This document shows positions 1-64,000 of a DNA stretch of 64,000 bases, one piece after another. Each line of letters starts with the position of its first letter. Within the stretch, counting starts at the first letter, position 1. The stretch comes from Monilinia fructicola (lineage: Eukaryota; Ascomycota; Leotiomycetes; Helotiales; Sclerotiniaceae), in the NCBI GenBank assembly GCA_008692225.1, contig VICG01000014.1, positions 1,531,501-1,595,500 of the forward strand. Reading direction: 5' to 3'. The position numbers and the translations under genes are program-made. Below the pieces are notes generated by a model. The model was not told the origin of the DNA, did no database searches, and saw only the letters and a list, made by a program, of their open reading frames with translations.

Positions 1-42
1 CAAGCATCGGAATGGCAAGTGGTGTTTTGAATCGTGGTGTTA

Positions 43-305
43 GTAGTAGTAGTAGTAGTAATAGTAGTAATAGTAGTAATAGTAGTAATAGTAACAATAG
101 TAATAATAATAATAAGTAATAGTAATAATAATAGTAATATAGTAATAATAGTAGTAATAGTAGTAGTAATAGTAGTAATAGTAATAGTAGTAATAGTAAT
201 AATAGTAATAATAATAATAATAATAGTAATAATAATAGTAATAGTAATAATAGTAGTAATAGTAGTAGTAATAGTAATAATAGTAGTAGTAGTAATAGTA
301 GTAAT
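43..305. repeat. TAG/TAA trinucleotide microsatellite
   Basis: About 260 bp of nearly uninterrupted TAG and TAA triplets. The long valine/isoleucine-rich open frame across it is an artefact of the repeat and not a gene. Confidence 0.95.
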
Positions 306-516
306 ATTTATTTACGTTCTTTTTAGATTTCCCTAAGAGTATAAAGATGTATTAAACTAAGGAATTATATATATAGAATCCTATATAAAAAAGATTAAAA
401 AAAACCTTTTGCTTTCGAATATATAGTTTTAAATCCTTAATTCTATAATATTTTAATTTTTTCGTATAACCTTAAAAGTATTTTGATATAAAAGCATATA
501 TATATATATATATATA

Positions 517-1360
517 AAGTCGCCTATACTACTTCTCGCCACCCCCCCCCCCTCATTTGACTAGTATTTTATAAAAAAACGGCCATTTTAACATATTTAT
601 AAGTATACGAAAAATAAATATATATTTTTTAAATTTTAACTATAGCTTCTATATATAATTATTAATAAATTCTAAAAATCTTAAATTCTTGCGATTTTTT
701 TATAAAGAGTTATAGAAAATTGTAGAAAATCAAAATTCTAATTTTCGATTTGTATGTAAATCCTATACAAAATCATAATATTTAAAAAAAGTTATATTTA
801 TTTAATAAAAATAGCTAAAAATAATCTAAAAAATTTTAAAGAATCTTAAAGTTAATTTCAATTGAATATATTATTTTAATAATATACTCTTATTTATAAT
901 AAATGTTTAATATAGATTTTTAGATTTTAACGATAAGATTTTAGATAAAAAAAATTCTAATTTCAATTTACTCAATAATTTCAAATTATTATATATATTT
1001 TTAAATAGCTTATTTACTATATATTGATTAATAGATTCTATAAAGATTTATAGATTATTTTTAATTATTTTTGTTTAGAAATTATAAATATTTGTTTCAA
1101 AGTTTCAATCTTGTACGTGATTTCTATACAAATTCAAAACCGAAAATTTTAATTTTTTATAATTCTATATTACTCTTTATAAAAAAATCGTAAAAATTCA
1201 AGACTTTTAAAATCTATTAATAATCATATGTAAAAGCTTTGATTAAATTTTAGAAAATATATATTTATTTTTTGTAAAGTTATTAATACATTAAAATGGC
1301 CGTTTTTAGTGTGAAATGCTAGTCAAATGAGGGGGTGACGAGAAGTAGGATAGGCGACTT
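517..1360. mobile_element. Foldback MITE, Tc1/mariner-like, with long terminal inverted repeats
   Basis: The left end begins AAGTCGCCTATACTACTTCT at 517 and the right end is its inverted copy, ending at 1360. Both ends are flanked by TA (515-516 and 1361-1362), the target duplication typical of Tc1/mariner elements. The inverted similarity runs inward for roughly 300 bp on each side and includes shared blocks such as CTCATTTGACTAG and ACGGCCATTTTAA. The whole 844-bp unit is therefore close to one large hairpin. It is AT-rich and has no transposase frame, so it would be non-autonomous. Family assignment rests on the TA flanks and the structure only. Confidence 0.8.
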
Positions 1361-1362
1361 TA

Positions 1363-4300
1363 ATTGTATTATAAAGCTATATTTAATCAAAAGTTATAAA
1401 ATTAAAAGATTATTATTATTATTATTATTATTGAAAAAAAGCTTTTAGGAATAACAGTATAATTTAAAATTTAAAATAATAGTATTATAGTTTTCTTAAA
1501 GACAAGTAGTTTGATTGATTTAATCTTAGCTTTCTAGACTCTTATAGATAAAAGCTATAGGTTTATAAAGGGCACCACAAACAGGTGTTGACCTTCGCCC
1601 TCCTGAATCGTGGTGTTGGAGGAGGGGATGGCTCGCGAAATCGAAGGGTTTAGTGTGTTTCTTTCCCCTTCCGCTTTTTCTCCTACTTCGCCTTCAATTT
1701 CTGGGCTTTTCGCGCTCTCAATGATTCTTCTAAATACTATAATGGTGTACCTAGGTAGGTATAGCATGTCTTTCTTCATGTTTTCTTTACTTGTCCAACG
1801 TGGTTCTCATCACCACCATCATCATCGAGTAGACGATACCAGCAGATACAAAAATCCCCACGATGAATCGACGCGCCACCCCTCCTCCACCCCTTCTACA
1901 GCATCGCCAAACACCACACGCACAATCGCATGGGTATCACACGATGCCCCTTCGCGCAGAGGAAGAAGGAATTACCCTAGAATTATCCACAATCTCACAT
2001 ATACATCATGCCAGCATCATCCGCTCACTCCCTCTCCCCATCAAAACAGCGCAGAAGTGAAAGTTTCCGCAAGCTTGTAGTTCTAACTTTACTAACAAGA
2101 TGATCGAGCGAGCGAGCGATTCTTGTTCGGTGATGTATGAGCAAGAGATAAATCACATGGTTAGATGGATGGGCACATCCCACGTATATATATCCTATCT
2201 ATCTATCCATCCATCCATCCATCCTCATTTGAATCAAACGTCGTGCGTCGGCGTACCAACCCGTTCAAGCCATATCCTCGTGAAAGATTTTGATGTAAGG
2301 GGAGAGAGGTTTCGGGGGATGTGTGTGGGGATTGTGGGTTGTGGGTTGTGCGGGGTATGAATGGATTTGGATTTAGAGGCGGATATGCGCTATTGTATCG
2401 GTTGAAGGATGGGCTCTGGGCTATTGGGCATTAATCAATACATCAAAATCATGTATACAATAAATATATATTATATATATATATATATATCTCATTCCAC
2501 AGCAAATGACCGGAAGCAGAGTTCGACGCACATGCCAGATTCCCGGTCGGAAGGGCTAGCGTGGGTGCTCTATTGCTCGTTTGTGGATTCAAGCTATCTC
2601 ACAGGTCGTACGTTGTGATTCTTAACTTGGAGTCGAGTCTCGGGTCGGTATATGGGTCATGCTCTGGTGTTCTGTTCGGTCAATCATTTTATGAAACGAA
2701 GGCCGTGGTGGCGCGATAGAGTTGCGTGGATACGGGAGACTATACATGGGGTGTGGATGTGGGCTATGCTGGGCTGCGGTGGTAAGGCTTTATGTGAAGA
2801 GGGGAAAGATGATGTGAGATGGAAATAGGGTTGGGCGGAGGATGTTTGGTGTTTGGGTGGAAGGAGGATATGGGTTGGAGGTTGGTCGAGGTTTTGAGTG
2901 AGGTTTTGAGTGGGGGGTTGAAGATGGACGAATAGATGATGGGAAGCGAAGGGGGAAAAAGGTGGTAGCTCTTGATGGAGGGTTAATGTGGATATGATAG
3001 ACGAGGGACAGGAGGTAAGAGTATGGAGTTATGGAAACGACAGCTGCTTCCAGATTCAAATTGATTTGTTGATTGGATTTGGGCATTTGACTATTTTATG
3101 CGTAAGAAATAGGGTCGAATTTGTATCTGAAGTTGAGAATGACAATGAGTGGCCGAAGATTTTTATTCAAATATGCTCAGTAGAACCTCGGACTTGAAAG
3201 AATGTCTCCTGAGTGTAGTCTGGATATAGTCTGCAGTTTGTAATCTGTAAGGTGATGGAAACGAGGAAGCTTAGCCCATATGTTTTATATGCTTTAACCT
3301 CATAATGTAAACTGTACCTCTTACACTTGAAGACTCTGACTGTGGGAAGAAAAGTAAGCTTTCTGAGATACACCCTTGTGATTGTAATAGATAATCACTA
3401 ACATGTATTATTTTATGATATAGATGAAGAACATAGAGAGATGTATGAACGTCACCACTCCAAACACCGCGACATCTTCCATAATTTCCCCCCTGTCTTA
3501 ATAACCCTATCGCATTTATCTTCAAACCTCCAAAATCACCACCAGTTACATTTCCACGACCCCAGACCTAAAGATTACATGGGTGAACTCCCAAGATTCT
3601 GTTTTAAGCCCAGCATGTTCCCAATCAACAACGCCACAAGAACATCATTGATCCACGATAAAACCAGAGAGATGAAGATCCGAACGTGTGAAAAGACTGT
3701 GATCTTTCGATATATTTCCTTCCCCGTTACGAATTCCTGCAGTGAAATCCCTTCACTTGCCTCGCTGAGTTTGTATGTAGATATATTGAGGTCAGATTCG
3801 GGGTTTAAGAGAGCACCTGTGCGATTCGATAAACGATGGTCACGTATAGGCGCACCGATCGTGTCGCGAGAAAAGTAGGGGTATTTTCAGCTGCGAGACG
3901 TATACTGTGAGGTTATCTGCGGATTTGTTTCTTCTCACATAGGACATAGATAGACCAAATCGTTGAAGATTTAGCCATGAATTTGTATCACTAGTAGAAG
4001 ACTATTCTCGGTGCTTGGATCTTTAATAATACCAACGCTTCGAGGAGCCGGGATGGATGTAAGATATATGGCTCAATCGTTTTGAGAGAATTGAATTCAT
4101 GACAGTCTGTGCACTTCCTTTCTTTGATGTGAACTCCGAAAGGAACGCGTTGTCCATTTTACCACTTCAGATTCATGGAGCCATTTCCCAATAGCTATCA
4201 TGCGAGGATAGTAGGGTAATCCCAGGGACTGCTACCCGAAGCCACAAATCACGAAAAAGTTCTTTTGAATAATGATAGAGCGTATCCAAATAGAGTTTTG

Positions 4301-7181
4301 AGAGCATTTTCATATGGGGTACTTTTTGCAATTTGAGGGAACTTACCGCCATTGTATAATGATTTCGGATAAGGTAGAAATGCATCAGAGAGTCCCAAGA
4401 TGAGAACAACCAGTCAACTCAAGTATATCTCCAACCACTCACTCTTAACGAATAAAAGCTGCCATTGAGCCTCCTCCTTTCATCTCTGATCTTTGAAGCT
4501 CGACCTATCTTGGCTTACTTCTTCTATTCCTTCGGCCAATAAGTAGACTTATCCTTCTAGATGGGGTACTAGATCCACCAGCCAATCGTCACTCCCTCAT
4601 TGTCTCATTCAAACTATCGATCTGGACCTAAGAATGGGTATACCTTCCTCAAGGTTCGACCCGAGACCTCTCGGGCCTGCGAGCATGTGACTGAAAATTG
4701 GGGATACTGGTAACAAGACTGTATTTCACTGGCTTTGCACCCTGGAAAAGGCAGAGGATATTTCTATCATGCCACCAACAAGTTTGGGTCAAGCAAATTT
4801 CAATTCCAAGAGAGGTTGAACTCCGATATTAACACATCTTTACACATGAACTTCTCTGTGGCGGTGAGAATCTCTGACATCGACTCAGACCTGCGGAACA
4901 GATTGAGAAATGTACTGAGGTACTGAGGGCGCCATACAACTATTCAGATGGAGAGTGCCGATTGATGACTCAACAAGTGTGTTCTATCCAGGACGTGTAT
5001 TCCGCTTGGGCTATATAGTCATCTCCCAGATCTTGCCAAACACGGGGAGTAGTGAGGTTGTACACCTCCTGTGAACAATCCTGTCAGAGAAGAAAAAGCC
5101 ATAAACTAGAAAAAAGTTCGCTCATTCGAGAAAATGAAGAATCCGAGAGTATAGACAAATGACGGGTCCCCTGATCATCCGTTCAGAGTTATTTTTCACG
5201 CATACAAAAACTGATGTAAGACAGTAGCAAATCCCGAATTCGCATCACAGAGATGTGAGCGCGGTGGAGGAAGGCCTTGGACACCATGATGAATATTCTT
5301 GTAGAATGCGTAATTACATGTCACTCATCACCATCTCCAAGGAAAAGATGCAAGCAAACCCTTCTTCTTCGATTTGCTTGTAGTTGAGTAGAGCTTCATT
5401 TTCATAGCATCACAGCATACCCAGAACGCCTTTTCACACTCGACGTGAGGAATCATAAACCTTGAAGATGAATCTCATCATTTTCGACCTCGCGTAAAAA
5501 TGAATACGCATAGGAACCTATCAGAAATGATAATGAAATCCGATGAAGGCGACGCTGTAAATTGTTAATCATCTTGTGTGGCATATTGTAATGATGAAGT
5601 ACTAGTTTCAAGAGAATTCATTGGCTGATTCAAAATGGTAAAGGTGGTGGGAAAGCGGGGGAGATGGCTATTTCCGGTGCCAGTTCTGGTGATGATGTAT
5701 GTGTTTGTCGAAGTAGAAAACGATATTACTCTGGTTCCGCCAAGTGGAGTAACTGAGCTCGACACGGATTCATATTTCTTTACAAGATTGGGCTGAAAGT
5801 GGCATATCAAACCTACTCACAAAATCTGACTCCCAAAAAAATCCAATGGCCGGAAAGAAGCGTCTGACGGGACTGTTGAAAGGGAGCCTGGTACCCGGCG
5901 TAATACTTGATCATCAATCGAGATAGATTCACTTAAAAATACCAAACGATAATTAGGTGTTATTCGGAGTATTCCGGAATAGGACATGTGCATACAACAT
6001 ACCGCTCTATTATTTATTTTTCTTGAATGGATCGTGATGCAGGAGCGGGTAGATACTCAAATGTGAACCAACACATACATAGCGTTCCAGCCATCCAGAG
6101 TCTGGAGCAGTTGAATTACAACAGCCACTTCTATCAACCACCTTGTATTTCTCTCTAAAGTACACACTTGATCTTCTGCATACAGCCGCACTTAATCATA
6201 ACAGTATTGAGATAGCTAGTTCGACATTTGATGTTTGCGTTATACATATCGCACAAATGCAAACATGGAAACTGACTTGAAATAAACGCAAATATAAACA
6301 CAAACACAACGCGTGTCATAGCTTGCACTTTCCCAGGAGTGACTCAGACGTGCTATTACATGTGGAGGAAATCTTATACCAGAAAAGGTACCCGTCACCA
6401 AATCTAATCTCCAATATATCAAAGCTGAGACATATGATGAGATATAAGAAAGTGGGGACAGCTAACAGGGAAAGAAATATCTTTTGGTTCGATATGGCAT
6501 AGCAGTCAATCGTATTGGACACATCAATGAAGAATTTCCGTGTCAAATTCCAGTGTGTTCAACTGTCATGCGGGCTTACACATTATGTATATGTCACTTC
6601 CCAACAACCTGGTCCTCAAAATAATAAGGCCTAATCAAATAACATGCAAGATGTAGCCATGCGACTCATCCACTTTTACTTAGCCACACCGCTCGGTAGC
6701 AAGTTTTTGAGTGGAGCTGAAAGACTCACAGTGTCAAGACTAGATCATCTGCATCAGATATGGGAGGGTAATAGGTCTACTGGTTGGGGAGCAATGCGTA
6801 GTACGGAGACGAAATGTGGTGTAACACCCTCAACTTCGATTTTGTTTGCAACTGTTAAGAGTTTATTATAGTGCCATATGCGCGATGAATTTTTTCAACT
6901 ATGCCAATCAGATTTCCTTACTCCTGTTCGCTTGTAATTGAGGGCCCAAGCCCAATGTGATCAGTCAGAAACAGAATAAGGGGAGGCCCTTGTCGACATC
7001 TAATCCCTACTCCCACACATTTTATTCTGCTCCAAACAAACAAACAGTTTGATTTTATGGCGAATTCTATAAGGGAGAAGATATATTTCAATATTGTAGA
7101 AATAGTTTGGCTTGGTAGATAACGTAGAGCGACTTGCATAGATATAGAGCACACAAATAAGCCATAGGGAATCAATACCTA
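1363..7181. other. Intergenic stretch without a supportable gene
   Basis: About 5.8 kb. The short frames here lack recognisable motifs, intron-joined extensions or consistent coding character. Visible landmarks are an ATT microsatellite near 1410-1432, a CCAT run near 2203-2224, an AT run near 2466-2490, and a small inverted repeat (CCGAGACCTCTCGG) near 4662-4675. Nothing else was recognised. Confidence 0.6.
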
Positions 7182-10100
7182 GTGACCGGAAACTATTCAT
7201 ACTCGGTTGTCATCATGCAATCTCAAATGATACCCAAGAGGTTCCTGTTCGGCAACCGTGAGGACTATATTCTCAAAAAGCGACTCGAGATAATTTCTAA
7301 GCGGGAAGAAGAAAACTTAGATGACACTGTTCAGAGTATCACATCAATTCCTCCTGCCCCAACTCCCATGAATACACCCTGTTCCTTCCAGGACACATCA
7401 CAAGATACACAACAACTTGACGAGCGTCAAAAAGACTGTTCGAAGAATGAAAACCCCGTTCAAAACAGCTCGAATACACTTACTTCCAATATGAAATCTC
7501 AAACTCAAATAAAATCTTCCTCAACACAGCTCCTCGAGCACTGGAAGGCTGCTGCAATTGACTCCCAGAAAGAGGTCCAGATGCTCAAGTCTCAAATCAT
7601 AAAAGTCGAGGCGCAGAACAAAAGCCTGATTGACGCACGGAGTCGAAGGGAGATGATGACTAGAGACCCAACTGTGGCAATTACATACGGCTTGTTACAA
7701 CACAATCCGCAAAAAACACAGAATATTCAACAACTAGAGAAGGATGCGAGTTTTATAAACATGGACGGCGAATTTGACGCACTACTTCCTCCAAAGCAGA
7801 TCAATGCATGTATGGAGAAAATGAAACTGGCCTTGAATTCAGTAATGTACAAGAACGGTATAAGCCTGCGGCTTACTTTGAACACCATAAAGGCCAATTC
7901 TGACCTTCAAAGTCTTCTCAATCTTCTATTTGGTACTGGAGCAAATCTGGAACTTGAGAGATATATGAAGGATTTAGATCCACAGCTACTGCTTCGTGGA
8001 CTTGCCTTGGCAGCAGTGAGACAATGGATTTTTATGACAGATTTTCCAGGATTCAAAGAAAATCGTCTCTCGAAAGCTCAAATTAAAGTTATGTCACAGA
8101 AAGGTGTTTCTTGGGTTTCTTTTAACTTTCTGCCACATGCTGACCATTCAATTTTCCAGGTAATTGGAAATGTGCCCGGAGACTTGCTATTGCAAGCTAC
8201 CTAAGTATAATACGGGATCCTTCATTTTCAGGACAGGATCTACGTGAGCAGACACAGCATCTTGTAATGCGATTTTCCAGGGCTCTTGCTCCGCTTTGCA
8301 AGCCCCCACATGATTCCGAAAAAATCCTCAGTAATATATGGATTGATTCAGAGGGTACAATTGGAAGTCTGTTTAGGATAGCCTTGACTTTCAAGGCCGT
8401 AACTGTTGCTACTAAGCACCGTTATGAATTTGTCGTATATCCACCAGGAACAGTAGCAGCTAAAACCATACCGGCTGTCGAGAACTCCACGGTGCCTAAT
8501 CAACCAGGAAAAGATTTGACTAGCGACGTTTGGAAACATGCATCATTGTGTGTTTATGAGGTAGAATCCAACTTTCAAAAGAATGAGCTTGAGGCTGCTA
8601 TGGTCAAACCAGACAATTTTGTTCTACAAGAGGCAGATGTGCGAGATAAGAAATGTTGTCTTAATATTGCAATGACAATTTCGAAAGGTAAGAATGCGAT
8701 GTGCTCTCGAATGAATGATCTTGTAAAGAGCTGACCTTTGTTCAGGGTTCGACGAAAGCCATTGGGATGTCAACGAGGAAGTCGATTCGGTAGCAAGCAC
8801 CGGGCTTGGGCAAAATAAAGCGACAAGTAAAATAATACAAGAGAAGAAAGTTGATCCAACAATCATTGATCAAGCAAGTGCTGCGCACCGGTCCGAGCCC
8901 ATTGTCAAGAACGGTTTGCAGTCGGGTGTGGAGGCTTCAATCGACAACCGAACGGGAAAACATTCCGATATAACATCCGGCCAGCGCAGCGAAATGATAA
9001 CCAAAATCTCACACTCTTGCTCAGTTTGCTTGAACGTGTTCACTGCGGGAGATTTTGAAGCGCACCTGCAAATCAGTAAGTCGCGTGATAGCTTGAATGG
9101 CAGCACTGACGAAATATAGGGCCTATCTGGTGTCAACCTCCTTGTTCATGCGGTGGCAAATACTATGGGAAAGCATCGATTGCTAAGCATAAACGGCATG
9201 AAAAGAAAAAGAAGAATATAGTGCCGGAGTCGGGCAGTAGTAAGAGAGTGAAAGCGCCCGGCCTTGATTTGCTGGTAGAGATCACAAGAAAAGAAATTGA
9301 TGTTGTCGAAGCAGAGACAGCTCAAAAACCTCCAGAAAAGTCACCAGAAAGATCCCGCCGAAGATCAACGCGATTGAATACACAAGAAGACATGGCCATT
9401 GAAGTGAAAGAAGTTACTGTTGGCGACCCCTCTACACCTCATAAACCAGGACAGCGATCAGCGAGCCCTCAGTCTACCAAATGTGAAAATTGTGGTATTG
9501 CATACAAAAGTCTTCGCAACCTCACCAGGCACAAAAATGCTGGAGGTATAGTAGTCCTAACCGTATCTCCCTAGGCCATTGGCTAACGAACGATCATAGC
9601 TTGTAAAAGGTGTCCTGATTGTGGGAATCTGGTTGGCAACTTGGAATCGTCAAAAAGACACCAATGCTCTGGGCCTTTAAAGAAATCCAAAAATAAAGAT
9701 CTCAAAGCCTTGCATGATTATCGCACTAGACAAAAAGTCAAAACTGCAGTCTGTGAAGAAAAGGCCCTCACTAAGTCTAACGAGACTGTTGATAATCAAA
9801 GTTGGATAGAAACCAGGCAAATGAGCTCGAAATCATCAGAAAATCCAAAAGCAAACTTGGAAATCTCTAACGATGATCGCACAAAGACTCAAAATCATCA
9901 GGTTTGCAGTCAAGTTGGCTCTCCTCTTTCCAATGAGATCACAAAATCCATGACTCCTGCTGCAAGCCCAGAAGGAAGTCCACTCAAGAGAACGAGACCT
10001 AGTGAGAGTCAAGATCAAGAAAATCCGCAGATACAAGGAGGTGGTTCTACCCCTGGAGAGACCGAAGAAATGCGGCCAACTAAATTGCGTAAGTGATAAT

Positions 10101-10639
10101 CATTGTCACAAGAATCTTGACTGAAAGTATCAGGTCGATTGGATGTTGTGCAAGAGGTGACAGCAAAGCAAGATTGTCCACGTTTCTCGGAGCAGAAACA
10201 ATCTACATTCAAGTCCAACTACATACACCTGCTAAATCCTTCTCAATCAAGTAATTTTGAGTTTGAGAAATGGCAAACTTTTACCCCTCAAGAATCCAAC
10301 GAGCGTGGATTGGGCATCAGTTCCGATGCTGCCGGTCCGAAGAACAACTGGGATTTGGATGGTGATTATATTGCTTTTGAATCTCAAAGCGATACTTACT
10401 CTGATTTATTGGGGAGCTTTCCACATTCCTTTGGCATCCCTCAGAACTTCAATGGTGAAAGTCCTGGATTTCTTTCCGCCAAGGGAGTGTGCGTACATGG
10501 ATCTCAACACCCAATCCTTCCTGGACAGCTGCTTGCTTATGAAGGCTATCATGCCGCAGAGAATAACAAGCAAACTCCAGGGCTGATACACCCGGTGATA
10601 CCTCAAGGAGAAAGGAAGGGGGTGGGCCACGATTATTGA
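7182..10639 (+). CDS. Uncharacterised C2H2-type zinc-finger protein, six exons, 1059 aa
   Basis: Exons fit as 7182-8159, 8237-8687, 8746-9075, 9120-9545, 9600-10088 and 10134-10639. They sum to 3180 nt with every phase consistent, and the introns are 44-76 bp with GT-AG ends. The start could also be the in-frame ATG at 7215. A charged, probably coiled segment lies at about residues 118-160. Cys/His clusters appear near residues 570-610 (SCSVC followed by WCQPPCSC and a KHKRH pair) and near 710-745 (CENCGIAYKSLRNLTRHKNAG followed by CKRCPDCGN and SKRHQC). The rest is low-complexity and polar. A nuclear nucleic-acid-binding role is inferred from the fingers; I do not recognise the family. The spaced CxxC-H and CxxC-HxxxC pattern suggests atypical fingers. 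Confidence 0.8.
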
Positions 10640-10930
10640 TGACGGGCTTATGACCGTAAAATGGGTTGTTGGCATGGGATTGGAGAGTTGTGTTTTTGAG
10701 TGTGTTAAGGAAGCGTCGAAGTCTTATACGAGAAGTCCAGGAATTATAAAAAAAAAGTGTCAAGAGAAAGTCTTTCTAAGCAGAATCAATGAATGTGGAC
10801 CAAAGTTTTCTGGGTTTTGTTGTACAAGTATGAATGTTACCTAGGTATCCATGATATTTATCCAAAACATTACCACGTACTGAAAAGAAGGGAGGGAGTA
10901 CAGTATTCTGTGAGTTGATGTGTGTGTGTA

Positions 10931-11044
10931 TGTATTGTATTGTATTGTATTGTATTGTATTGTATTGTATTGTATTGTATTGTATTGTATTGTATTGTAT
11001 TGTATTGTATTGTATTGTATTGTATATTGTATTGATTGTATTGT
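10931..11044. repeat. TATTG pentanucleotide microsatellite
   Basis: About 20 copies of a TGTAT/TATTG unit, nearly perfect until about 11020 and then slightly degenerate. It lies about 300 bp downstream of the zinc-finger gene. The frames over it are repeat artefacts. Confidence 0.95.
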
Positions 11045-11385
11045 AGGCGGAAGTGATCAACCAATGTTTTTGTGCTTATAATAAGATATAATCAGATCTT
11101 ACATAACCCTGCTTTACTAGCTACGAATGCGATGATGAAGCTATATCACGTGAGCCGCATGTCTCACAGTCCTACTAGGGACTGTATTATTGTCTTATGT
11201 CAGCCAAAAACCTTGAGGGACAGGGATTCTGCCTTATCAGTACGGAGTATACAGTTCTATAGAGTAGATACTGTAGCTATACGGAGGAGAATCTCTACCA
11301 GAGGATCTTGTCATTTGATAATCGAATTCATGTTGCCGTATCGGAAGTTCTCGATGTTCTTGCATAAGCTTACTTATTAGTACAG

Positions 11386-11403
11386 TACCTACCTAGGTAG
11401 GTA
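11386..11403. promoter_or_regulatory. 18-bp perfect palindrome centred on CCTAGG
   Basis: TACCTACCTAGGTAGGTA reads the same on both strands. A longer version of the same palindrome recurs 90 bp downstream. Function unknown; it could bind a dimeric factor or be a transposon scar. Confidence 0.5.
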
Positions 11404-11475
11404 TGCTCTGAGATTTATGCATGTCTTGTGCATATCTTGTGCATCAACTTATGCGTATCTTGTGCATCCTTCCTC

Positions 11476-11497
11476 CATACCTACCTAGGTAGGTATG
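11476..11497. promoter_or_regulatory. 22-bp perfect palindrome, second copy of the CCTAGG type
   Basis: The same core as 11386-11403, extended by CA/TG on the two sides. Between the copies, CTTGTGCAT is repeated three times (about 11425-11470). Confidence 0.5.
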
Positions 11498-11538
11498 TAC
11501 TTTATACTTACTAGTATAAGTACTTAGTAGAGGTTACG

Positions 11539-11560
11539 TCACATGTGATATCACATGTGA
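11539..11560. promoter_or_regulatory. 22-bp perfect palindrome containing two CACATGTG boxes
   Basis: Two TCACATGTGA units meet at a central GATATC, making one perfect dyad. CACATGTG is an E-box (CANNTG) form, so bHLH binding is a possible reading. That is inference. Confidence 0.45.
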
Positions 11561-12076
11561 GCTATACCTAGATCAGGTTAGTATATTGATATTAACTTGG
11601 AAACTTCATTGGATCTTCCATATCCAAAAACGAAACCCTTCCCCCTTACACTCATCTGCACTGCCAGTAATATCGACACAGTCGAGTAATAAGGTTAGTT
11701 CTATCAAGTCATCAACAAATCGAAGAACGAATTGAAGCTTCATGTATGCTTTTGCCATTTTTTTTTTTCATTTCGAGTGTTAGATAAATAGGTCATTTTG
11801 AACACCTTTCTTCCATCTCCATCTCCACCTCCATTTCCATTTCCATTTCCATTATTACGATTAGATACATATATGTACTCCGTATGAGCTCCCGCCCGCA
11901 TCTACATCTGCAGACCTTTTGGTGATCAATCCCACCACCCCGGTTGGTTGCAGGACCAGGTAGTCTCTTCATCGTCCATTCCTTAATTAGTACAGTAAAT
12001 AGAACTTCACACTCACACTTTTCTTTGCATACAACTTCTCATGAAGCGCGGTTTTGTGGCTTGACAAAGAAAGCCC

Positions 12077-12235
12077 CTTGCAGGGCACAGTGCACATATA
12101 ACAATTCGTCACAGTATGAAAGTCGGCGGCATACCTGCAGTGCATGTATAACAATTCGTTTTGACATTCGGCGCCTCACCTGCAGACCGTGCATAGAACT
12201 ATATAACAGTTTGTTTTGACAGACAGTCTGCGGAA
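12077..12235. repeat. Three imperfect tandem copies of a roughly 50-bp unit
   Basis: The units start near 12077, 12134 and 12179. Each has CTGCAG or a variant, then GTGCAT or a variant, then ATATAACAATTCGT or a variant, and ends near a GACA or CGGC block. The array is about 280 bp upstream of the phosphodiesterase start and could affect its expression. Confidence 0.6.
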
Positions 12236-12516
12236 AGGTAATCAATCATCTAACAAGACATCTTTTTACTCGAATTTATACACCTACCAGCATTATCTAT
12301 GTATACTCCGTACATACGGAGTACATACCCAGGTATCGATAGTCTGCATTCAAGCACACAATTACCTTAGCTTCTTCCTCCAGGATCAAGGTTTCCAACT
12401 TCTTACACCGATCAAAGCGGCCCGCACTTAACCCTACACTACGCCCGTTTGCGATTCTTACTTTGTGTACCCATATCTCGCATTTGGTCCATCAAAAGTT
12501 TACCCAAAACCTTACA

Positions 12517-13780
12517 ATGGCAGAATCAGAACCTTTACTGCAAGAGAAAATGGAGGTTCCTCATTGTGAGGTCTTTACTCGAGAATTGTCAGACTCATGG
12601 CTAATGTTACCCCAGCAGCTTTCACATTAGCCAAACCAGATCGGCGAGGTCGAACACTCCCGCAAGCTATCGCGCATCGAGGATATAAAGCTGCGAATCC
12701 CGAAAATACCATGGGTGCATTTAGAGGTGCTGTTGAAGTGGGCGCGCATGCGATAGAAACTGATTTGCACATTTCCAAGGACGGGGTCGTGGTTATTTCA
12801 CATGTGTGTTATAACCTGAGGATTTACGGTCTCATTGCGACCAAAGGCTGACGCGCTTCTCAAGGACCCAAGTCTTAAAAGATGTTTTGGTGAGGATAAA
12901 AAGGTGATAGATTGCGACTGGTCATATATATCTACCCTTCGCACCGTTCAGGCCCCTCACGAACCAATGCCCCGTCTCCGAGATCTCTTAGAATACCTCG
13001 CTACCCCTGGGCTAGAAGATATATGGATATTGTTGGATATCAAGGTATTTTGGCCATCAACACTTTAGTCCTTGAAAACAAATCGAGTTGACGAAACCAA
13101 AAAGCTTGATAATGATGCAGATCAAATAATGAGTTTAATCGCTTCAACAATCAAAGAAGTAAAACCGACGAGACCTTGGAACCAGAGAGTTCTGTTAGGC
13201 TGTTGGGCTGTATGTTATTCTTTTCTTCTCATCCAGACCATTCCCGCAACTGTCTTTCCGATCACCTCGAAAGTTTACTGATAACAATCATCTTAGGCCA
13301 AGTATATTCCTCTTTGCGCCACTTACCTTCCTGACTTTCCAATAGCTCACATTGGATTCTCAATAGGATATGCGCGGCAGTTCCTATCAGTACCAAATAT
13401 AAATTTTAATATATTGCGCCAGATTCTAGTAGGACCTGGCGGTCATAAATTTCTAGCCGATACCAGAGCTGCAAAACGATCTGTGTTTTGTATGGACAGT
13501 TAATGAAGAGCAATGGATGAGATGGAGTATCAAGAAAGGGGTAGATGGAGTGGTCACAGATGATCCCAAGAAGTACCTGGACGTATGTGAGGAATATGAT
13601 TCTGCAAATCCGAAGAATGTTGCCTTTGGAATCAAGGATTGGATGTTGATTATATGGTTCAACTTGCTGGCCATGTTATTTTCATGGCTTTTTAGGTATA
13701 GATATGGTTTCACGATAGACAAGAAAAAGGTTAGAGAGGGTTATGAGACATCTAAGCGCAATCGGGCTTTGTCTTCATGA
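12517..13780 (+). CDS. Glycerophosphodiester phosphodiesterase-family protein, Pgc1-like, with an apparent frameshift
   Basis: Exons fit as 12517-12565, 12616-12803, 12865-13044, 13105-13209 and 13297-13780. The GDPD signature is clear: AHRGYKAANPENT (catalytic His-Arg), IETDLHISKDG (Glu/Asp metal ligands) and ISHD. A C-terminal hydrophobic segment (MLIIWFNLLAMLFSWLF) follows the domain, as in yeast Pgc1, a phosphatidylglycerol phospholipase C. That homology suggests membrane phospholipid turnover. The first exon is inferred; a start at 12597 is the alternative. In the last exon the frame breaks at the T run 13486-13489: removing one base restores VFVWTVNEEQWMRW and a 334-aa protein of normal length. 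A sequence error or a recent mutation would both explain it. Confidence 0.8.
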
Positions 13781-14494
13781 CACATCAAGAAATAGATTAC
13801 CATGGAAATTCACGAATCCCCAAGAGTTCCGCTGACTTTTTTACATCTTGGGCTTATCATGATTCACGGTTATGGTAGGATTTACTAGGTATTTCGGTTA
13901 TTCATGTTCAAGACTTTTGAAGGAATTGAGGACGCCTGCGAATGATGATGGTATGTTAAAGATGCTATTGATGATACCATTGGAGATGCTAATTGTGATT
14001 CAAGGTCAACAGTAGAATTGTATCTGTCTCATACATCTTTTTTTTTCTGTTGTGCTTGACTTCTTTTGATTTCTTTCGAGCAAATGACCCTCAACTCCCT
14101 GAATCACCAATTATTTCCCTGTACAATCATCATTTACGTTAATAAAGAATCATTGTTGTGTTTAATGTATGCCATTTTGCATATCTATTTTCAATATGTC
14201 TTCAAATCCTCTTCTTGTTTGATATATGCAACAAGCAAGTATGTGCAATACATACACGATAATATTCAAGTGCAAACACAAACAAAGATACACACACTAT
14301 TGCTCCTCATACCTTAGTTTACCACGACAAAGGTGCGCCAAATTAGAAAGTCTAGGGCCTCATTACTACGTGAATTGTCGAAAGTGTCAAGGTCAAGAGA
14401 GAGATAGCTTTGTAGTATTTTGGATAGCAGGAGAAAACAAGGTCCATAATAGTAAGTTTGAAAGAGAGGAACAGAACGGGAAGGGTACAGATAG
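13781..14494. other. Intergenic stretch, possible unresolved 5' part of the next gene
   Basis: No recognisable gene. A short frame with a CRKC motif around 14330-14450 precedes a GTAAGT...TAG pair (14452-14494), but joining it to the next gene breaks the frame, so it is not called. Confidence 0.4.
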
Positions 14495-17103
14495 CGACCA
14501 TATGCTCGGCACAGGACATTTCGACTTCGTGCCGAATCGGGATCAGAGGGCTATGGAGGGGGTGTTAGGGTATATCAGGATGGAACGGAGGAGGCAAAAC
14601 GCGAGAAGAAAGGTTTAGGAAACACTCCTTTAGAAGCTCCTACAGCTAGCATGGGCGGATTAAACGCAGAACCTTTCGACGATTCACACCAACCAATCAA
14701 CGGAAGCACATACGATCCCAAGACCAACGCACCAAGAGCACAGAGCTTTCCAATAAAAGTCAAATCCAAAAAAGTCAGGTGTGTTTGGAAGTCTAAAGAA
14801 ACTGATCATTCGACCCAAGAGTGAGCAGGATACGGCTGCTACAGGTGAGCGTCAATCGCCCATCCAGAGTAACTATGACAGTCAAGGGACCAACAGACTC
14901 AATACCATTGCAGGTAGTTTTAAGGGAAGCAAGAAGCCTGAAGAACTCGAGGAACATGGTTCTTTTTCTGTATCAGAAGATGGCCGCAAGATCGATAATG
15001 CTACGGGATATGAAATCATTACGTTGGATAAATTCTGTCAGCTCCATTTTAACGGCGCGTCGTTGCGGGTCCTGGTTCTACGGATCCGGTGACATCAAAT
15101 GCAACGTCGGCACCTATTGATATACCTCGAAAATAATCGCGCCAGAGAAGCAGGCGCCGAACGGATTGCGAGGGCTTATATAGAGGAACTTCCTTCTAGC
15201 CCTTTTGATGGCGAACGTGGATTTCTGAGCTCAATCAACAGCCACCATGGAAGACAAGGTTCTACCGATTCAAGCGCACATGCGAGGTCTGATTCAACTC
15301 TTTCAGGCCGACAGAGTCAAGATACTCACCCCAACATTTCCGACAGAATGAGCATGAATACTGAATTCTCTCAACCGGACGAGGAGTTAATGGAGCAGGT
15401 TCTTTCGACTAGCAGTGGAGGTGTTATGAATATAACACCACACAATGTCGATAATGTACTTGCCGTTTTGAAAGGAAGCTTGGGGACTTCATCGTCATCG
15501 TTGTCTATTGGTACACCCCCGAGGCATCATGCTTTGAGTCATCCAGGTCATTCAAATAGTTTCGAAGCATTGCCCATTTCTGTACCTAGACCTGCCAGAC
15601 TTCGTGCTCTCGAGTCTCAGGGGTCTCAGTGTAAGTTTGTCAGATTCCCAGGGGTTCGGTGAGAGAGTTGCAAAAGCTCATTGGGCACAGGGAAATATTT
15701 TGGGGAGATCGCCTTCTACGCCTTCTGCGCCTTCGCCTTTACAGCAGAGTACGAATCTGGGTGAGCCATCAAGGCCTAGAGATATTCCGACGAGGAACAA
15801 TACGACAATCCAAGCTCCTATTAGGGGTTTTGCTTCGCATAAGAGGAATGATACCAAAGATGTGTTACATTCTCGACACCCTCTGGCCAATGAAGTTACT
15901 CGGAGCCATATCCTCGCCAAGTCCCCTCAGACGCAGACTACCAAGCGTCCTATTTTACAGGTTATTCAAGAGCCCCCACCGGAAACCATCCCTGGTCCTC
16001 GATACTCTACCATACCTGTATCCCCACCCCCATCTTCCAAGTCTGTGGGTAGCGAGCAAGGTCGGCAACCCTCTCAATTATGGAAGGGGAAGGGTACTTC
16101 AGCGGCAAAGCCCGGTTGCCGCGCCAAAGATCGCGTCAATCCGACTTTGGATAGGTCGTCTGTGATGACAACTATTTCGCAATTCATACCTTCTCGCAAC
16201 GAGAAGCTCGACGAAGTCACGGCAAAGGATAGCTCGGGTAATATATCCGCAAAAGTACCTCGCCAACAAATCGGTCGTCCAAATTCTCATCATCTACCTT
16301 GGGAAAATGATATTCCCACGGTTCCTCACATTCCAGAAGCCTATACAAAACATCCCATGGCTCTTCCCAGGATCGGTAGGGATGCCATTGGGAGGTTTTC
16401 TGTGGAGCATATTGATCATGGACCAGAATTTCTATACTCAAGTAGGGAGGATGAGGGAGAAGCGGAAAGGAAAATGCCCGCGAAGGATGCACCAGAAGAT
16501 GTACCTATCGATCCATACAAGAACCATACAGTAGGCACATGGGACGCAATATTGAGGAATAGCACCCCCGAAGTAAGCCCCCTCGGCTCAGTCGAGGACC
16601 TGAACGAGCTCGACAGTCCGATGTCTCCTCTCGGAGAAGAAGGAGATGCATGGAAGTGGCGGGATGTCGAGCACGGATTCGGGGATCCATATTCGAGTCC
16701 GGGGCCTGGTGATAAGGAATCGGATTTGGTACCGCAACACGTAGATCCGTCCGATATGTTGCCGCCGCTACTTCCTTCTACCTTTTCTCCGGGCCATCGT
16801 CCCGCTGCGCCGGTTTGTCCGCCTCCGCAGCTTCCTCCGCGTTTTTCCCTTGGCCCTCAATTGCCTCGGGGTGAACGGCTACCCCCTGAAGATTCGACAT
16901 TCATCGACCCCACGATTCCGGTCACTCGCCCCCTTCAGATTCGCAAGGTCAAACAAGGTCGGCCTGAAGCTTCGGTTTTGGGGCCTGAGGATTTGAGGGT
17001 GATGCAGATGCAGAGGGACTATATGGAGGAGGAGTTTAGGAGGGCGGATGAGAGGCTCAGGGGGCTGAGGGATGGGAGGGGTGGGATGGCTGGGGTGGGA
17101 TGA
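14495..17103 (+). CDS. Hypothetical fungal protein, reading frame broken at several points
   Basis: A coherent protein can be followed through successive frames: a polar N-terminal part with an ATG at 14651 (MGGLNAEPFDD), then a KLIIRPKSE segment, a DGRKIDNATGYEIITLDKFCQ segment, NNRAREAGAERIARAYIEE, and a long proline/serine-rich C-terminal part ending GGMAGVG at 17103. The frame changes at about 14768-14773 (A run), 15071 (CC), 15130-15133 (A run) and 15622-15636, with no plausible introns there. Single-base corrections restore continuity. No known domain is recognised. The true start lies at or upstream of 14651. It may be an intact gene with consensus errors or a decaying one. Confidence 0.55.
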
Positions 17104-18620
17104 ATATGGAGATGTGATTTGAAGTGTGAGAAGATAATGTACCACAAAGGGGATAATAGAATATACATACATACATACATACATACATACATCGAAGAAG
17201 CAAGACAAGACGAAAACAAGGACTCAACAAGCGGCGAGATCGAAGCATGGGAGCATGGGAGTATTCCCAAGATGAACAATACACGATGCAATTGCAGGGG
17301 AGCAGAAATGCACAGATGCGTTCAAGTTCAGTTTAGTTTAGCTTAGCTTAGCTTAGTGGGACTCAGGAAACCAGACAGAGCTTTGGCTGGCATCAGTGAG
17401 ACGCGGTGGCATTATTGGCCGGGTGGAGGCTCGCATGGATCGGTCTATATATCAATGTAGGAATCGTGTACATATTACCACCACCCCTCCGCGACCTATC
17501 TATCTATCTTCCCTACAAATGTGACGCAACGCAACGCATGCAACGCAATGCAGCCTGGCTACATGGACAACGAGATGGTTCGCATTGAATTAGATTAGAT
17601 TAGATTAGATTGCCGAGCAGGAAATCGATGATTGATTAGTGACCAAAAAATAGAAAGGTCACGCACACGCAGCCCGGATCATCCGATGCTTGCATGCATG
17701 CTTATACAGCACGAGAGTCGGAACATACAAAATCCCCCCCCCCTCCCCGCATGCACGCGCGCGCGCTCGTTTTCCTCGAGCAACGAACGACGAGGTGAGG
17801 CTGGCGATGGATGGAGTGACGATGGGTTTCTCTGGTTCGTGTGGGGCTTGGGGATGTGTGTGCATGTCTGGTTTTGGTGGGTGGTGAGAGGTTTGCGGTA
17901 AGGGGGATGGGGGTTTTGGAGGGAGAGAGAGGGCAGGGGATGGGTGGGATTTTTGCGGTTTTGCAGGTGCCAATGTGGGGTTTGGCGGTAGGGGGGTGTT
18001 TGGTCGTTGTGGATGTGGTGGTTGGAGTTTTGGTTGGTAGGGGTGATTGTGTGTGTGATGGGATATTGGCGGTATGTAGGTCGGATGGACGTCCATCCGA
18101 CCTGTCGACTCGATATTGGAGGGGGAGATGGACGAGGGGGGGAGAGGTAGGTATTTAGAGTATGGAATGAGGGATCTCGTATTTGAATGGGGGTGCAGGA
18201 GTTGGAGACTTGGGAGGGTTTCTCGTTGTATCTTCCGGGGTTTTCCTGGGACAGTGTTTTGCTTGTAAGCAGAGGGTTAGCTCGAGTAAACTTAATTTGT
18301 TTCTCAAGTATCAAGACGATTCCTTCGTTTGAAAGCGGTAGGACATAAGACAATGATAAAATAATAATGAAGATGCATCTCTTGATTTAATACCTGTCTC
18401 AATATAGACAGCACGGTTGAATATGTCCTCTGCAATCAAAACCACGCTCTAACTGGATACCAAAACGCGACTATTCTATTCAAAAGCTCTTTCATTTCTC
18501 TTGGTCGAAAGTCATCCCCGCAGTAGAAACACCAGGTATGTAAACACCCAAACCCCCGATCACGAAGCAAACCAAACCAAACCAAGCCAAAGTCACATTC
18601 CCACGCCCCATCCACCACGC
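17104..18620. other. Intergenic stretch with simple repeats
   Basis: It contains an ATAC run (17161-17193), a TTAGC run (about 17331-17357), an ATTAG run (about 17586-17612), a GT-rich strand-biased stretch (about 17800-18160) and a 26-bp perfect palindrome listed separately. The proline-rich minus-strand frames mirror the G-rich composition and are not called. Confidence 0.55.
18078..18103. repeat. 26-bp perfect palindrome
   Basis: The left arm AGGTCGGATGGAC is followed directly by its exact inverted copy, centred on GACGTC. It could be a cruciform-forming or dimer-binding site. Nothing around it identifies a function. Confidence 0.6.
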
Positions 18621-19071
18621 CTACAACTTCGCCTTCACCTCCCCCTCGCCCACCTTCGCCTTCTCCAAGATGGGCCCCAACTTCGTCGCCTTCATCACAT
18701 CCCCCTTGACCTTCAACTTGCCGGCCATGAAGAGCCTCTGCGAATTCGCCTGTCCCCGCACCAGCTTGCCGAAATCCTCATCGCTCAACAGGAGCGTGAC
18801 CGTGGGTTTCTCCCCGGGCCCCGTCCCGACCGTGCCGTCTTTCTTGAGGTCGATGTGCCAAGTTGCTGTCTCGCCCGCCTTGTTCTTGAGCGTGAAGGCA
18901 AAGACGGCATTGCCTTGTTTGATAGCCGAGGCGCGGTCTGTGGGGGAGGCGGCGAGGGAGGCGGCGATGGCCTCGAAGGCGGCGGAGGAGGGGAAGGCGT
19001 CTATGGGATTTGTTAGTGGGTGGGAGAGGGGGTGAGCAGGGTAGGAGTGTGCTACCGTTCTTGAGGGACAT
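18621..19071 (-). CDS. SCP2 sterol-binding-domain protein, probably peroxisomal, 131 aa
   Basis: Two exons: 19071-19056 (16 nt, MSLKN) and 19000-18621, joined across a 55-bp intron. The product is a single SCP2 domain (AFPSSAAFEAIAASL near the N-terminus; WHIDLKKDGTVGTG and LLLSDEDFGKLVRGQ in the core; LFMAGKLKVKGDVMKATKLGPIL near the C-terminus). This is the stand-alone form seen in fungal oleate-induced Pox18-type lipid-binding proteins. The C-terminal tripeptide AKL is a peroxisomal targeting signal type 1 variant, which supports import into peroxisomes. The initiating ATG was chosen because it joins by splicing to the conserved domain; the longer unspliced frame upstream lacks conservation. 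Confidence 0.9.
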
Positions 19072-20266
19072 GATTGTAAGTTGCTAAATGCTCTGCTTGG
19101 GTTTGATTTAATATAGTTCTTTGCCGTAGTATCAAACAATTAAACAAATAATTTCGATCTTCTCATAGAATAATAGTTCATTTATCTGTAACAGAGAATA
19201 ATATTGCAAGTAGTGAAGCAGTGAAGCAGTGGGCAGTGGGCAGTGGGCAGTGAAGTAATGGAGTAGCAGAGGAGATACCTATATAAATGAAGTCCGAAAA
19301 CGATCGCACCTGAATGTGATGCGTACTCGGGATTGCATGCATGCATTGCATGTGATAATGGCCGAGGTCCGTCAAGATATACAGCATGGATCCATCCACT
19401 AGTCTTCTTTCGGTAAAATCTGGGGAACCCGTCATGATCTGGGCATGGCCAGATGGTCCGAGAACATAATAAATGGTAGAACTGAGACTTTTGATGAATA
19501 AAAGAAAACTATTTGCTACCTACTTATGATTAGCAAACGGGAGATTGTAACTTATAAGAAGTTGTATTGGATATGAACTATGTAGAAACGAGGTGCTCAT
19601 GCTCGTGTCTAATTTAACCTTATACAAGTACTTCTGAATGTATTCGGAGGTTTCCTCGTCTCCTTTTCGCTTCACTCGGCTGAAAAAGGCGATGATGAAT
19701 TTCAGAATGCTATGTATGCATGGTGATTGTTTGGAAAAGATATCGAAGCCTATTCAGTATCTAGCTGGTTTGAATTCTGACGGGAATGATCATATATATA
19801 ACCTCTATAAATATAAGGGTGCGTTCGGATCGATTTTTAACAACACTGAGCTGGATAAAAATATTATAGCATATCAGGAATGAGATCTAATAATTATGTA
19901 TTTGAGTATATTTGAGAAAGCTAATATGTTCAACAAATATTCGAATAAAACTTATATATTTGAAGTATGTTTTAGACCAGATTAGAGATAATACTCCTAA
20001 AATATATCAGAACGCTAAAAAAATACTCAAGAGGAAAAGGTATCTGTAACAATCATCTTCCTAATCCAATCCAATCCAATTCAGTTCAGACCATTCCCAG
20101 CCATTCCATTCATGATACCATAATGGTAAGACTACCTCCCACATATTTGAACGCCAGTATCCAAAATATATGGGCATCTACAAGATACACAAGTCCCAAC
20201 CGTTCCTCCCCAAAACACCCAGTAAAGGAAGATATACCACCAAGAATATCAAAGAAAGAAGAATAT
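19072..20266. other. Intergenic stretch between the SCP2 gene and facB
   Basis: It carries a GGGCAGT run near 19225-19255 and a solitary end of the GGGTGCGTTCGG transposon family at 19817. No gene is supported. Confidence 0.5.
19817..19840. mobile_element. Solitary terminus of the GGGTGCGTTCGG element family
   Basis: GGGTGCGTTCGGATCG preceded by TAA matches the inverted-repeat ends of the element at 25821-26321. No matching right end was seen within the next few hundred bases, so this is a truncated or diverged copy. Confidence 0.5.
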
Positions 20267-23173
20267 TTAGAATGGATCCATTGGAAGTAGATAATCTTCA
20301 CAAGGCGGCATCTGATCAGGCAAGAACAGCGTGTTTCCACCCAATCCAAGATCACTAATAGATAATTCGTCGCCTGAACTATGGCTCTCACCACTGAAGC
20401 TAAATACGCTCTGTGCAGGTCCAGGGACCGCCGAGGGATCCGGCTGAGTCAGAGACGGTAAAGCATCGAAGGAAAGGTTTGACCAGTGATCGTAATTGGA
20501 ATTTGAAACAGCAGTCTGGTTGGTTTCCGGGAGGTTAGGTGCTGGTCCACCATAAATAGCACTATGCATGTTGGCCTGGCCAGTATCAAAAGAGCTGAGT
20601 ATAAACCCCAATTCGGTTGAAAATTGATTTTCCATTTTCCTGTATATATTTTGAGGCGTATGTGAAATCGGGCCTGGATAAGCTGTACGTGAGATTGATG
20701 GTGAAGATGGTTGTGAAGAAATCGGCGTATTGCTCAAGGACAAATAATCCAAATTCGGGGGTTTTGAACTTGAGTTATATTGAGGTTTTGATAGCGATGA
20801 CAGTTGCGAGAGTGAGTTACGACATTCCCGTTTGGTCGTCGAGAAGTCTGTTCTTGTTCCTTCGTAGGATGACCGCGCCGAGCACGTTTGGTTCTGTGAA
20901 TTGTGGGTTAAAATATTTGGTACTGTGGCTCGTCGAAGTTTCTCTTGTTGTGCTAATATGCCATTCTCACTTATGCTAGCACTGGTTTGCTTATATGGTT
21001 GCGGCTGTACCTTCTTTTGGGGGGCAGACATGGCGGTGGAAGTGCGCAAAAGTGCCGACCTAGTTTTACTATCCATACTTTGACTATCCAAAACTATTAA
21101 GGAAGAAGCAAGTTTCTTGAAGTCTGCAGCACTCGGAGCATTGGACTTTTCCAGGAACCTGATAATAATATTGACCAGCCGTTGATTATCTTGCATCAAC
21201 TTGCCTTCATGCTTAAGATCGAGGCCTTGGTATAGAAGACTAAGGCCACACAAGGTGAGCATGGAGTTTCTATTTAAACAGAAAGAGAATGCCATGCTTC
21301 TCTCCTCGAGAAGCTGTGTAATCTGGATAAGATGCTTGCTGGAATCCGCCAAAGAGATAACGGATGACGATGATTTAGCTCCTAGCGTAGAACCAACAGC
21401 AGGACGGTGAATTAACGACCGGATATAATAATAAGAAAGGGACTGTGATTGGGTTAAAATGAGTTCGAACCCATGTGTCATGGTTTGACTTACCAGTAAA
21501 GCTGATCGACTACCTGTGATATCCGTTGATGGCTTATCTTGTGCAAATGTAAGCTTCAGATGAGCTGGCAATTTATCAGACCAGTCGTCTAATTCCGCCT
21601 CGAGAGTGGTAAGTGATTGCAGAGATAAGTCATGACTTTCAGCTGCGGGATAATTCTGCTCCAACACTTTGGAAAGAATGCGTGAGCAACGGAAGAGAGC
21701 GAGGGAGCTAGAGATTCTAGTAGGTTCCCCTGGAAACATGGGCTGATAACCTTTCTCGGTCACATGTTCATCATCTACATCCGAAGGATACTCCGCATGA
21801 ATGTCATCCTCCTTCAGTAGTTTAGGGAGGCCAAGGAGAGAAGCAGAAAAGCTATGCAAGGTTAGGTTTGGAATACAAGCGCTGGCATGGTACTTACCAA
21901 TCAACGGTATACAAAGTCCAAAAGACCCTCTTCCTCGTCTCCGTGGTCAATGCGCCGAAAGGGAATCTCTTTTGACTTTGATGTAAGCCAAGCCGATGAG
22001 AAAGTCCAACAGCAATTGCTTTATAATGCTGTAAGCGATTATAATCCGCACTTTGAATGCAGTAAATAAGAGCCAAAACCAAACATTGAAGAGTGGAAAT
22101 GGTATGATCCATCACGATAGAATCGAGAGCAGTGCGCCATTGACCTTCGCATGATGAAATTTGTTTCTTGTCAGGGCAAGAGGTGGACGTTCCAGCAATA
22201 GCAAAGACAAGGTGTAATTGTGCCAATTTGTGCTGGTCCTTCAATTGTTCTGGCTTCGACAAATATTCATCATACAGACTTAAGAATTTATGCTTATGTA
22301 TGACGGGAAATAATGGTGCCCATTCTTGAAAAAATACATTCACGCATTTGTCTGAGAAAAGGCGTGGCGGCGCGCATATTTCGGTTGGTGTAAATATAGG
22401 CGATGAGGTCGCATTATTCTGTCGTGTCAAAAAATACTTCGGTGTTCAACCCTGCGAGAGATTTTCCACTCTCCTGCATTCTACGTTTGAAGGAATCTAG
22501 GATCTATTAGCGATTTTAGTGCGTCAATCCCTCATGATGCCATACCAACAAAAGTTCTCCCACTCGACGCTCCCATGAAATATGAGTCTGAATTTTCGCA
22601 TTCTAGCAGCAGTGGCGAAGCTTGGACTCTGAATATATCTTCTTTTGGGGGCGATGGCTCTTTTCGACTTTCGGCAGGAGGTGAAGTCGATGTTGATGGC
22701 GCTGAGGGACTTCGATTTGAGTGCATCTTCGAAAGCATATCAAGTTTCTCCATCCTTCTCGTCAAGCAAATCCTTCAACTCCCTAACCTCCGCCTCTAAT
22801 GAACGAATTCTTTCCTCCAAGGACTCTGTACTGGAAGAACGGGAAGTCAGTATTGGTGTATCAAGGAAAGCATTCCATAGAAAAGGACAAGGCCAGACTG
22901 CATTCGAATATCAAGCATCCCCGGGAAATTGAGCATGGGAGAGTGTGTAGAAGAGAAAAAACACTATACTCACTATCCTCTGGGAAAAGCTCGTCGGCTC
23001 AATTTATCGCTCGTTTTACATTCGAACCCAACATTGGAGCACTGTGAACAGCATGGTCGAATGCCATCACATCGTATCTTTTTACTTCGGCATCGATCGC
23101 AAGCCTGGGCAATCCGACTCTGTGAACTCGACGACCCAACCTTAATTATTTTCATGGGTAAAATTCCAGGCAT
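20267..23173 (-). CDS. facB: Zn2Cys6 transcription activator of the FacB/Cat8 family
   Basis: Five exons: 23173-22974, 22830-22546, 22496-21898, 21851-21494 and 21442-20267. The N-terminus [13 protein letters not shown] leads into the cluster [21 protein letters not shown] and then [20 protein letters not shown], a coiled-coil dimer region. This order and wording match FacB/Cat8, which activates acetate utilisation and gluconeogenesis genes. A fungal_trans domain follows ([41 protein letters not shown]), then a long polar tail likely to carry the activation region. Two single-base surplus sites break the frame: the G pair at 22750-22751 and the A run 22429-22434 (plus strand). Removing one base at each gives 871 aa, a normal FacB length. 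The fourth intron, 21443-21493, is 51 bp and open in frame. Confidence 0.88.
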
Positions 23174-24838
23174 TGAGAATATAATTTCCCGTCCTTTGCG
23201 ATTGTTGCAGTACCGAAAAAGCGTAACAAATGGTTCCGTCTCGTTCCGGAGATGCCGATAGCTGCAACGTCGATTTCTTCAAATTGTCTTGGTTGCAATG
23301 GCGAAAGAATCACTCGTTTCTATAACACCGAATGAGTTCGTCGGGAGTGAAGATAATAGTAGGGAATCGAGAAGTTCGTTAATGGTGTGGTATGGTACAG
23401 GTATGCTAAGCTCCTATATCGCTAAAGGAGGAAATGTTAGTTCCGGATAAGAGGGTGAAGGCATTGCATATAAACGTTGCGAAGGGAAGAGAAAAGTTCG
23501 GATCCTCAAGACAAATCGGCGTAGAGAAAGGATTCTGGGGGACTGGTACAGCTGCACCTTCTTACATGATTTCACCCAACCAATGAGGGTCAACTTGGTT
23601 GGATTTTGAACAGATGATGATTGGATGATAGCAGAATTTATTGCATAGTATTGCATAACGGGCGTTTCCCTACCCCACGGAATAAAACCCTCATTGTTAG
23701 AAGAGATTCGGCCAGGATGATTAGCCCGAACACTCGCACGGTACCTACAGGCAATGGTACTGGGTTACCCTTTGCTATACTGTACGTAGTTAAACGAGCG
23801 TACTTACTTCCTAAAAGCTGTGTAGATGATCAATTTTGGATGATGATGGTTTACGTGGCACTTTTGGCTTCTGGATTTACATAATCTTTTCGACTTCTCA
23901 AAGCTAAGCAAAAGTAGCGATACTACTAACATGAATCTCTATATGATCTCCTTGACTTCTCTCCTGCCGATCACCAGCCACCATAGCCATGGCGACTATT
24001 GAAATCCACTGTAATTGTATTGGCAAGTCAACGAACGAGTGTGCATATTGATCTGAGGTAGAAGATTTTTGAGTTAAGAATTCTACAGAGTAGTCGTAGA
24101 ACTTGAACGGAAAGAAGAATGAATAAATCAATGAATGCGCCAATGAATGAATGAATGAATGAATGAATAATACTGGTTAAGGCCCATTCATCACTCGTCC
24201 AAAGCATCAGTCATTCGAGGTTGGCGTTACTTCCAGAAAAGGCGACTCAATTAGTTACTCGTCACATACCTACTACCTCGTAACCATCCTAAGACTCGTC
24301 GTCGCGTATTTTCGACAAGCAAAGCGAGACGAGGAAAGGAAAGCTCGTAGCAACCTAATAAAACTTACCACTCACCAGCGCCACTCTACCTTCTACTTAC
24401 CTGACCTAAGTCCTCACGAGAAACCCCGAAAATCTTACTATATAACACCAGTATTAATCCTCACATGTCGGACCTCTTCATCCTGTCTATTGATCCTGCG
24501 AGGGCGGCTGATTTTCCCTCGATATAGGAGAAGTGACCACGCCAGAATATTACTGTGATGTTCTTCCCCATACTTTCCAATTACCAATTAGGCTAATTCT
24601 CAAGCACCCCCAAACCCCGCATACACCAATGGCCTGACAGGTAAGTAGCATCATGTGAACCATTTAGATCTTCGTCTGGAATCGAAGTTTGATTGGGTAC
24701 GGGCTACCAAGGAAAGGGCAAGGAGAAGTTAGCGGCGTATCCGGATCCTTGGGAATATCATCGAACTATGGAGCTGTCTTTGATTCGTTGGAAATTTGAC
24801 AGATTGGAGGTCAATAGTCAGTCATACCAACGTACTTA
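23174..24838. other. Upstream region of facB and intergenic stretch
   Basis: No gene supported. The facB promoter should lie in its first part, since facB reads leftward from 23173. A GAATGAAT run lies near 24120-24168. Confidence 0.5.
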
Positions 24839-24917
24839 GGGCGCGTTCGGATCGATTATTTAACTAATCTTGTATTAGATCTAATCTATTAGGTTTAATA
24901 TAAATCGATCCAAACGC
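24839..24917. mobile_element. Short hairpin relic of the GGGTGCGTTCGG family
   Basis: GGGCGCGTTCGGATCGATT follows TTA at the left, and an inverted near-copy (AATCGATCCAAACGC, 24903-24917) lies about 45 bp further on. It looks like a minimal or internally deleted copy. Confidence 0.5.
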
Positions 24918-25336
24918 AATATTAAAGTTAATATATATTCAACTAAATGATTAATTGATTTAAATATAACATTGTAACTAATAGAGACATTTAGGTAACT
25001 ATTAAAAGTTTCGAATAAGGGAATTTATAATAGCGATCGATCTACTATTATAACTAATCCCAAAAAAGGCAACTATAAAATCCTTATTCCATTCTATATT
25101 CATCCATTTCGATAAATATAAAGTAAAGTTTCGTTTTCATTAAATTAATCAAATATAGCTAAAACGAGCGTTAATCTTAAAGATATATGCCTATACTAAA
25201 ATAATTAATAATTCTAAATCTACCTAGGTGAGATTCTAAATCTAATTCTAAATCAATCTAACTTATTTATAAATCCGCTTATATAGAATACTATACCGTT
25301 TATAATCTCGCTAATTTTGAAAAGTATATATAATAG

Positions 25337-25820
25337 CTAAATGCCTCTAAATAGGATTTTTATATTTATAGACTATACCTATTATATAAACTATGAAAAT
25401 GAAAATGAAAATGAAAACTAGTTAAATATCTTTAATATATATTTAATTAAATAAATAATTAATTTCAACGCGATATTTTAATAAATATTTATTAAATAAA
25501 TATAGAAATAATCTAAACGTAAATTCAACTTAATAGAAATACTAGTTTTAATATATATTTATTAAAATCTTTTAAATTTCTCTTATATTTTTAAAAATTA
25601 ATTTAAGTATATCTTTATAGTATTATAATATATATATAATATAAATATCTATATACTATTATAAATAGTTTTTAAAATTAAAAGTGCTAACTATACTCGA
25701 ATACTTAAGAATAGATATCATTTCTTCATTAGAGACATTTAGTTAGTTTTTATTTTCATTTTCATAGTTTATATAATAGGCATGGTCGATGAATATAAAA
25801 ATCCTATTAAAAGGCATTTA
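25337..25820. mobile_element. Inner inverted-repeat unit
   Basis: The left arm 25337-25420 (AAATGCCTCTAAATAGG, then AGGATTTTTATATTTAT, then TATTATATAAACTATGAAAA) is matched in inverted orientation by 25740-25820. It lies inside the outer element and abuts the next unit on its right. Confidence 0.6.
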
Positions 25821-26321
25821 GGGTGCGTTCGGATCGATTTTTTTTCGACATTAGACTCAATATATTAGCCATATTAGGTCTAATATCGTGCGATCCGAAC
25901 GCTATATTGAGTTAAATATAATATTAAGCCTAATATCGTGCGATCCGAACGCTATATTAAGTTAAATATAATATTAGGCCTAATATCGTGTGATCCGAAC
26001 GTAATATTTAACCACATTTGGCCAAATAAAAAATGCCGGAAAAACACCTTTGTTTTCTCCACTTTTAGAGTATTTTTAAGCTAGCAGGGGTCTAAATATC
26101 ACATTTGTCAACAGCAACTTTTATATGCTGTGAACAAATATATTTGCAACCCCTATTATATTTTCTTAACCCTCTTTTATATTTTCTTCGATTTTTTGAC
26201 TTAAATAATATTAGCCCAATATATATTTAGCCACATCTGATCATATTAGCTATATTGGGCTCAATATATAATATATTTGATATTCGCCTCAATATTTTCG
26301 AAAATCGATCCGAACGCACCC
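25821..26321. mobile_element. MITE with GGGTGCG ends and TTA target duplication (PIF/Harbinger-like)
   Basis: A 501-bp unit with perfect inverted ends of about 21 bp (GGGTGCGTTCGGATCG...). It is flanked by TTA at 25818-25820 and 26322-26324. A 3-bp TWA duplication and G-rich ends fit PIF/Harbinger-type elements. No coding frame. Its left half holds a roughly 50-bp tandem repeat. Confidence 0.75.
25884..26010. repeat. About 2.6 copies of a 50-bp tandem repeat within the MITE
   Basis: The unit runs GCCTAATATCGTGCGATCC then GAACGCTATATT and AAATATAATATTA. It includes a copy of the element's terminal CGATCCGAACG motif, so the transposon's own end sequence seems to have been amplified internally. 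Confidence 0.7.
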
Positions 26322-26638
26322 TTAGCTAATTTTAATACTTTCGAATTAGTAAGAATATAAATGGTATAATGTATTTATATAAATAGTATAGTGTATAATG
26401 ATTTTAAAGCATTAAAGTATATATTCGTTCATTGATTATATAATCAACCCTCTTTTTCGTTATAATAGGTTAATTTGATAAAAATAAAGCTTTACTTTAT
26501 ATTCATTGAAATGAATGAATATAAAGTGGGTCAAAGGATTTTATAGTTGCTCTTTTAGGATTCGTTTTAACAATGAATCAATCGCTATTATGAATTCCCT
26601 TATTCGAAACTTTTAATAGTTACCTAAATGTCTTTATT

Positions 26639-27219
26639 AAGCATTTATACTTATAAGTCGGTGTGCATACTTTGATTATCCTACTGTAGCAGTTGATACA
26701 AGACCATGATCATGACCATGACCATGACCATGATCTTGACTCATGATCGTGTTGATGTTGTTGATGTTTGGCTCCGCTCGGTGATAAACGGAATTGATTG
26801 CGCCTCCCTCTCCACTACTAATTATTAGTACAGCACAGTATTGTACTGTGAAAAGACAACTTGAATGCAAGATGAGGCATAACAGTATAAGAATAAGGTT
26901 TTTGACATTCTCCTCAACGAATCAGAATTGATATACCTAACAATGACTTTTTTTCCCCGCATTTTTCCTGTTCATATTCATACGGAGTAGACTTTTGACC
27001 TTTCCGTACATCATCCATGACCCGATCTGTATCCGTGAATAATACGACTTACGAACATCTCGCCCGGTTTAATCCGTTTTCTTTATAGCTCGAACTTTCA
27101 TCACAATCAACTGCTCGTAATTCCCCTTAATAATAAACCCCCTCCCCCTTTCAACTAATAACCATTAGGTGTTTGCCCTTGGTATAACACTACAGTATTG
27201 CATTAGAATTTGAGCTGCT
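26639..27219. other. Intergenic stretch with a CATGAC hexanucleotide run
   Basis: CATGAC repeats lie at about 26700-26737. A TACGGAGTA motif is at 26981. No gene supported. Confidence 0.5.
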
Positions 27220-29016
27220 TTAGCTGAAGTCATCATCTTCGTTGGTTTCCGGGACAGCCGGGGTCTCTTCGGCATTGCTCTGCGCCGATTTGAGATATTG
27301 GGAAACACTCTCACTTTCATGTAGCTTCAATAACTATAAATATCATTAGCATATCGCGTAAAATGATGTATCCAAAAATACAACAAACCTGATCGTTAAC
27401 AGTATTGAAGGCAACCTCTAGCACGTCAATTTCTATCTCTCTCAACTTTACTGCATGATGCTGAGTATGCATTGAGATACCCGCCACATTTAATGAATCA
27501 TCTAACGTCCGCCGATTTTGATGGAGGCGTGCAAGTTGCCCTTGAATCCTACCAAGTAAAAAGGTTACCACTCGAAGCTTGAAAAGATCCTCGAGTACAT
27601 GTCCACTAATAAATGTCTCAAATTCTTCAATGGAGTCTGTGACGTCCATTTCCTGCCAGAAAACCCTCAATGAATTATGCGCGCCAAAAACTTCTTGCAA
27701 AATTTTGAATTCCAAACCGTCCTCTTCATTCAAGCACATAAAGTAAAGAAATGGACTTTCCCAAGAGATTTGCCCATCCGCATGTCCATAGATATGAATG
27801 AATGGTGTCTTTTTGAATGCGGCAACCTTTGCTAGACGTAAAGGGTCCGAAGTTCTAGGCTCCACGGTTAAAACTACTGATGTCGTATCGGTATTTGGGT
27901 CAATGAAACCATATTGGAAGAGATTCTCAGCATCACTTTTCGAGTTTCCATAACTAATGGTTATCTCACTCCCTTGCCTCAAGTGCAGGTTCAGTTTCAG
28001 AATGAGTGACGCATCGCCCTTCGATGTCTGTTCCCAGTATGCATTGGCTGTGGATGAATGATTGGCCATATCAAGACAAGGAATCATCACTTCCCCGGCA
28101 TCTGGAAGTTCTAAGGATCTTGATCTGTACCAAGCATCGAGTCGTACCCAGTCTGACAGCTCCAAGGATAGAAACGATCCACTTAGTCCCCACCAGCAGG
28201 AGTGGCACCAAGGGATCCCAATGGTCTTCTCGCGTAGATCTTCAAATTCCCGGGTTAGATTAGACATCTTGGCCTGGATGACATGCTGAGAGAACAATCA
28301 GCAAGTAACATGGCGGTGTGATTTATTTCTACCATACTTCTAAAGATGTTCCCGCCAAAAGCTCTATCTCTTGCTCATTCCACATAGTAGGAACTGGAAC
28401 CATCTTCGGTAAGAACTTCACATACTCTGACCACGGATGGCTCACTCCGGCGGTTATATCTGTTTCTGATTGGGATGCTATACTGGACCTAACACACGGG
28501 AGTCCAGAAAACGCACACTGGTGACATTTTCCAGTTCCATTTCCGTGTCCATTCATTTCATATCCCATGCAGACAATCTACAAGGTCAGTCAGCATTGCT
28601 TCACTCAATGTATAGCACAACCTCATCTCGAATGAGATTGCACTAAAAAGAATCCAAGGTACCTCTTTTTCGTAACAAACTGTGCATTGAATCGTACTGT
28701 TTCTTGCAATAGTCATGTGTATCAATAAAAATAACATCACATCCTTCCTTATCGAGTTCCCTCCAACCAATTCTCTCAACTGTTTGTAATGGGGATCTAC
28801 CTTCTCTATTTCCAATAGGAAGTCTCTATCCAATATAAGATTTTTAGGGACCTCAAGTAGTGTAGGAAGATCGAATGTATCCACTGAGCTCAATGTTCTT
28901 GTCGTGATTATACCATTCCCATACTCGGATGAGGAAATGGCAGTATCGAAGAACTCTACACCGTTCAACCTGGCCCAAGCAGGCAGTGAAGAGAGAGAAA
29001 GTTGAGGAATGAGCAT
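27220..29016 (-). CDS. SET-domain lysine methyltransferase (SETD/RKM type), 534 aa
   Basis: Four exons: 29016-28663, 28577-28338, 28285-27389 and 27333-27220. They total 1605 nt in frame. The N-terminal part (LNGVEFFDTAI, EYGNGIITTRTLSS) resembles the opening of the split SET domain. The C-terminal SET core is plain: PCLDMANHSSTANAYWE holds the NHS motif that contacts AdoMet, and EITISYGNSKSDAENLFQYGFI holds the conserved SYG motif. A helical C-terminal region follows, as in SETD6/RKM-class non-histone (often ribosomal protein) methyltransferases. Substrate cannot be told from sequence. The second exon is rich in Cys/His (GKCHQCAFSGLPC) and its exact 5' splice is the least certain part. Confidence 0.85.
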
Positions 29017-29085
29017 TCTGTCAAAGGTGTATGTATATGGATGTATGTAATATGGGTTGGCTTGTGTAGCAAATGAATTTCTTTC

Positions 29086-29154
29086 TGTTTGTTTGTATGC
29101 TTGTTTGTTTGTTTGCTTGTTTGTTTGTTTGTTTGTTTGTTTGTTTGTTTGCTT
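29086..29154. repeat. TTTG tetranucleotide microsatellite
   Basis: TTTG repeats with occasional TTGC, about 70-140 bp upstream of the SET-domain gene start, within its likely promoter or 5' leader. Confidence 0.9.
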
Positions 29155-30046
29155 GTCTTGAATGTATATGGAATATGATTTGTGTAGAAATGAAGAAAGT
29201 GGTTTGGGGTTTGTTTTGTTTTTTTGTTTTTGTTATTCAAATGTATTCATCGAGAGCTCCTTCCATCGAAAAACAATGGTCACCGCCACTGGGCAGTATC
29301 CTTTCTGCCAGAAGGCGGTGAGTAGTTAGCTTATTAGTATGACACAGCTAGGTAACCTACCTAGGTAACCTTAGGTAATACTCAAGTAGTACTTTCATAT
29401 AAACTCTGTAACCCAAAACCTTTCTTGAATCTGAGGCTCTAATCTGATATTGCATCATCATCATTGATGCACTATATAATGCCTTATATGATCAATCATT
29501 CCAGGGATTTGTTCTATCTCTACTTTTGTTTCTATTATGATCGAATGCGAGTTAAAGAAATGGCTCAATGTCGGGGGGTGGCGTGATAGCACGCCCCAGT
29601 GATTCTCTTCTACAGGAAGCATAAAGCATATGATATTCCGCTACCATCATCCAGTAATCTTTCAAGGAGGATCGGTAACACCGGCGTGGGTTCGCGCACC
29701 ATGCCTCTGAAAAACAATTCGGGACGCAGAGACAAGTTCCCCACAGTGTCGCTTAAATATTTTCTGGGGAGGGGGGGAAAGTGCAGGAAAGGTACAGGAC
29801 ATTATTAGGTGAGAGACTAGGTAGGCCATGTGATATTCCAAGGTTATCTTATGTACTGTCAAATTCATTGCATACGCGAACAAATTCGAAAACAATGGCG
29901 CGTTTGCGACTACCGTATTTTACGAGTGTTACCTCCGCGGTACCTTGATTCTTTTATGGATAATCAAGTATCTTTGAACCCCATCACTTCTTCCCAACAA
30001 CAACAAACACAAGCATTGGAAGTTTCAGGGCTATATGAGAGGTATC
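29155..30046. other. Intergenic stretch, no gene seen
   Basis: It includes AACCTACCTAGGTAACC near 29355 and a small GGCGTG/CACGCC hairpin near 29580-29597. No supported gene. Confidence 0.5.
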
Positions 30047-30840
30047 TCAGGAATCAAAGCCAACTTTCTTCCATATTCTGGCCCTGACTTGAGCATCCCA
30101 CAAAGTTCCCGTCTACTTACCAATTGATTACCACGTTCTCTTCCAAGATTCCAACATTCTGTAGCTCAGAGTGACATTTGAATCCAGCCACCTCCCCAGC
30201 TTTTGGTTTCACACCTTCGTCCTGGAATTCGATGACAAGACTTCCAGAGCCTTCCGTCAGCAGACTGAGTCGAATTACAGCAGCAAGTTGGGTCTTCGGG
30301 TCCCGTTGGTATAGGACATCCATTATGGAAGTCAGATCAATACTTCCCCTTGATAGTAGTAATTTATCCAGGGGACTCAAGACATTACTCTCGATGTACT
30401 CGATATGAAGCTTTTTTTGTCGTAATAGTTCATGGCCCAGATCCCAGTGATTGACTATATCAACGGCGTATGAGTTCTTTCGGTGCCCCTTAAGAGCAAG
30501 TTGGTGCAGGCCATATCCCATAACCCATACGAAATCAAGGGACTATGGACCGTCTTTGAGATGGGATAATGCTTCAAGATATGCAGAAGAGAGAACGATC
30601 ATACGGTCGAAATTTAGCCCTGCAAGTTCATGGATACTGAAAGATGTTCCACGCTTTCTTGCCCTTTTCATGAGTGACAATTTCTCAGCTGATGTAAAAA
30701 CCGACGCGGGAATAATCATGGGGTTCAGGTCAGCTGCAGGATCCAGAAGAACCTCTTGTCGTTTTTGACAAAAGGAAATTGGCCGTAGCGGATAAACAAA
30801 CTTTCCAAAGAAGTCTTGTGAAATAGTGGTAGAGCAGTTG
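30047..30840 (-). pseudogene. Decayed SAM-dependent methyltransferase
   Basis: Reading leftward, the frame gives a LLDPAADLNP segment, MIIPASVFTSAEKLSLMKRA, then VWVMGYGLHQLALKG, AVDIVNHWDLGHELL, GSIDLTSIMDVLYQRDPKTQL and GSLVIEFQDEG. The order matches fungal class I methyltransferases (nucleotide-binding motif I, acidic motif II, later strands). Motif I, normally a glycine-rich GCGLGQ-type loop, is degraded here to MGYGLHQ. An in-frame TAG at 30543-30545 separates the N-terminal part from motif I. A 42-bp intron near 30080-30121 would lead to a short last exon (ARIWKKVGFDS). No convincing N-terminus was found. The missing motif and the stop together suggest a pseudogene. Confidence 0.5.
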
Positions 30841-32902
30841 GCAGAAATTCACCAATAATTGCCCATCCTGCCTCAAAAAGGCGACATACTGCAATTCTCC
30901 AGCCACGCAGTTCTTTACAACACTCACTCAAAACGTTTTGCTCACCAAGCAAATCATGAAACCCTTCTTAGTGACTGGGCCAACAGAAATCAGACAACAT
31001 TTCCAACAGATCAAGGCAGGATTGTCTTACCATGTTCAAAAGTTCCTTTCCAAACCACTCTAGTCAGTTTAGCGGCAGTATATCTTTTCTATGGTGGTAT
31101 ACCGCATTCTAGCGACATATAAAGCAGTCATACAATTAAACTTACAACTGTCTCAAGGCAAGTACAGAGGCACCACTCTCCTAGTCGCTTCTCTATTGAA
31201 TCTATTGCAGCTCCCCATCAGCTCGACTCCCCATAGCCTCTGCAAACTCTTGCAAAAGAGTCGAAAGTTCGGAGATGACACCGCGTACAGGTATTGAATG
31301 TCCGCCGTCCAGAGCTTATCTCGTGAGAAAGGACATTTGACTGAATCACCTTTTGAGGTATTAATGAACCACGATGCTTTTATCATAACCATCAAATATA
31401 TATTTTTCTCAGCATGTCGAATTGTTGATAATTTATGAATTCTAAGTGATTAATTGGCATCTCCAGCTCTAAAGGATGTTTCACGGGGTGGTGATGAGAA
31501 TCTGGCCAAAGTTCAGACTCTTTATCCATCGGAATAATGCGAAATTTGCGCAACGCTGGAGAAACATAATTGGTCAACACTCTTCACGATCCTCCTCCGT
31601 TTCTTTTCTCACAAAGTGAATCCCTACTGTCACAGCATCGCCATGACTGCAAATGGTAGGCCCGCCTCGTTACGTCCAAGCTCAAAACTTTTCACCAGCA
31701 GCGCACTGAGTCCCGGTCCTGTCACGCTCCAAATCACCATGCTTACTATGAAAGCTGCTCTATATAGTGCGCATATCTGGCTAGCCTTCAATATACTTGA
31801 GTAGAGATATATTGATTTGCCGGAACGCGTGACATACCCGTAATTTGCTACTTGATAGAATTCTCCTCCGTTCGCACAGAGAGGAAGAATATCAACCAAT
31901 CTATGACTTATAAGTATACTCTCAAAAATTCACAAGTGTATCCAGCAGAATCCTTATTATATGAGGCGGGAAGTGTAGCGGGCTGTGTATATATACGGTC
32001 AACCACGGGCTCTATGATGTCTGTGAGTTATATGCCCAGTTACCACTTACTTTCCAGGCAACTACCCTTCATGTAAGCTCTCGAGGCACTTTTTCCTCTT
32101 TCTTTCCTTTTCCTTCTTCTTTTCTTCTTCCTCCAAATTCAAATTGCCAAGAAATAGGAATTTCGATGTCTCACGTGATTTACATTCTCATATGTCACAA
32201 ATCGATCCGGGGGGTGGAATGCCATCGCGAAGAACTAATTGATACTGGAGTAAACCAAAAACTAGAAAGAGCAGGTGAGTCCTTTAGAGGAAAGCTCTCC
32301 TCATAAATATAGCTCCCATACGCAAGCTACTGTCCCAGTCGCTGTATCAGTGAACAAGCGAGCGAATTGTTGATCAACACAATTTCCCAGTTGTGTCCGT
32401 CGTGAAACCCCCTCTATCATGCGCTGACAAAAATTCCCAGATCCATAGCGCATATTTTCTTTGAAGATTCCTCTAAATAGAAGGATAACAAGTGAGATGC
32501 GAGGCGCCATAAGCTGTGTAACCACCAGTCTTACCCATCCACCACTTTATGGATAGTTGACCTTATTCGTAATCACGCAAAGCCTACCCCTGCCAATGAT
32601 CACATCAGAACATTGACCAAGTACAGTCGGTAGCATTTCGAGCCTCGCTGCCTGATGTACAGCCATGAATCTTATTTGCTCGAGAACCTCGATGTGGCTC
32701 ATACACAAGCGGGGAATTGACATTACCGGAACGTCCGCCGCACATGGGAAAGTCGTAATCAGAGCCTCGCCACATGCCGTGCAATCTTCAACGTTTGGAG
32801 CAATGAACTCAATGCATAGCTCCCACATCCATTCACAAGTGGTTCCTTGCGTCTTTTTCTGGATCTACACCGTACGATATACGACTGAGAACTGCGTCGA
32901 GA
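30841..32902. other. Intergenic or decayed-gene stretch
   Basis: Several minus-strand frames (near 31392-31580, 31630-31899, 32301-32525 and 32547-32828) have protein-like stretches but cannot be joined by splicing into a recognisable product. They could be gene relics. None is called. Confidence 0.4.
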
Positions 32903-34228
32903 ATGTCTGCTTCTGAGATACCCACCCCGATATATCCAGGTGTCGACCTCGACGCCAACCAGGGACCTTACGTCAATGCTCTTGTGATCACATTCACCGC
33001 CATATCCTTCATCACCATCTGTCTTCGGCTCTTCTCAAGATGGTGGACAAAGATCGCGATGTGGTGGGATGATTACCTAATTCTCTTTGCAGCCGTATGA
33101 ACCGCCCATCAAAACATGCTGAGCTCGAGGCTAAATTTGACAAACCAGGCGCTGTGCTGGACCCTCTCGGCTCTCCTCGTCGTGGAGGCCCAGCAAAACT
33201 TTTTCGGCCAGCATATTGGAAAGTCGGACCGATCGCATCTCACGTCCTTCATGAAGATCATGTATGGTGCCATCATCCTCTATACCATGGCCTTGACCTC
33301 GAGCAAGCTCTCCTTACTTGCACTGTACTGGAGGATATTCCGAGGTAGCACGAGACAGTGGCCTATCATTATTGCAGTTGCAGTGAACATAGTTTGGATG
33401 CTGATCACAGTGAGTTGTGATGCGATATACCGATTTCCGTTCATTGCCCGACTAACTTCCCATGAAGGTGTCCATGTCAATCTTTATTTGTAAGCCCATT
33501 CGAGGATTCTGGGATCTTGGAATCCCCAGCAAATGCTTTCCCTATAACAAGGGTTTCATTGTTAACGAGGGTCTGACCATCACATTGGATGTCGTTGTGC
33601 TCGTAATGCCAGCCTATTTTATCTCTTCTATCAAGAGGTCTTTGTCGCAGAAAATATCAATCAGCAGTACATTCCTTGTTGGTCTGGTGTGAGTAACTCT
33701 AAGTAGAAACGGTATTCGAGGCGGTCGATGCTGATAGAAGTCAAGCGTGACAATAATATCCATCATTCGTTTATGGAAGCTTATTGTTTCTGACAAGCGT
33801 CTGGGCTATGGTTTCGATCCTACGTGTACGTGCTCTGCGTCTGCTTGCTTCGAGTCACTAATCTAATCTAAACATGCACAGTCAACGAAGTCGAGTCGTG
33901 CGTTTGGGGAGCCGCAGAGATCAATCTTTGGGTTGTCGTTGCTTCGATCCCAACTTTGAGGCCGCTCCTGGGCAAAGTGATGAGGAACATGAAAGAATCG
34001 CGCACAATGGTCCCCAACTCTGTCTACCTCAACTCTTTCCATCGCGGTGCCAGAACAGGATTTGCAAGCTCGGGTCACTCAGGGATGCCTTTAGAACCCA
34101 CACTCGCTTCGTCGGATCCCCAAAGTGACTTTGGCGACTACAATGTTATGGTAAATGCAACAGACAAAGAGCAGGCGAGACGCAATGATTTGAGCAAGAG
34201 GAAGAATCCTAGCCCTGGGAGGTTGTGA
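32903..34228 (+). CDS. Fungal rhodopsin-domain (Pth11/SAT4-type) seven-helix membrane protein, 366 aa
   Basis: Exons 32903-33094, 33149-33409, 33468-33688, 33746-33825 and 33882-34228 total 1101 nt in frame, with introns of 54-58 bp. Hydrophobic helices are spread through the first 290 residues. Family hallmarks are LRLFSRWWTKIAMWWDDYLIL after the first helix, LYTMALTSSKLSLLALYWRIF, CKPIRGFWDL with the extracellular Cys (its partner in SKCFPYNKGF), and VESCVWGAAEINLWVVVASIPTLRPLL near the end. A soluble serine-rich tail follows. The family includes Pth11-like receptors, some used in host or surface sensing; ligand and role here are unknown. Confidence 0.88.
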
Positions 34229-34679
34229 CTTAAATGGTTTTACAGTGGGCTCTAGTTGAACGGGAAAAGAAGTATCACTCTCGATTGCTTCTACTTGATG
34301 TTTTCAGTCGATACAGTTGACTTCGTCGTGGCTTAGACTGTTATTCTGAACCGCATTTACAGGTTGAGAGGAACGGAGTGGTCTTGATTTAGGTTCTGAC
34401 GCTCTGGTTGTATTTATAAACAAGGCGTTAAATTGATGATTTACATATGATGATCATAGTTCAAGGTATTGCCTAATTTCAGGTGTGCCGGAGCAGTTGA
34501 ACTAGTACCATGCACTTGCAAGGAATGCTCATATTAATCACACGAGAGTCCATTTTCTTACTAGTCCAATATCTGATGCATTCGTGAACCAAATCCCCTC
34601 ATCATATCCAACTTCCCAATATTCACTTTAATATACAAACCAAACTCTACACTCCTCAAAGTTCCATCTTCAAATATAC
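34229..34679. other. Intergenic stretch
   Basis: Nothing recognised beyond the 3' flank of the rhodopsin-type gene. Confidence 0.5.
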
Positions 34680-34856
34680 ATGAATCCCCACGGTCTCCTT
34701 TCTACCGCCCGCTTTCTTCACCAGGACATGGAAACAATGGTAGGATCACCACAGAGAATTCATAGGAGCGCCCGGCGCGGAAGGTACAACGATATTAGGC
34801 AATTCGAGAAAGAATTACAGAAGAAGTATGACGGCGAGAAAATGACCGGGTGGTAG
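34680..34856 (+). CDS. Possible small protein, 58 aa
   Basis: An ATG-initiated frame with a charged, helical-looking product containing QFEKELQKKYDGEKMTGW at its C-terminus. It has no recognised domain and no intron is needed. Balanced composition and codon use make it worth listing, but a chance frame remains possible. Confidence 0.3.
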   Translation: MNPHGLLSTARFLHQDMETMVGSPQRIHRSARRGRYNDIRQFEKELQKKYDGEKMTGW

Positions 34857-36120
34857 AATCAAGAAACTCACCCCCATTGATCTTAGATTGAAGAGGAACG
34901 TCTAGTCCCAGCCGACGACAATGGCGAAGTTCGCTTACCATCCTCATTTTCATACTCTCCAGAACATAAACACGCTCACACGTACAGCATCAACAGCCGC
35001 ACTGCAGCTACAACCACATAACGAGGGAAAGGGAACAAAAGCACAGCGCAAAACCAAAGAACAGAGCACCTCCGTAACAGAGCATGACACGTCTCGTGAG
35101 AATCAGCCTAAAGATAACCGGCATCAGTGAGTTCTTATAAAAACCCAAGTTCCCTCCATCGACTTTCAGTATCGAGGCTGAGACACTCGTCCTTATTGTC
35201 CTTCTGGTATGCTACCTATACGATTCGCTCAAGTACCGTTTCAAATACCGATTCCTAACACCACTCTCAACCCCTTAATCCCTGAACCAAACAATCCAAA
35301 GAACCAGAGGTAGATATTGAAAAGTCCAAACGTATAAGAAAACATAACAGAATATGAATAACGCATCTTACCCTCCGATCTAACGATAAAGAGCGGCGAA
35401 TGGTGTTTACAATACAAGCAACCAAGATGCTCTACAGACTCGAGTAAGAACGAAACATCCAGGAATCACAAACAAACAAAAATCTGAAATCCACACTAAA
35501 AATCAATAAATGAATAAAGAACTTCATTTGCATGAACTGATCCTCTTCTCATTTTCATTTGTACGGCTTTGAAGCATCGTCTCTCGATTCACTTTTCCTT
35601 CTACTCCTCATCCTCACAAAGGTGAATCTCCCCTTCACATACCTCCTCACGCCCTTACCCTCTCACAATTTTTCTCTTCCCACCATCTCTGTCGAAATCC
35701 ATCCACATCCACCAAAATCCATTTCGAAACGATAAATCACAACCATACAAAGATATGAAGAACTTGAAATCATAGTAAAGTAACGAGTATGACGCAGATA
35801 AACACATCCGGGCCTTGAAACTTTACGTCCAAGTGCTTCACCAGCCACTGCAATGCACAACAGTGCTCAAGCATTAATTGAGCATACACTTTCATCTCGC
35901 GAAATATATGCAAACGACCAAACACCAAGTCGAGCCTTCACACCAGAGGAAGCAAGATCTCCCGCTAAGAAGATATCAAACACCATCTCATTTCATTTCG
36001 GTCCCATACGCCCATGTAAATGCCATCATAACAAAAACCTCTCTATACGTTCATCGTATGCCCAGGGCCGGGCCATTCCATCCCACATTATACTATACAC
36101 CCGCGCTCGAATCGTCTCCT
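34857..36120. other. Intergenic stretch, no gene seen
   Basis: C/A-rich sequence with short overlapping frames on both strands and no family motifs. Confidence 0.5.
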
Positions 36121-36985
36121 CTACTCCAACTCAATCCTCTTACCCCTCACGAACCCCAAGCCCCCCACGAACTTCCCAATGACATATCCTCCAAACCCAC
36201 CCGTGATAACCGTCACGGGCCATTTCTGCCATTCCCTGTCCCAATCCAAGGGAATGGGCACTGCGCCCAACCAAGCCCCGAGCACGCAGCCCAATGCGGC
36301 ACCAAAAACCTCATCGACCGGCGCGTACAACGCTGCAATTTCGAGCCATCTAACAGAATCCACGCCGTGGATATAGAAGAGGGGAAAGAGTGCCAGGAGA
36401 GAGATATGAGTGGATGAGAGAAGCGTGTGTTCAAGATGTGTAGTAAAGGGAGCACCGAAGAGGATTTGAAGGGCGGTGATGAGCGGGACGGTGGTAGCTG
36501 TTAGGATGAGGGCAAAAATGGTGGTCTGTTGGGAGGGAGAAGAATCAGCAAGCCGTCACGCCCATTCGCAATAGATACATTGCCTTGCGCAAGAGGGAGA
36601 CTCAAGAAAGAAGACATACAAATATTTTATGATTAGCCTCCCCACCCTCGACTCCCTTCCTCTTTTCCCCCGGCTTCAATTTCTTCGCCATGTTCGAGCC
36701 GGCGGCCGGTAAACAGAGCACCGCATAAGCTACCTGCAGTAATGCGACGGGCAATAGCGAATGCAAAAGGGTATGTGCGGGGTCTGCTACCAATGCAGCA
36801 AATCGAAAGTAATACGCCGATAGAAGAATTACGGGCTGGATGTGAGGGAAAATACGAGCCGCGTCAGAAGAGAGGAATTCGGTGGGAAGTGATTTAGATT
36901 TGGAGGAGGTTTCTCCAGATACTGGACTGATTCCTGACATGGTGATGGGATCGATCAATGGCATTGCTGATGTTGTCATTTGCAA
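36121..36985 (-). CDS. gpi11: GPI-anchor biosynthesis protein Gpi11/PIG-F, 256 aa
   Basis: Exons 36985-36620 and 36525-36121 flank a 94-bp intron at phase 0. The protein is strongly hydrophobic with several membrane segments. The C-terminal signature (LGAVPIPLDWDREWQKWPVT followed by a GGFGGYVIGKFVGG helix) is diagnostic of PIG-F/Gpi11. This ER membrane protein partners the ethanolamine-phosphate transferases that add phosphoethanolamine to GPI precursors. Length is in the usual range. Several in-frame ATGs near the N-terminus (MQMTTSAMPL...) leave the precise start open; the longest is given. Confidence 0.92.
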
Positions 36986-37415
36986 GATCTGGTGAGTGTA
37001 ACTTTCGGGTTCGTTGGTTTATTTTAGAGCTCCTCACTAGTGTCGGCATTTTTCGGCAGGTACCGAGAAACTTTTGATATTGGGATCGGGAATGAGAGTA
37101 TCATGAAGCAGTTTTGGACGGATTGACAGGTGGATATTCATGATTTGTTCTGGTCATGTAAGTAAGTAGCTTTATAGCAAATGTCGTTTGGTAATAAAAC
37201 AATTTTTTGCCTTCGCCCATAATATTCGTAGTAGCAGTCATCTTCCAGCTTCCCCCTCTCATAATATCACGAAAGCGTCCAAGCAAATATCCATACATTT
37301 TCCTGCTTCCAAAATTGAAATCCAGGTCTGTTATAGCTTTTAACAGTGGCACATTTCCTACGTCTCACAATATCGAAGAAGCCCTCGAACAACAGTCCAA
37401 TCCTCTACCCTGTCC
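36986..37415. other. Short intergenic region between gpi11 and the translin gene
   Basis: Both neighbours read leftward. This holds the gpi11 promoter and the translin 3' end. No gene seen. Confidence 0.5.
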
Positions 37416-38301
37416 TCAGGATGTTGATTCAGGTCTAGCCACCAAATTCCTCAATGAAAGATCATACACAATATCCTCAATCTTCTTCACGTTATACTTG
37501 ATACCATCACTTCTCCTTCTCAAAACATCATTCTTCAGATTCAGGATCTGGAATCCCGCATGTAAATCCTTGACGAATTGACTAATTTGCAGGGGTCTCT
37601 GATAATCTCCAAGAGTAACGGAATTGATAGCTAGTCGCGAAAGCTCTTCGATCAAGGAAATGAGGGAGAGGAGGTATTCTTCGATGCTGATGTGGAATGC
37701 GTCTCTATCTTTGAGATTGACTGGAACTGTTATATTATCAGCTGTGCCCTTTGCAAAGAAAGTGTGCATGCAAACATACCTTGAAGAATCTCTCCTACCT
37801 CCTCAATGGTGAGAAGCCTTCCTGATTCGGATGGCTTTCCATCCTTGGTCAAACCACCTAGCCATCCGCAAAGGAGGATTGCAAAGATCACATTCTGCAC
37901 ATCTCTTGTCCAACTTCCATTATATCTATACCTGTTAGCTAGGCATGTCCTCGTAGAACACCGAGCGCGTACTTGTAATATGGATAATTTGAAGCTACGC
38001 TTGCGAGTTTTTGAATACTCTCAGCTTCCTCCTTTATAGCTTTCTCTGCAGACTCAAGAACCGGCTGCACTGTGAAATATTAGACGATGAATTCAGCTTA
38101 TAGTCAGCCAGTCTTTAGAAACTCACAATGTGAAGCTGGCGTTGAATGCGCTCGAGATAAAACTGATTGAGCATTTCGACATTGCCTTTCCAATGTTTGC
38201 AGAATAGCTTTGATTTGATCTCTTACTTCCGCATCTTCATCAATCTTGGTTTGTAAATCTTCAAAGATCTTTGGGTCTACCATTCCATTGAGGTCTGACA
38301 T
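37416..38301 (-). CDS. Translin homologue, 244 aa
   Basis: Exons 38301-38127, 38069-37973, 37931-37780 and 37726-37416 total 735 nt in frame; introns are 41-57 bp. The last exon is highly typical of translin: DRDAFHISIEEYLLSLISL, ELSRLAINSVTLGDYQRPL, ISQFVKDLHAGFQILNLKND and RRRSDGIKYNVKKIEDIVYD. Translin forms ring-shaped oligomers, with TRAX in the C3PO complex, that bind and process small RNAs and single-stranded nucleic acids. The N-terminal half (LQTKIDEDAEVRDQIKAILQ, QCRNAQSVLSRAHSTPA) fits the helical oligomerisation region. Its start lies about 670 bp downstream of the U2 snRNA 3' end, and both read leftward. Confidence 0.93.
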
Positions 38302-38969
38302 TTTGCTTGAAGGTTTTTGGAGGGGTATTGGTGTGGGGTTTATTACTTTTGTATAACAGTTATGGAATATAATTATTTGAAGTTCACTAGAACTAATAGA
38401 TGGATGGATACGTGAAACCTGGAACACTCATAACGAGACAATTCTTATTCTACCTAATAAGACCTCGAGAAACCCTTTTTCAGATGGCAATTCTTCCAAC
38501 GATAATGTCCCCGTGCGGAAATTTACAAGAAGAGTTTCAAGCGTTACTTGTGTATATATTTGACTTATAGTAACGAGATTCAAGTCTGCTTATATTAGAG
38601 ATTTCGAATCAATGGCATGGCATGTCTTAATTTCATATATTAATAATTATTTGATAGTCACGTGAACGATCAACGATAAACAAATCATTGCACAGTCGTA
38701 AAGTAACAATAAACATCACGTATTATTTGAATACCATTTATGATCGTTCTATGAGACATTCTTAACTTGTCCCTCCCTAATGATTTCTCCACCAAATCGA
38801 GTCTCAGGGACTTTTCCACTTAACCCAGCCCAAGTAATCAATCAACCACCCTTCCCATGGTCTTCATCCGTCCTCCAACCATCACAACATATACAAAACA
38901 CCAAACCGAACAAAGTAATCTCTTCTTCACAATTCTGACAAGCCAAGAATTTGCAATGAAAAGGAAGTC
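38302..38969. other. Intergenic region between translin and U2 snRNA
   Basis: Holds the translin promoter and the U2 3' flank. No gene seen. The minus-strand frame over 38842-39054 is a shadow across the U2 gene. Confidence 0.5.
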
Positions 38970-39223
38970 TTCGCTTCACCTGGAGGCAGTGTAATACCAG
39001 GGAAACTGTGGGAATGATCATGCGCAAGCACAGCGGACCAATCCCGAAGGACAAAAATAAGTATAATCAATGTGACCGTCTATGACGATCTTTCAGAGAT
39101 TAAACTGAAAAGAACAGATACTACACTTGATCTAAGCCTGTTGAGAGAAGTTTTGTTAGTAAAAGATATCAATGAAGAGAAAGTCAAATGTAGGGTGTAA
39201 CTTACCAATAGGCAAAGAGAGCT
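38970..39223 (-). ncRNA. U2 spliceosomal snRNA, interrupted by an mRNA-type intron
   Basis: Reading leftward, a 5' exon with CTCTTTGCCTATTG is followed, after an intron (39205-39138), by GCTTAGATCAAGTGTAGTAT and CTGTTCTTTTCAGTTTAATC. This is the near-invariant U2 5' region, including GTAGTA, which pairs with intron branch sites. Further on are an Sm-like site (ATTTTTG) and the stem-loop IV hallmark CCTGGTATTACACTGCCTCC, which binds U2A'/U2B''. Spliced length is about 186 nt with the ends placed at 39223 and 38970 (both approximate), matching known U2. The intron lies inside stem-loop I, just after the loop, so unspliced RNA could not form that hairpin normally. Confidence 0.95.
39138..39205 (-). 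other. 68-bp spliceosomal intron inside the U2 snRNA gene
   Basis: It begins GTAAGTT, has the perfect branch motif TACTAAC about 18 nt before the 3' end, and ends CTCTCAACAG. Removing it joins TATTG to GCTTAGATC and restores the conserved U2 5' hairpin (GCC-UAUU-GGC). mRNA-type introns in snRNA genes are known in a few fungi (U6 of fission yeast; U2 of the basidiomycete yeast Rhodotorula hasegawae), but are rare. Confidence 0.9.
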
Positions 39224-39257
39224 AAAGAAAAAAGTTTGAGGATGGGAAGAAGCTGTC

Positions 39258-39265
39258 CTTATATA
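39258..39265 (-). promoter_or_regulatory. TATA box for the U2 snRNA gene
   Basis: TATATAAG on the minus strand lies about 35 nt upstream of the inferred U2 5' end, as expected for a polymerase II core promoter. Confidence 0.6.
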
Positions 39266-41213
39266 GATATTGGAAGCGTCCGTGCGCGCTAAGAATGAGG
39301 GCCAGTTGGTGCAAACTTATTTGATAAAGGAGCAAACGTGTCAAACTATCCTGACCGCTAGTTCTGCCGTAGTCCGTATAATGCTCAAAATTGTACAACT
39401 ACAATCACCTGGGCATCCATCATACACCAAAAGTTATGCTCAAGAAAATTATACTTGAAGAAATTATGCTCGCAGGAAAAAATCAATAATTACTCTGTAG
39501 AAGGAGTTTCATAAATTTATACATTTGCATTCAACACCTGTCATAGCCCTTCAACTGCCTACCTTATGTAGTAAATTTACTTACATAATCATAGAACGAT
39601 AAATCTCAACCACCATCTTATCCTAGTATTCCAATCCGGCATATCTATTGAGTGCGCTATTGAAGTAGATGTAGAAGCTAAGATATTGATGAATTTGCAT
39701 CTCTAAACTACAAGTAAACAATAATTATATGATTATTTTCGAAATACTCTTTAGAACTATTCTATCCTTGATTCCAAGTAAAAGTTCTTCCTTAATATTA
39801 TACATCAAAAAAATCTACCATTATCCATCTCTCTCATTGGATCTCACGTACGCAATAAAAAGTATACAATTACTGTAGTTCCCCTTCCCCTCGAGCTATT
39901 CCAAATCGCCTATTATTTATTCGGAAGAGCCTCCACTGGTGCTCTCGTATATAGCCCCTAGACTTACCCGAGGCTCCTACTAAATACACCATTGATGACC
40001 TCGCTAAGGCGGTGGTTAGAACTGAATACAACAGGTGCGGCCATCGGACTTGTATCATCTTACGATTGTAGCTCTCATAACAGCTCAACCTTCTCTACAC
40101 CTACAACAGTAATCGCCGTTCGTGGTGACCGCACGTAGGGAGAGATCTAGATTCCCAGGGAAAGTTCCTACCTTTAAAATTGCTCCGCAAAGCTCAGGTC
40201 CCCCGTCCCAGGATATATCGAGATTAACGTCGCCATTGCTATCCTCGAATCTCTCGAGTCCTGGTCAGCACTAAAATTGAAGATAGACTCTTCGATCGAT
40301 GGCGTGGCTTCAGCTTCAATCTCTACTATCATTACAGTCAGATTCAACTTTCTCCCGCGGAATCGCTTCGTTCTTCAACTCGATGATATACCTCAATAGC
40401 GACAGGGTGCAACAGTTTTTTAGTTAGATTATAGGAGTGGATGCGCAAATGCATCGGTAATCTACGGTATTTATAGGTTTGAAGTTGGGTTCTAGAGACT
40501 ATGGTGCTTATAGAAAATATGAGGGTACCAAGGTAGAGGAGTGGTGGAATATCTTTATCTGCGGTCCTTCTTGGCTAATAAAATGGCTGTCTTCCTGTAT
40601 ATGGAGGATGTCGTGCATTATATATGGTAAATTCTATTGTCTATTCTATATAGCTTAACCTTCTTCATAGCTACAAGCAGCCCCTTTCACCATGTATTCT
40701 ACGGAGCCATACAAGCTACTAGTAGCATAAAAGCCAAATGTTGGGCTAGATCTTCATAGAAGATCAACTGCGTAGATGGTTCAATTGAGTTGATAATGGA
40801 GAGAAGACAGTTAATGATTGAAGCACTTGATTACACTTTTAATGGATGAACAAGTTCAACTCGATACCACCACGTACTATCTCCATAAAAGAAGTATAGT
40901 CTATCTCCATATATCAATCATCTTTTAGTTGGTCCCTTGCATCCAGCCATATATATCACGAGCTGAAGGCCTCATACTACCTACGTCTCGATCGTTAGAT
41001 CTATAGGTAAGTTATACAACCAAATTCTGAAAACCTGAATTCAGATTGGACAACGAAATTATCAAAAGCACATCAGATAATCAAATTTCGAGCTCAACTT
41101 GAGAGATTCAACGTTGACTTCAAATCTAGCCATTCAGATCCAAATTAGACAAAGAAGGATTAGATACAAGTCGACCAATCAAAAAGCAATATGTACTGGT
41201 CCTGGTGCACTAA
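39266..41213. other. AT-rich, gene-free stretch, probably repeat-derived
   Basis: Frames are short and unsupported. The texture (long AT-rich sequence with no conserved frame) resembles degraded retroelement sequence, but no reverse transcriptase or integrase motif was recognised. Confidence 0.45.
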
Positions 41214-41535
41214 CCCTAGAGTACCAAAGATATAGCAATATGCCATATCTATACTGGTATTTCGCTATATAGAATTCGGTAATCAATAGATCTTTGAGTA
41301 TATGGTATAAAATCAAGAGTTAGCACTAATAATATCTATATAGTATATATGCTAATAATGTAAAATAACCAGGTAGTATAAAAGGTTATCCAATTAAAAT
41401 GTATAATCAAGCAGAAATCGATTATAGTGCAAAAAACAAGCGTAAAAACACCTATTAAATTATACGTACTATAATAGGAGCTAAGAAGGATTCTACGATT
41501 ATATAGCATATTGCTATAAAAGTGGTATTCTAGGG
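41214..41535. mobile_element. MITE, 322 bp, CCCTAGAGTACCA ends, TAA duplication
   Basis: The left end is CCCTAGAGTACCA and the right end is TGGTATTCTAGGG. TAA flanks both sides (41211-41213 and 41536-41538). The TWA duplication suggests a PIF/Harbinger-type parent. No coding frame. It is related to the element at 41976-42735. Confidence 0.8.
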
Positions 41536-41975
41536 TAATTGAGCATAGTGCGTCAGTCCTACTGCGGCACTAGTAACGTAACAATAATGTTGAGTTCCAT
41601 TAAGTATATATATTGAAAGAGTAGAATCTGATCAGTGGTTTCAAATTTTTACTATAGAACAAATATAATTAGTTTTATAATTATATCTACTACGATTTTT
41701 TCTATAATCCAATCAAGTCTGCTTGTAGAATAGATTTCAAAAGGATTTTCCAGATCATATTCCAATACCCCGAATTAATAATTAGATATTCTAGATTGGA
41801 TTTCAGTATTTCAATATATCTTGTTAATTAGATATTAGGTTAGATTATGTCTAACAGGGCATAGATAATTCCTGATTATACATAAGAATAGCAATATAAA
41901 AGACTTAATAATAGCAATTGTAATATTACCTATTGATACTTATCACGATTCGGTTTTAAGCGAGGAAGTTAATTA
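41536..41975. other. Spacer between two related MITEs
   Basis: AT-rich sequence with no gene and no clear repeat of its own. Confidence 0.5.
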
Positions 41976-42735
41976 CCCTAGAGTACCAGAAATATGGCCA
42001 TATGCTATATCCGGTTTATGGCATAATTCCACATTCAAAATGGTTTTTTGATATACAACATTTGGGAATTCATAGATCTTTGAGTATATGGCATAGGAAC
42101 AGAAGTTAACACTAATAGTCTATATCTTATTTTGAGCTTAATCTGTTAATCTTAGTATATTAAGCTAAGCTTATTTTAGCATACTACAAGATTTCGGCTT
42201 ATTTAAGCGTATTGCTTTATTTGGGTATATTCGAGTATATTATAAATCTATAGTATTATCGTTGTTGTAGTTGTTATTAGTAGTATTGAAACTATTCAAA
42301 ATCTAAAATGGTTAATATGTTATTAAAGGGAGGGAGGCATTTTTGAAATAGGGGAGTGGAAGCGAGGTAGAAAAAGCAATTCTTTAACGAATGGAATAAT
42401 TTACTATTGATGGTATCGATGTTATTGATACTATTAATAATATTAAAGAGTTAAAAAGTTGAAAAGTTAAAGAGTTGAAAAGTTAAAGAGTTGAAGAGTT
42501 GAAAAATTGAAAAGTTGAAGTAAAGTTGAAGAGTTGAAGTAGGATTGAGAATGGTATACTAGTATTTGAAGCTATTTTGAAGCTATTTTTTGAAGCTAAT
42601 ATAGTATTCTGAAAATCTTTCAATGTGGACGCTTTAAAGCTCCTACCACTATATACGTAAAATATACGCTATAGTAAGATTTAGGGAGGATTTTACGAAT
42701 ATATAGCATCTTGCCAGAAAAGTGGTACTCTAGGG
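41976..42735. mobile_element. MITE, 760 bp, longer relative with internal insertion
   Basis: Ends CCCTAGAGTACCA and TGGTACTCTAGGG, flanked by TTA (41973-41975 and 42736-42738). Its first roughly 150 bp and last roughly 100 bp match the 322-bp element, including ATAGATCTTTGAGTATATGG on the left and TATATAGCAT on the right. The extra internal DNA includes a GAAAAGTTAAAGAGTT repeat, so this copy has gained, or the shorter copy has lost, central sequence. Confidence 0.8.
42445..42545. repeat. Minisatellite inside the longer MITE
   Basis: Variants of AAAAGTTAAAGAGTTG recur about seven times. The array lies in the part absent from the shorter related element. Confidence 0.7.
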
Positions 42736-43236
42736 TTACCTAGTCAACATATCACAGGGCAAACACTTGTCTTTTGTTCTATTCCCATGATTCTCTCTTG
42801 ATGATGCACAAGCCAGCCTAAATCAGAATGACCAGATTCCCACATTGCTGGATGCACAAATAGCATAATAAATCTATATCTGAATAGAGCTAACGTCGTC
42901 ACCGTGGCAAGAGTGAAATTTCAATATCTAAATCCCAGGGTGATTTGGCTGAATAGACAAAATCTACAAGCACGAGCTTGACCAGCCTAGACTGCTGAAA
43001 TCAAGCACGCAGACTAGAAGATCCTCACGATACGCTAGTATGGGAGGTTGTTAGTTACTCTTATCTTTACAAAGGTATTAAACATTCCCGGGTTACTTGA
43101 GCATTGATCATCTGGCCTCGCTAAACAGCAAAATTCAAGTTCAGGGGTTCAATTCGGAGAATCAAATTCTAAGAGTTGTTGCTAATTATCTCCTACAAAC
43201 CGATGTTCCGCAACCTCTTTGAAGAGAAGAAGAAGT

Positions 43237-43265
43237 GGCGCAACGAAAGTTGCATTCGTTGCGCC
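43237..43265. repeat. GC-rich perfect hairpin (11-bp arms) in AT-rich DNA
   Basis: GGCGCAACGAA and its exact inverted copy TTCGTTGCGCC are separated by 7 bases. It sits upstream of AT-rich TATA-like sequence, which would fit a position inside an LTR. Confidence 0.6.
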
Positions 43266-46200
43266 GCACTATTGTGGATATAAACTCTGCAGAAGAGATA
43301 GATATCCTCAATTAATACTATATATAACGTCCGCCAAAGTATACGCCCCCTTTGCTATTTATAAATGTTCAATCAATAAATATCGAATATCGAAAGCTTT
43401 TCTCTTACTTCTAGGGCTTCACACAAGATTCTGTTCAATCTAATGCATTCTTTCGGAATATGAAGTAAGTGATTATATAGTATAGTAGTACCTACTAGCG
43501 TCACGTTATAGTATAAACGCTAGTAAGCGTAAACAAAATTTTCTTAATTAGCTCTAAATCTATGTAATAATTTAGTGTAATAAGATGATAGAGATACTCT
43601 ATAATATGATATAGTTACCTTTATCGTTATATTAACCTTCATTAGTAATGTTAGAAATTAAGGCTTTAAGATTCACATTTACTCGAGCATTCATATTTTC
43701 CTCTTTAGCTATTAATGTTGACTTTCAGAATTTCCAAGCTCTAAAATCTCTTCTACTATTTTTGGATGAAGTATTAGCCTCTAAGCTGCTTCTTAAATAC
43801 GAAAGTATCCATTCTTAAGTGACTATAGCAAAAGACTTTTGTTTTTGAAAGAAATAAAATTCATCAACAATATGATTAATGATGTAAACACATAATTAAT
43901 TAATCAGTTCTCGAACACCTTTTTCTCAGGTTTAATAACAACTATTATTCTCACTTTTTAAAAAACATCTACTCGCCCCTCCTCCCCCTCCTCCCCCCTT
44001 TCCCCCATCACCTTTATCAAATCTCCATCTCTATATAGACCTTCAAATTTGTATACTTTCAATAATTCCCCCAGCTCCTCTTCTTCCCCTTCTATCTATT
44101 TCAACCACCAGCTACTTCTTCAAAAATTTCTTCAGAGTTCTGCCAGACAATCTATACCTACAAGACAACTCCACCTATGTCAAATAATATCTGTATACCT
44201 CTCCATCTCAATTCTACATCACCAATTATATAACTTCGCCTCGAAAGATTTAACCTTTATTTTAACCCACAACAACACTTACACTGTATATGTCAAGACA
44301 CAGCGGAAGCAAGGAATAAATAAGAATGAACATAAACATAAGAGATAGGTAGCAAGGAGATGAAGGAAAAGAGTTAATAATTATATACGGTCTTCTACCA
44401 ATTTCGCATTCGGAGAATTGCTAGCATCGCACATGGATTGTATCAATATTTACCACCGCGATATAGTATGTGCGCCAATAGACTCAAGGAAGAATTCATT
44501 CATAGCTCAGATGGTTATCAAAAAGCCTTATACCAAGTCAGATATGATTTGACCATTCCAAGGTTCTCTATGGTCATACCAACACATTCGATCCCGCAAG
44601 ATCAAGAGAACATCAACAACTCGCTTAACCACACCCCCTTTCATCCGATCCACCCCAGCTTCAACATCCATCCTATAATCTTCCAAAGCCCAGACGAGAC
44701 CGATCCAATTCACACATCCGATCCCGAGACGCTCAACCAATGGCAAGAGAACCATCGACTCCACTCCAACTCCGCCCAGCGACCCCCAAAATTTAAAAAA
44801 AAAAATCTCCCAAAAGAAAAGAAAAAAATAATTCACAATCATAGCGATCAAGTTCCCCCGGGGCGCCGTGGTCTCACTCGTAAGCTGTTACAGTTTCCCC
44901 GGTATACCTGTGTGAAAGCCCGCAAAGGTCTGTCCTACATTCTCGGACGCGCCAGTACGTTCATGATTCCCGCGTATTGGTTGGCCAATACCAAGGATGA
45001 TGAGTCCTGGTGATAGCGGTGTCTGATGTGCTAGCAGTTGACCAACGACTCGTCGAAGGGCTGCCAACTGAGCCAGAAGCCCATGTTTGCGCGACAAATG
45101 TAGTAGGAGGTGCGGGGCTTGAAGCTATATTGAGGAGGAAGATGGCTGGGTGGTGGAGTTGGTGAGTGAATGTTTGGGGGGTTTTTTTTTCTTATTTTTT
45201 GGAAAGGGTGTTTACTTGGTTGTGTCTGTGGGCTTTGTTTCATTATTTCTCAAGATAAGTATCTATTGACCTTCTTTTTATTTCCAAAGAGGAAGGTATG
45301 GTAAGATCTGACTTGGGATTTAGTTGAAAATTGTGACGAAGTCCACGTCGCCGCAACGAATATTCACTTTGCTAAATTATGTCGCGTTGAAACAAAGCCC
45401 CACCGAACGTTCAACGTATCTAATGAGAATAGAAGATATCATCTTTATATTCTTTACAGCATCAGGCCTGTCCAATGTGGTTCTTATATAAAACACAGCT
45501 AACTATACAAATTGATAGCTTCATACATCAGTCTTTGAACTGCACACTCACCGGGCAATAATCATATAGATTCTTCCATGCAGCAACAAAAGTCTTCCAA
45601 GGAAATCATCCGTTTGGTGGACACCGATGAAACAACCTTTACAACCACACGGAAACTCTAACGCCATGGCTATAACCAGAAGCCCGTGTCTTTCATGAGT
45701 ACAAGCATGGTTTCAGAAGTCAAACACTTGACAATCCTGAGCGTCCATCGGCTGAATCAATCCAACGCAGTCTCTTCACATCCATATGCATCTCCGCAGG
45801 AGATTCTGTTGTCGGGATAGGTCAGCAAGGCGGATAGCATTAGCACAATATGCATACGCATACGCATCTCCCACAAACACAGCCACGCAATCAACAAAAC
45901 AACCTATTACTCAACCACTCATCTCTGACTATCCCAACCTTCCCCAATCCATAAAAAACAACAGTATAACCTCACCATCCAACACAATCCCAATCCCCAT
46001 CCCCATCCACCATTCTGTCGAACATTTATTATAAGATTGTAATACTTACCTCGATACTAAAAGAATATAAATTCCTGAAGCGTTGACATCACCATTCAAC
46101 CCTCATCACGGCGAAGAGATCAAGATAAAATAGATGTAGCGAAGGAGGAGGAGGGGTGATTCGACGATGGATCTTCTATTCGAAGTGATCAGTGATGATT

Positions 46201-47234
46201 TTATCATGTAACCTTACATGTAGATACAACAGTACATGTGTGCGTGTGTAAGCGTTTGAGTAGATGGAGATGCGGACAACGACAGATGCAGAGATCGACG
46301 CGAAACAATATCCCATCGAACAAACAAACCACCGCCCGTAGATATCATATACTGGAGTACCAACCAGCCAGCAAAACCCATCTATCCCAACTCCATGACA
46401 CTATCACCCAAACCCCACATCAAACATGCATTCCTCACGCGCAACCTCAAACTCAACCTTCCATCCAAAAGACGAATTCCCCCGGCACGCTTCCCAGTAT
46501 AAACCATCCTCCCGTCCCCTCCCCCCAAACTCCAAACCCCACACCCCCCAAATCCATCAAGCGATCCCCCAACCCATCCTCCCCCCAGTAGAAACCCGCC
46601 CAAACCCCCATCCAAAGCCCACCCAAACCAAGCCTCAACCCTCCCAGCAAGCGACGGAGGAACAGAGAAAAAAAGAAAGAAAAAAGAAAGAAAGAAAGAA
46701 AGAAGCCACTCCATCCACGCTACGATACATCCGCCACGACGTGCGATCATGTGGGTGGAGAAGAAGCTGCATGAAGCCAGCGGACCAAGAAGCGAAGAAA
46801 TTAGTGCAGAAACGATGAGAAGAATTAAGGGGTTGGGATTTGGGATTGTGTGATGATTTATTGATGGATTGATTGATGGATGGATGGATGGATATATGGA
46901 TGAATTGCAAATCCAAGATCAAGACCACCGCGATCGCGATCTCTCCATACTTTCCAGGACACCGTATCTTGATATCACGGGATGGAACAAAGGGGATGGA
47001 TAGATCAAGAGCTCGCAGCAGATTTGTGTCGATCGGTCCAATGGTCCATTCTGGAGTATTTTCTTCTGGAGGGCTGGTGCGTGGTGGATCTATGGGGAGG
47101 AGATTGTTTACAGTGCCCGGGGCGTGGAGACGGAGGATGGGGAGGTGGAATTGGGAGAGGGAAATCTTTATGGCCCGGGGCGTTTGGGACGATCTTTTGA
47201 GAGGTTGCGCTTGGGGAAGTCTGTAGGTGGGGGA

Positions 47235-47320
47235 TGGGAAAGGAGATGAGAGAGATGAGAGAGATGAGAGAGATGAGAGAGAGGAGAGAGAGGAGAGAGA
47301 TGAGAGAGATGAGAGAGTCG
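47235..47320. repeat. GAGAGAT/GAGAGAG purine array
   Basis: Repeats of AGAGATG and AGAGAGG give strong purine asymmetry over about 85 bp. Confidence 0.85.
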
Positions 47321-47644
47321 AGAGACAACAAAGGCAATATCATTCCACTTATTCTTGCATGGAGATCACTGGGAACGAGGATTCCCGAATGTCGATCGCC
47401 GGGTAGGGCTTGATTATGGATAATATACACGATGCTATCGAGATATGAGATGAATGGATGACTCGAATGAGTTGGTGAATTATGTCTGGTTTGGACCCCC
47501 AAGATGCTCGGGTTCAGGACAAGAAAAGGCAAGACCAGACCAGACAAGACAAGATTGGCTTCCGAGTACGATGGAAAGTCCGTGGATGACTGGCATAGTG
47601 CGCTATAGCCACGGCCGGGACCTACGATCTCGAAATCTAGCAAT

Positions 47645-47695
47645 ATCCCTCATTCCTCATCCCTCATCCCTCATCCCTCATCCCTCATCCCTCAC
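47645..47695. repeat. TCATCCC heptanucleotide array
   Basis: About seven copies of TCATCCC in tandem. The array reaches the putative stop codon of the adjacent minus-strand gene. Confidence 0.85.
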
Positions 47696-48254
47696 AAATC
47701 TATACCACCACAACGCTAAAAAGTTCTCCAACCTAAGCAGCTTTCTATCACACACCAAGTTAGCCAGAACCCACCAACCGACCCCCACCCCCCGAACAAG
47801 AAGAAAACCACGAAAAACTCACCCCGCCCCTCTCATCCTCCAACCCAATAACCGGTCCGTTCTTGCTTGCTGCTGGAAACTCTTCCTTAACCTTCGCCTT
47901 GGCCTTCTTCCCCTCTCTCCCAGGCTCCTCATTCAACCCCGCACTCGCACTCGTCCCCTTCGCCTTTTCCCCCTTGCTCTGCTGGCTCGCATCATGCTGC
48001 ACATTGTGTTTGTCCGTCGCGTGGTCTGTGCCTGCGTTTTCCCCTGGAGATCTTCCGGCCCAATTGCCGCGGAGGTGTGTGGTGGTGGAGTAGGAGCGTG
48101 GGCGCATGGTGCCTAGGGGGGGATAGGCGGGGGGAGGTTGGGTTGGAGAGGGAGAGGGGGAGCGGTGGATGAATTGAAGGTGGAGGCGTGGGTTGGGGGT
48201 TAGATGGCGGATGCGGGCGTAGTGGGAGGAGATGGGGATGTTTGATTTGGACAT
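47692..48254 (-). CDS. Hypothetical protein, possibly mitochondrial
   Basis: Exon 48254-47823 encodes 144 residues: a basic, serine/threonine-rich N-terminus (MSKSNIPISSHYARIRHLTP; RPRSYSTTTHLRG) that resembles a mitochondrial presequence, then a lysine/glutamate-rich part ending KEEFPAASKNGPVIGLEDERGG. A GTGAGT donor follows directly. A 107-bp intron and an 8-codon last exon (47715-47692) complete the frame, but that exon is uncertain. The family is not recognised. Confidence 0.55.
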
Positions 48255-49117
48255 GGCGGGATGAATTGTGGAGGGTTGTGTGGTAGGTGAATTGAGAGTT
48301 GATTGAGCACAATAGAAACTAGAAATTATGATTATTGTAGATTTTTATTATATGTTTGAGTTGAAGTTCGCGATATTGTATGGAAAAATTAGACAGTAGA
48401 GAGTAGTAAATAATAAGAAAGAAGAAAAGGAGTGTGGGAGAAATAGCAGATTATAAAGTGGAGTGATAGCTTCTAAGCTTAAGCGAACAATGTTTTCCTC
48501 CTCTCATCAGTAGATCATGTTGCGTTAGTGACCACACTACGAGTACCGACATTGGCAATTTATGATGATGGGATTGATGGCCAATCTCGATGTCGATGTC
48601 GTCACAACTTTTCTTGTAGTACCAAGACCTAAAATGCGGGGTACAGAGTAATGCTAGTCCCCCTTTTAGCTCCCACGAATGATGAACAGTGGTTAGTGTG
48701 GCTGATACATAGATTCGGGCATATATTTATGATCATAGGGCAAAACCATTAAATAGAAGCCGAGCTCTTTAGGGCTTCCTTCTGACACCTCGGCAGCACC
48801 AGATACATCGTGGACAAGAATTCCTATAGGAAATACTCGCTTAATGTTGAGGTGTAAATCGTACTATTGAAAAAGAGGAGATGCATTTCGATCTTGGTGG
48901 TGGGAATATCGAAATATGAAAAACATAACAAAAACAAAATTTTCAACCATTTCCCGATAAATTCGAAGTCTTGACAAAACCAGATGAACGCCATCTGCTA
49001 TGCCTATTTCCTTCTTCCTAGAACGCCAAATCCTTGATACCCTACATAAAGTTGAGAATGAGAGTGTTATAAGCTTATTATGCTCTACCAACTCTAAAAG
49101 AGAGTATCTGATACTTG
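48255..49117. other. Intergenic stretch, no gene seen
   Basis: Contains the upstream region of the hypothetical gene and the 3' flank of the GTPase gene. Nothing else recognised. Confidence 0.5.
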
Positions 49118-50576
49118 TTAGTATAATTTCTTCAATGTAAAAGGAACAGAAGATATACGCACATCATTATGACCAACAGAAACAATAGCATCTTCTGAAA
49201 CCCTTACACCACCAGCTCCTTCAACATAAGCCAAAGGAGCATCTCCCATGACCTTCCTTGCGCATTCTGCGACTGTGGTATTTTTCTTCACCAATACACA
49301 ATCTCTAAACACTTTCTCACTTCCGGATCCACCATTTCCTGCTATCAGACTTCCTACGTTCCTTACCGGGAACACTGGTACTAGACCTAACAATTCTGCT
49401 GCTCGAGAAAGTACTTGGACTACTCCCGTGCTTCCGAATCTGTAAAGAACCATGTCTTTCAAATTTTCAATTCTTGTTTTGAGCTTCTCATCCAGTTCCT
49501 TCAAACCCCCACCAGTTTCATCACCATCGGCGATTAGATCCTCTCTCGTATCCACAAACTCACTCCCCTCCGTATACTTCACAAACCCTTGCTTGGCTAG
49601 CTTTCTCAGAAAAACTTCCGACACAGCACTACACAGAACAATACTCTTCGGATCCTGCATCTTCGCAATCTTGCTAATATTCTTATCCGCATCCGCATGA
49701 TCGATCTTGTTCAGCGCAATAACCGTGGGGAATTTCTCATCCGTAAACGCATTTACGACCATATCAATCGTTTCATCAGACCAATGTTCCAATGGTTCCT
49801 TCAACGCCAATTTGTCCAACGTTCGCGCAACCACGGCACTTGTACTTCCATATCCAGAAAATTGTCCCTGTAATGTCTCAACAGCCGTAGCTTTCACAGC
49901 TACATGTCGTCGTTTTATCGAACCCCATTTTTGCATCAAGTTCCCTCGAATCCACGCTACGATCTCCGAGCGCAACCATACAATATCATAACTAGGATCA
50001 TAACCTCTGGTTGCTTTTCCCTCTGCATCAGTCGTGCCACTTACATCCACGACATGAATAAGCGCATCTGCATGTCGTAAATCGTCGAGAAACTTATTTC
50101 CAAGACCTTTTCCTTCGTGGGCGCCTGGGACGAGACCGGCTACATCAAGTAATTCGATAGGAACAGAGCGACGGCCATCGATACAGGATCCATAGTTGGG
50201 TTTGCAGCGTGATTGGAGATTATAACGGGCGCAGGCACAATCGATTTGGAGGTAGCCAATTGCGCGTTGAGGGTCGATGGTTGTGAATCTGGGAATGGCT
50301 CAGCATTTGGTCTTTCTTGCTTTACTTTTGTGCGATCTCCATAGCTTCTTATCCGTCATGGTGGAAGGGCGCGCATGTAATTGACTGGGCTTGTGCTTAC
50401 GGGAAGTTGCCTACATGAGGATGTAAGTAAATGGAGGGGTAGGCTAGAATGGGATGGGATGGCATTGAGAGTATTCACGCACCGACTTTTGATGTAGCAT
50501 CTGTAAGACTGTTCAGTGTTGTACTCTTCCCTGAAGAGGGTTTGCCTACGAGGCCGATCAGAGGATCTCGTGGCAT
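49118..50576 (-). CDS. Obg/YchF-class GTPase of the Ygr210 type, 424 aa, with a 10-nt microexon
   Basis: Exons 50576-50483, 50410-50401 (10 nt) and 50288-49118 total 1275 nt in frame. The P-loop is [10 protein letters not shown] near residue 10. Switch I region: [18 protein letters not shown]3: [25 protein letters not shown]4: ALNKID, the standard NKxD guanine-specificity motif rather than the altered form of ATP-preferring OLA1. A TGS-like C-terminal region ends [18 protein letters not shown]. The microexon contributes the NFP of the switch region and is required to keep the frame. These GTPases are ribosome-associated; the cellular role of the Ygr210 branch is poorly defined. Confidence 0.92.
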
Positions 50577-53133
50577 ATCGTGTGGTGATTATGGGATTTC
50601 TTGAGAAGAACGTTCATGCACAAACTTAAAATTTGTGTATCAACTTTGGGAATGCGCCGGGACTACCGACATCTTGGTGGGGTTGATTGTTGATACCTGA
50701 GGCCAAAGGTTGGTTCAGTCTCAAGATCATTGTCACTCTAAGATGTAAATGATAATGGGATTCTGAATTGTTATTTGCTAATCCGATCAGTCGAGTTGTC
50801 CATACTCGATAGTTTATCTTTGTCTGTATCTCGACGCTTAGTGTTTAGGTCGTCAATGGGTTGAAGTTTTGCTATTCTGAAGATTCGACGTTTTGAGTAA
50901 GCTTAACGAGAAAGATTGGATGAGTATGTGTAAATTTGAATTTAGATTATTTGAAGAAACTATATAGAAGTTATCCAGAGTAGGTGTAACAAGATGGAGC
51001 GCCGATTGCTTATCGTCTCATGCCAGCCACCAACCTCTCCATACCGTATCCACAGCACCGAGATTGCTATATGATTCTTTCCGGCCAATCCATCATCAAT
51101 ACACAATCATCGGTAGTAATGGACACTCCTTAAATCATGAGATATTGGATCGCCAATTATTCCTTGGATGGGCAGTTTTATGCTTTGGGATGTTTCCTTT
51201 GGCAATACGCTCTAGAACCAAAGCCGGTCTAGAAACCCCTTCATCTTCCTCAATTTTTGACGTACATGAGAGCCTGGATCTCGCCCATTCAAGCGACCAA
51301 GCATCAACAGACTATCCATATTCCAAGTCTGTGTAAGAAAAAACAATTCACCATAAGACTCCTTATTCTCGAACTCTGAAATGCAGGATATGGTTCTGGG
51401 CTTACCACGCACTCGCGTAAAGATGTTTCATGAGCAATGACTGTTGAGGTTCTCTCAAAATTGTAACGCTGTCATCCTCCCATTCATTGGGTCATGATCA
51501 TGGAAGGGTCAATTTCCTTCGACCGCATTTGGTGAATGCCACATTGAGATTGTGATGCAGATTCTCATCAACGGATTGTGGTGCACGGAGTTGTCTATCC
51601 AGCCACAGAGCCAAACAAGCTTCACCAGCGCAGGATCTAAAATATTTTCTGATCCAAACTCACCTTGACTCGTGTAGCCCTGCACTGCGCCAGTACGTAT
51701 TGTACTCGTTTGCCAAGAAACATCTTCCAACCTCGTCATTTCTCCGTGGCTTTTCGGAAGTCGGAATGGCGAAGTGAACGATAATTGATCACAAGATGAA
51801 GTTGATAATCAAGATCTTCTAACGTGCATTTAAAGCACTGCCTGTGTAGTATGTAGTATGTACGGACTTGAATGCAAGTTACACGTCTGGTTGCCGTATA
51901 GACAGGCCCGGCGGCTTAGCAAATGGGAAAAGAAAAGGAAGACGAATGAAATGTCGAAATTCGAATCACATGAAATTTGAAGTCCTCAGAATCCATGGAT
52001 GCCACTGCCCAGGTGTACTAGGTAGGTAATGAACTTATGAGTAACCTGGAATTGACTGTGCCACATTCACAGCCACAGCCCCCGCAAGCAGATAAAGACC
52101 AATCGGGATACCTGCGGCATTGAGCTTAGAAAATGTCCGTCACATTATCACATATGCCGTCTCAACATTTGAAAAGACGGTATCCATGACGAGAATCGAT
52201 CTATTCGTTGATTTATTAAATATTATTTATTCATGATATGTCATGTAATATCATGGAATATAATAATAGGATATTATGAGGTTATTGTTATTGTTGTTGT
52301 TATCCATGGATTGTTGTTGTTACTCTATTGTTATTGTTATTACTGTTATTATTATCAAATGTACTTCAAATTTGACTGTAATATTTTCATAGGGTAGGAT
52401 TGATTGATTAAATTCACCCCTTGAAAGAAGGTGTGAAGGGTGAAGCAAGTGAAAGGGATCATTGGAAGAGAATGAACATCATTTACTGCCAGTACTCCGT
52501 ACAGTCGTTGTCAAAAGAGTTATTATGACGTAATGTGGTTGATGATATTTTGATACAGTACAGCGGTTCCAGGTTGCTCTTTTCCTTCCCTTCACCTTCG
52601 CAAATGAAATATCTTGGTTGGGCCACACTTCACCCAAAAAATCAATCGATCTAATCTGTTTTCAGTAAAATGCCAACTCCGAGGTCGAGTCTTTCCTTCC
52701 TTGCAGGTTTGATAAATGGTGAAATAATAATAATGCGGTGACGTTGTATCCCGATTCCAATCAAATGAATGGGAAAAATCGTATCATTCACGTAGGTGAT
52801 AGGTGGTAGGAGGGAGGAGGAACTTCCAGGTTATCCAAGTTGCTGAAAATTAACCAAGCCACTTCAAGGCTTAAGCTCAAAGTTCGTGCTACCGTACTCA
52901 TAGTGTGTCTCATAGTCTCAGTCTCATTCTCATTCTCTCATAGTCTCGTACGCTCTCATACATAAAGGTCCACTTTCCCATTAGTTGACTTGCGACCTTC
53001 AATTTGCAAACATACATTCCAACCTGCTTCACAACACAACAAAGAACTTTCTATACTTTTTAAAAAGATACCCGTCAACGATACAGCTTAGATTTTCATT
53101 TTCGATACCCATTTATCAATCCATTCAAACATC
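50577..53133. other. Intergenic stretch with TTG/TTA triplet repeats
   Basis: TTATTG/TTGTTG triplets lie at about 52275-52355 and a TACTCCGTA motif at 52493. A frame at 51064-51336 encodes a hydrophobic segment (FLGWAVLCFGMFPLAI) but has no suitable ATG and no recognised family. The last few hundred bases should contain the Pmp3 promoter. Confidence 0.5.
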
Positions 53134-53478
53134 ATGCCTTTCACAGCCAGGTAAGAAGAATTGTTCTCATACTCGCTCGTTCGGCGTCGTCGGGCGGCGC
53201 ACTCTCTACTCAAATTGTATCAATAAGAACATGGAAGCAATGACTGACATTTCACAATAGCGATATCTGCAAGATCATTCTTGCCATCATTCTCCCACCC
53301 GTGGGTGTATTCCTTGAGAGAGGATGCGGTGCCGATTTCCTCATCAACAGTAAGGCTACCCATATCCCATGTCTCTAGTAACTGATTGACAATACTAACA
53401 CAATTCATAGTTCTCCTGACCATTCTTGGATACATCCCTGGTATCATTCACGCTTTGTATATCATTCTGAAGTATTAA
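53134..53478 (+). CDS. pmp3: Plasma membrane proteolipid Pmp3, 57 aa
   Basis: Exons 53134-53150 (17 nt), 53261-53349 and 53411-53478; introns of 110 and 61 bp. The product has the family pattern: MPFTASDICKIILAIILPPV, GVFLERGCGADFLINILLTI, then LGYIPGIIHALYIILKY. These form two membrane helices joined by a short loop. Pmp3 proteins influence membrane potential and salt tolerance and are found in the plasma membrane. Length is typical. Confidence 0.96.
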
Positions 53479-55369
53479 ACTTCTTACGATAACGACTTCC
53501 CTCAACCAACCAACCTACCTACAAACAAACCAATCTTCACCTCCGACTAACGATACCACAATCATCTCAATCATATCACATCCATCCTCTATCATACCTT
53601 CATTCGGAATCAGGCGTTACCATACGGTTCCATGCTCAGACATAGTAATGAATAATCAATCTCTTGGCATCGGAAGAGTCGGCTGCAGAGTACTTGGCTC
53701 GAAAGACACAATATGGCTTGGGACATGAGAACATGCATGGGCATGGACCATTTGGGATGATCATGATTTTCTGATTATACTTTCTTGCGCATCCTCACAC
53801 GACTGGGTTTCTATGGAACGGCTTATTTTTTCTTTGGGTCTGCTGGCAGCATGTCTACGGACTTGCGGTGCAATATTGGTTTTCAGGAGGAATTGTACAG
53901 AACGATGGACAACATAATGAACTCAATTTAATTCCAACTTTTGAACAACTAAAACATCTTGGGATTGGGAATTTGCATAGTTTCCATCGTGACCGATCGA
54001 CCATTAATAATGATTCAATAGCCCTGGAGCTTGATAGAACTTTGGAGAAGTTTAGAAGCTTAGAGATAAACTAAAATGTATTGAGTAATGAATGATTCAT
54101 GTCGGAATCTTATTACATCTGTCACTCACCGACTGGTCCAACGGACTGGTACGTTCTACCGTAAAAGGACTGTCTGTACATCTCCGGCCATCCATGGATC
54201 TCTGTACATAGAGTGGAGTGGCCAAGTGCTACAGTACTGAGTCTGGATGTACTTACTGAGTCTTACGCAGACTTGCTGGTAATTATTTCTTTTGAAGGCG
54301 GGGGGACGGAGGGATTAATATCAATAGATGCTCGATGCTCGATGCTCGATGCTTGATTTATGGATTATCCATGGATGATTAATGCCGAGCCCGTAGCACC
54401 CGAATAATACTACAGTACTGTACTTACTCCGTACAGCTGGCGTTCGTTCCTAGTAAAAGAAAGTTTACTATATTCCGTACAGTAGGGTTAATTATGATTT
54501 ATATTAATATACTATAACGTATATTGGTCACTTTATTATAATATATAATACTGTTCAAGGCAAATATATATATAGGTATACTAGCGTATTTTAAAATGGA
54601 TTATTTAATCTATTTTAAGTAAGGATTGAATATTTTAGATAGGGCTAGAAATTAAAAAAAATTTAAAAAAAAATTTTAATTAAATCATTAAGAAAAGTCT
54701 TTAATGTTTAATAAGTATATCTTTAAAGAGTTATTTATATTTACTAAGTATATCTTTAAAATCTACTTATGTTCTTAATTAATAATATTATTTACTTAAA
54801 CTAGTGAATACTATTTATTTCTAATATATTAAGCAAAATAACTTAATCTAATTAACTAAACTAATATAATTTGTTAAAGTTCTCTTATAGAAATAGGAAT
54901 TTATTTCTATTTAAAAATCTCTTAAATCTTATTTTATCTTTTTTTATTTTAATAATCTTATAAAATAAAGAAATAAAAATATAATATAATTATACATAAC
55001 TGTATGTAATTAGTTTAATATAATATTTTTATAATGCTCAAAAAGCATTGTAATATAAAAATATGTATTTATTAGCCCAAATATATAAATTATACTATAT
55101 AGACTCCTCCAGCTAGGTTCACTCCAGCCTTTCAGTACTCCGTACAGTATTGGACAATTGATGCCTTTATCATAAGGCATAGATGACTCACCATACATCT
55201 AGTCCATATTAAGCTAAACTACTTTTTAGCGACCCAAAAATCTTGGCGTTCACACGAAGAAAATTTACTTCTCAGACTTCTATCTCTCTTCCGAACCTCA
55301 ATCACCAACAACAACTCAATTCGGCGTAGGATAACCATTTCTTTGCGACCCTCACCAAAATCAATCAAA
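53479..55369. other. Intergenic stretch including an AT-rich island
   Basis: A GCTCGAT tandem run lies near 54328-54356. TACTCCGTA motifs are at 54425 and 55136. About 54480-55090 is very AT-rich, as in the transposon islands elsewhere, but no inverted ends were found. Confidence 0.5.
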
Positions 55370-55914
55370 ATGCCTCCAAAAGTACGTCCATGAATTAAAG
55401 AAACCGCTTTGCTGTTGGCCTGCTTTCTTTTCCGAGAGTTATGGCGTGATACAGTAGGCTAAAATATATCTTTTATCGAATAGGCAAACAAGAAGGGACC
55501 CTCTGTCAAGAGAAAGTTCGTCATCGACTGCAAGCAACCTGCAAACGACAAGATCTTCGACACCGCTGCTTTCGAGAAGTTCCTCCAAGATAACCTCAAG
55601 GTTGATGGATTGAAGAGCAACTTCGGCGACAAGGTCACCATTGCCAAGGATGGAGACAGCATTAAGGTCGAGACCTCTGTCAACTCTGGCCACTACCTCA
55701 AGTACTTGTACGTATTCCCGGAGAGTTTACACTTTATTTGCTTGAAGAAGTAGAGGAATATTTACTAATCTTTCGTTGCGAAAATAGGACCAAGAAGTTC
55801 CTCAAGAAGAACCAATTGAGAGATTGGCTCCGTGTTGTCTCCACCTCCAAGGGTGTCTACGAATTGAGATTCTTCAACGTTGTTGGTGATGACGCTGAGG
55901 AGGATGATGAATAG
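55370..55914 (+). CDS. rpl22: 60S ribosomal protein L22, 120 aa
   Basis: Exons 55370-55381 (MPPK, 12 nt), 55484-55707 and 55788-55914 total 363 nt in frame. The eL22 signature is clear: [34 protein letters not shown], then [12 protein letters not shown] and [40 protein letters not shown] and an acidic tail. A tiny first exon and a relatively long first intron (102 bp) are common in fungal ribosomal protein genes. The ATG context (ATCAAAATGCC) is good. Confidence 0.97.
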
Positions 55915-58900
55915 ATGGTTACATATCACATCTAGGATTTGAGAATCATACCATGATGGACTAGGCCACGGACTAGAAGATCATGAGGAGAGTTGGGATT
56001 TAGCCATGGTGGATATAATCAATGCTATATTACTGCTCTCTCAAAACCATGGCATCTTGATATTGTTATGTGATTGTGAAACTATGACGATATGCAAACT
56101 AGCATCCTTACCATATCTCCTCCCATACATCCCTACTCTGGAAAGTTCCACTCAACATCCCGTGCACCATGCCATGTGCCAATCCCCGAATCCTACAACT
56201 CCCAAACACAAAAGAATCCCTCTCCCCTTTCAAATCCCCTCTCTTCTCATTAAGTACCTTCAAAGAAGCTTCAAAGAAGATCCATCGCCTTTTCTAGACA
56301 AACCAGCATCTACTGTGCACTGTGAAATATAGAAATAAGATGATTTGGTTTGCGCAATTCTGATGTACAACTTTCAATCTCGAGTTTTGGAGATGGAATG
56401 GAAATGGATGTATGCGGAGCTTTGTTCATAGAAGATTAGATGGCACTAGATTCGGATGTGCGGCGGTGGGTGGAGTAATGAATGGAGTTGGGGATGGGCG
56501 TGGAGGATACTGATGGAAAAACAGGGTGGGTGAATTTTCCGTGCCGGGCTTCCCTTGTGCTCCGTTCAGTTCAGTACAGTACAGTACAGGACAGTACATC
56601 CACGGACGTCGTATATACAGTACTAAGTATATACGGACGGAGCCGACGATGAAACCGACTGTGTATCTGCATAGGTACAGGGTGGAAGATGTAGAAGATG
56701 CAGAAGATTGGTCGGAGTGATATCTGGATGCTATACTGCACTGTAGTGTAGGTAGGACCTGCACCTGCACCTGCACCTGCACCTACCTAGGTATTGTATG
56801 CAAGTGCAGGAAATGGATGCGTTGAGTTTTAGTCGGTGGCTGATCATTACTTACTTGGCTTGGAGTATAATATATATATATATCTCCCAACCATCTCTCG
56901 CCGCCCATTCCACTCATTTCTTCCCGCTCCGCGAAAAGGAAAAAGACAACGGCAGATATGCAAGGTGCGCGAACGAGGATACGTACATATACACTCTACA
57001 CATCTGAAGCCGCGCCCCAGATCTTAGCGTGGCTCGAGAATAAAGAAACGAGGTATCTAGGTTTCGTCCAGATGCTATAAAGTATCGTCTCCTGCTGCAA
57101 GGTGGGGTTTGGGGGATTTCTTTCTAGGGGAGGGGATTCGGGGATTTTCTGTGCTTCGATGATGATGATGATGGTGGTGGTGGTGGTGATGTTTATAATG
57201 GGTATTTCTTGTTCACGGAAGAAGCTATAAATAAGGGTGGGTGGTGGGGTGTTTGCGGGTTGAGTTTCCGTGGCGGATGTTGTGTTGTGGATATCGTGGA
57301 TGGCTCGGAGGAAAGATGACAACGCCGATCAACATGCTAGCTAGGTACATCCGAAGGTTTCCCTCTCCGTTTCTGGTCTGGTCTCGCAAGTTACAATGGT
57401 GAGATGGGGCGGCGCGGTGATGGCGCATATGGTTCTTCTGATTGTTTCTATCCATCCATCGATCTCGCTATCGGATGCTATCCGAGGGCCACTTGCTCTG
57501 CAAGGTTGGCGAGTGGGAAGGGTTTTGAGTTGCTTGTTTTCGGGTGCTAGATGTGTGGAGGGTGTTTCTTTCATGTCTTGTTATCAGCTGGTCATATGTA
57601 AACATGTATATACATATATGTGTGGTTGGGGGGGGGGGGAAGAGACGGGATGGGAAAGAAATTAGATACCGTTACGCCAAGACGCTTACTGTAGCAAAGA
57701 GATTGTACTTGCCCTCAACATCTTGATTGACAAAATATATGCGAACAGCCATATCATCACGCAGATCCATTTATAACAAGTGTAACATTGAGCTCCCGAG
57801 AAGATTCCGAGAAGCTGGATGGGACGTCAGTTAATCGTGGAGAAGAAGCTAGCTATACACATATACTCGGCATAGGCATGGAAGATCAATAAAGAGCAGC
57901 GCATTCGCAACCCAACACTCCAATGCACACCCAGAAACGAACATTGAATCGCCACTTAACGTGTGACCTACCCGACATGCACCGTGCGATGCAGCAAGGG
58001 CTCTTCCCACCATTCCAGCTCGCCAAGCTAGGCGTGGCGAGATGGACGCCCCATTTCATTCGTACCCATGGATTCCTATCCGCATACTTCAAACGACCCC
58101 GATCCGCGGAGTACGAGGATGGAAATTGCAACGTGATTGTCCGAAGGGATGGTTTTCATTTGTGAGCAAATATACAAGAAGCTGTCTCTGCTCCGCATCC
58201 TTCCACTGAATGGTCGCCACGGTGACGTGTTCCAGATCCAGCACTGACTCCCATGTGCGTCCTCCCTTGCTGCCTTCCTTCCTTCCTTCGCAACGTGCCC
58301 CAAAGGAACGAGATCCATACGCAGTGAAGCCATACAATTATCCACTCAATTACTATACCGGACATCAAGAACATCCATCCATCTATTCACCAACTCGCAA
58401 ACATAGACTCCTCGGCAGAATCCCCAGAGTCGCCTACTGTACTTTCGACAGCCAGATTCCCCAGATTGCCCACCGCAGACGTCTTCAGCCGATAGTATTC
58501 CCAACGACTGTTGCGGACTGCTTAATGCCAAGAGCGCGTTGATAGCTAGCTGTACAGCGTGACCCACTCATCGTGATTGTCCGACTCGATGCCTCCAGCC
58601 TTCGCACGAGATGGCCGCGGGGATTTCAGCTCTCGACATATGTTCAGTCGTTAGGATACTGCGAAGTCAAGGATTCCACCTTCCACAGCCGCCTTTATGT
58701 ATCTTCAATTTGTGACATGGCAAAGAAATTCTGGTCCGATCAAAAGAAAAAAAAATTGCTTTTTCAAGAAGCCAGGTTTGAGGCCGAGGGTTCGTGAGAA
58801 CCCCGCGGTGTGATGGGCGTTGCGGTTGTGGGACCTAAAATTGCGCTCTAGCCATGGCATGCATTTGAACCGACTCTGCTCAGCGTAGACGCAAAGTGTC

Positions 58901-59241
58901 GGTGACAGTGTGACGATACCACGGTGCTGCCATGACGAGTCGTGATCGTTTCCAGCCCGCCGATATTCCACCAACTCACACATAACTTGTACCATCAATA
59001 AACCTAGACACCAACGCAATACTCATATAAGATTACGAGAGAACCTCCAGAGCGCTGCCAAGCTTTAGGTTGTAGAGGTTGACTCGTACGAGACAGCAAA
59101 GGGTGGACATCCCGCAGCCACCAAAGCAGCTATCCACGCCATGATCATCTGATCATTATCGTAACTTTGATCTGGATCGAGGGAAAGATCCGACGGCGCA
59201 GAAGAGATTGTCGTTGCAACAGGCATCGTTATCCGATATAT

Positions 59242-59282
<41 letters not shown>

Positions 59283-60748
59283 ATGCAAAAAAATCAAAAA
59301 CTCGTCAACACAGCGAAAACGACGCAAGCGAGAAGAGCGTCTCAAAAAGCCCAACGATAATGGCCACAGCCATAAACCCAATATCTACCCACTACCCACC
59401 AGCCTCTCCTCCCAGCGGGTCCATCACATTCATTATATACCGCAAGAGCGCCCGCGACCAAGCACCCCAAGCGCATGATGTAAGATTACGCACCCAAGAA
59501 AAATTCAGGAGCGTTCGAGAAAGTTCCACGCATGGCGCGACGACGACGACGACGACGACTTGACGGCTGCGAGCCAAGACGCATCGTGGCTTGCGCGACG
59601 CAATAAAAGATGCTGTAGTGTAAAGCAGGGCATACGTACATTTTGCTGAAAATGGACCGACCATGTTGATGCGACTGCGGGAGGATGTTTGGCATTAGGT
59701 CGGGAGCACGGCTATGGGTGGGTGGGTGGTTGGTTGGTTGGTATGTTGCGTCGCACGTGCTTACTTCTGCTGTATCCTATTTGGTACCACAATCTTACCT
59801 ACCAACTTATCTATCGGTACAACGTTTTGACCTCCGCTTGACGAATCCCCCTTTGAGATTTCGGGGGCGTGTTCATGCTGGGAGGATCAAGTAGTGTGGT
59901 AGCTTGCGAAGTGGAGGTCGCAAGAATCATTGGATGTTTGGTTGGCAGAGGTAAAGAACAAACTGAGTTTTTTTTACCAAGGAAAGAGGAAAAGAGTGAG
60001 GAACCAGCAAGAGATCTCGAGAATAGATAGTACTCCAAGATGAGGCTCTACCACGAACTTCATATTCTGCTACATATGTCCAGATATCCAAAATTTATTA
60101 GCATTTTCTTAAAAGGGGCGCAAAGATGAAAGACCTCAAAGGAAAATATCTCCCCAAAGGAAGGAGCCAAACAAGATATCTATCCACTTCACTCGTTGGA
60201 AATTTGCACTCACATCATTAAATAAAGTAGCAAGGGAAACTTTTAGTGTTTTCATTATGTACTCATCCTGAGAGATTGAACCTCTATGCTACTTGCAATC
60301 CCTTCCTACCAGATTCCATTTTCTGAACAGCATTTCGTTAACGTCAAGGTTCTATATACCCTATGGAATCCTTAAAAAGAGAAAGGGTCACAGTCCAACA
60401 TACGACTCTGATCAAGAATCCACAGTCGTAGTAACCCACCCACAAATTGATATTCCCGTCTCAGTTGATGGGATGTGTAAAGTAAGTCGAACAAGTTGAA
60501 GCCAATCAATAAATATGCCCAAAATTACTCCTTTCTTCCATTTCAATCAACTTTGAAAAAAAAAAGTGAAAAAAATCTCAAAGACAAGCAAACAGTAAAG
60601 GTAATGCGCAATTTAAGAACCATCGTAAACTTCTTTTTCCCAGTCCACGCTATGCAACAAAAATTCCAAAGTTAATCCCATAAACATGCTCTCATTTCTC
60701 GCAGGAAAAGTATGATATAAGGTTAGATAAAGGGAAGTCAATTGACCC
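55915..60748. other. Long intergenic stretch with simple repeats, no gene supported
   Basis: About 4.8 kb. Visible tracts: GTACA repeats near 56570-56600, a CACCTG array (56758-56785), a TA run (59245-59281), and a GAC run (59538-59560). Short frames on both strands have no recognisable motifs. Confidence 0.55.
59245..59281. repeat. TA dinucleotide microsatellite
   Basis: An almost perfect alternating TA run. Confidence 0.9.
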
Positions 60749-63700
60749 TCAGCTATTGTTGACCTTGTTATCCTCCAAACACTTGGCCAGTTCTTCCGCT
60801 AATCCAGTCTCCTTGAGTTGGAGAACCCAGGTTTGTAAGCCCTTTCCATCATCACCAACTGTCATAAGCTTGATGGTCTTGCCACTAGCTTCATATTTGA
60901 CTTGAGAAAGAAGTGACCTGTTGAGTATAATGGAGCCAGAGGGGTCACTTCGCAAAACAATTCGAGTAGCCTTCGTCTCTTTATGGCGAAGAACTTTCAA
61001 TGGACCAACCCCTTTGGTGTCCCATGGACTGGATTTTTTGTCGCCTTCTTCATTTGGGCAGAACTTTAAGGCTCTAGCTCGAACAGAGTGAACAACATCC
61101 TCATCTTCTTCACCAGGATTAGATTCTAAGAGGTTCACTTGGTCATGAACTTTTTCGGGATCATTATCATCAGCGTCAGTGGCACCATCGGTGGTCGCAC
61201 CTGGTGAAGTAGCTCGAGAAGTATTTGCGGAAGCTGCTACGGACGGGAAGAGAGAGGATGTAGCAGATGCCGGTCCACCGAACTGAAATCCTGTGGTTGT
61301 GCTAGGCCCACTAGAGAGAGCAGGAGTCGGAGTTCCAGAATTGCCAAACAATCCACCGAAAGAGTTGGTTGCTGGCTTTGCTGGACTAGCACCAGTGATG
61401 TTGAATGTAGGTGCAGAAGATTGAGCACTACCGAATTTGATTGGCGTATCTGGTTTCCAGGTTTTGTCTGCTGAAGTGCCAGAAGATGCACCAAAAGAGC
61501 TACCGAATATATTTGTAGTAGATTGGGATGCCGAACTCTCTTTATCTTCTGAAACAGGTTCTCTAGTCATACGGCTGAGAAGACTTCCACCATTACCAGG
61601 AGTTGGTGTAGTTGCACCAGAGCTAGAAATCGAACCAAACAAATTGAGCTTTGGCGGCTCAGTGACTGCTTTTTTTGGAGGCAATTTCTGAGCCCGCCTC
61701 GTCTACAGGGGTGCTTGGAGTATCATTGCTTGTGGTTGGTTTGTAGCTCGGATCCTTCTTTTCATCTTCACCATCAGAGCCATTATCAGAACTCTCATCA
61801 TCCCCATCATTTTGGTTATTCGAGTCCGCATCGGAAAGATGGGCAAATGGATTGCCAGCAAATGAAGGTGTTTTTGCCGGAGCATTTGCAGTACCATCAA
61901 GAACAGATCCAGTGCCAGAGAACAAGCTAGGAGTAGATGTTCTCGAGACGTTGGCTGAACTGAAAATATTTTCAGCAGCTCCGGTAGCAGGCTTAGTTTG
62001 TCCGAATAATGATGTAGAAGGAGTGGTGGCAACTGGCGCAAATATGTTTGTAGTTGCGGGCTTTGCAGTTTGTTCCGGTCCTTTGGACTTTGCGGATTCA
62101 GTAGGCTTGACGAGGAAAGATGGAGCCTTGCCCTTTGCAAGCTCAGCCAATTCTTTAAGCTCCGCGGCTCTTTTCTTCTTGTAGTTAGCTTCCCACTCAG
62201 CTTCGTCATCATCCTCGGAATCAAAATCCTCATCCTTAGCCTTCTGCATCAATTTCTTTTCATTTTCTTCTGCACTATCGGCGGCCTGTTTACCAAATTG
62301 GGCCATAAAATTAGCGGGTCCACTTCCGAAGGATGGTGGCTTGATGCCGCCAGTAGGAGCACCGGCAAAGGTTGGTGGCTTAATACCACCAGTAGGAGCA
62401 CCAGTGAATGAAGGTGGCTTAGCTGGGGAGGTGGTGGGTGTAGTGGAGGTAGGTGAGAATTTTAAAGACTGGGGGTTTTTTTGGCGTTGTAGAGGTTGCG
62501 GTGGTATTAGGCTTGATGGGAGAAGCACCTGGCAATGTTCCGAATGGATTGGAGAGAGGTTTCTCTGTTGAGGCCGACGAAGCTTCCTTAGCAGCCCCAG
62601 GTAATGCCCGAGTCTTTCTATCTGGACTGGCCGATCTTGATGGTTTCTCTGGACTATCCAAAATATTCTTGAACATATTAGAAGTGCTTGAACTAGAGCC
62701 ATTGACTGTTCTCTTGTTGCTGTTTTTGCTATCTTCAATTCCTTCAGGGTCGAGTTGAGTCAAATAAACATCAGGCTTTCTCTTCCTGCTGCTGCCACCA
62801 CTTACGACTTCTTCGTCGTGACCCGATTGCCCAGGCTTTCTTTTTTTATTGCCACCATCGTCTTCGTCGCCTATTTCTATTTGAGGATCACTCCTTCTCT
62901 TCTTATTCGAATTTGATTCTGGGGCTGCACTTCTGGAGGATGATTTGCTTGGACTGGTAGAACGACGAGACTGGGATTTTGATGCTTTGAATACCGAGTT
63001 GCCATTGAGCTGAGACTCAGACTCATTTGTCGCACGTGAGCGTTTTTCTGGGCTCTGAACACGATTTGAGCGCGATCTGTCTGATCGACTTCGCTTCTGA
63101 GGACTCATGTTTTTTGGTTCTCATCATTCTCGAATTCTGTTTCTGCCCTGCCTCGCTTGTTGGAGATATAATCAATCTTGTACTCTGCAAGAATTGATTT
63201 CTTTTTAGCTTCCATCCATGCCAATCCCTTGGAAGGATCTGCGCCAGGTGGTAAATGATGGAAGTAAGCTGCAATAGCTCTCTGCACAGATGTGATGCGA
63301 AAAAGTGCGTAGAATTCATTTTTTCTCTTTGGATCTATGCTCTGAGGCATATTTGCATCCATCTCCGTGACTGTGGGCTCAGAAATTCGGAACTCTAAGT
63401 TGGTAGATCTACCAGAGGTAGTTGCTCTCGTGACAGGACCTGGTGATTGTACACTGAGAGCCAGTGAATCAGAACTGGTGCCGTTACTTGTTGTCCCGTT
63501 TAAGGCTTGGGCATCTTGGGTTAAAGAAGAGAAACCAACAAGCGCGTTGCTTGAAGAAGGCTGTGCTGCATCTGCAGGTGTATCGATTGGTTTGAAAGAA
63601 GGGGCCTTATTGTAATCAGTCACCTCAGTATTTCCGCGGGTTTTGAACGGAGATCCAGTTTGATTGTTAGATGGAGAAGAGAACTTCGACGGGTCAGCTT

Positions 63701-64000
63701 CATTTACAGGGTTAATTATGGAATTGTGAAGGAAACCTACAGATTGCCCTGGAGGATTTGCCTTGCCAAAGTTTTCGAATAGAGCACCTGGTGTCTTGGC
63801 TGGTGTCTTTTCCGTGTTGTTCTCCGTGGCGCTTGAATTGAAGACTTGTTGGCCAACAGACTTGTTTGCGTTGAACAAGTCTAGAGTTTGCTTATCCTTT
63901 GGCTCTTCGGCAGACTTTGACCCAAAGAGATTATTGCTTTGGCCATTGTTCTGATTATTAAGGTTGAAGAGGTCTGGAGTTGACTCTGCAGGTTTGCTGA
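60749..64000 (-). CDS. nup2: FG-nucleoporin with Ran-binding domain (Nup2/Nup50 type), 5' end beyond the window, frame breaks at homopolymers
   Basis: The gene enters from the right edge and ends at 60749. The N-terminal part has NLFGS and TPDLFNLNNQ repeats. The middle is basic and serine-rich (MSPQKRSRSDRSRS..., NKKRRSDP). FG-type motifs follow (NLFGSISS, NIFGSSFG, NSFGGLFG, GFQFGG). An acidic segment (DEDFDSEDDDEAEWEANYKK) precedes them. The end is a RanBP1-like domain (RARALKFCPNEEG, GVGPLKVLRHKETKATRIVL, LMTVGDDGKGLQTWVLQLKE). This is Nup2, a mobile nuclear-pore protein that helps importin recycling. The frame breaks at three runs on the plus strand: T7 61670-61676, T7 62476-62482 and T6 63110-63115. 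One-base changes at each restore a single protein. Confidence 0.88.

Follow-up and report, generated by a model that had tools for sequence, protein, structure and literature searches.

A U2 snRNA gene of Monilinia fructicola with a probable mRNA-type intron in stem I

Rhodotorula hasegawae is a basidiomycete yeast. Its U2 snRNA gene is reported to contain an mRNA-type intron (Takahashi et al. 1993, as cited in PMC2586383). Introns have also been described in fungal U6 snRNA genes (Tani and Ohshima 1989; Canzler et al. 2016), and the passages on introns in PMC5832005 characterize U3 and U6 as often interrupted in fungi, place the U3 introns in the first stem-loop with a GTRWGT donor and an RCTRAC branch site, and report split and unsplit U3 copies side by side in eight genomes, including those of Botrytis cinerea and Sclerotinia sclerotiorum. 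Among the matches listed in the open-licence literature, none indicates an ascomycete U2 intron in its title or abstract. The preliminary description of the locus analyzed here had considered mRNA-type introns in snRNA genes to be known from very few fungi, a view that is somewhat overstated given the R. hasegawae U2 gene reported in 1993 and the frequent interruption of U3 and U6 recounted in PMC5832005; its further remark that it knew of no well-described U2 case in a filamentous ascomycete is uncontradicted among the listed open-licence matches.

The DNA examined is a 64-kb stretch (referred to as the window) of the genome of Monilinia fructicola, a fungus of the brown-rot type. One gene of the window is 99% identical to the entry P0002 and, among named records, comes nearest to Monilinia vaccinii-corymbosi (73% identity), followed by Stromatinia cepivora, Botrytis and Sclerotinia; a search of the assembly for 5.8S rRNA had no match. 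The window contains on its minus strand an apparently split U2 snRNA gene, denoted U2a; a paralogue elsewhere in the genome (L002) is denoted U2b. With a probability of about 0.92, we consider U2a to be a true U2 gene of the Pol II type whose stem I is split by an ordinary spliceosomal intron, and which would be spliced to give standard U2.

The split U2 gene and its intron

The Rfam model of U2 (RF00004) was run on the unspliced form and matched U2a at positions 39154-38965 of the minus strand with 134.5 bits (gathering threshold, 46). In the Rfam scan, this was the sole match at gathering threshold in the whole window. All elements named in the preliminary description were found where it had placed them, on the minus strand. 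The parts of the gene are as follows:

39206 to 39223, minus strand: U2 exon 1, 18 nt, covering stem I from its 5' half through the loop
39138 to 39205, minus strand: mRNA-type intron, GT-AG, 68 nt (GTAAGT...TACTAAC...CAG)
39200 to 39205, minus strand: 5' splice site GTAAGT, from sequence, matching GTRWGT of fungal U3 introns
39155 to 39161, minus strand: branch site TACTAAC with the branch A at 39156, from sequence, matching RCTRAC of fungal U3 introns
39138 to 39140, minus strand: 3' splice site CAG, from sequence
38967 to 39137, minus strand: U2 exon 2, the body of the U2 snRNA (3' end approximate), from the RF00004 match of 134.5 bits
39119 to 39124, minus strand: branch-site recognition block GTAGTA, from sequence and the RF00004 match
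39052 to 39058, minus strand: Sm-site-like ATTTTTG, from sequence; U2b has the same letters
38979 to 39001, minus strand: stem-loop IV, CCTGGTATTACACTGCCTCCAGG, from sequence, RF00004 and folding

The GTAGTA block, the Sm-like site and stems I, IIa, IIb, III and IV are present in U2a, stem I only after excision of the intron. The GTAGTA block, which is the same in all five rows of the U2 alignment, is complementary to the TACTAAC of the intron. The GT-AG ends, the branch site, a length typical of fungi and a branch A located 18 nt upstream of the last intron base are those of an mRNA-type intron. The strict signature GTAAGT-TACTAAC-CAG occurs once on the two strands of the window, at U2a, compared with a mean of 0.03 and a maximum of 1 in 30 dinucleotide shuffles. 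Looser intron signatures show little or no excess in the window (2 versus 0.67 and 25 versus 23.4 in shuffles), which puts the signature by itself behind the restored structure as evidence.

The restored stem I is indeed stronger evidence of an intron than the splice signature. Once the intron is removed, the 5' end of U2a becomes AGCTCTCTTTGCCTATTGGCTTAGATC, and exon 1 completes stem I by pairing with exon 2, with a GCC/GGC core and a folding energy of -7.7 kcal/mol (z = -3.51 relative to mononucleotide shuffles). In an alignment to two records (L010 and L013), spliced U2a matches their U2 RNAs through stem I. The spliced form measures 189 nt with the ends adopted here and 186 nt with those of the preliminary description, which had given about 186 nt. 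The core of that description, a canonical mRNA-type intron splitting a U2 gene, is well supported by the sequence signals, the Rfam match and the restored stem I. Judged by these features, U2a is a real U2 gene carrying a standard intron, and the intron is very probably spliced out of the RNA.

Several ideas on the origin and role of the intron were examined and rejected. An introner-like or repeat origin found no support in a DNA search of the genome (E up to 10), in which nothing nearly identical to the intron turned up at a second place; such a search would miss diverged copies, because the same search with U2a exon 2 returned only exon 2 itself and missed U2b. Tandem duplication of the U2a leader was dropped given that the intron aligns with the 80 nt before the 5' splice site no better than shuffles do (1220/2000). 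A regulatory hairpin, UUUGCC/GGUAAG, that would mask the 5' splice site folds at -5.1 kcal/mol and proved too weak, with a z of -1.55 relative to shuffles.

Eukaryotic-type U2 sequences were also observed inside GTDB bacterial genome bins (L010, L011, L012 and L013). In a collection of genome contigs, the long exact U2 pattern had no match, and the short pattern matched 4 stretches on 3 contigs, in bacterial MAG records; the exact U2 patterns had no match in a collection of viral contigs. The U2 sequences in bacterial MAG records are probably eukaryotic contamination. The window itself also contains ordinary protein genes on the minus strand, encoding an SCP2 protein (18621-19139), an acu-15/Cat8-like transcription factor (20267-23173), a YGR210-like GTPase (49118-50299) and a RanBP1-domain protein (60749-61702).

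Promoter and 3' signals among the small RNA genes

The genome searched comprises 44,028,109 bases in 20 contigs. Apart from U2, the spliceosomal RNA loci found are three of U1 (one that clears the Rfam cut-off and two that fall short of it) and one each of U4, U5 and U6, and those of U1, U4 and U5 match their models end to end. The three U1 loci (L005, L006 and L007) have identical first bases and differing stems. Inspection by eye of the U6 locus (L003, C3:2172348-2172450, minus strand, with its upstream sequence) reveals a 20-nt exon followed by a 53-nt GTAAGT...ACTAAC...TAG stretch and then TGGTCAATTTGAAACGATACAGAG. Both loci identified as U3 by Rfam matches (L015, C11:888099-888356; L016, C13:1892528-1892788), again by eye, are interrupted by GTGAGT...TAG stretches not far from the 5' end. 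Genes of three small RNA classes (U2, U6 and U3) hence look split in this genome, all near the 5' end.

The signals that surround U2a are as follows:

39299 to 39315, minus strand: upstream element resembling an snRNA promoter element, TTTGCACCAACTGGCCC, scoring 14/15 against that of U1b and located at -90 from exon 1
39259 to 39265, minus strand: TATA box TATATAA, 42 nt before exon 1
38954 to 38962, minus strand: 3' box, TTTTCATTG, of the TTTTCRTTG pattern

All seven U1, U2, U4 and U5 loci have TATAWA at -30 to -53 from the presumed start (-42 at U2a; for U2b, the start is the one chosen that puts TATA at -47). An upstream element resembling TGCACCAACTAGCCC, scored with a pattern drawn from U1b, reaches at least 13/15 at four of the seven loci (U1a, U1b, U4 and U2a), with scores of 11 at U5, 10 at U2b and 8 at U1c. 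TTTTCRTTG follows five of the seven (the exceptions being U1b and U5) and occurs once on the two strands of the window. Boxes like TTTTCATTG were observed just 3' of U1a, U1c, U2a, U2b, U4 and both U3 loci, and this shared box is possibly a signal for 3'-end formation.

When up to 2 mismatches are allowed, TTTGCACCAANNRGCCC is found at 128 places in the genome compared with 75 for the reversed-pattern control and therefore is not specific by itself. The sole site with zero mismatches is that of U2a, the pattern having been devised with U2a in view. At most one mismatch is found at 12 sites, 4 of which belong to U2a, U1a, U1b and U4; the 7 examined among the other 8 had no Rfam match at gathering threshold, and among these 7, a TATA box is present at 1 and the 3' box at none. 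U2a follows the snRNA-gene pattern of this genome, with an upstream element, a TATA box and a 3' box in common with U1 and U4, and a pyrimidine run precedes its exon 1, just as one precedes the starts of U1 and U4. Because snRNA signals bracket the split gene, transcription should begin before exon 1; going by these signals, U2a would be a gene of the Pol II type.

A second U2 gene and the competing explanations

The exact U2 core 14-mer TGTAGTATCTGTTC occurs at only two sites in the genome, U2a and U2b (reversed-pattern control, 0). The second gene is located as follows:

L002 1501 to 1695 (C4:1557598-1557792), minus strand: U2b, a diverged, uninterrupted U2, 71.9 bits

U2b has no intron at the place of the U2a intron, retains the GTAGTA block, the ATTTTTG Sm-like site and an intact stem IV, and comes with a TATA box and a 3' box (TTTTCGTTG) of its own. 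In stems IIa and IIb, all 13 pairs of the model register are formed by U2a and 11 by U2b; between the two genes, 5 of these pairs differ on both sides and are still paired, 1 differs on one side and is paired, 5 are the same, and 2 are broken in U2b. With a start 47 nt after the beginning of TATA, the 5' end of U2b folds at -7.1 kcal/mol (z = -2.07) into a stem I that is longer than that of U2a and unlike it, and a 5' end that is 13 nt shorter, closer to the usual U2 length, yields no stem I. Stem I of U2b seems to have been remodelled, and on this comparison of two sequences only, U2b can be read as a diverged but constrained U2.

The U2a intron and the U2b leader share CTTCTCTCA beside GCTTAGATC, and their local alignment score of 16 was reached in 30 of 2000 dinucleotide shuffles (in 7 of 2000 with the 3' ends anchored), a likeness that raises the prospect of homology, with either the intron derived from U2 leader DNA or the U2b leader a relic of this intron. 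However, the likeness had been spotted before its testing; the leader of the unrelated U1a gene scores 17 (15/2000); a score of 16 is reached by 6 of 877 pyrimidine-rich windows aligned with the intron and by 19 of 935 aligned with the U2b leader; and the leader of U2a itself scores 10, no better than shuffles (1220/2000). The homology is suggestive, yet the U1a leader does equally well, and we rejected this origin as improbable.

The preliminary description, which had not seen U2b, had stated that an uninterrupted second U2 gene supplying all U2, with the split copy silent, would refute its proposal. A second, uninterrupted gene does exist in the genome, and its TATA box, TTTTCGTTG box, GTAGTA, ATTTTTG and stem IV, together with the lack of an intron, are what would be expected if U2b supplied all U2 and U2a were a decaying copy. 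We regard such decay as improbable, since the covariance score of U2a is far higher than that of U2b (134.5 versus 71.9 bits), stems IIa and IIb keep all 13 model pairs in U2a versus 11 in U2b, the upstream element scores 14/15 versus 10/15 (by the pattern from U1b), and the splice signals of U2a show no decay. Nothing found in these comparisons points to silence of U2a.

The intron tail AAAACTTCTCTCAACAG resembles the 5' end of U2, so that a start inside the intron can formally be proposed, and the covariance model indeed places this tail (AAAACTTCTCTCAACAGGC) at positions 1-19, with two deletions. That U2a is uninterrupted and transcribed from inside the supposed intron, its RNA beginning with AAAACTTCTCTCAACAGGC, is the least probable explanation, given that the deletions take two positions out of the stem I core, the tail forms no stem (0.0 kcal/mol), the TATA box would be about 111 nt off versus 30-53 nt at the 7 snRNA loci, and it would be by chance that exon 1 completes the 5' end of a standard U2. 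A search with an uninterrupted model can thus misplace the 5' end of a split U2 gene.

Proposed processing and relation to known systems

If U2a is a Pol II-type gene with an intron in stem I, a capped precursor would begin at about 39223, the spliceosome would excise 39205-39138, and the joined exons would fold stem I to give standard U2 of about 189 nt. This splicing would use a U2 snRNP that holds either the mature U2a product or U2b. Because the intron is inside U2a, each new U2 from this gene would need a working U2 snRNP; with the intron-free U2b in the genome, a dependence of all U2 on splicing becomes less likely. We infer expression of U2b, with U2a as the main source of U2. An RNA of the splicing machinery whose own production needs splicing forms a closed loop, which makes self-dependence of the spliceosome testable, and one split plus one unsplit U2 gene constitute a natural set-up for this purpose. 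A more speculative proposal, which we hold to be rather unlikely, is an autocatalytic circuit in which standard U2 would require spliceosomes that already hold U2 (along with spliced U6), and U2b, with its remodelled stem I, would act as a starter or as a specialized second U2.

The catalytic core contains a pairing of G21-C22-U23 of yeast U2 with the AGC triad of U6. The position of the U2a intron, which we take to be between yeast U2 nucleotides 20 and 21, would presumably lie exactly at the 5' boundary of the U2 nucleotides engaged with the catalytic triad of U6. Such a position would be in keeping with an origin by reverse splicing at the spliceosome's active site, although it is one position and no test. 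An intron next to the U2/U6 catalytic contact bears on the old proposal that snRNA introns originated by reverse splicing.

U6 is a Pol III product. U2a resembles the reported fungal U6 introns as a spliceosomal RNA whose precursor needs the spliceosome, and it differs from fungal U6 in bearing signals common to U1 and U4. The likeness to fungal U3 lies in a small structured RNA with an intron in its first stem-loop and with the same donor, branch and acceptor consensus, and the donor, branch site, acceptor and 18-nt branch-to-end distance of U2a are within the fungal U3 introns reported in the relevant passages of PMC5832005. U3 acts outside the spliceosome, so that no self-dependence arises, unlike with U2. 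Both U3 genes look split in M. fructicola, whereas split and unsplit copies are mixed in Botrytis cinerea and Sclerotinia sclerotiorum, as given in PMC5832005. The U2 gene of R. hasegawae, as reported, and U2a are both broken by a pre-mRNA-type intron; the difference is that the host of U2a is an ascomycete, of the Sclerotiniaceae. U2a is best read as an ascomycete addition to the known introns of snRNA genes, and what is new beside the known U2 intron is a second, intron-free, diverged U2 gene in the same genome.
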